Shown: piece after piece, positions 1-30,510 of the stretch | Numbering within the stretch: position 1 is the stretch's first letter | Layout: every line of letters starts with the position of its first letter | Source of the DNA: a virus | DNA: 30,510 nt | Virus record (IMG/VR): IMGVR_UViG_3300009082_000047 | Span: 1-30,510 of that record | Reading direction: 5' to 3' (one strand) | The notes under the pieces: generated by a model | What the model was told of the DNA's origin: nothing | What the model saw: only the letters and a program-made list of their open reading frames with translations | The model's database searches: none | Position numbers and translations under genes: made by a program

Positions 1-191
1 CAAGCGACGCCGAACTGCGCGCCGTCTACAACCGCAGCGGCCTCGACCGCCACGGCATGAGCTTTGAACAAGCCGTGCTGCATGCCCCCATCCGCATCGC
101 CCTATGCAACGGCGTTGCAGCCAAGCGCGCCAGACAGGCCCGGCAAGCGCAAGCGGCCGCGATTCCGCACCAGGTCAAGGAGGCGGCGTGA
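1..191 (+). CDS. C-terminal part of unknown phage protein (5' truncated)
   Basis: An open frame enters from the left edge and ends at TGA 189-191, giving about 62 residues rich in Arg, Ala and Gln near the end, with a readable segment RAVYNRSGLDRHGMSFEQAV. The next gene starts with GTG at 188, so stop and start overlap as GTGA, the same coupling used through the rest of this gene run. That coupling is the main reason to call it coding. I do not recognise the family; the start lies outside the window. Confidence 0.55.
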   Translation, partial: SDAELRAVYNRSGLDRHGMSFEQAVLHAPIRIALCNGVAAKRARQARQAQAAAIPHQVKEAA

Positions 192-568
192 GCAAGCCTA
201 AGAACATGACGCCGGAACAGGAAGCGGCGTGGAAGGAGAAAGTGCGGGCTCAGCAAAAGGCCTGGTACGAAGCAAACCGCGAGAAAGAGCTGGCGAAGCT
301 CAAGGCTAGGCGCGAAGCAAACCCGGAGAAAATGCGGGCGGCGCAAAAGGCCTGGTACGAAGCAAACCACGAGAAAGTGCGGGCTAAGCAAAAGGCGGAA
401 AAGGAACGATTAAGTTCGTCTTATGTTGCGACCTTGTTGCAAATTAAAGTCTCAGAAGTTCCCCCCGAACTTCTCGAACTCAAGCGCGAGCAGCTCGCCA
501 TGACCCGCTTGGTCAGACAACTAAACCAGCAAATCCAGCAAACCAATCAGGAGAACAACCATGCTTGA
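188..568 (+). CDS. Charged coiled-coil phage protein with internal repeats
   Basis: 126 residues from a GTG that overlaps the previous stop (GTGA). Residues about 15-75 are very rich in Lys, Glu, Arg and Ala and contain two near-identical copies of KAWYEAN(R/H)EK, about 31 residues apart, separated by a related KARREANPEK segment; this predicts a long helix or coiled coil. The DNA copies (about 256-290 and 349-383) are nearly identical, so the repeat is recent. The C-terminal part (VPPELLELKREQLAMTR) resembles a short helical tail common in small phage early proteins, from memory. Function unknown. It overlaps the next gene by 8 bases. Confidence 0.75.
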   Translation: MSKPKNMTPEQEAAWKEKVRAQQKAWYEANREKELAKLKARREANPEKMRAAQKAWYEANHEKVRAKQKAEKERLSSSYVATLLQIKVSEVPPELLELKREQLAMTRLVRQLNQQIQQTNQENNHA

Positions 569-836
569 AGTTATCCGTACATCAGGCGACGTTCGCCGCA
601 TGATTGCCGAATCCATGCAGGAAGTCCGCGCCGGAAAAATGGACACGGGAAAAGCGCAGGCCATCGCCGCGCTGGCCAAGGAATTGACCGCCAGCATGCA
701 GGCCGAAGTCAACGTCGCCAAGGTCAGCATGCAACTGCGAAAAGAAGGCATGGCCACTCACAAAATCAGTCACATGGGCAAGATGCTGATTGGCGACGAC
801 AGCACGCCAACACTTGACGGAACGCAGGACGATTAA
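561..836 (+). CDS. Conserved hypothetical phage protein
   Basis: 91 residues starting at ATG 561 inside the end of the preceding gene, with a GGAG-type ribosome site (caggagaacaacc) upstream. The sequence is helical and Ala/Met-rich (MLEVIRTSGDVRRMIAESMQ at the start, then a KAQAIAALAKELTASMQAEV stretch) with an acidic end. No signal peptide or membrane segment. It looks like a small soluble cytoplasmic protein of the early operon; I cannot assign a function. Confidence 0.75.
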   Translation: MLEVIRTSGDVRRMIAESMQEVRAGKMDTGKAQAIAALAKELTASMQAEVNVAKVSMQLRKEGMATHKISHMGKMLIGDDSTPTLDGTQDD

Positions 837-841
837 CGCGC

Positions 842-1096
842 ATGACCACCCCAGACCACGATCAACCCATCGAAGAAAACCGCCCCATGCCAACTTATGC
901 CGACCTACTGGCCGAAATCAGTCAACTGCGCGCCAAACTGCTACGCCAGACCAACGTCGTTGGCGCCGGGGCGGCGGTGCTCAACGCCATCCACCGCGCC
1001 GGCGGGTATCACGTGTTTGATCCCGGCCATCAAGGCTTTGTGCAACGGTCGATTCAGGCGCTGGAAAACGCGGTGACGGAGGCGATCAATCCATGA
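842..1096 (+). CDS. Hypothetical early protein
   Basis: 84 residues, six bases after the previous stop. An acidic, proline-containing N-terminus leads to a short helix (YADLLAEISQLRAKLLR) and a C-terminal helical part. Its end overlaps the next start as ATGA (1093-1096), supporting translational coupling. No recognisable domain. An alternative start is the internal ATG at residue 16 (MPTYADLL). Confidence 0.65.
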   Translation: MTTPDHDQPIEENRPMPTYADLLAEISQLRAKLLRQTNVVGAGAAVLNAIHRAGGYHVFDPGHQGFVQRSIQALENAVTEAINP

Positions 1097-1779
1097 GCTA
1101 CACCCAATCCGCCCAGGCGCAGCGGGTCTGGCTGGCGCTGCAACAGGGCGACATCACCACTGCCGAGATCAGTGCCCGCGCGTTTGTCTCGCCGCGCTCG
1201 CTGGAAGGCATCCTGCGCGAGTTCCGCGCCTGCGGGCTGGTGCATGTCTGCGCCTGGATTCAGCCGCCGGAGAGCAGATATCACCAGGTCGCGCTGTATC
1301 GATTCGGCGCTGGGGAGCATCAACCACGGCCGAAGCGCGGCATCAGCAACAACACCGTCTATGTCGAAACCAGCATGGCCGCGCACCGGGTTGTCGAGTC
1401 GCTTCAGCAAAGCGGACCGCTGTCGATGTACGCCATCGCCGAAAGCGTCGGGATCGCGCCCGGTTATGCACACCGGATTCTGCGCGTCCTGCTAAAAACC
1501 GGCGGCATCATTCACGTGTCCGACTGGATACGGATCGGCCGGTGTGGCCAAGCGTCTTCCGTCTATGCCGCGGGGCCGGGCAAAGACAAAGCCCGACCGC
1601 GCGCGCAAAAGCAGGCCACCATCAGCCGCCGCCGCCGGCAAAGACTGGCCGCCCAGTTTGGGCCAGACATCGCCAACCGCATACAGACTTCGCGCCGCCT
1701 TGGCGGACCGGAGCGAATCGTCGTGGATGGCATCACCGTATTTGAGCGCGCCAAAGATCGCCGGAGTCTTTCAGCATGA
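1093..1779 (+). CDS. Tandem winged-helix (HTH) DNA-binding protein
   Basis: 228 residues with two similar helix-turn-helix/winged-helix units. The first (about residues 8-70) reads VWLALQQGDITTAEISARAF then a recognition-helix-like SPRSLEGILREFRACGLVHV; the second (about 95-150) reads VVESLQQSGPLSMYAIAESV followed by APGYAHRILRVLLKTGGIIH. Both are followed by a similar W-I-R/Q strand. The C-terminus is basic (RRRRQRL). This suggests a phage DNA-binding regulator or a replication/partition helper, from fold resemblance only. It overlaps the genes on both sides as ATGA. Confidence 0.75.
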   Translation: MSYTQSAQAQRVWLALQQGDITTAEISARAFVSPRSLEGILREFRACGLVHVCAWIQPPESRYHQVALYRFGAGEHQPRPKRGISNNTVYVETSMAAHRVVESLQQSGPLSMYAIAESVGIAPGYAHRILRVLLKTGGIIHVSDWIRIGRCGQASSVYAAGPGKDKARPRAQKQATISRRRRQRLAAQFGPDIANRIQTSRRLGGPERIVVDGITVFERAKDRRSLSA

Positions 1780-2114
1780 AAACCTGCATAAGGTGCAGCG
1801 CACCCTGGCCGGAAACAACGGAATACTGGTCCAGTCGATACAAGGGCCGATTGTCCGGCGTTTGCCGGGTCTGTACGCGCGCCGACGACTTGAAAAGATA
1901 CCATCAACGCAAAATCAAAAAGGACGCCATCGTCATTCCGCCAAACAGCGCCCCAGAACTGCCGAAGAAAGACCAGATAGAAGCGGTTAAACGCACACCA
2001 ACAGAGCGCGGCACCGTGCGGGTGACGTTTGGCAGCAAATACATGATCGCGCACCGCGAGCCGAAAGTGATCGGGTTGCAGGGGTATGAGTCATCGCTGG
2101 CGGGGATTTTTTAG
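1776..2114 (+). CDS. Small zinc-knuckle-like protein
   Basis: 112 residues. The N-terminus has two Cys pairs, CIRC at residues 4-7 and CRVC at about 30-33, spaced as in a small four-Cys zinc ribbon (the type often seen in HNH-associated or recombination-related phage proteins). No HNH catalytic motif follows; the rest is basic, with TVRVTFGSKYMIAHRE near the C-terminus. The start overlaps the previous stop (ATGA 1776-1779). Probable nucleic-acid-binding role is inference. Confidence 0.7.
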   Translation: MKTCIRCSAPWPETTEYWSSRYKGRLSGVCRVCTRADDLKRYHQRKIKKDAIVIPPNSAPELPKKDQIEAVKRTPTERGTVRVTFGSKYMIAHREPKVIGLQGYESSLAGIF

Positions 2115-2124
2115 AGAGGATGAC

Positions 2125-2319
2125 ATGACGATACGCAGAATTGATTTTCACTTGGATAAACACATCATCCAGGTACATAGCGGAAAACTGCATTTATTCG
2201 TTGATGGAAACACACGCAAGAAGCCGATCAAGTTTGACGCTGGCGAAATAATGCGGATTCTGCGCGTGTCTGATGAACAGATAGAGGGTGCCGGCGAGGT
2301 GTATTGCGATGCACTATAA
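2125..2319 (+). CDS. Hypothetical protein, 64 aa
   Basis: Start chosen at ATG 2125 because a good ribosome site (agagaggatgac) lies just upstream; the upstream in-frame ATG at 2086 lies inside the previous gene and lacks one. Sequence begins MTIRRIDFHLDKHIIQVHSG and is a mixed alpha/beta small protein. No recognised domain. Its last codons overlap the next gene's likely start. Confidence 0.6.
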   Translation: MTIRRIDFHLDKHIIQVHSGKLHLFVDGNTRKKPIKFDAGEIMRILRVSDEQIEGAGEVYCDAL

Positions 2320-2569
2320 CGCCGGCAATATGGTTTGTTGGGCGGACGGCCCGGAGGAAATTAATGCCACTACACCCATGCAGGACGCATGCCGGCTTGC
2401 TGAAATGGAACGGCTGGCTGATTCACAAGTTGCTGAAATCGAAATGTTACGCGCAGCCCTGCGTGAATACAGCAGGGATTTAAACCCATCTGGTGTTGCC
2501 AACGTGACAACTATGTATGCGGATTCAGTGCTGACGAGACGCACACCAAACAATGGGATGAATGCGTAG
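2309..2569 (+). CDS. Hypothetical protein, about 86 aa, last gene of the plus-strand run
   Basis: Read from ATG 2309 (a GAGG lies 9 bases upstream); GTG 2288 and ATG 2330 are alternatives. The centre is a short coiled-coil-like helix (CRLAEMERLADSQVAEIEML), typical of small early phage proteins with heptads. The gene ends at 2569 and is followed by the tRNA-fragment junction. No function assigned. Confidence 0.55.
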   Translation: MHYNAGNMVCWADGPEEINATTPMQDACRLAEMERLADSQVAEIEMLRAALREYSRDLNPSGVANVTTMYADSVLTRRTPNNGMNA

Positions 2570-2636
2570 GCTGATACGCAGGATCGGTGAAAGGCCTTCA
2601 CCACGGTCTGACACAGTTTCTGACGGTTTTAGTCAG

Positions 2637-2659
2637 AAAAAAGCCCGCTCGAAAGCTGG
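2637..2659 (-). terminator. Rho-independent terminator candidate
   Basis: On the minus strand a hairpin with a TTCG tetraloop (stem CCAGCT/AGCGGG, one mismatch) is followed by CTTTTTT. It lies about 20 bases beyond the CCA end of the tRNA fragment, where a host tRNA gene would carry its terminator. It could also end late-operon transcription. A neighbouring inverted repeat CTGAC/GTCAG at about 2621-2637 adds structure but has no T run in the useful direction. Confidence 0.5.
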
Positions 2660-2676
2660 ATAAGTCTTTGATTATA

Positions 2677-2723
2677 TGGTGGGCAGTACGGGGTTCGAAC
2701 CTGTGACCCCCGCCGTGTGAAGG
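2677..2723 (-). other. tRNA 3'-end fragment (attachment-site core), probably tRNA-Val(CAC)
   Basis: Read on the minus strand the segment gives a 7-nt anticodon loop TTCACAC, the 3' anticodon strand GGCGG, variable bases, a T arm with loop TTCGAAC, the 3' acceptor strand ACTGCCC, discriminator A and encoded CCA. The 5' half of the tRNA is absent: upstream bases can only form two pairs of the anticodon stem. It is therefore the 3' tRNA piece used as a core by tyrosine integrases. One T-stem pair is A-C, so the copy is degenerate or a recombinant hybrid. Anticodon CAC (Val) is read by position. Confidence 0.7.
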
Positions 2724-2744
2724 AAACAAGTTATCGCATAGGAA

Positions 2745-2813
2745 CTAGGACGGTGCGTCATCGGGACATTTTTCGGGACATTTACGCATTTCATGATATT
2801 CAGCCTCACACAT
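2745..2813 (-). pseudogene. Possible C-terminal stub of an integrase gene
   Basis: A 22-codon frame on the minus strand ends in RKCPEKCPDDAPS and a TAG 21 bases before the tRNA fragment. Placement is what the end of a tRNA-targeting tyrosine integrase would show: gene reading toward the core. No upstream integrase body exists; the frame runs straight into the end of the preceding tail gene. The C-terminal tails of integrases vary, so this is weak evidence resting on position and on the repeated KCP tail. Confidence 0.25.
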
Positions 2814-4392
2814 AACAAACTGGCACATCGTCAAACACAAAGTCGCCTGTCTTGCGTTGCCAGGCAAAATATAGGTTTCCGCTCGGCGTTAATATTGTCG
2901 TTTTTGTGCCAAGCGGCGTTGCGATTGAGCCATAATTTCTGGCCGAATCTGATGCGGTTGCGAAATATAAGGCAGACGCTTTTGCATTAATGGCCTGTAA
3001 TCCTAAATATTTACCAGTTGATGTACTTATTAAATTTGTAGACGGTGTTATTTTATATCTCCATTTTCCTAGTAACACGGAAAATTTTGATTCGTCAAAA
3101 ATGTCTGTTTCTTCGTCAAAATGTCCAGCAAGACTTCCAGTTAATTCCGTTCCGGTTGGCGTAATTGTTGATGTATGGCCACTATCTAAAAGCAGCTCAG
3201 AAAGAGAATGTTGAAATCCAGTCCAAAACTCGATAGTTCCTATGTCATCAATCACATCGCTATTAACCAATACAGATAATGTCTTTTTTGTGCTTCCTGC
3301 TAAATATTTGTCATTCCATGTTATCGCATTATTTGTTGGAAGCTGATTGCAATATGTATATCTGAATCCAGAACAGTATGGGCCATCAAACCCGGTAATG
3401 TGATTTTCTGTGGTAACTTCATATTTTATGCGTAAAACTTTTGCAATTCCTGCGCTGCTATAAAAAGATTCTTTTGCATATATCGCACCACTCGACTCAT
3501 AATCTGGAACAGACATGCCACCGCCATAGCCGGTTGGGCTGTCACCATACCAGAAATAATCTTTATCCGCTTCAGACGCAGAATAAAAACGCCTTGATTC
3601 TATTGTATCTGCCGGATCGCCAATTTGGCATGTATGAACAATTTCATAAATATCAATAACCGCCGGCGCCGTACTAGCATATAGCGATCCGCTTATAAAA
3701 GGCTCAACGTCGGTAACATAGTTTGTTGGATTAATAACAAAGCTGCCCGGTGACAAATCAGAATTTCCGATTATCTCGCTTGCGGATATTGTCAGTGTGC
3801 TGCCATCAGAACTGCCTGAGCCTGAAATAAGCAGTTCAACAACCGAGAATAAATCCCTTATTGTGGTCGATCCGCTCCCTGTAATAAGCCCAACGCCGAC
3901 CAATACCTTTCCACCATTTGTCCAAACGTCGTTAAGCCAGCCTTCTCTTGATGAATAGCCGCCAAGTTCAATGTTTTCGCAAGAAACATCGGATGTCTTT
4001 GTTATTGCGGAAGCCTCTCCAAATCCAAAAACGCCGAATCGCTTTATGCTGGCGGTGATGCGCAGCGTGTTGCTGGCCGGGTAGGAATAAGCCAGCGTAA
4101 CCAGCCAGCATTTATTGTCTTCGTCAACATGGATAAAACTGTCTGATGGCAGCGCAGTATCGTAAACCTGGCCGCCACTGATCAAGGCGTAATTTCGCCA
4201 GTTGTAGTCATTGGCAGTTGCTTCGGCGGCTTCTTCTGTGGTCAAGCTGATGGAGTGCAGCCCCATGTCGATCAACCAAGCATTGCCATTCGGCGGCTGG
4301 TTGAATGTTTTTGCGTAGCCGTCGATCTCTCCACCTTTGCATTTTCCATGCCACGGAAAACCCCACACGCCGCTAAACGGGGTCGTGATCAT
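2806..4392 (-). CDS. Distal tail / host-contact protein (unknown family)
   Basis: 528 residues, last gene of the late operon, starting at ATG 4392 overlapping the previous stop (ATGA). It is Ser, Thr, Gly and aromatic rich with no signal peptide or membrane span, as in phage tail fibre or tip proteins, with several scattered Cys (for example near residues 94, 138, 344). The 3' two-thirds of the gene is visibly AT-rich compared with neighbours, suggesting recent exchange. Position at the end of the tail module after the hub suggests a receptor-contact or capping protein; no family is recognised. Confidence 0.7.
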   Translation of the reverse strand: MITTPFSGVWGFPWHGKCKGGEIDGYAKTFNQPPNGNAWLIDMGLHSISLTTEEAAEATANDYNWRNYALISGGQVYDTALPSDSFIHVDEDNKCWLVTLAYSYPASNTLRITASIKRFGVFGFGEASAITKTSDVSCENIELGGYSSREGWLNDVWTNGGKVLVGVGLITGSGSTTIRDLFSVVELLISGSGSSDGSTLTISASEIIGNSDLSPGSFVINPTNYVTDVEPFISGSLYASTAPAVIDIYEIVHTCQIGDPADTIESRRFYSASEADKDYFWYGDSPTGYGGGMSVPDYESSGAIYAKESFYSSAGIAKVLRIKYEVTTENHITGFDGPYCSGFRYTYCNQLPTNNAITWNDKYLAGSTKKTLSVLVNSDVIDDIGTIEFWTGFQHSLSELLLDSGHTSTITPTGTELTGSLAGHFDEETDIFDESKFSVLLGKWRYKITPSTNLISTSTGKYLGLQAINAKASALYFATASDSARNYGSIATPLGTKTTILTPSGNLYFAWQRKTGDFVFDDVPVCYV

Positions 4393-4685
4393 GGCGCTGC
4401 GTAGATGAATTCGACCGTGACGCCGTTGGCATCGCTCATGGTGATGGTGTCCGGCAACGACCAGACGAATAAGCCATCACTGGAAACGGCCTGCGTGGCA
4501 TGTAGGGAACGCGCTGTCTCGGTTAATGGGCTGGCGATGCCACTGCCCGACGCGGATGATGACGGATCTCGCCCTAGCGCGGTGGTCGCAAGGATTTGTT
4601 TCGGCGCGGCGACGGGCTGAAGCGGATCAATAGGAGCGCGCTGTTTTGCCAGGCGCTGGATGCTGGCCTGTGTGCGGGAATCCAT
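4389..4685 (-). CDS. Small tail-module protein
   Basis: 98 residues. N-terminal helical part (MDSRTQASIQRLAKQRAPID) followed by a Ser/Ala-rich linker and a short beta-rich C-terminus. Start overlaps the previous stop by one base (TAATG); its stop overlaps the next start (ATGA). Probably a minor tail or fibre-attachment component by position. Family not recognised. Confidence 0.65.
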   Translation of the reverse strand: MDSRTQASIQRLAKQRAPIDPLQPVAAPKQILATTALGRDPSSSASGSGIASPLTETARSLHATQAVSSDGLFVWSLPDTITMSDANGVTVEFIYAAP

Positions 4686-5107
4686 TATTGTGCCGTTTCG
4701 GTCAGATCGTTGGTGACCAGGCTCAGGTCGGTATAAACCCCGACCGTGGTGAGCGCGTTGGTGATCCGCAGCCAGAAAGGAAATGCGCTTCCCGTGCTGC
4801 TATTGATCGTAGTGCCAATGGCCAAGCTGGCGCCAGCAGTCGCGGCGGTAAGCGCGCCCTGGCTGGTGGCGAGCTTGATTGCCGTGTTGGGTTCGCCGGA
4901 ACCGCTATTTGAATCGGTCGGGGTAATGGTGATCGGATCGGTGCCCGGCGTGCTGGTAGCTTGCACCTTGACGCTGCTAGTCAAAGACCCAAACCAAAGC
5001 TGAATGTCGCCAGAATCCGCACCAGCAAAGGTAAATGTTATGGGGTTATCGGCGTCAACTGGCTGAGTCAATGCGCTATCGAAGAAAAAACCAAAGGTGA
5101 TTGCCAT
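4685..5107 (-). CDS. Beta-rich tail accessory protein
   Basis: 140 residues from ATG 5107, which lies one base after the preceding stop; a TTG further upstream would overlap the hub gene and is less likely. The sequence (MAITFGFFFDSALTQPVDAD at the start) is Thr/Ser/Ala rich and beta-like, resembling small domains that decorate tail tips. It sits between the RCC1-tip fusion and a 98-residue gene in a tightly coupled block. Function inferred from context only. Confidence 0.65.
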   Translation of the reverse strand: MAITFGFFFDSALTQPVDADNPITFTFAGADSGDIQLWFGSLTSSVKVQATSTPGTDPITITPTDSNSGSGEPNTAIKLATSQGALTAATAGASLAIGTTINSSTGSAFPFWLRITNALTTVGVYTDLSLVTNDLTETAQ

Positions 5108-5108
5108 G

Positions 5109-8099
5109 TCAGGCTCCAATCGTCAGGGTAAGCGGATTCGAGGCTGTGACAATGCACGTGCGCTCATCCGATATGGTTTTGATTGCCGGTGCACTACGGT
5201 AATTTTCATAAACGCGCGGCATGGTCACTTTGAATCCGGTTTGCGGGAATTCCCATCCGACGGCGTAATATGGGTTTTCAACCTGGACGGTGATGCCAAG
5301 CGTGAAATTGACGACGCTGAGATATTCCGGCGCGTTGACCAGATAGCCGTTGTAATTTTCGCTCCAGCTATGGTTGGTCACGCTGCCGACGTAACGTGAC
5401 AGCGTTGGCAAATCCATCACCCATGTGTCATCAATCCAGCCTTCCGCATCGTCCGGGCCTGGCCCCCATACGGGCGGCGGTGGTGGGGTTTGCAGCACGG
5501 TATTGGTTGCGCCGCCAACTGCGCCCACGCCATTGACCGCCAGGGTCAGCGTTGTTTTTGCGCTGCCTGCATCAATGTCGATCAGGTGCTGGATGCGCGC
5601 AATCTTGCCGCTGGCATCAATGGAATCTGTATCGATGCTGGCGTAATGGATCAGGTCGATCTCCGGCAGGCACGGAATATCGAAGTTGACGCGGCATGTG
5701 CGATGGCTTTGCAGGATTTGGCGTTGTGCCATCATGCACAATGTCTTGATGGCTTCGTCGGCGATCGTGCGATCCTGTGTTCCGGCATAGTCTACTTCTT
5801 CCGTTGTGGCATCTGGCGTAGTGATGGTCCAGTCGCGCTCCCATTCGCCAGGATCCCAATCCGTCGAAACCGCGCCGCGCAGTTCTTTTTCCCGATAGCC
5901 GAAGGTTTGCGCGCTGCTGGCGCACGTTACTGTGATCTCGTATTGCTCAGTGAATGGCTGCGCATGCCGCTGGCCTAGTTCAGCGACCATTGAGCCGCAA
6001 GCGGTTTGCGTGCCAACATACCACCAGTCGCCGTTTTCAACTTGGCCGCTTGGCGCACTGGTTTTTACATATTGGTATCCGTAGTTATAGGATGCGCTGA
6101 TCGGTTCCCAGTCAACACCCTCGACGGCAGATTTGACCGCATCAATCGATGGGCTTTGATAGCCGGAGGCTAGCGAGTCGGTGCCGCCGATGATCGTGTT
6201 CGCCCAGGCGATATAGGCATGCCGCTCGCGGCAGCGATGCTGGCGATATTCAAAATCAATGATCACCTTGTTGATGATGTCGGAGCGTTGCGGCAGATCA
6301 ATGCTAATGCTGGCATCAAATATATCGGCGGCAGCAAATGTACCCCAGCTCGCGCTTCCGGCAAATGAAGTTGACCTGAGTTGGCCATAAACCCCAGCAT
6401 CGAGCGCGCCGCTGACGCATTCCATGCGCGCCTGCGCATAATCCCATCGATCCGCCGCAGCCGCACCCAACGCACCGGGTGAATAATCCAGGGCCAGCGA
6501 GTTATAGGTCAGCGCATCAATTTGGTCGATGCTCAATGCCGATAACTTGTTTTTAAGGTCGTCATGGCAAGACAGTATTATCAGCCCGGCAACGGGGTCG
6601 AAGTTGGCAATTTCAACCACGCCGGTAAATATCCGGGTTGGAACCTGCACGGCATCAATTACCCTGATCAGATTGATAACGACCTGCGCGCTCAATAAAT
6701 CAGCGGGGTCGAGTTCACCCGACGCCGGGAAAAACGCAAATTCGGCGGTGCGCGCGGCGGCTTCTTCCGCATCGATGCGGATTGCGCCAGTCAACCTGGC
6801 AGAGATATCTACGCCACCCAGTGTGATTCCGACGGTCCAGGCAGTTGTATCAAGATCATCAACGACGGCCACGCGCATGGCTGCCACGGCGGTTCCGCTG
6901 CTACGCACGTTGACTTTGACCGGCGCGCTGGCGGTTCCGTTTTGATGGCCGACCGTAACGGATATCGGTGCTGTTGCGTTATATGCTTGGTCAACCGTGA
7001 TGGTGATCGGAGCAAAAGCGTAACCTTGCGCTAATTCCGTTAAAAACGCAGCTTGCTGCACCAGATAAACGGAATCAACATCGTAAAGCAGAGACAGATT
7101 GGTAAATGTTTGGACATTAACGCTATCGCCTGTCCCTAAAACGCCATTTTGGTTGTACCCAACAATATAAACATCATGTTCAGAGTTGATTGCTATTGCA
7201 GATAGATATCCGCTGTCAACATCCAACCAGTTATTTGACGACCCTATTTGAACCAAAGAAAGTTGGTTTGTTTCGCTTCCGGTGCCAAGCCCATATAAAT
7301 ACCCTCTACCGCACGCCCACAACGTGCCGTCTGATTTTATTGCGTGGGTGATGTAATAGCCTGCGGAAGCCTTTATCCATGTCGTTCCAGACCCTATCTG
7401 CGTCGGCCTAAATAAAGTCGGCCCGTCAACACCTTGGCCGCACTGACCGAAATCTTGTTTTCCCCATGCCCATAATGTACCATCACTTTTTACGCCGATG
7501 ACGTGGCTATAATTGTGCGAAACAGATGACCAGTTAGTGGATGCAGAATATTCTTGAACCATCGAAGATCGGTCAGTATCTTCGGTATTGTCTCCATTTA
7601 GGCCAAAGTAACCGTCACCACATGACCACAACGTACCGTCTGATTTTATTGCGTGGGTATTCAGATAACCCGCCGTCACATTTTCCCATGTGGTCAGTGA
7701 CCCTACCTGGGTCAAGGTGCTGACCGGCGAGGTTGTGTTGCCGAGTCCGCATTGTCCGTCAGTGTTTCGGCCACACGTCCACAATGTTCCATCCGCTTTG
7801 ATGGCAGCCATGTGGTTATCGCCAAGCGACACGTCAACCCAAGTATTTACGCTCCCAATCTGTGTTGGCGTGGTGTAGCTCGCATTTGGCAGCCCAAACA
7901 CGTTGTAATCGTTGTCTCCCCAGGCCCACAACGTACCATCAGACTTGATTCCGGCACCACCTTTATTGCCAGACGCTAATGTTTTGGAAACTATTTTTTT
8001 CCATTCTCCAGACAACGCGGAAAATGTTGTGCGCGCCGTGTTGTCACCAAATCCAAGATCATAATCAGCATTCGGCCCGCACGCATAGATCGTCGGCAT
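5109..8099 (-). CDS. Tail-tip/hub protein with N-terminal RCC1-type beta-propeller
   Basis: 996 residues. Residues 1 to about 350 contain seven copies of an RCC1-like unit, six with a core such as AIKSDGTLWACG or AIKADGTLWTCG and the first at the N-terminus (MPTIYACG). Seven units match a closed seven-bladed propeller. The rest begins with a linker of beta repeats (APITITVDQAY and related) and continues as a long phage tail-tip-like region (TVGITLGGVDISARLTGAIR, then DFEYRQHRC and a Trp/Tyr-rich C-terminus). The gene abuts the previous stop exactly. The propeller DNA is AT-richer than the hub part, so the fusion may be recent. Adsorption or hub role is inferred from position after the tape measure. 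Confidence 0.8.
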   Translation of the reverse strand: MPTIYACGPNADYDLGFGDNTARTTFSALSGEWKKIVSKTLASGNKGGAGIKSDGTLWAWGDNDYNVFGLPNASYTTPTQIGSVNTWVDVSLGDNHMAAIKADGTLWTCGRNTDGQCGLGNTTSPVSTLTQVGSLTTWENVTAGYLNTHAIKSDGTLWSCGDGYFGLNGDNTEDTDRSSMVQEYSASTNWSSVSHNYSHVIGVKSDGTLWAWGKQDFGQCGQGVDGPTLFRPTQIGSGTTWIKASAGYYITHAIKSDGTLWACGRGYLYGLGTGSETNQLSLVQIGSSNNWLDVDSGYLSAIAINSEHDVYIVGYNQNGVLGTGDSVNVQTFTNLSLLYDVDSVYLVQQAAFLTELAQGYAFAPITITVDQAYNATAPISVTVGHQNGTASAPVKVNVRSSGTAVAAMRVAVVDDLDTTAWTVGITLGGVDISARLTGAIRIDAEEAAARTAEFAFFPASGELDPADLLSAQVVINLIRVIDAVQVPTRIFTGVVEIANFDPVAGLIILSCHDDLKNKLSALSIDQIDALTYNSLALDYSPGALGAAAADRWDYAQARMECVSGALDAGVYGQLRSTSFAGSASWGTFAAADIFDASISIDLPQRSDIINKVIIDFEYRQHRCRERHAYIAWANTIIGGTDSLASGYQSPSIDAVKSAVEGVDWEPISASYNYGYQYVKTSAPSGQVENGDWWYVGTQTACGSMVAELGQRHAQPFTEQYEITVTCASSAQTFGYREKELRGAVSTDWDPGEWERDWTITTPDATTEEVDYAGTQDRTIADEAIKTLCMMAQRQILQSHRTCRVNFDIPCLPEIDLIHYASIDTDSIDASGKIARIQHLIDIDAGSAKTTLTLAVNGVGAVGGATNTVLQTPPPPPVWGPGPDDAEGWIDDTWVMDLPTLSRYVGSVTNHSWSENYNGYLVNAPEYLSVVNFTLGITVQVENPYYAVGWEFPQTGFKVTMPRVYENYRSAPAIKTISDERTCIVTASNPLTLTIGA

Positions 8100-8609
8100 T
8101 TATGCTTCCTCAGCGGTCAGTGTCCAGCCTGCCACGGTGCCGCGACCGGAGAATGACAGCGTTGGCTTGTCACAGTAACAGGTCAGGATCGGGTAATACA
8201 CGGCGACGTAATGCGTGGCGCCGGAAACGGTGGTCAGCGTGGCGGTGTTGGTGGCAATGCTTATTCCGGTCGGCACCATGCGGCCGTCCACGATGGCGTA
8301 GCCATGCGGTGACCAGTCGGTGCGGCGAGAGGCGGGAAGCAGGATGCTGTTGTCGGCTTCGGTGATCGACATCGGCGCCATGCAGTAAATCGAGACGCTG
8401 GCGGCTGGGTCGATATTGCCAAGCCCTTCCGGGAGCCTTCCGCTGCCGCTGATTACGGTGCGCCACTTGCTCCAATTGTTTTGCACATGCGCCGCACCGG
8501 ATAGCTTGCGGCGTAGGCTGCGACCTCCAAGCGGTTCGTAAGTCTGGGTCAGTTGATGCGCGGCATCGAAGCCGACCCGCACCGTGCCGATGATGATGTC
8601 GTGCAGCAT
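8100..8609 (-). CDS. Minor tail protein, unknown family
   Basis: 169 residues, directly abutting the tape measure stop and the following start with no spacer. Residues 1-60 are polar (MLHDIIIGTVRVGFDAAHQL), the remainder beta-rich, with Cys at YCMAP and a CYCD cluster near the C-terminus that could bind metal. The slot just after the tape measure is where lambda-like phages place distal tail/tip assembly proteins; assignment is by position. Confidence 0.65.
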   Translation of the reverse strand: MLHDIIIGTVRVGFDAAHQLTQTYEPLGGRSLRRKLSGAAHVQNNWSKWRTVISGSGRLPEGLGNIDPAASVSIYCMAPMSITEADNSILLPASRRTDWSPHGYAIVDGRMVPTGISIATNTATLTTVSGATHYVAVYYPILTCYCDKPTLSFSGRGTVAGWTLTAEEA

Positions 8610-10187
8610 TTATCTGGCTCCCACTTTGGCCGCGGCGCGGGCGATGTCGGTGCCGCCGCTGGCTTGCACCGGGATGATCAGCGGGTTGTTGGCCAGTTCC
8701 TTGCGGATAACGTCAATGGTCGCGCGCAGATCGTTGGCGATTGCTTCGGCAGCGATGGGCACGTGGATCGGGTCCATCTTGGCCAGTTCGGCGGCCTGTT
8801 TGTCCATCACGGCTTTCAGACTCTCTCGGCTGGCTTCGGCGGTCTTCTGCGCGGCGGCGTTCATGCCCAGCTCGATGTCCTGCAACTGGCGGGCGTAATA
8901 GCTTTGCTCGAAGCTGGCCAGGTCTTTCAGCCCGGCCTTTGCGCGCTCGACCAACGCATCCGCCTTCAGCGTGTCGCCGCCGGCGATGGCACCCTTAGCC
9001 GCGCCGATGTCGGATGAAACATCCAGCCCGGTGGCCGGGCCTTCCTTCTTGCCGCCGATATCGACGGCCAGCTTGGCATATTCCTGCTTGATCTTTTGCG
9101 CACGGTCGCCGAATGAAGCAATGAAGTCGTCCAGCGGTTTGATGTCGAAGGCTTTGCGCAGGCTGGCTTGCATAGATTCAGCAGACTTAAGCGCTTCCTC
9201 GTCAATGTATTCAAACCCGCCAGTCTTGCCAGATGGTTGCTTGTAGTTTGCCGTTCCCAGCCGGTCGTTATCCGCCAGCGCCTGATTTCGCTGCACTTCT
9301 TCCAGAACGGCTTTCAGTTGTTTCGCTTTGTCGATTTTGAACTGGATGGATTTGTATTCGCCCAGGCCAAGCGATGATGCTGTTTGCTTCTGTTCTTCAA
9401 GGTCTTTGATTTCTTCGCGCAGGTCATTGAGTTGCTGGCCGGCGCTGTTGAAAATATTGACGCCCAATGCCGCGCCGCCGAGGAATGATGTTTGCGAGCT
9501 TGCCGCGTTGTCGAATCCTTCCGCCACTTTTGCCAGCGCGCTGACCAGCGGCAACAATGAAACGGCAGCGCTTTGACCGATCTTGGCCAGCGCATCGTTG
9601 AACTTATCAGCCTGCACCGCCATCTTCGCCATGCTTTCCGCATACGGACCGGCGGCGGCGGCCTGGGCGCGCAGGCTGTCGCCGCCTTGCGCCAGCAGCG
9701 GCATAAGTTCGGTGTAACTCTTTCCGAGTACCTTGGCGGCCAGCGCGTTGCGTTCTGCCGGGTCTTGCACGCTGGAAAGCGTGTCGGCAAGTTGCGCGAA
9801 GGCTGCGACTGGATCGCGCGCGGTGATGCCAAGGCGGGCGGCTTCGTCGGCATTCTTGCCCATGTAAACGGACAGCTTGCCCAGCCCTTTCGCCAGTCCT
9901 TCGACGTTGGTGCCGGATTGTTTAGCGGCGAGCTTGTAGGACGCGAGACTTTCGACGCTGGTTCCGGTGGCGGTGGCCAGGTCGTTCATCGAATCGGCCG
10001 CATCAATCGTCGATTTTGCGAAGGCGACGAAGCCGCCAACGGTTAGCACGCTGCCGAGACCGCCAAAGCTGGACAGCACGCTGGCGGCGGAAGTTTTCAG
10101 GCCACCCAGCGCGCGGTTGACTTGGGCGAAGGCGGCGGCGGTCTGGTTGCTGGCGGTCAGGGTGATCTGGGTGCTATTGGCCGCCAT
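8610..10187 (-). CDS. Tail tape measure protein
   Basis: 525 residues, helical and Ala-rich: an N-terminal segment (STQITLTASNQTAAAFAQVN) is followed by Gly-rich hydrophobic stretches (SSFGGLGSVLTVGGFVAFA) typical of tape measure N-termini, then coiled-coil regions (LNDLREEIKDLEEQKQ). It directly follows the gpG/gpGT frameshift pair, the diagnostic position. It starts at ATG 10187, overlapping the end of the frameshift product by 14 bases. The length is short for the family (lambda gpH is over 800), which predicts a short siphovirus tail. Confidence 0.85.
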   Translation of the reverse strand: MAANSTQITLTASNQTAAAFAQVNRALGGLKTSAASVLSSFGGLGSVLTVGGFVAFAKSTIDAADSMNDLATATGTSVESLASYKLAAKQSGTNVEGLAKGLGKLSVYMGKNADEAARLGITARDPVAAFAQLADTLSSVQDPAERNALAAKVLGKSYTELMPLLAQGGDSLRAQAAAAGPYAESMAKMAVQADKFNDALAKIGQSAAVSLLPLVSALAKVAEGFDNAASSQTSFLGGAALGVNIFNSAGQQLNDLREEIKDLEEQKQTASSLGLGEYKSIQFKIDKAKQLKAVLEEVQRNQALADNDRLGTANYKQPSGKTGGFEYIDEEALKSAESMQASLRKAFDIKPLDDFIASFGDRAQKIKQEYAKLAVDIGGKKEGPATGLDVSSDIGAAKGAIAGGDTLKADALVERAKAGLKDLASFEQSYYARQLQDIELGMNAAAQKTAEASRESLKAVMDKQAAELAKMDPIHVPIAAEAIANDLRATIDVIRKELANNPLIIPVQASGGTDIARAAAKVGAR

Positions 10188-10703
10188 GATTGTCTCGCAA
10201 GGTCGCTAGTTGGTGGATCAGTTCGTCGATATCGTCAATGCCGAGCAGTTCGGCCACGATGGGCAATGCCGCCCAGTCGAGGCCGCCCATCAAGTTCCAT
10301 GCCCGCACCGCGAGCGGGTTGGGTGGCGGGCCTGGCGGAAGCGGGAGCTGGCAGCGCTCCAGCCAGGCAATCAGTTTTTTGCGTCTGCCTCGCGCTTCTC
10401 GGTGTGCGCGGCATAGGCGGCGATGATGGCGTCGGCCAGCACGCCCCAGATTTGCGGTTGATCGGATACCCACTCGGCCCATAATTCCACGTCGAACGGC
10501 ACGACTACGCCGCTGCCGCCAGGAATGCCGAGGGATAGCTCGGTATGATCCCATCCGGCGACGAATTGGCGCACCAGTTCCAGGCCGGAGGATTGCGCCA
10601 GGGTGACGGCTTCGGCGTCGGTCGGCCGGCGGATGCTGTAGGTGTGGCCATCGGCCACGACCTGCGACAGCCGCGCGGCGCGGAGTTTATCGGCGAGGCT
10701 CAT
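10174..10703 (-). CDS. gpGT-type tail assembly chaperone, -1 frameshift product
   Basis: Read from the same start as the shorter protein, the ribosome slips -1 at the heptamer A AAA AAC (minus strand, 10380 to 10374), which lies immediately before the TGA of the zero frame (10371-10373). The shifted frame continues with KKLIAWLERCQLPLPPGPPP and ends at TAG 10174, giving about 176 residues. The extension is helical with a Pro-rich joint. In lambda-like phages the gpG and gpGT products load onto the tape measure during tail assembly. Heptamer type and position are textbook; no protein data here. Confidence 0.85.
10371..10703 (-). CDS. gpG-type tail assembly chaperone (zero-frame product)
   Basis: 110 residues starting at ATG 10703, overlapping the previous stop (TGATG). 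Sequence from MSLADKLRAARLSQVVADGH to HTEKREADAKN, acidic and helical, the usual size of gpG-like chaperones. Its stop directly follows the slippery heptamer, so most ribosomes should end here and a minority continue in the -1 frame. The length and the position between tube gene and tape measure support the call. Confidence 0.8.
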   Translation of the reverse strand: MSLADKLRAARLSQVVADGHTYSIRRPTDAEAVTLAQSSGLELVRQFVAGWDHTELSLGIPGGSGVVVPFDVELWAEWVSDQPQIWGVLADAIIAAYAAHTEKREADAKN

Positions 10704-11362
10704 CAGGAGGCGTAGTAAGTCGGGGTGCCGAAGGCGGTGACAACGGCCGGCGAGACGACTTTATCCTGCGCGCTGCCGGTCGGTGCGCCGGTGAATCCGA
10801 TGTAACCGTTGAACACCATGATCGGGCCGCCAGTGCCAAAGGTAAACTTGAAGGCGCGCTGCGCTTGCAAATCGGAAGCTGCCTTCATGGCGATCTGGCC
10901 GGCATCGCTGGCGTCCCACAGGTTGTCGAAGGAATAGGACAACGGGTTGGCAGTGCCAGGGGTCTGCGATTTAACCAGATCATGGATGGTGGTGGTGTCG
11001 ATGAAGTCGAAGTCTCCGCCGCTGGCCGACATGCTGGTCGCGGTCGTGATCGACGTGCCGAAAGTGATCTTGTTGCAGGTGCCGCTGGTAAACGCGGAGT
11101 AGCCGGTGGTATCCAGCGATGCGCTGCCAGTGCCTTCGATCACGAAGCTGACCGTGGTGCTGACTGACAGCACGCGATAAACCTTGCCATTCAACTGGCT
11201 CATACCGAGCACGTTAAACACGACATAATCGCCGGCGCTGAAGTCGTGCGTGGCGGTGACGGTGGCGGTGGCGCCGACCGCTATGGCCGAGATTGTCTTG
11301 TTGGCGCCGAGGGCGGATTGCATGGCCACTGCCACGCCGGACCATTTGCGAACTGTTGCCAT
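10703..11362 (-). CDS. Major tail (tube) protein
   Basis: 219 residues. The N-terminus MATVRKWSGVAVAMQSALGA is typical of siphovirus tube proteins, followed by a beta-rich body (DYVVFNVLGMSQLNGKVYRV) and a C-terminus GTPTYYAS. It lies between the gpU-like gene and the gpG gene, the expected slot of the tail tube subunit, and is presumably the most abundant tail protein. A good AAGGAAT-type ribosome site precedes ATG 11362. Confidence 0.85.
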   Translation of the reverse strand: MATVRKWSGVAVAMQSALGANKTISAIAVGATATVTATHDFSAGDYVVFNVLGMSQLNGKVYRVLSVSTTVSFVIEGTGSASLDTTGYSAFTSGTCNKITFGTSITTATSMSASGGDFDFIDTTTIHDLVKSQTPGTANPLSYSFDNLWDASDAGQIAMKAASDLQAQRAFKFTFGTGGPIMVFNGYIGFTGAPTGSAQDKVVSPAVVTAFGTPTYYAS

Positions 11363-11374
11363 GTGAAGATTCCT

Positions 11375-11815
11375 TTAGATGAGGGTTTGCGGGGCGTTGC
11401 CGGCGGTGAAATACGCTATGGAAAAGGTGAGGCGTTTGACGCCGACAGGCGGGCTGCCGGGTTCGTCGTCGTATTGGCTGGCGGTCAGCACCGGCTCGAG
11501 GTATTTGCCGGAGACGGTCAAACCGGCGGCAAGCGCGGTTTCTACTTCGAGCGCGATCTGGTCGAGCGTGTCATCGAGGCCGCTGCCGGCGCGGGCGCAG
11601 GCTTCGACGCTAAGGGTCAATTCGTGGCCGTAGGTGATCGGCGCGTGGATGGTTTCCGGCGTGAGGCTGTCGGCATCCAGGTAGATGCGCAGGCCGGGCA
11701 GCTCGGCGGTGTCCAGCGGGTAGAGTCGGTTCGCATAAACGCGGGCGCCGGTGGTGGTCAGGCCGGTCAGCGCGGTGGCCATTGCGGTGCGGATCTGCGT
11801 GTGGGTGTGGCTCAT
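11375..11815 (-). CDS. gpU-like tail terminator
   Basis: 146 residues. The opening MSHTHTQIRTAMATALTGLT and the ELPGLRIYLD strand match the layout of lambda gpU (HTEIR-type start, then LPAVAVYL), with a similar total length of about 130-150. gpU caps the tube and fixes tail length before head joining. The gene follows the FII-like gene (overlap ATGA) and precedes the tube gene, as in lambda. Similarity is judged by eye from memory of gpU. Confidence 0.7.
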   Translation of the reverse strand: MSHTHTQIRTAMATALTGLTTTGARVYANRLYPLDTAELPGLRIYLDADSLTPETIHAPITYGHELTLSVEACARAGSGLDDTLDQIALEVETALAAGLTVSGKYLEPVLTASQYDDEPGSPPVGVKRLTFSIAYFTAGNAPQTLI

Positions 11816-12099
11816 TCCAGCGTCAGCCGGGTGATGCCGGTGCCATCCGGCTCGATGGCGCGGACGGTATAGGCGACGGCATTGATCGTGATAGTCTGGC
11901 CATTGGCAACCGTCGCCAGGTCATCCGTCTTGGCGACCAGTTCAGGCGAGGTGGACATTATCCCCATCTGCGCGCCGCTCGGCTTCGACAGGATGCCGCT
12001 GACCACGGCACCACTTTCCAGCGTGGCCGCGACATTGGCCAGCGCGCCAATGCAGGCGGCGTTGATGCTAGATTCGATGACGGAGAAGTATATACCCAT
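11812..12099 (-). CDS. FII-like head-tail connector protein
   Basis: 95 residues. The C-terminal half (STSPELVAKTDDLATVANGQ then TITINAVAYTVRAIEPDGTG) parallels lambda gpFII, which ends SPSLFVRTDE...LRRGDTLTIGEENFWV...PDDGG. FII bridges head connector and tail. The start at ATG 12099 is fixed by the 57-bp repeat whose last base is the A of this start region; only weak Shine-Dalgarno pairing is visible within the repeat. Overlaps gpU by ATGA. Confidence 0.75.
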   Translation of the reverse strand: MGIYFSVIESSINAACIGALANVAATLESGAVVSGILSKPSGAQMGIMSTSPELVAKTDDLATVANGQTITINAVAYTVRAIEPDGTGITRLTLE

Positions 12100-12153
12100 G
12101 CCGCCAGACTAGGCCGGCGGTGTGACCTTATGCGGCCCGATTCGTCACTTTTT
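12097..12153 (-). repeat. 57-bp leader repeat, copy 1 (upstream of FII-like gene)
   Basis: Direct repeat with one mismatch to 22753-22809. In gene sense it begins right at the stop of the preceding gene (AAAAGTGAC...), contains the inverted repeat GTGAC...GTCAC (17-nt interval) and CCGCC...GGCGG (10-nt interval), and ends with the ATG of the next gene. See copy 2. Confidence 0.9.
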
Positions 12154-12451
12154 ACCGCTCGACGATCTTGAGCCGGAAGCTGCGTTCATCGGTGCGGCCG
12201 CCAGCGGTGGTGATGCGGCAGGTTACGGTATAGGTCTGCCCAAGCACGCCACCGGATAGCCAGGCGGTGGCGGTGGTGGTGGTGTTCGTCTGGCTGTCTT
12301 TGGTGATGCCGCTGTCGATGGTCCAGACCGGCGTGCCGGTGATGGTGTCGGTATCCAGCCAGTCGGACCAGTCCATCGCGTAATCCAGCACCGCCTGCGG
12401 GTCTTTCTCGATCCAGTAGCCAAGCGCATCAACGTGGAATGTGGTGCTCAT
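12152..12451 (-). CDS. Fibre-tail adaptor-like phage protein
   Basis: 99 residues. The motif ALGYWIEKDPQAVLDYAMDW and following DWLDTDTI...W resemble a family annotated as phage fibre-tail adaptor proteins, which begin Y-x-x-D/K-P-x-A-x-L-D-Y-x-x-D-W-S-D-W. The C-terminal half is Ig-like beta (TYTVTCRITTAGGRTDERSF). It likely links a fibre or surface protein to the particle. ATGA overlap with the upstream repeat-protein gene. Confidence 0.65.
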   Translation of the reverse strand: MSTTFHVDALGYWIEKDPQAVLDYAMDWSDWLDTDTITGTPVWTIDSGITKDSQTNTTTTATAWLSGGVLGQTYTVTCRITTAGGRTDERSFRLKIVER

Positions 12452-13170
12452 GTGATTGTCCTTGTGCGGTTTTCATTGGCGATGCGCAGCGCGCGATATT
12501 CGAGCGGGATGGACAACGTGCCGCCGAGTGGCCGCGAAAGTCCGATTTGTCTTATCGTTGGCGCATACCCGACCAGCGATACCGCCCCCGCACCGATAGC
12601 GATGCTGCGCGGTTGGCTGATTGACGGCGCGTAGCCCTGGACGACTATCTGCCCGACACCGGGCTGGATAAGTGCGGATTGGTTGACAGTGGGCGCGTAT
12701 CCCAGGATGTCACAGGACCCAAAGCCTGGACTGATGGTACGAGGCTGGCTGATTGTTGGCGTGTAACCCGCTACAACAAGGGCTCCTGCGCCAGGGCGAA
12801 TGCCGATGGTTTGGCTGATTTCTGGCGCGTAGCCTGTGACGGTAATAGCTCCGACACTGGGTGAGACGGTATGCGGTTGACTGATCGCGGGGGCATATCC
12901 AAGCGTAACGACTGCGCCAGCACCGGGAGAAACACTCGCACCTTGGCTTACGGTCGGGGCATAACCGAGGCTTAAAACTGAGCCAGCAGACGGGGAAAGC
13001 GTCCTTGGTTGGCTGACGGTTGGGGCGCTGCCACTGACGGTGATGCTCCCCGAGCTTGGGATTACGGTTGTGCCGGCGCCGCCTGACTCAACTTGAACAA
13101 CCCCCGCGCCAGGGATAAGCGCAGAACCGCTTATATCTACAACGCCCGCTCCCGGTATCAGATAAGCCAT
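12448..13170 (-). CDS. Surface protein built of eight tandem GYAP-type repeats
   Basis: 240 residues. Eight units of about 22-23 residues each carry a G-Y/S-A/T-P-x-(I/V)-x-Q signature, for example GYAPTVSQ, GYAPAISQ, GYAPEISQ, GYTPTISQ, GYAPTVNQ and GYAPSISQ, preceded by PGAG or PSAG turns and a short hydrophobic strand. This predicts a repetitive beta fibre. It ends at the ATGA of the adaptor-like gene. By context it is a head or tail surface fibre/decoration; unit number probably varies among relatives through recombination. Confidence 0.7.
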   Translation of the reverse strand: MAYLIPGAGVVDISGSALIPGAGVVQVESGGAGTTVIPSSGSITVSGSAPTVSQPRTLSPSAGSVLSLGYAPTVSQGASVSPGAGAVVTLGYAPAISQPHTVSPSVGAITVTGYAPEISQTIGIRPGAGALVVAGYTPTISQPRTISPGFGSCDILGYAPTVNQSALIQPGVGQIVVQGYAPSISQPRSIAIGAGAVSLVGYAPTIRQIGLSRPLGGTLSIPLEYRALRIANENRTRTIT

Positions 13171-13171
13171 T

Positions 13172-14527
13172 TTAGCTTACTGTTACTTTAGGGTCGATAT
13201 GCAAATATCGGCTTGATGCGATGCCAGAAACCCCCACAGCAACCCTAGCCCGGTAAATCCCAGTTTCCGCAACCGTAGCAGTAACACTCAGCTTTTGCTT
13301 GTAGGTATAGCTCGGCCCGGCACCATTCCATGTACTCGTTGTATCGTCTGTTTGCGCGGCAGCCGTGGTTAATATCGTAACTCGCGTATCCGACACCCGT
13401 GTCCATGTTTGCTCATCTGTTTCAGAAGACGCCTCTACCTCAAGCCATACCTCAGCATCAGTAAAGTCGGCTGTGTCGTTGGTGATATAAAGATCAAATG
13501 TCTTGCTGCCGGTACTCGCCAAATCCCCATATATCCAGGGTGATTTGAATGGGGTTTGCTCAGAGCAGGTTGCATTCCCATCGGTCGTTATCAACCAACT
13601 AAATCCGGTAGAAGCAATGGAAGCGCCTGATGAACGGTATATCGAACTTGATATCAGTGTGCCGTTATACGTTCTTCCAGCGAGATCTGTTCTTGAATCG
13701 TCAGGCCCACAGTTGTAAAACCAACACTCTCCACCAGCACGCGGATAAGTCGTATCAAAGAAAACTGGATTGGCTATTGTTTTGCAATTATTGAAATTAA
13801 TCCTGCCATTACTTAATGATGCGCTGTAAATCTCACACGTTGTGCCGTTGGTAAATCCTGAAAAATCAGCAGTAATATTTCCAACAATATGAGATGGAGC
13901 GGTGTTTGCAGCAATGATAACTCCAGTCCTATATCCTGGGTTTGTGAATCCAATTCTGCTAATGTCAACAGCACCATAAATATTAATTACTGCTCCGGCT
14001 CTAGTCGTTGTTCCGTCAGCACTTAAATCAATTATGCAGTCTTCTATACTTACTTTTGTAGTAATAGCTCCACCAAGCGACAAACCACCATTAGCGCCAA
14101 GCTTAAAAACAATGTCTTTTGACGCTTGCCAATAGGAAGCAGGAGAATGTAAATTAATATGCCTTCCAGATGCTATCTGTAAACCAATAATTGAGAATAT
14201 ACCGCTAAAGACTATATCGTAACTACCGTCAGTCGTCTGAATTTGATCTGTTGCGCTGGCCGCATAAGTAACTGGATTGCTGCCTTGAGTTGCAGAAATA
14301 AATAAAGCCGGATCGCCAGATGTCGGGCCTGTTATCGTAAGTGCGCCGCCGTAGGCTTTAGGGTCTACTGAGTCGTGTCCAAAATAAACAACATCCCCAG
14401 ACTCGTAGCTTGTAACTAACGTGTTTAGGTCGAATACACTGGTATCCGCAGTAGCCCACGATCCGGTTGAATCGTTTGCCTGTGAGCCATCCCCGCCATC
14501 GTCTACATAATAAACACCAGCTGCCAT
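13172..14527 (-). CDS. Beta-helix-like surface protein
   Basis: 451 residues. The N-terminus MAAGVYYVDDGGDGSQANDS and repeated short hydrophobic/Asn/Thr strands (SIEDCIIDLSADG, NGRINFNNCKTIANPV) resemble right-handed parallel beta-helix surface proteins; the C-terminus (from about residue 340) is Ig-like. DNA is AT-rich relative to neighbours. It abuts the repeat-protein gene with one base between. A receptor-binding or capsid-surface role is inference; no enzymatic motif is seen. Confidence 0.65.
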   Translation of the reverse strand: MAAGVYYVDDGGDGSQANDSTGSWATADTSVFDLNTLVTSYESGDVVYFGHDSVDPKAYGGALTITGPTSGDPALFISATQGSNPVTYAASATDQIQTTDGSYDIVFSGIFSIIGLQIASGRHINLHSPASYWQASKDIVFKLGANGGLSLGGAITTKVSIEDCIIDLSADGTTTRAGAVINIYGAVDISRIGFTNPGYRTGVIIAANTAPSHIVGNITADFSGFTNGTTCEIYSASLSNGRINFNNCKTIANPVFFDTTYPRAGGECWFYNCGPDDSRTDLAGRTYNGTLISSSIYRSSGASIASTGFSWLITTDGNATCSEQTPFKSPWIYGDLASTGSKTFDLYITNDTADFTDAEVWLEVEASSETDEQTWTRVSDTRVTILTTAAAQTDDTTSTWNGAGPSYTYKQKLSVTATVAETGIYRARVAVGVSGIASSRYLHIDPKVTVS

Positions 14528-14528
14528 A

Positions 14529-14750
14529 TCATTCTCCGATCAGCGCGTTGGCTTCTTGTTCAGCCAGTTGATCTTCCATTTTTGCCGCAACAACCGTCTT
14601 GTATCCCTGGATATCAAACGCTGCGTCATTGATTATTACAGGGCCGTAGCTATGCCACACACCCTGAGAATCTTTGCAGCGATAGTATGCAAGCCGCTGC
14701 TTATCTGCATCCCCATGCACGCTGCTAATTTCAGTGGTAACAATAGCCAT
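14529..14750 (-). CDS. Hypothetical structural-module protein, 73 aa
   Basis: MAIVTTEISSVHGDADKQRL then YYRCKDSQGVWHSYGPVIIN: a small beta-rich protein with a helical C-terminus. Start overlaps the previous stop by one base (TAATG). Possibly an accessory to the beta-helix surface protein next to it. Family not recognised. Confidence 0.6.
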   Translation of the reverse strand: MAIVTTEISSVHGDADKQRLAYYRCKDSQGVWHSYGPVIINDAAFDIQGYKTVVAAKMEDQLAEQEANALIGE

Positions 14751-15025
14751 TAGTCTGCTCCCTCGTCATCTGCTGCGTTCTCTGCCGCTTTGTAAGCCAG
14801 CCATTTAGCCTTTCTTGCCTGCAACTTCACCAGCTTCGCATCCCACTCCGCCTGAATCATGTTCCAGGCGTTGAGACAATTTGCCGTGGTGATATCCCCA
14901 TCCTCCAGATGCTTGAGGATTTTATGCGCCATTCGACAAGCCTCCATCTTCTCTGCAGAACGGTATTTATCCCGCAGCCGCTTGGTGAATTGGAGCTTGG
15001 TCTGGTGGAGTAGGGTTATTGCCAT
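14750..15025 (-). CDS. Helical hypothetical protein, 91 aa
   Basis: Start taken at ATG 15025, two bases after the previous stop; a TTG six bases upstream is possible. The protein is basic and helical (FTKRLRDKYRSAEKMEACRM then ALVKLQARKAK-like Lys-rich helix). It has the size of small phage accessory or assembly proteins. No function assigned. Confidence 0.6.
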   Translation of the reverse strand: MAITLLHQTKLQFTKRLRDKYRSAEKMEACRMAHKILKHLEDGDITTANCLNAWNMIQAEWDAKLVKLQARKAKWLAYKAAENAADDEGAD

Positions 15026-15027
15026 GA

Positions 15028-15492
15028 TCAAGCCTGGGTCGTGCTGAACCAGCCAGATGCGTTGACCTGGATGGTGAGCGGGTTGCCGTCAGAAGTGGCG
15101 GGGACATCGGCAGGGGCGCTGTCGCCAAGGAAGTACCCGACCAGCGGGTTGACCATACCGGCGACGGTGCCTGACAGGTACATGACACCATAACGCCATG
15201 CCGGGATGCTGCCGCCAGAGGCTGTCCAGCTCGGGTCGTCTGAGTCGTACTTAAAGCCGTTGGTGATGGTGCTCGCGGCATCATTGGCCAGTGTCGCGCC
15301 GCCAGTTGTGTAGCCGTTACCGTTGGCGATCTCGTTGGCCGACACGTCAGCCCATAGATCATGGCCGGTATTGGTCGCGTCCGGGGTATAGCTGCTTGTG
15401 ACCAAAGCCAGTTTTACAGTCGTGCCTGCGATGTCCTGCATAGACAGATCATCGAGGTTAGCCCGGTAAAGAGTGAATGTTCCTGCTGCCAT
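15028..15492 (-). CDS. Structural-module beta protein, 154 aa
   Basis: MAAGTFTLYRANLDDLSMQD then many Thr/Asp/Gly turns and aromatic strands; no membrane or signal segment. A good Shine-Dalgarno (AGGAGC) precedes ATG 15492 on the minus strand. Resembles phage surface or fibre-accessory proteins by composition. Belongs to the block between lysis genes and fibre-like genes. Confidence 0.65.
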   Translation of the reverse strand: MAAGTFTLYRANLDDLSMQDIAGTTVKLALVTSSYTPDATNTGHDLWADVSANEIANGNGYTTGGATLANDAASTITNGFKYDSDDPSWTASGGSIPAWRYGVMYLSGTVAGMVNPLVGYFLGDSAPADVPATSDGNPLTIQVNASGWFSTTQA

Positions 15493-15527
15493 AGTGTTGC
15501 TCCTTAAATTGGTAGATTTGGGTTACG

Positions 15528-15920
15528 TTATTTCATCGCCTCAAGCGTGGCAACTCTGGCTTTCAGTACGGCCACGTCATCCCACCGCATCTTGCATTTT
15601 TTGTCGTGGGCGATGCGCTCGGCGGATTCTTGCTTGAGATGATCCGATACCCGTGCGTCTACGCGATTGATATGGGCGATCAGTTCAGCCTTGTCTCGCG
15701 CAGCGTCGTCTGACGTGTAGCGTTTTGCTGTGGATGCCACCTTGCCAAGTTCGAGTCGGGTTAAACGATCATCGAATATGGCGTGCGTTCTTTGCGTCTC
15801 TTTGACGTGTTCATCGTTTCCGCTGAACACCTCGTAACTCATTCTGATGGTCACCGATATGAGCAAGGCGATGAACGCCATCAGCGCCCATGTCTTCCAG
15901 TCGCGCAGTTGTTCTTTCAT
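15528..15920 (-). CDS. Membrane-anchored coiled-coil protein, 130 aa
   Basis: ATG 15920 overlaps the previous stop (TGATG); GTG 15923 is an alternative. One N-terminal membrane segment (about residues 11-27, WALMAFIALLISVTIRMSYE) is followed by a charged coiled coil to the end. Topology fits an inner-membrane anchored protein facing one compartment, as in some phage lysis-accessory or superinfection genes. Part of the lysis neighbourhood. Confidence 0.6.
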   Translation of the reverse strand: MKEQLRDWKTWALMAFIALLISVTIRMSYEVFSGNDEHVKETQRTHAIFDDRLTRLELGKVASTAKRYTSDDAARDKAELIAHINRVDARVSDHLKQESAERIAHDKKCKMRWDDVAVLKARVATLEAMK

Positions 15921-16189
15921 CACTTGATGCCCCCAATGAGCATTGCCATCAGGCCACCTACGACCGCCATCAGCACACCGCCAATCAGCCCGATCAGCAC
16001 CAGTCTGTAGGGTTCAAACTCTTTGCGCGTCAGAAGTTCGTTCAGTGCCGCCTTGACCGTCTTCATGTCGGACTGCAACCCGTCGATCTTGTGCATCATC
16101 TGCGCCTCCAGAAGCAGCATCTTGTTTTCAACCTTGTCGCGGCATGCTTCCATCTCATGCGCTTTAATCAAGTCGTCTCCGTTGCTCAT
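15920..16189 (-). CDS. Membrane protein with C-terminal TM segment
   Basis: 89 residues from ATG 16189 (ATGA overlap). A coiled-coil region (HEMEACRDKVENKMLLLEAQ, then DGLQSDMKTVKAALNELL) ends in a single hydrophobic stretch (VLIGLIGGVLMAVVGGLMAM). Such proteins accompany holins in lysis cassettes (XhlA-like architecture), but I do not identify the family. Confidence 0.65.
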   Translation of the reverse strand: MSNGDDLIKAHEMEACRDKVENKMLLLEAQMMHKIDGLQSDMKTVKAALNELLTRKEFEPYRLVLIGLIGGVLMAVVGGLMAMLIGGIK

Positions 16190-16470
16190 GCTTCCGCCTT
16201 TTTGTCGTCGCCAATGATCACGCCGTCGAAGTTCCACAGGTTGATCCAGGTCATAAACAGCCCGCGTTGTTTGTCTTTGATCTTTTGGTCTTCGCTTGCC
16301 GTGTATTGGGTGACAACGTGGTCATATCCGCGATGCAAAAAATGCGGAACCAGTCGGATTACGTGCCACTTGCTGACGATGCCAAACTCTTCAGCCAGCC
16401 GCGATCTACGCATCAGCACATAGCCGCCTTCACGCAGCCATTTACCGAAGGCGTAGGTTAGGCAGTTCAT
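16186..16470 (-). CDS. Hypothetical phage protein, 94 aa
   Basis: Start MNCLTYAFGKWLREGGYVLM at ATG 16470, overlapping the previous stop (ATGA). Basic, with a region that reads as a helix-turn-helix-like RRSRLAEEFGIVSKWHVIRL and aromatic residues near the end. No membrane segment. Lies between lysis-neighbourhood genes; function unknown. Confidence 0.6.
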   Translation of the reverse strand: MNCLTYAFGKWLREGGYVLMRRSRLAEEFGIVSKWHVIRLVPHFLHRGYDHVVTQYTASEDQKIKDKQRGLFMTWINLWNFDGVIIGDDKKAEA

Positions 16471-16700
16471 CGCATTCCCCACACGTCTGACATGGTTGGG
16501 TGCAGCTTGTCGTGCAGTTCGATCAGTCCCATCAGCGCACCGCTGGCCGCTTCGTTGAATCCTTGCCGCCCGTAGCGCGACGGCAGCATCAGGTCGGTCA
16601 TGTAGCTCGCACAGAGCGGATCGCCCCAGGTCTGCACGATGCGCTCGGCGATGTGCGGGTGCTGGTATCGAATGGCGGCGATCATGTCGGCGGGGATCAC
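16467..16700 (-). CDS. Hypothetical phage protein, 77 aa, GTG start
   Basis: GTG start at 16700 overlaps the stop of the 40-residue gene before it (GTGA). Sequence AERIVQTWGDPLCASYMTDL and FNEAASGALMGLIELHDKLH: helical, soluble. The GTG is preferred over the downstream ATG because of the stop/start coupling. Confidence 0.6.
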   Translation of the reverse strand: MIPADMIAAIRYQHPHIAERIVQTWGDPLCASYMTDLMLPSRYGRQGFNEAASGALMGLIELHDKLHPTMSDVWGMR

Positions 16701-16819
16701 TCGATGGCCTCACGTGCAACCCAGCCGGCAGCGAAGGCCAGCATTGCCCAGTAGGCCGGCACGCGGCCGTTTTCAGCTAGGCGAATCCAGTCGTCGAAGG
16801 CTTTGAGCATGCGTTCCAT
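16697..16819 (-). CDS. 40-residue small membrane protein
   Basis: A short gene: it begins at ATG 16819, sharing a TGATG overlap with the Rz-like stop, and ends at TGA 16697-16699, overlapping the next GTG. Product MERMLKAFDDWIRLAENGRV followed by a hydrophobic stretch PAYWAMLAFAAGWVA. A single membrane pass is likely. Overlaps at both ends indicate a real gene in the coupled lysis cassette; it may be a small holin-accessory protein. Confidence 0.7.
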   Translation of the reverse strand: MERMLKAFDDWIRLAENGRVPAYWAMLAFAAGWVAREAIE

Positions 16820-17322
16820 CACTTCACAGCCTTTTCAGGTTGATGCCAGTCAATGAGCGCGTTGAATTGGGCGATGCAGGCGTTGGCGCGTCCATAGTTT
16901 TCGGCAACATTGGCGGCAACAAGAGCGGCAGCAATGGTTGCGGACGGATCAACAGGTCGGCTGGCGGCTTGGGGCATTCCGGCGCCTGATACAGCGGCAT
17001 TGACGAGCACCCCGAGATCAGCAGGACAGTTGCCAGTAATGCCGTTGGCATACGCCAGGTATTCGGTCTTGACATCGTTCAGCCTCCGCTGCGTTTTGAT
17101 AAGTTCCGCGCTGATCGCGTCACCCCGCGCGACTTCAGACAGATATCTTTGATGCGCTGCCGCCGCAGCTTCAGCCGCAGCCAGTTGATGCCTTCCTTCG
17201 CAAGCAGCCATGCCGCGATTAAACACAGCCAGATAGCCGCCAACACAAAGACCGGCGACAACAAGGCCAAGGCCAATCCACTGCGTAATGGGGCTTCGGA
17301 TGATCTTGAAAAACGCAAGCAT
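16819..17322 (-). CDS. Rz: Rz-like i-spanin
   Basis: 167 residues. One N-terminal membrane segment (about residues 14-33, WIGLGLVVAGLCVGGYLAVF) then a periplasmic, Ala-rich coiled-coil region (AAAEAAAAAHQRYLSEVARG) and a C-terminal part. This is inner-membrane spanin architecture. The diagnostic feature is the lipoprotein gene nested in another frame (16824-17075). Its stop overlaps the start of the 40-residue gene. Lysis gene order here: endolysin, holin, 70-aa protein, spanins. Confidence 0.8.
   Translation of the reverse strand: MLAFFKIIRSPITQWIGLGLVVAGLCVGGYLAVFNRGMAACEGRHQLAAAEAAAAAHQRYLSEVARGDAISAELIKTQRRLNDVKTEYLAYANGITGNCPADLGVLVNAAVSGAGMPQAASRPVDPSATIAAALVAANVAENYGRANACIAQFNALIDWHQPEKAVK
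16824..17075 (-). CDS. Rz1: Rz1-like o-spanin lipoprotein, nested inside Rz
   Basis: 83 residues read in a different frame within the i-spanin gene. N-terminal signal with lipobox: TALLATVLLISGC, cysteine at about residue 23, then SSMPLYQAPECPKPPADLL, Pro-rich. This is a lipoprotein destined for the outer membrane, partner of the i-spanin. The nested start at ATG 17075 lies inside the i-spanin gene; nested Rz/Rz1 pairs are well known. Confidence 0.85.
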   Translation of the reverse strand: MSRPNTWRMPTALLATVLLISGCSSMPLYQAPECPKPPADLLIRPQPLLPLLLPPMLPKTMDAPTPASPNSTRSLTGINLKRL

Positions 17323-17323
17323 T

Positions 17324-17536
17324 TCATTTCTCTATCGGCCACGTTTTGCGGTAGGCGTCAATTTCGTTGATGAACTTGAAGAAATCGGCCCATTCGGAAT
17401 TGTCAATAAGGAGGCTCCCTTCTCCGACATAACCTAGAGATAACCAACCAGACTCATCTAATGCAGCCACCTTGCCGCCGATGTACTCATCAGGAATTAA
17501 GATCGTGTAGTGTTTTCCGTTCTCTACGATTTTCAT
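17324..17536 (-). CDS. Small unknown protein in lysis cassette
   Basis: 70 residues, MKIVENGKHYTILIPDEYIG..., starting two bases after the holin-like gene's stop. Soluble, mixed alpha/beta, no membrane or signal segment. It sits between holin and spanins. Function not recognised. Confidence 0.65.
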   Translation of the reverse strand: MKIVENGKHYTILIPDEYIGGKVAALDESGWLSLGYVGEGSLLIDNSEWADFFKFINEIDAYRKTWPIEK

Positions 17537-17537
17537 T

Positions 17538-17765
17538 TCATTTGCTTCCCGTTTTGTCAGTCCACTCGCGCCCCAGCCAGACGGCGAGCACGGCGGCAAA
17601 GGCGATACCGAACTCCGTGGCGCTCATGGCCGGAAACGTCAGCCCCCAAAGCATCAGACCGGCGACGGCGAACTTGTAGATCAGCACCAGCGCAGCCAGC
17701 GCGACAAACAGCAGCGTGTGGCTTTCCCGGCCCCGGCTATCTTTGATGGTGGGCAGGAATCTCAT
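17538..17765 (-). CDS. Putative holin
   Basis: 75 residues with two hydrophobic segments (about residues 17-42, TLLFVALAALVLIYKFAVAG, and 49-65, TEFGIAFAAVLAVWLG) and charged ends, the last GREWTDKTGSK. Size and topology match class II-like phage holins, and the gene directly follows the endolysin with an ATGA overlap. Holin identity is by topology and neighbours. Confidence 0.7.
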   Translation of the reverse strand: MRFLPTIKDSRGRESHTLLFVALAALVLIYKFAVAGLMLWGLTFPAMSATEFGIAFAAVLAVWLGREWTDKTGSK

Positions 17766-18178
17766 GCGTAAAATGTCCTTCTTCCAGAGCGCGGCGCGCG
17801 ATTGGTCAGGTGCAGCCAGCCGCGTGTTTGCGCTGGGTGCTCGCGGTAGAGTCCGAAGCGTTCAAGCAGCGGGTCGGTGATGGCGTTGTCCAGGTCGCCA
17901 TCGGCATCGTAGATATCGACACCGCGCCCTTCCTTGTGACTGCTGTGCGCGGATCCGGTCAGGCAGACGGCCGGACGCCAGCCGCCATTTTTCTCGCCAG
18001 CAATCAGCGTGCCGGTGATTGGGTTGATGTCCAAATCGGCCGCGCCGGACTCCACCAGGCTGGCCAGCAGTTTGTTGACCTGCACCAGCAGCATTTCTGC
18101 GCTGGCGCGATGATCGGCACTGATACCGGGATGGCCTACATATCCGGCGAAGTAGTCGGCGAGGGTGATGCGGCTCAT
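17762..18178 (-). CDS. Endolysin, D-Ala-D-Ala carboxypeptidase-like (peptidase M15)
   Basis: 138 residues. The zinc-site signature of the M15 family is present: SSHKEGRGVDI (S79, H81, D88) and the C-terminal WLHL (His at about 123), with an acidic residue between. The N-terminal part is a helical segment (YFAGYVGHPGISADHRASAE). Acts on peptidoglycan peptide crosslinks after holin opens the membrane. No signal sequence is seen, consistent with holin-dependent release. It follows a large inverted repeat and is the first lysis gene. Confidence 0.85.
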   Translation of the reverse strand: MSRITLADYFAGYVGHPGISADHRASAEMLLVQVNKLLASLVESGAADLDINPITGTLIAGEKNGGWRPAVCLTGSAHSSHKEGRGVDIYDADGDLDNAITDPLLERFGLYREHPAQTRGWLHLTNRAPRSGRRTFYA

Positions 18179-18189
18179 GCGGGCCTCCG

Positions 18190-18237
18190 GTTGATCTTCC
18201 GGGCCGCCCTGGTGACAAGGCGGCCGAGACGATCAAC
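18190..18237 (-). promoter_or_regulatory. 48-bp inverted repeat before the lysis genes
   Basis: Outer arms GTTGATC/GATCAAC (18190-18196, 18231-18237) enclose a perfect inner stem GGCCGCC/GGCGGCC (18202-18208, 18219-18225) with a 10-base loop. No T run follows on the minus strand, so it is not a classical terminator. It lies in the 61-base gap between the head-protein gene and the endolysin, just upstream of its GGAGG ribosome site, and could stop, process or stabilise the transcript. Confidence 0.65.
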
Positions 18238-18239
18238 GC

Positions 18240-18620
18240 TTAAACGGTTTTCTTCTTACCGATTGCAGTACAGCCGACCAGCGCGCCACCTGTAACGATG
18301 GTGCCGACGTAGCCGATGTATTGAAGGCACTTGTTCAGCTCAATCGACAACGACTGGGCGGCCGGGTCGTTTGAAGTGCTCACCGTGGTGAAGGTGCCCA
18401 CCGTGGTCGGGCTGGACAGATTGCTGGAGGCCGAAGTGATGACGGTGCCGATCAAGGTGCCGCCATCCAGAATGCCGGCGTTCTGCGTGACAATCAGAAA
18501 GCCATCATAATCGGTCACATCAATGCCGGCCGCGCTGGTGGCGTTGGCGGTGGCTGCGGCATCGACTGACGCCAGCAGTTGCATGGTGGTCACCGCCTGC
18601 GAAATGGAGGAGGGAATCAT
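18240..18620 (-). CDS. Head-associated protein, possible capsid decoration
   Basis: 126 residues, Ser/Thr/Val/Ile rich, without charge clusters (STSNDPAAQSLSIELNKCL, VTGGALVGCTAIGKKKTV at the end). Start ATG 18620 overlaps the previous stop (ATGA). Lying two genes after the capsid gene suggests decoration or stabilisation (the lambda gpD/FI slot); no sequence proof. Confidence 0.6.
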   Translation of the reverse strand: MIPSSISQAVTTMQLLASVDAAATANATSAAGIDVTDYDGFLIVTQNAGILDGGTLIGTVITSASSNLSSPTTVGTFTTVSTSNDPAAQSLSIELNKCLQYIGYVGTIVTGGALVGCTAIGKKKTV

Positions 18621-18841
18621 GGCGTATCCTTTTCAGGTTCAACCGCGCCGAGCACCAGTTCAGGCGTATCAACAGCGGTCATGGGTTTTTTCTTGGCCAG
18701 CTTCACAGGCTCATCCGGTGCCGGAATAGACTTACCAGTCTGGATCAGCATGCGCGCCAGTTTTTCCGGCGCTTCATAGACGCTGCCCACCGCCTGGACG
18801 TTGCCGTCCAGGAAGTGGCCGCGCAGGGCTTTAAGTTTCAT
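18617..18841 (-). CDS. Small head-module protein
   Basis: 74 residues, MKLKALRGHFLDGNVQAVGS then YEAPEKLARMLIQTGK and a Lys/Pro-rich tail. Starts at ATG 18841, 14 bases after the capsid stop; a TTG at 18859 would extend it by six residues. A small protein with LRGHFL/VxxxG layout and short basic tail matches head-completion genes next to capsid genes, loosely. Unknown. Confidence 0.65.
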   Translation of the reverse strand: MKLKALRGHFLDGNVQAVGSVYEAPEKLARMLIQTGKSIPAPDEPVKLAKKKPMTAVDTPELVLGAVEPEKDTP

Positions 18842-18855
18842 CGCCCTGCACCCTA

Positions 18856-20685
18856 TCAAGCGACGGTGGCGTCGTAGCTGAACGCAGTCGGGTAGCGCAT
18901 GCCGGTGTCGATGGCGTACCAGGCGCGCACGGCAGACAGCCCGCGGGTAAAATCGCTATAGGGGTTTACCATTAACTCTAATTGCCCCCATTCTGCTACG
19001 ACAACACTTGGCCACAATCCAAACAGCATGGTGTTGGCAGCCATCTGGTTGGTGGCGCGGCAGGGGAAGCCGGCCATCATGCCTTCCAGCAGCGAGCCAT
19101 TCCAGATCGGGGTGTCAGTGTTGGCGAAGCGCGAGCGACCCATCAGCAGTGCGGCAGAAGCCGGGTCGGCAACGTAGGCGCAGCCAGGGCGCAGCGCGTT
19201 AGCGGCCATGACATCCACTTGGGCGGCAAGAACATCGGCAAAGGTGCTGGTGTCGTCGGTGTCAAACATGCCGACGCCGCTGGTGCCAACGATGCCTTGC
19301 GGCTGGCCGTTATTACCCGCACCGCGAATCGCGGCCACGTCAACCGCCAGCGCCAAAACTTGCGCCAGGTCGTTCATCACCATCGCTTCCACGTCTGGGC
19401 TGGATTGGCTCATCAGTTGATGGCTGATTTCTGTCAACGCAGCGACGTTCTTCGGAGACAGTGAGAGTTGGCCGAGCGTGGCCTGGCTTTCGGTAATCGC
19501 GGTGTTTTCGTCGGCCAGCCAGTAAGCGGTGCCGCCGGCCGTCATTTTCGGGATGGTGATGTTGCCGACCAGGCCGGTTAGGCGGGTTGCGCCCAGGCTC
19601 AACACCACGGAATCGTTGCGCAGCAAATCGATGAAGTTACCGGGCTGGTTGTCGGTGTTGACCAGATATTGCGAACCGGACACGCCGGCGACGGTCATGT
19701 CACGGCGGCCACCCTGCGAACGGGCCTGCACTTCCATTGGGACGAAGAAGCTGGAACCGCTGCGGGCATTGACGCCATGCACTGACATCACCGCCTTGTG
19801 CGCTTCCAGTTCCATGCCGGCCTTGGACCAGTCCTTGGTCATCGCAGCGCGCAGGGCGCGGGTGACGCTGTAATTGGCGGTTTCCTTCTTGCTCATGCCA
19901 ATGCCGGCCGGCATCTGGTCCTTGCCGCGTTCCTGCATGATCTTGATCATGTCGTCGGCGACTTGTTCCAGGCTGGCGCCTGCGCTGATCCATTCGCGCT
20001 CGAAGCGTGAATCCAGCGCGTTGGCACGGCACAGGTTCTGGATGGCCAGCTTGCGCTTGCCTTCGATTTCCAGCATGTTCATGCGTTGGGCGGGAGCACC
20101 GTTTTCGGTGATCTGGATGTCGGCGATGACGCCCGCCGGGGCGTTTTGGGTTTCAGCCATGATGGCCTCCTGTGATGTGGCGGGTTGCGCCGGGGTTAAA
20201 TCGGGTTGTTCAGTCAGATTGAATTCGGGAAGTTCGCGGAAGAAGCCGGCGTTGATGTCGGCCGGCTCGGCGACCAGTGCGGTATGCGTTGGCATCCAGC
20301 GGGTGGTGATCAGCACGCCATCGTTGCGGACATAACCCTTGATGCGGGCATAGCCGACCGAGACGGATCGGATGATGCCGGCCATAACGTCCTGAGCCAG
20401 TTCGGCTGCTTCCGAGCGGGTTCCGAAGCGGGCGATGCCGCGCATGGTGCCGGATGCAAAGCTGATATCCTCGACCAGCCCGACGTTGATCTGGCCGGAT
20501 CGGTGCGTGGCGATGATCGGGATCGGCGCGCGGGAAAGGTCAACCGCTTCCGTGCTATGCACCAGGATCTCCGGGCCGTCCTGCACTTCGACCACGGCAT
20601 CGCTTGATATCACCACCGGGATGCGGCCATCCTCGGCGCGGGTGGCTTCAAAGGTAAAATGGCGGATCTGCGCGTTATGTCTCAT
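18856..20685 (-). CDS. Fused prohead protease / major capsid protein (HK97 type)
   Basis: 609 residues. Residues about 1-170 are an HK97-type prohead protease: His at about 61 (ATHRSGQ) and Ser in SVSVGY at about 109 are the expected catalytic pair. The remainder is an HK97-fold capsid protein, ending RYPTAFSYDATVA. An in-frame ATG at 20160 (residue 176, MAETQNAPAGV) is preceded by a perfect AGGAGG five to six bases upstream, so the capsid part (434 residues) can be made separately from the protease, like nested starts in lambda C/Nu3. Start ATG 20685 overlaps the portal stop by 11 bases. Confidence 0.85.
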   Translation of the reverse strand: MRHNAQIRHFTFEATRAEDGRIPVVISSDAVVEVQDGPEILVHSTEAVDLSRAPIPIIATHRSGQINVGLVEDISFASGTMRGIARFGTRSEAAELAQDVMAGIIRSVSVGYARIKGYVRNDGVLITTRWMPTHTALVAEPADINAGFFRELPEFNLTEQPDLTPAQPATSQEAIMAETQNAPAGVIADIQITENGAPAQRMNMLEIEGKRKLAIQNLCRANALDSRFEREWISAGASLEQVADDMIKIMQERGKDQMPAGIGMSKKETANYSVTRALRAAMTKDWSKAGMELEAHKAVMSVHGVNARSGSSFFVPMEVQARSQGGRRDMTVAGVSGSQYLVNTDNQPGNFIDLLRNDSVVLSLGATRLTGLVGNITIPKMTAGGTAYWLADENTAITESQATLGQLSLSPKNVAALTEISHQLMSQSSPDVEAMVMNDLAQVLALAVDVAAIRGAGNNGQPQGIVGTSGVGMFDTDDTSTFADVLAAQVDVMAANALRPGCAYVADPASAALLMGRSRFANTDTPIWNGSLLEGMMAGFPCRATNQMAANTMLFGLWPSVVVAEWGQLELMVNPYSDFTRGLSAVRAWYAIDTGMRYPTAFSYDATVA

Positions 20686-22207
20686 TGTCGTCTTCTTCCT
20701 CGGGCACTTCGGGCACGTCTGGCACTGGTTGCGGCGGCATGATTTCCACCGGCGGCGATGTGGTGTCGGTGGTGATGTCGTTTTCTTCCAGCATGTCCAG
20801 CTCGCGGCGGCGGGTGGCAATCACGTCTTCGATATCCAGCCCGCCCGCAGTGGCGGCGATGATGTCGGTCTTGGTGATGTAGCCCGCCAGCTCGGCTTCC
20901 TTGTAGGCTTTGACTTCCTTGGCGGGATCAACCCAGCCCCAGCCACGCGGCTTGAACTTGACCGCCTCGAACTTGGCGCGGTTGGCGCCGTAGTCCTGGA
21001 TGTCTATCGGCGCAATGGCGCGGACAAACACGGCGGCCTGCATGAATTCACGATGCAGCGGATCGCGGAAGGAACGCATCCACCAGGCTTGCAGCACGCG
21101 CCAGGTGTCGCGGTCATCCAGCAAGGCCAGGCGGCTGCTGCTGTAATTGCTTTGCGAATAATCCCGGCTCAGGCTTTCGTAACTGACCCCGACGCCGGCC
21201 GCGATTCCGCGCAGGGCGTCGCGGGTGAACGGGTCGAAGGTTTCATTCGGGTAGGTCGGGTCCCAGGAGCTGAACTTGTAGCCGGGCGGCAGTTGCGTGA
21301 ATTCGCCGGCCTCGACCGTCATGTTGGGCGTGCCGTCGGCTTCTTCGCCGTCCTTGATGACCTGTTCGCCTTCCGGGTTTTCAAAGAAGCCGACTTTGCT
21401 GGCGCCGATGCGGGCTGATATCACCGCGGCTTCTTCAAACTCGCCCAACTGGTTCAGCCGGCTGATGGCCGCATGCAGGGCCGGGACGCCGCGCATCTGC
21501 GGCCAGCGGTCGGTCAACTTCAGATGGATGATATCGGCGGCTTCGACGCGCACGATCTCGTCGAGTTGCTTGCCCGGCGTCAAGCGCATCGTGTTGGGAT
21601 GCTGCTTGTGGAAATAGTAGGCGAGCGGACGATTAAACTCGTCATGCTCGATGCCCATCATGATTGTCCGGCCGTTGGTGGACTTGATCTCAAAGTCATC
21701 GGCCAGGCGCTCGGGTTCAATCAGTTCCAGCGCCAGCGGAATGGTGCCGGCGCCAAACGGGCGACGATGTTTGCGGATGAAGACCTCGCCGGCCTGGAAC
21801 ACTTCCGACATCGCCGCGCGCTCAAAATCCGAGAAGTGCAAGGCGCCGCCGGTGTGGCAGGTATCGGCGCGGCTCCATTCCTTCCAGGTCTTCTCGATGG
21901 CGTCGTTGATGTCGTTCAGCAGGCGGCCGCGCTGGTTCATAACTTGCGCCTGCACGCCGACACCCATGCCGATCACGTTGTTGACCACGACCATGCAGGC
22001 GCGCTTGGCATAGACGTTATCGCGGCACAAGGCGCGCGAACGGTTGCGCAGGATCGGCAGGCTGGAATACAGCTCACTGTCGGACGAGCCGGCGGATGCG
22101 GTAAACATCAGGCGGCCACCCTTGGCGCCAGAGTAAAGCCGTTGCCCGGTCTTTGCCTTTGGCGCCGGCGTTGCTTTGTCGCGCTTGAAGAAATCCAGAA
22201 TCTTCAT
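20675..22207 (-). CDS. Portal protein (lambda gpB family)
   Basis: 510 residues, the usual length. N-terminal basic motif MKILDFFKRDKATPAPKAKT, then NVYAKRACMVVVNNVIGMGV (a conserved portal signature), then LELIEPERLADDF, and RGWGWVDPAKEVKAYKEAEL near the C-terminus, followed by an acidic tail (EEEDDNET). Forms the dodecameric ring at the packaging vertex. Position between the gpW-like and the capsid gene is as in lambda. Overlaps both neighbours. Confidence 0.9.
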   Translation of the reverse strand: MKILDFFKRDKATPAPKAKTGQRLYSGAKGGRLMFTASAGSSDSELYSSLPILRNRSRALCRDNVYAKRACMVVVNNVIGMGVGVQAQVMNQRGRLLNDINDAIEKTWKEWSRADTCHTGGALHFSDFERAAMSEVFQAGEVFIRKHRRPFGAGTIPLALELIEPERLADDFEIKSTNGRTIMMGIEHDEFNRPLAYYFHKQHPNTMRLTPGKQLDEIVRVEAADIIHLKLTDRWPQMRGVPALHAAISRLNQLGEFEEAAVISARIGASKVGFFENPEGEQVIKDGEEADGTPNMTVEAGEFTQLPPGYKFSSWDPTYPNETFDPFTRDALRGIAAGVGVSYESLSRDYSQSNYSSSRLALLDDRDTWRVLQAWWMRSFRDPLHREFMQAAVFVRAIAPIDIQDYGANRAKFEAVKFKPRGWGWVDPAKEVKAYKEAELAGYITKTDIIAATAGGLDIEDVIATRRRELDMLEENDITTDTTSPPVEIMPPQPVPDVPEVPEEEDDNET

Positions 22208-22755
22208 GCAAACCTCGCCACGATGCGCGTTTTGTAGATGCCGCTCGCTTTTTGTTCTTCGCGGGAGACTTCCAGCTTGAATTGCGTGCGCATCTGCATC
22301 AGGCGATCCTTGTCGCGGCTGATGTTGCGGTCGCCGGTGCTGGCGCTGATCATGTCGAGCTGGTCGCCGGTGGCGCGCGATTCCAACGCGGCTTCGATGG
22401 CTTCCAGCATGCGGCGGGCAAAGCTGCGGCCATCATGCAAGGCATCTTTGGCCAGGTTCGGCAGCAGCGTAAAGCGGCCCGCATCGGCCTCGAAGCGCTC
22501 GGTGGCGGATTCGATCACGGCCAGCCAGTCATAAACGCCAGCCACCAGCGCCGCGGTGGTGGCTTTGGCGACGGTGACGGCATAATTGGCGCCGTCTGCG
22601 CTAGCTACTACGTCAAACTTGGCGGCAGCGCTGCGAAAGTAATAGGTCAGCGTCCACAACGAAGCCGGAAAGTCGGCCAGGTCTTCGCGTCGCCATTGCC
22701 AGGTATCGCCGCAGCGGGCTGAAGTGGGTTCTGTCGTGGGGATGGTTTGCGCCAT
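22204..22755 (-). CDS. gpW-like connector with N-terminal beta domain
   Basis: 183 residues. The C-terminal ~80 residues (GRSFARRMLEAIEAALESRA, then RDKDRLMQMRTQFKLEVSRE) resemble gpW-type connectors, with a helical hairpin and R-x-x-L-x-x-x-R pattern. The first ~100 residues are a beta domain (DTWQWRREDLADFPASLWTL). It is immediately upstream of the portal, as gpW is of gpB. Its start at ATG 22755 is the end of the 57-bp repeat. gpW assignment is by layout and helix pattern. Confidence 0.7.
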   Translation of the reverse strand: MAQTIPTTEPTSARCGDTWQWRREDLADFPASLWTLTYYFRSAAAKFDVVASADGANYAVTVAKATTAALVAGVYDWLAVIESATERFEADAGRFTLLPNLAKDALHDGRSFARRMLEAIEAALESRATGDQLDMISASTGDRNISRDKDRLMQMRTQFKLEVSREEQKASGIYKTRIVARFA

Positions 22756-22809
22756 GCCGCCAGACTAGGCGGGCGGTGTGACCTTATGCGGCCCGATTCG
22801 TCACTTTTT
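22753..22809 (-). repeat. 57-bp leader repeat, copy 2 (upstream of gpW-like gene)
   Basis: One mismatch to copy 1 (12097-12153). It contains two inverted repeats (GTGAC...GTCAC and CCGCC...GGCGG) and ends at the ATG of the gene that follows. The second hairpin abuts or covers the ribosome site. Both downstream genes encode neck/head-tail connector proteins. Outside it, flanks do not match. Confidence 0.9.
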
Positions 22810-22811
22810 GG
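22800..22811. repeat. 12-bp direct repeat at left edge of the accessory island
   Basis: GTCACTTTTTGG here is repeated at 24335-24346 in the same orientation. The left copy is the end of the 57-bp repeat; the right copy contains the stop of the Mor-like gene. Joining the two would restore a simple Mor-like-stop/leader junction without island DNA. Confidence 0.8.
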
Positions 22812-22843
22812 CGGTGGCCTTGTAGATCATTGATACTTGACTT

Positions 22844-22860
22844 CTAACATGCGTTAGAGC
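22844..22860. other. attC remnant / cassette boundary box
   Basis: The string CTAACATGCGTTAGAGC contains a GTTAGAG box (22853-22859) and a facing CTAAC (22844-22848). ATGC before GTT matches the ATGC before the GTTGGGC box in the complete site at 23110-23164. It is the boundary whose complement, with 10 bases (GTTAGAGCGC/GCGCTCTAAC), is the other outer box of that site. Confidence 0.6.
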
Positions 22861-23089
22861 GCACGCGAGCGGCCTTCATCCTCACGCGAATCTGTGCCAG
22901 TTCGTTGCCGTTAATCGGTTCCTCGTCTGCTGCTTCATCAAGCGAGAGTGCGATGTTCGTCCGAAGCCACGCATTCATCATTTCGCCAATCTCGCCCCAT
23001 CCGTCCGCATGGCGCTCGATCAGTTGGAACGCGATAGCCCCATCCATTCCTGCCCATTGTTGTTTCTTGTCCGCTTCTTCTGGTGTCAT
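22844..23089 (-). CDS. Island gene A, cassette-like hypothetical protein
   Basis: 81 residues, MTPEEADKKQQWAGMDGAIA..., start at ATG 23089 with GGAG seven bases upstream. Acidic and helical, without membrane segment. Reading ends with RSNAC and a TAG at 22844-22846 just beyond the attC-like outer box GTTAGAG (22853-22859). Genes that read into an attC box at the 3' end are typical of integron cassettes. Function unknown; typical of cassette ORFs. Confidence 0.65.
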   Translation of the reverse strand: MTPEEADKKQQWAGMDGAIAFQLIERHADGWGEIGEMMNAWLRTNIALSLDEAADEEPINGNELAQIRVRMKAARVRSNAC

Positions 23090-23109
23090 ATTCTTTCTCC
23101 GTAAATGCG

Positions 23110-23164
23110 CTCTAACCAGTCATTCAAGCGGGACGCTGCGCGCCCCTTAATTCATGCGTTGGGC
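23110..23164. other. attC: attC-like integron recombination site (complete)
   Basis: 55 bp. Outer boxes CTCTAAC (23110-23116) and GTTGGGC (23158-23164, a match to GTTRRRY). Inner arms TTCAAGCGGG (23123-23132) and CCCCTTAA (23143-23150) pair with one extrahelical C, as in canonical attC sites. Plus-strand order RYYYAAC-like box, TTCAAG, hairpin, CTTAA, GTTRRRY is that of canonical attC. Crossover expected between G23158 and T23159. The left box is the perfect 10-base complement of 22853-22862, the start of the same cassette. Confidence 0.75.
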
Positions 23165-23391
23165 GTCATGTCCTCTGCGTCCATTTCTTCGGCCGTTACA
23201 ATCGTTGTCATCGTCGTATTTGGCACACGCTTGCGCCCTTTGAATTGCGCACCTGTAACGCGCATCGCGTTACAGTCTTTAGGTGTTTTACCGATCCATC
23301 CAGCCGCAAAAATTTCAAATCCTTCCGGCACAGCTCCAAACTTCTTTAATGCCGCTTTGCCGTAGCTTGTTCTGCTCATCACATCGTCCAT
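23152..23391 (-). CDS. Island gene B, cassette-like hypothetical protein
   Basis: 79 residues from ATG 23391 (MDDVMSRTSYGKAALKK), preceded by GGAG six bases upstream; a TTG at 23403 would add four residues. Product has a motif PEGFEIFAAGWIGKTPKDCN and a segment TGAQFKGRKRVPNTT. Ends TPNA with TGA 23152-23154 inside the attC arm. Basic core and acidic end. Family not recognised; size and location are typical for a cassette gene. Confidence 0.65.
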   Translation of the reverse strand: MDDVMSRTSYGKAALKKFGAVPEGFEIFAAGWIGKTPKDCNAMRVTGAQFKGRKRVPNTTMTTIVTAEEMDAEDMTPNA

Positions 23392-23410
23392 TTCAATCTC
23401 CAATCATCAA

Positions 23411-23497
23411 GCCCAACAAACCAATCAAGCGGGACCGGCGAACATCCTGCGCGGTCTTGGCTGGCCGCATCACGCCGGCCCCTTCCAGCGGTGACAA
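23411..23497. other. attC: Degenerate attC-like site
   Basis: Box GCCCAAC (23411-23417) is the exact complement of the GTTGGGC start of cassette B, as expected for the same cassette. Inner arms AAGCGGGACCGGCG (23427-23440) and CGCCGGCCCCTT (23473-23484) pair with an extrahelical C. The last box reads GTGACAA instead of GTTRRRY, so this end is decayed or has been recombined. Loop contains a further GCGG/CCGC stem. Confidence 0.6.
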
Positions 23498-23534
23498 GAC
23501 ACCGTGCCCGCCACGAAATAAATGCAAAAAGTTC

Positions 23535-23562
23535 TTGCGTTCTTTTGTTTTGTGTGTATAAT
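23535..23562 (+). promoter_or_regulatory. Sigma-70-type promoter for the plus-strand island genes
   Basis: A perfect TATAAT (23557-23562) is preceded by TTGCGT (23535-23540) with a 16-base spacer and AT-rich DNA around. Predicted start near 23569, about 58 bases before the first ATG. It points against the surrounding operon. Confidence 0.65.
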
Positions 23563-23626
23563 TCAACTCATGGGGTGCAGATTGCTTCCCTTCCGCGCCT
23601 CGGGATATCAGGGGTAGGAGTTGAAA

Positions 23627-23884
23627 ATGACCAAATCTGTTAACCCCCTCTGGACCGCCTACAACAACCTGTTTAACGAGGGCGGCGAAGGCTACAACCC
23701 CCACGACCAATACATCACCACTGGCGCCGGCGAACCTGAGTGGTCCAAGCTTGATGACCGCAAATATCGCCTGATGTGGAAAATGGAAGGTACGTCCACT
23801 TCTGATCCGCGCTACGCCGAGATGGAAAAAGAGGTCGAAACTCTGACCGCCGCCATCAAAATCGCGCAAGCCGCAAACATCTGA
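23627..23884 (+). CDS. Island gene C, plus-strand moron protein 1
   Basis: 85 residues from ATG 23627 with AGGAG six bases upstream; a TTG at 23621 is the only longer choice. NPLWTAYNNLFNEGGEGYNP, then WSKLDDRKYRLMWKMEGTST and a helical C-terminus (AEMEKEVETLTAAIKIAQA). Opposite strand to the late operon, with its own promoter, so expressed independently. No recognised domain; candidate lysogeny-expressed or defence/counter-defence moron by analogy only. Confidence 0.7.
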   Translation: MTKSVNPLWTAYNNLFNEGGEGYNPHDQYITTGAGEPEWSKLDDRKYRLMWKMEGTSTSDPRYAEMEKEVETLTAAIKIAQAANI

Positions 23885-23896
23885 GCGGAGGCGGCC

Positions 23897-24304
23897 ATGA
23901 CACACAATCAACGTGGCCGCCTTACCGTCGATCTTGGCGGTAACTGGCGGTGGTATGCCAACATCATCCCGGCTGGAAGCAAGTGTCTGGGCACCGTCAC
24001 CACCCAGCACGGCGAAACAGGGGCGCTCATATTTACCGCATATGGCATTTACGCCAGGCTCAACGCCGGAGCGCTGGTGTCCCTGCCACAAGCCAAGGTG
24101 CAGGCCGCTGTTGAGGCGGCGCGCTCTGGATCGCATGGCGGGCCTGGTCGCGGTCAGGGCATCACGGCAGCGGATGGTGCTACCGGCCTCAAACGCCGCA
24201 ACATCAGCATTGACGACGCAAGCGCGGACACCCTGCGCCAGTTCGGCGACGGCGATTTGTCCTTGGGTATTCGGCGTGCTGCTGCTCATATCAAATCCCT
24301 CTAA
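23897..24304 (+). CDS. Island gene D, plus-strand moron protein 2
   Basis: 135 residues, ATG 23897 after a 12-base gap from gene C with CGGAGG upstream, so both share a transcript. Reads HNQRGRLTVDLGGNWRWYAN, TQHGETGALIFTAYGIYARL and KVQAAVEAARSGSHGGPGRG, then DTLRQFGDGDLSLGIRRAA. Looks like a small globular beta domain followed by a Gly-rich linker and a helical end with an RRAA tail. Function unknown. It ends with ...CTC TAA C, part of a possible third attC half-site. Confidence 0.7.
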   Translation: MTHNQRGRLTVDLGGNWRWYANIIPAGSKCLGTVTTQHGETGALIFTAYGIYARLNAGALVSLPQAKVQAAVEAARSGSHGGPGRGQGITAADGATGLKRRNISIDDASADTLRQFGDGDLSLGIRRAAAHIKSL

Positions 24305-24322
24305 CTCTGCGCTTAAGCCCTC
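24298..24322. other. Possible attC half-site at the end of gene D
   Basis: CTCTAAC followed by TCTGCGCTTAAGCCC resembles the left half of an attC site (outer box then stem with CTTAAG). The stop of gene D lies in the box. No matching right half is seen, so it is a remnant at best. Same box sequence as the left box of the complete site at 23110. Confidence 0.35.
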
Positions 24323-24334
24323 GTTTCAATCTTG

Positions 24335-24346
24335 GTCACTTTTTGG
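24335..24346. repeat. 12-bp direct repeat at right edge of the accessory island
   Basis: GTCACTTTTTGG, identical to 22800-22811. It covers the last codons and stop of the Mor-like gene (minus strand AAAAAGTGA...). Confidence 0.8.
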
Positions 24347-24614
24347 TCACGCGCAACGCCCACGACCGGCTGACGCCATGGCGCGCGGCCACCACGCCGG
24401 TCGGCAGCTTCTTGGCATCCTGGATGATGCGCTGCTGGCGGGCGGTGTCCTTGCGGCTGTCCGCCGGCGGAACATAGATGCGCTCGGCGGGATATTGCCG
24501 CCGGATCTGCTTTTCCAGTTCGCCGGCCAGGTCTTCACTGAATCCATGTCCGGATTCAGTTGCACAGCGAACCATGAAGTCGAGCATTTCGCGCAATGTG
24601 GCCAAGGGGTTCAT
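24336..24614 (-). CDS. Mor-like transcription activator family protein
   Basis: 92 residues from ATG 24614 (ATGA overlap with TerL stop). The second half, YPAERIYVPPADSRKDTARQ then QDAKKLPTGVVAARHGVSRS, matches the Mu Mor/C layout: a beta-strand-plus-Pro segment before a helix-turn-helix ending V-S-x-x-x-x-x-V. Mor and C activate Mu middle/late promoters; here the gene sits inside a late operon immediately after the large terminase gene, so it may act as a late or accessory activator. Similarity is by eye. Confidence 0.65.
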   Translation of the reverse strand: MNPLATLREMLDFMVRCATESGHGFSEDLAGELEKQIRRQYPAERIYVPPADSRKDTARQQRIIQDAKKLPTGVVAARHGVSRSWALRVTKK

Positions 24615-26431
24615 CTCCGGGACAGGCCGCCAACGCGGCGCGGCAGTTGCGGGCGGGATTGGGTCTGGATGGCTTGCGGCGCGGCGAGGTCTTTGCCGGC
24701 CAGGCGCATGGCGGCCAGGCTGTACACCTTGCAATCCAGCGTTTCATTGCGTGGCCTGGTCTGTACCCATTCCTGAAACGGGCGCGTGCCTTTGATCTTG
24801 GTCACCAGTTTTTCGGCGGCGAGTTGGGCGAAATACTCATCGTCAAACGCGGCATCGCTGGGGAAGTGCACATAGCCGGGGCCGGGCTGCAACAGTTTCA
24901 GCCGGGCGTACAGCAGCACCTTGCCCTGATCGACGCCGATGGGTTCCACCGGCGCGCCTTTCTTGCGCCGGGTGCGCAGGCGCTGGCGGCGTTTCTTTTC
25001 GTCTTCGATCAGCGGCCGGCCCATGCCGGTGACGCCCTTCATGGCCACGCACCAGCGGCGCTTTTCGCAGTAGGCATAGACCATGCTGGTGTTGAAACCG
25101 GAGTCTATTCCGGCATACTGCACGCCTGCGTCGGTCATCGCTTCGGCCAGGTCTTCCCAGACTTCCGGACGCGCGGTGTCGCCGGGCAGAATCACATGAT
25201 CCAGCGTCCAGCATTCCTCGCCGGCGGCCCATCCGTCGATGGTCATTTCCAAGCGATCCTTTTGCACATCCACGCCGGCGGTGATCAGCCGCATAGGCGG
25301 TTTTTCCGGGTATTCCTCCAGCCTGGCCAGCAGGGCCAAATCCTCGATGTTGTCGCCCTGTTCTTCCCAGCTTTCGCCCAGCGTGGTGTTGATGAAGCGT
25401 TTCAGGTTGGCGGTGTCGCCGTGCGCTTCCTGCCATTTCTGCCACAGTTCGCGCCAGGTGAAGCCGAGGCCGATGGGCGAATACAGGCCGGACAGGTGAT
25501 AACCGCGCACGTCGCGGCCTGGGTGGCGGGCGATCCAGCGGCCGCGCGCCAGCATGTCCGGCTTGTGATGTTCTTCGATGCGCTCGCCGCACTCTTTGCA
25601 GTGGTAGTACACCGCGCCGGTGGCGTCGTTGTGGGTCAGGCCATAGCGGCCATCGTCATGCCGCCAGCGCAGCACTTGGTATTCGCCGCAATGCGGACAG
25701 GGGACGTGATATTCCCGCGCGTCGGATTTGTCGTATTCGGTTTCGATGCGGCTGGCACCCTTGACGGTGGGCGTCGAGACCAGCAGCACCTTGCGGCGCG
25801 GGAAGGTCTTGGTGCGCTCGTCGATCAGGCCGAGCGGGTCGCCTTCCTGGCCGACTTCCCACGGGAAGCGGTCAACCTCATCGCACAGAACATAGCGGAT
25901 CGGCATCGACGCCAGCGACGCCGGCGAGTTGGCGCCGCCGATGACCAGCATGCCACCGGGAAAGTCTTTCAGGTCTTCGGCATTGCCGGCGTCACGCTTG
26001 GCGCGGCTGTCGAACAGGCTGCGAATGATCGGCGTTTCCTGCAACAGCGGGTCGAGACGCTGCCGCACCCAGCGCTTGCGCACTTCCAGCGTCGGCAGCA
26101 CCACCAGCATCGGCGCCGGCGCGTGCTGCATGACGTAGCCGATCCAGTTGAGGCCAACCTCCGTCTTGCCGAGCTGCGCCGCGAACATCAGCACAATGCG
26201 CTGCGTGGCGTTGTTGGCGGATAGCTGATCGAGTATTTCGCGCAGGTAGGGCGTGCGATCGGTCCGCCACGATCCTGGCTCGCCGCTGCCCTTGCTGGTC
26301 AGCACGCGGTATTTGTCCGACCATGACGAAACGCTGGTCAACGGACGCGGGCGCGTGTGGCGGGCCAGCAGGCCATAGAAGTGCGCGCGGGCGTGCGGGA
26401 TGGGGGTGGTGGATTTGCGGGCGGGGATCAT
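24611..26431 (-). CDS. terL: Large terminase subunit (lambda gpA family)
   Basis: 606 residues from ATG 26431 (ATGA overlap). Walker A-type AAQLGKTE at about residues 84-91; Walker B VLCDEVDRF at about 181-189; motif III region LLVSTPTVKGASR. A zinc-ribbon CPHC...CKEC pair (about 235-270) is typical for gpA-like proteins. The nuclease half includes AGVDVQKDRLEM and YAGIDSGFNTSMVYAYCEKR, acidic residues of the RNase H-like fold. Powers packaging and cuts concatemers. GC-rich and in frame throughout. Confidence 0.9.
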   Translation of the reverse strand: MIPARKSTTPIPHARAHFYGLLARHTRPRPLTSVSSWSDKYRVLTSKGSGEPGSWRTDRTPYLREILDQLSANNATQRIVLMFAAQLGKTEVGLNWIGYVMQHAPAPMLVVLPTLEVRKRWVRQRLDPLLQETPIIRSLFDSRAKRDAGNAEDLKDFPGGMLVIGGANSPASLASMPIRYVLCDEVDRFPWEVGQEGDPLGLIDERTKTFPRRKVLLVSTPTVKGASRIETEYDKSDAREYHVPCPHCGEYQVLRWRHDDGRYGLTHNDATGAVYYHCKECGERIEEHHKPDMLARGRWIARHPGRDVRGYHLSGLYSPIGLGFTWRELWQKWQEAHGDTANLKRFINTTLGESWEEQGDNIEDLALLARLEEYPEKPPMRLITAGVDVQKDRLEMTIDGWAAGEECWTLDHVILPGDTARPEVWEDLAEAMTDAGVQYAGIDSGFNTSMVYAYCEKRRWCVAMKGVTGMGRPLIEDEKKRRQRLRTRRKKGAPVEPIGVDQGKVLLYARLKLLQPGPGYVHFPSDAAFDDEYFAQLAAEKLVTKIKGTRPFQEWVQTRPRNETLDCKVYSLAAMRLAGKDLAAPQAIQTQSRPQLPRRVGGLSRR

Positions 26432-27027
26432 TGTCCGGTTTTCAACAACGTCGAATACGGCACCCGAATCCGCGCGTTGAACACGCGCGCGGCTTGCGGG
26501 TTGTTGTCCAGATCGGCGCGGCTGGTGATGCCGCAAATCATGCGGACGGCAGCGGCGGCGGTTTTGGCGGCAGGATAGCCCAGGTTCAGCGCGTGCCATT
26601 CGGCGGCGAACGCGTGCGCCAACCAGGATTGAAAGAGCGGATCGGCGCACAACATCGCCGCCAGCAGCGCCAGCGGTCCGCCTTTGGGTTTCTCGCTCAG
26701 GTCTGCCGCTGCGCATGCAGGCGCAGGATTTCCGCTTTCAACGCTTCCACCCTGCCCTGCACCATCGGCATCTTCGGGTATTCCTGCCGGCGCCACAGCG
26801 GCCAGCCCAACACCAGCCGCGCTTCGGTTTCCAGCCGCCAGTCCGGTGTCCAGGTCGGGGATGGCGTCGCGCAGCACTGTGGGCACAAACAAGGCATCGG
26901 CAAGCCCTTTCTGGTAAGCGGCCTCAACGACGTGCATCAGCGCGGCGTCGAGGCTGTGGGGTTTGCTGGCGTTGCTGGCCAGGTAGTCTGCGAAGTCGGC
27001 GCGGACCAGGTTTAGGTCGAGGGTCAT
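26428..27027 (-). CDS. Conserved phage protein, function unknown
   Basis: 199 residues from ATG 27027 (overlap with the methyltransferase stop, ATGA). N-terminal helical part (MTLDLNLVRADFADYLASNA), a Gly/Ala-rich middle, and a C-terminal conserved-looking segment (WLAHAFAAEWHALNLGYPAA, then CGITSRADLDNNPQAARVFN) that resembles a tail found in several phage proteins with CGI-x-SR-x-ELD wording. Not identified. Its position between methyltransferase and large terminase suggests a packaging-related or DNA-modification role. Confidence 0.65.
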   Translation of the reverse strand: MTLDLNLVRADFADYLASNASKPHSLDAALMHVVEAAYQKGLADALFVPTVLRDAIPDLDTGLAAGNRSAAGVGLAAVAPAGIPEDADGAGQGGSVESGNPAPACAAADLSEKPKGGPLALLAAMLCADPLFQSWLAHAFAAEWHALNLGYPAAKTAAAAVRMICGITSRADLDNNPQAARVFNARIRVPYSTLLKTGQ

Positions 27028-28586
27028 GTCGGGAATTCCGCGCCGGTGGCGGCGTGAATCGCGCGACGGCCGGTGTATTGCTGCCAGCGGCGGACGATCA
27101 CGTCGCAATACTTTGCCTGCATTTCCATTGTGTAGCAGACACGTCCAGTGGTTTCGGCACCGATCAGCGTGGAACCAGATCCACCGAATGGCTCGGCGCA
27201 CAAGCCGCCGGGCGGAAGGCTGGAACGCATTACGCGCTCCATCATGGCCACCGGCTTTGGCGTGGCATGTCCGTGGCGTTCTTCTCCGGTTACACGAGTA
27301 AATTCCCAAACGTCCGTCATGCTGTCATGGGTGTTGTCGAAGTAAGCGCGGGTGGCGTAGAAGTCGCGCTTTAATGCGTAGAAGTCGCGCTTTAATGCGT
27401 CGTGGTCGCGCTTGAAAGCGTCGTGGTCGCGCTTGAAAGCGTCGTGGTCGCTGGCGGCGGCTTGTATCTTGGCGTAATGCTCCGCAGTAATTAGTGCCCA
27501 TTGGCTTTTTGTTACCCAATGTTTAGCCATTTGCGTGCCGGTGATATGGTTAAGGTCTTTTACCGTCCATCCGGCGCGCTTCATTTCGCCTTCAATGTAG
27601 GTTCTGACAGGCTCCCAGCCTTCCCAATAGTTGTCGGCATTGGTGTTAAATCCTTGCTCCCCAAGCATGAAAAATATGCAACGCTCTGTGGGGTGAAACA
27701 TGCGGCGAGATTCCAGCGGGACGCCAGAAACAAGCATCGTCGGATTGTCTTCACGTTTATCCCATGTAATTTCGTTCCTGATCGTCATCCGTTCCGATGA
27801 TTCCAGGCCACCGCGCCACCATAATCGCCACAGGTCTGGCGAATTTCCCCAGATGTAAACGCTGGCGTTGTCTTCGGTAGCTGCGCGAAATGCGCGCCAC
27901 CATTGCATTTGGAAGGCGTCAAGTTTTCCGGCATACAGGTTGTCATTGGCTACGCCATCGGCTTCCTTCCCCATGCCATAAGGCGGGTCCGCGTGAATCA
28001 ATTGCGCTTTTTTTCCATTCATCAGTAGCGCCACGCTGCCCGCGTCGGTGCTATCTCCGCACATAATCCGATGCTTTCCCAGCAGCCACACGTCTCCCGG
28101 CTGCGTGACCACTTCGGCCTGCACTTCCGGAACTGCGTCGGCGTCGGTTTCGCCTTCCGGCGTGGCGTCAAGTTGCGCCAGCAGTTGGTCGATGTCGCCC
28201 AGTTCAAATCCGGTCAACTCCAGGTCGAAGCCGAGTTCGCCTAAATCCTTCAGTTCCAGCGCCAGGATGTCTTCGTCCCATCCGGAATTAAGCGCCAGTT
28301 TGTTGTCGGCGATGATGTAGGCGCGCTTTTGCGCGTCGCTCAGATGCGACAGGCGGATGCACGGCACCGTATCCATGCCGAGGCTTTGCGCGGCCATGAC
28401 GCGGCCATGCCCGGCGATGATGCCGCCATCGGCGTCGATCAGCACCGGGTTGGTGAAGCCGAATTCACGGATCGATGCGGCCACCTTGGCGATCTGCTCC
28501 GGCGAGTGCGTGCGGCTGTTGCGGGCGTAGGGGGTGAGCGCGCCGATGGCGATGTGTTCGATGTGCTGGGCGGTGGGTGCGGTCAT
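27024..28586 (-). CDS. ParB-domain fused DNA methyltransferase
   Basis: 520 residues. Residues about 5-100 are a ParB/Spo0J-type nuclease-like domain (ADGGIIAGHGRVMAAQSLGM, then PCIRLSHLSDAQKRAYIIAD). Then a type II methyltransferase: catalytic DPPYGMG at about residue 200 and AdoMet motif FGGSGSTLIG near 475, so motif IV precedes motif I (beta group). Between them, about residues 375-410, five 7-residue repeats (DHDAFKR x2, DHDALKR, DFYALKR, DFYATR) interrupt the core. Modifies phage DNA, probably to evade host restriction. Confidence 0.85.
   Translation of the reverse strand: MTAPTAQHIEHIAIGALTPYARNSRTHSPEQIAKVAASIREFGFTNPVLIDADGGIIAGHGRVMAAQSLGMDTVPCIRLSHLSDAQKRAYIIADNKLALNSGWDEDILALELKDLGELGFDLELTGFELGDIDQLLAQLDATPEGETDADAVPEVQAEVVTQPGDVWLLGKHRIMCGDSTDAGSVALLMNGKKAQLIHADPPYGMGKEADGVANDNLYAGKLDAFQMQWWRAFRAATEDNASVYIWGNSPDLWRLWWRGGLESSERMTIRNEITWDKREDNPTMLVSGVPLESRRMFHPTERCIFFMLGEQGFNTNADNYWEGWEPVRTYIEGEMKRAGWTVKDLNHITGTQMAKHWVTKSQWALITAEHYAKIQAAASDHDAFKRDHDAFKRDHDALKRDFYALKRDFYATRAYFDNTHDSMTDVWEFTRVTGEERHGHATPKPVAMMERVMRSSLPPGGLCAEPFGGSGSTLIGAETTGRVCYTMEMQAKYCDVIVRRWQQYTGRRAIHAATGAEFPT
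27355..27452 (-). repeat. In-frame 21-bp tandem repeat in the methyltransferase gene
   Basis: Units at 27355-27375, 27376-27396, 27397-27417, 27418-27438 and a partial 27439-27452. They encode D-x-x-A-x-K-R heptads and are in frame, so copy number could vary without breaking the gene. The first two are identical to each other, and the next two are identical to each other. Confidence 0.85.
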
Positions 28587-29212
28587 GCGCTGATGCCTTC
28601 CATTTTGCGTTTCATGTGGTCGGCGATCTGCGCCAGCAGGTCGCCGGTGATGCCTTCCAGTTCGGCATGGATGGCGTTGACGTCGCCGCGGTGCGCAGCG
28701 ATGGCCGGCGCCAGGCGGTCTGGCATGCCTTCCAGTAGGCCGCGCAGGGTGTTGCCGAAGTCGGCCAGGACGTAATCGACCTCGGCACGCTCAACCAGGG
28801 CGCCGGCGGCTTTGTCGAGTTCCAGATTTGCCAGTTCGGCCTTGGCTTTTTGCAGCTTGTAGGTTTCAAGCTTCAGCGCGGTGCCGATCTTTTCCGCTGC
28901 CGGCATGTCGTTGCGGCTGTTGCTTTGCGTTGCGGATGCCGTTTCGGCTTGCGATACGGCCCAATTTGCGGGGTTTTGCTGCGTCTGGCTAGGGTTGTAT
29001 TCGCCGGCCGATCTTTGCGCGTCAAATTGGGCCTTGCGCGCTTCGTGGTGCGGTAGCGGGCTGGATGTGGCTTCTTTCATCCGGGCGGCGGCTTCCGGGT
29101 CGATCAGTCCATGCGCGTCGGTTTCGATGCGGCCGTTTTCGATCCAGCGGTGCACGGTGGAGCGGTTTACGCCACAAATCCGAGCAAATTCGGCTTGGGT
29201 GACGCGGATCAT
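28583..29212 (-). CDS. terS: Nu1-like small terminase subunit
   Basis: 209 residues from ATG 29212, chosen because AAGGAAAC lies upstream and the N-terminus then starts MIRVTQAEFARICGVNRSTV, a winged-helix DNA-binding motif followed by HRWIENGRIETDAHGLIDPE (lambda Nu1 layout). C-terminal coiled-coil oligomerisation region (LKLETYKLQKAKAELANLEL then LRGLLEGMPDRLAPAIAAHR). Overlaps the methyltransferase start (ATGA). The HTH would bind the recognition site, and a 9-mer array lies immediately upstream. Confidence 0.8.
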   Translation of the reverse strand: MIRVTQAEFARICGVNRSTVHRWIENGRIETDAHGLIDPEAAARMKEATSSPLPHHEARKAQFDAQRSAGEYNPSQTQQNPANWAVSQAETASATQSNSRNDMPAAEKIGTALKLETYKLQKAKAELANLELDKAAGALVERAEVDYVLADFGNTLRGLLEGMPDRLAPAIAAHRGDVNAIHAELEGITGDLLAQIADHMKRKMEGISA

Positions 29213-29496
29213 TGGGTGTTTCCTTGAAAAACTACGCCAACAAACCAAAAAACTACGCCAGCAACTACGCCAAGAATCTTTTTAACCATTTGATTTATTG
29301 ATGAAACTACGCCTACTACGGCAACTACGGCAACAACGCACATATGAGAGGTGTTGCGTGTGTGGTGGTTTGTTCGCTTGTGTGTGCGCACGCGCCTATA
29401 CGCGGAGCTTGGCGTAGTTGGCGTAGTTTCCGCTGTGGCAGCGGGCTGGTGCCGTAGTTGTTGGCGTAGTTGTTGGCGTAGTAGGCGTAGTTTCAT
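29209..29496 (-). CDS. 95-codon ORF running through the 9-mer array, coupled at both ends
   Basis: Starts at ATG 29496, overlapping the primase stop as ATGA; ends at TGA 29209-29211, overlapping the terS start as ATGA. N-terminus MKLRLLRQQLRQQLRHQPAA, C-terminal GVV-rich hydrophobic stretches (AVVAVVGVVSSINQMVKKIL, AGVVFWFVGVVF) encoded by the opposite-sense copies of the same 9-mer. Either a peculiar small membrane protein or a fortuitous frame kept open by the array; both-end coupling is the argument for coding. Confidence 0.45.
   Translation of the reverse strand: MKLRLLRQQLRQQLRHQPAATAETTPTTPSSAYRRVRTHKRTNHHTRNTSHMCVVAVVAVVGVVSSINQMVKKILGVVAGVVFWFVGVVFQGNTQ
29230..29492. repeat. Inverted array of 12 AACTACGCC-type 9-mers (6 + 6)
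   Basis: Plus-orientation copies at 29230, 29251, 29263, 29305, 29314 and 29323; opposite-orientation copies (GGCGTAGTT or one mismatch) at 29411, 29420, 29451, 29463, 29475 and 29484. The arms are separated by about 79 bases with a short GTGTGCGCAC palindrome. Three copies are in 9-base tandem at the inner left arm; 12-base spacing recurs on the right. It lies upstream of the Nu1-like gene and next to the primase-helicase stop, so it may be a packaging site (cosB/pac-like) or replication iterons. Confidence 0.85.
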
Positions 29497-30510
29497 GGCG
29501 AGATGCCGAGCGCGGACTCGAAAGCGAAAAAACACACGGTCAGCCATTCGGCTTGGCTGGCGTATTTGTCGCGCTGAAATTGCGGGTTTCCCCACTTTTC
29601 CGCCGAGGCGCCAACCGCATCCGCCGGCGGCACGACCATCTTCCGGTTTTTGTTGGTGCGGTCATGCAGGTTTGTCCAGGTGGGTAGCGGCGTGCCGGCC
29701 TTCCAGCCGGGAAGTTTTCCGGCCAGGCTGATCAAGTCCTTGGCGCCACGCCGCCGCTCGCCATGTGTTTCGCACCAGCGGCCATACGCCTCAAACAAAT
29801 GCGAGCCGAGGCAGGGGCAGAACGGCAGCGGGTTGCCGTCGCGGTCGTCGATCTCGCCGGCAATCCATTCATGCAGGAAGCGTTCCTCGCTGGACTGGCC
29901 GAGGTTGACCAGTTCCTGCTTGGCTTTGGTCATCGGCGGCTTTGTCCAGGGGTGGAAGTCGCTGGTATCGACCTTCAGCAGGTAGTCATGCAGCGCGGCA
30001 ATGCCGCCGTTGTCGATTTCTTCGTTGACGGCGTGAAAAAACGCATCGTCGAGCTTGGGCGGAACCCAGATCACCAGATGCCGGCGGTCATCGTTTTCCA
30101 GTACCAGCGGCATGCGCTCGTTGGACAGGAACACGATATTCATCTGGTTTTTTTCGTTGTGCGCGGCGACGTTCTTCGGGTTGACGCGGATGGTGTCACC
30201 GGTGATGAAGCCCTTCAGCCGGTTTTTGATGTGATACATGTCCTGCCGAGCCAGCACTTCGTCGGCAACGATGAACAATTTTTTCTCGGACCAGTCGGCA
30301 TTGAACTTGTCTTCCAGCGCTTCCTGCCCAAGCACGCGGCCATAGGGGCCATAAATCTGGCTGTAGGCTTCAAAGAATCGGCTCTTTCCGGTGCCCTGGC
30401 CGCCATGCACGACGATGGCGCTGTGCATCTTGGCGCCGCGATGCTGCAACGGGTAGGCCAGCCATTTCAGAATCCACAGGTAGATGTCCGAATCGTTGGT
30501 TTCGTTGCCG
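29493..30510 (-). CDS. Primase-helicase, SF3/DUF5906-type (5' truncated)
   Basis: The frame is open to the right window edge and ends at TGA 29493. Walker A GGQGTGKS lies near the truncated start, followed by a helicase core with KKLFIVADEVLA (Walker B-like), NRLKGFITGDTIRVNPKNVA and MNIVFLSNERMPLVLENDDR (sensor-like), then PWTKPPM and a zinc-like CPCLG cluster. Wording matches phage replicative proteins with a DUF5906/SF3 helicase half; the primase half would lie beyond the edge. Unwinds phage DNA at the origin. Confidence 0.8.
   Translation of the reverse strand, partial: GNETNDSDIYLWILKWLAYPLQHRGAKMHSAIVVHGGQGTGKSRFFEAYSQIYGPYGRVLGQEALEDKFNADWSEKKLFIVADEVLARQDMYHIKNRLKGFITGDTIRVNPKNVAAHNEKNQMNIVFLSNERMPLVLENDDRRHLVIWVPPKLDDAFFHAVNEEIDNGGIAALHDYLLKVDTSDFHPWTKPPMTKAKQELVNLGQSSEERFLHEWIAGEIDDRDGNPLPFCPCLGSHLFEAYGRWCETHGERRRGAKDLISLAGKLPGWKAGTPLPTWTNLHDRTNKNRKMVVPPADAVGASAEKWGNPQFQRDKYASQAEWLTVCFFAFESALGISP

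Follow-up and report, generated by a model that had tools for sequence, protein, structure and literature searches.

The late operon of the phage studied here contains an insert of about 1.5 kb that we take, with good probability, to be the decayed remains of part of a phage integron cassette array, whose parent was a phage integron lineage with inverted cassettes. The window, that is, the whole stretch of DNA analysed, is a phage record from IMG/VR, a linear fragment 30,510 bases long. A broader proposal, which we favor but hold less firmly, is that phages own an integron lineage: a separate integrase clade beside a phage int gene, with arrays read backwards from a phage promoter and small cargo genes that are swapped, several of which match DNA methylases, Mom or the Acb2/Tad1 family. 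The window would then hold an array of this kind that had entered the late operon and since decayed. Among the gene-capture devices of bacteria, integrons are the best known, and those seen in phages have, to our knowledge, been regarded until now as rare strays. If phages do have an integrase clade of their own, and arrays that go with it, they would be regular users of integrons, and such a lineage would be a possible route for the movement of cassettes between bacteria.

The Insert in the Late Operon

The region under study lies between the late-activator-like gene and the head-tail joining gene, in the following setting.

26716-24611, minus strand: terminase large subunit
24734-24336, minus strand: late-activator-like gene
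24335-24346, plus strand: right one of two copies of the 12-bp direct repeat GTCACTTTTTGG, located at the activator gene's 3′ end
22800-22811, plus strand: left copy of the same repeat
22755-22204, minus strand: head-tail joining gene
22207-20675, minus strand: portal, followed by the capsid gene on the same strand

A relative of the window phage, L117, has a portal 91% identical to that of the window and the same gene order, with just 28 nt between the activator and joiner genes; the whole insert is absent from it. Homology between the two breaks at about 22798 and 24367. The repeat GTCACTTTTTGG has two copies only in the window, one per insert edge (22800 and 24335), and the insert itself extends from about 22812 to 24334. 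Relative to this empty-site relative, the block is evidently an insertion. A second contig, L002, which is 99.9% identical to the window over 10 kb, has the same insert, with no gaps, which argues against the insert being a chimera. A permissive Rfam scan of the window gave no attC-type family and nothing else of use, and neither a tRNA nor a tmRNA was found near the site.

On the plus strand, the order of elements is a start box GTTAGAGCGC (22853), cassette 1, attC1, cassette 2, attC2, a third cassette, and the left half of attC3.

22854-23158, plus strand: cassette 1, with its own R″ GCGCTCTAAC at 23107-23116
22844-23089, minus strand: gene A, 81 aa, inverted in cassette 1
23110-23164, plus strand: attC1, complete
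23152-23403, minus strand: gene B, 83 aa as listed, inverted in cassette 2
23411-23496, plus strand: attC2, degenerate
23515-23630, plus strand: conserved promoter-leader (..TATAATTCAACTCATGGG.TGCAGATTGCTTCCC..), with many invariant columns against four other phage loci
23621-23884, plus strand: p87, a small ORF of 87 aa
23897-24304, plus strand: p135, 135 aa, with a C-terminus that is ribbon-helix-helix-like by eye
24299-24322, plus strand: attC3, left half only (R″-L″), CTCTAACTCTGCGCTTAAGC

Identity and Condition of the attC Sites

To examine the sites, 60 attC-like sites of other viral contigs were aligned, the window and its near-copy being excluded, and a covariance model, R1, was made from them. 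Since the pattern for collecting these sites was derived from the window's own site, R1 is centred on the attC subtype of the window. In its alignment, 91.5% of stem cells are paired, and the covariation score is 0.226, against 0.091 for shuffles and at most 0.068 for slid alignments. An earlier note, made from the letters of the window, had claimed a complete attC-like site at 23110-23164 with GTTRRRY and paired arms, and this is what R1 finds: attC1 scores 56.5 bits (E=3.3e-15) over the full model length. It has both the R″/R′ and L″/L′ boxes, with L″ TTCAAGCGGGAC, L′ GCGCCCCTTAA and R′ GTTGGGC on the plus strand, the last of the GTTRRRY form, and an extra base in L″. Its 28-base core pattern has one match in the window and zero in 100 shuffles.

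The second site, which the same note had placed at 23411-23497 with the same arm geometry, is a genuine attC that has been damaged. R″, L″ and L′ are present and R1 gives it 21.6 bits (E=3.8e-4); the GTTRRRY box at R′ has been lost, and the R″/R′ pairs are broken in the alignment, so that attC2 is not a complete attC site but one with a broken right side. The best R1 score in the rest of the 30.5-kb window is 10.5 bits (E=1.3). The left half of attC3 scores 16.1 bits with a left-half matrix and ranks fourth among all window positions on both strands. Another left-half match, at 4892 on the minus strand, lacks a right half and was taken to be a chance match. At the left edge of the array, GTTAGAGC at 22853, there is no full attC; an attG insertion was considered there, and this would be one example only.

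The single-strand folding energy of the sites is unexceptional against shuffles (z = +0.3 for attC1 and +0.5 for attC2). The case for attC sites is therefore one of sequence and covariation, not of stability, and on that footing we regard the identity of the window sites as established. There is no doubt about the subtype itself because, with R1, Methylotenera, Methylobacillus and relatives are seen to carry dense arrays, and all six tested bacterial genomes with the window's attC subtype encode a full-length integron integrase.

Cassettes 1 and 2 Carry Their Genes Backwards

In each of the first two cassettes, the start box is complementary to the cassette's own R″, over 11 nt in cassette 1 and 7 nt in cassette 2, a complementarity to which the earlier note had pointed; R″ and R′ within attC1 agree in only 3 nt. 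This own-cassette match is the footprint expected when circular cassettes insert at G^TT beside other cassettes. Genes A and B both begin just after R″ and end inside or slightly past the neighboring R′ box. For gene A, the ribosome-binding site is just within R″ and the stop codon is 9 bp past the cassette boundary. Gene B probably starts at the ATG at 23391. Compared with its relative in L003, gene B has a pS of 0.75 and a pN of 0.17, and it is therefore a real gene on the minus strand, under purifying selection.

The direction of the array, left unresolved in the earlier note, is now settled: the attC sites are on the plus strand, and genes A and B, which do sit between the sites on the late-operon strand inside the phage late operon, are inverted. 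They depart in this from the usual, though not absolute, rule that a cassette gene runs in the same direction as its attC. The relatives of gene B are early genes or regions of other phages (L003 and L004), and R1, at E up to 1, finds no attC near them in the sequence examined. Gene B offers a starting point for asking how cassettes arise from free phage genes, a question that integron biology has yet to answer. Nothing in Pfam, NCBIfam or PHROGs assigns a function to gene A, gene B or p135, the one match of gene A being weak (phrog_6494, antitoxin, E=0.024), and the part of these libraries with which p87 was compared gave none for it either.

The Third Cassette

The genes of the third cassette (23621-24304) run in the ordinary direction, on the plus strand. 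Four further phage contigs, of which three also have attC sites, encode proteins 67-72% identical to p135. A complete attC lies directly 3′ of p135 in L123; L124 and L125 have attC sites on the plus strand to the left of the p135 region and on the minus strand to the right. The AlphaFold model of p135 is too poor for a structure search (mean pLDDT 57). No relatives of p87 were found, though its neighbors are conserved. A sigma-70 scanner reported no promoter ahead of p87; a TATAAT block there is nonetheless invariant in five loci.

The promoter-leader is about 90% identical among the window, L122, L123, L124 and L125, and a conserved p135 gene ends the layout. The slot between the two holds a differing small ORF in most of them (the window, L122, L123 and L125). 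In L124 there are two small ORFs in the slot, of which the second is common to L125, and the leader is partly repeated before it.

The p87/p135 cassette is like the Acr-Aca operons of phages in having its own promoter, a variable small ORF and a conserved DNA-binding-like partner. It is tempting to propose, from this layout, p87 and the ORFs that replace it as candidates for a role in counter-defence. The likeness is one of layout only, since the libraries used contain no known Acr or Aca sequence that matches the cassette.

The Window Is CALIN-Like

Neither an integron integrase nor a tyrosine recombinase was found in the window record, a 30.5-kb linear fragment, and the window does not show the intI and attI adjoining an array that make a complete integron. 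It does have at least two attC sites with no nearby integrase, as a CALIN has, with one site degenerate and the record a fragment. The earlier note was therefore right that no integrase gene is present, and its suggestion of a CALIN-type array carried by a phage finds support. Since attC1 is the sole intact site, the array is probably frozen unless an integrase works on attC1 in trans. We infer that the window holds a mostly immobile, intI-less remnant of a phage-integron-type array, and that this damaged array belongs with a broader group of integrons in phages whose cassettes are inverted.

Integron Integrases of Phages

Four attC-bearing viral records encode an integron integrase above the curated cut-off. 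L254, a 43-kb record that also has terminase GpA, carries tail, endolysin and phage integrase genes, then IntI, and then attC sites. L255 carries tail, holin and endolysin genes, a phage integrase, IntI, attC and p135, all in one contig. Such relatives of the window array are phage integrons in the sense of a full-length IntI over the curated cut-off with an attC array in a phage genome.

An alignment search returned 261 viral stretches with integrase relatives, of which 80 were kept. In a matched test, with a single attC model built jointly for phage and bacterial loci, attC sites were found at 47 of the 80 phage intI loci and 35 of the 43 bacterial loci. The topology is canonical, with attC 5′ of intI on the opposite strand, for 156 of the 161 sites in phages and for all 170 in bacteria. 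Beyond intI, the first gene of any size encodes a phage tyrosine integrase at 28 of the 48 phage loci and a serine recombinase at 3 of them; neither follows intI in the 24 bacterial loci among the families listed (25 of 49). A terminase or portal gene occurs in at least 20 of the 44 records with intI and attC, three families having been searched.

In a tree of 127 integrases, 68 of the 81 phage sequences form one clade with a support of 100, the phage set having been selected by similarity to a phage IntI, which favors a tight clade, from records that are partial metagenome contigs. A smaller tree gives the same picture. The sequences and trees together make a strong case for a phage-specific integrase clade with intI next to a phage int gene. 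Four phage sequences outside the main clade are near-identical to the class 1 IntI1. Among isolated phages, no integrase more than 60% identical to the one tested was found, the matches being distant or class 1 integrases.

The viral contigs whose integrase is near-identical to class 1 IntI1 are L321, L322, L324 and L326; either phages carry class 1 integrons here or, possibly, the contigs are misassigned. A divergent integron-integrase-like gene, annotated xerD, is present in Virus Rctr41k (KX853513.1), in a one-strand operon of small genes; an HMM found no attC in that genome.

Exchange and Inversion in Phage Arrays

When the longest ORF between consecutive attC sites is taken, viral contigs have 33 inverted and 11 canonical cassettes (44 decided), and bacterial contigs of the same attC type have 11 and 103 (114 decided; p=1.9e-15 against viral). 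At the matched intI loci, the phage cassettes are 45 inverted to 14 canonical and the bacterial ones 6 to 102 (Fisher p=9e-22); orientation was assigned by ORF length, which left 48 of 107 phage cassettes undecided, and about a quarter of the decided ones are canonical. Counted per locus, inverted to canonical is 19:4 for phages and 0:28 for bacteria (p=1.8e-10).

The start box in viral arrays matches the cassette's own R″ over a mean of 3.8 nt beyond GTT, and over at least 4 nt in 37 of 64 cases, while the controls give 0.98 nt within a site and 1.0 nt for random pairs. The viral sites are therefore exchanged cassettes, more than hairpins. As read from these alignments and counts, both the signature of cassette exchange and the orientation bias of the phage arrays appear firmly established. 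Such consistent inversion indicates that cassette orientation follows promoter or recombination context.

The inverted phage cassette genes encode proteins with a median length of 114 aa (n=39). Matches in Pfam and PHROGs include DNA methyltransferases, a Mom-like protein, PAPS reductase and an exonuclease, with a weak match to Acb2/Tad1 (E=5e-4); most of the inverted genes have no match in these two libraries. The matched cargo hints at a store of counter-defence genes.

Why Are the Genes Inverted?

Bottom-strand selectivity is required for the correct orientation of a cassette at attI, so that Pc expresses its gene (PMC8946536, a review). An array read from its far end would need the opposite orientation. 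We propose that plus-strand attC cassettes were assembled through an integron-integrase-type exchange at G^TT, with genes A and B carried backwards in two of the three cassettes and thus transcribed along the phage operon; the third cassette would have brought a variable small ORF and p135 under their own promoter. The parent system would have had a phage-clade intI beside a phage integrase gene, normal attC topology, and most of its cassette genes inverted. Most likely, its array would be read from a phage promoter at the far end towards intI and int, and not from a Pc at attI. Reading from the far end fits the phage layout, because the cassette genes, intI and the phage int are all co-directional. 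The cassette block would later have entered the late operon, with genes A and B again co-directional with the operon, and two sites would then have been lost.

A tentative alternative, which concerns the inversion step only and which we rate as possible but the less probable account, is that inversion puts the recombinogenic bottom strand of attC on the non-template strand, where transcription would make it single-stranded, and that it does not serve expression from the phage promoter. The substrate of IntI is the bottom strand in its folded form, and recombination is limited by how far that strand is exposed as single-stranded DNA (PMC8946536); where genes are inverted, it would be the operon's non-template strand. 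It predicts, though, the same orientation as expression from a phage promoter does.

Phage Lineage or Captured Bacterial Array?

We consider it improbable that the block is an ordinary bacterial CALIN fragment, acquired by the phage from a host integron through illegitimate recombination and owing nothing to a special phage system. The attC subtype is present in host-type bacteria, the 12-bp repeat at the insert edges suits illegitimate recombination, and such CALINs are described by Qi et al. 2023 (PMC9892861). Yet bacterial arrays seldom have genes in the inverted direction of A and B (6 of 108 decided), the relatives of gene B are early phage genes, and those of p135 are phage genes as well, one of them sharing its contig with IntI and attC. 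The sedentary chromosomal integrons of Betaproteobacteria (Methylotenera, Methylobacillus and relatives) are like the phage arrays in attC subtype, in the topology of intI and attC, and in own-cassette complementarity. They differ in that 102 of 108 decided genes run with the attC strand, their integrases fall outside the main phage clade, and no phage integrase follows intI among the families listed.

Less probable still is that the attC-like hairpins are phage boundary elements, for RNA processing or short-homology exchange at gene starts, never recombined by IntI: a phage site does lie immediately ahead of the next gene's ribosome-binding site (with the start a median of 16 nt from R″) and the window record has no IntI, but the own-cassette match of R′ and R″ is a footprint of site-specific exchange at G^TT, and 47 of 80 phage intI loci have such sites beside intI in canonical topology.

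The proposed phage integron lineage also differs from the reverse integrons of spirochaetes, in which it is the intI gene that is flipped with respect to the array. There, intI and the cassette genes are co-directional, as in phage integrons; in the phage integrons, the topology of intI and attC is normal and only the cassette genes are turned.

Integrons and CALINs were reported in 21 phages by Qi et al. 2023 (PMC9892861), and 5 of 6 tested phage attC sites worked with IntI1. In that paper, complete phage integrons look like captured host or class 1 pieces, and the arrays of TJE1 and PH101 are called typical. The window resembles those phages, some of which have no integrase, in having attC sites and cassettes; neither a phage-specific IntI clade beside the phage int nor inverted cassettes are described in the sections considered. 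Phage integrons and CALINs are therefore already published. What appears to be new is the phage-specific lineage with backward-read cassettes, inasmuch as neither the integrase clade, nor its place beside the phage int, nor the inversion rule was found in the open-licence literature searched.

Other Features of the Window

A 58-bp sequence occurs at 12096-12153 and 22752-22809 (57 of 58 positions identical), ahead of two late genes. One copy spans the region where the head-tail joining gene starts and, at its end, runs into the left of the two direct repeats that flank the insert. The sequence holds a CCGCC..GGCGG inverted repeat, found in L117 too. At 5109-8099 on the minus strand, a 996-aa tail-region protein has N-terminal RCC1-like repeats, ACGPNADYDLGFGDN.. 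and WAWGDNDYNVFG.., recognized by eye. A short tandem repeat at 27363-27451 (minus strand), within the gene at 27024-28586, encodes KRDHDAF/KRDFYAL repeats.
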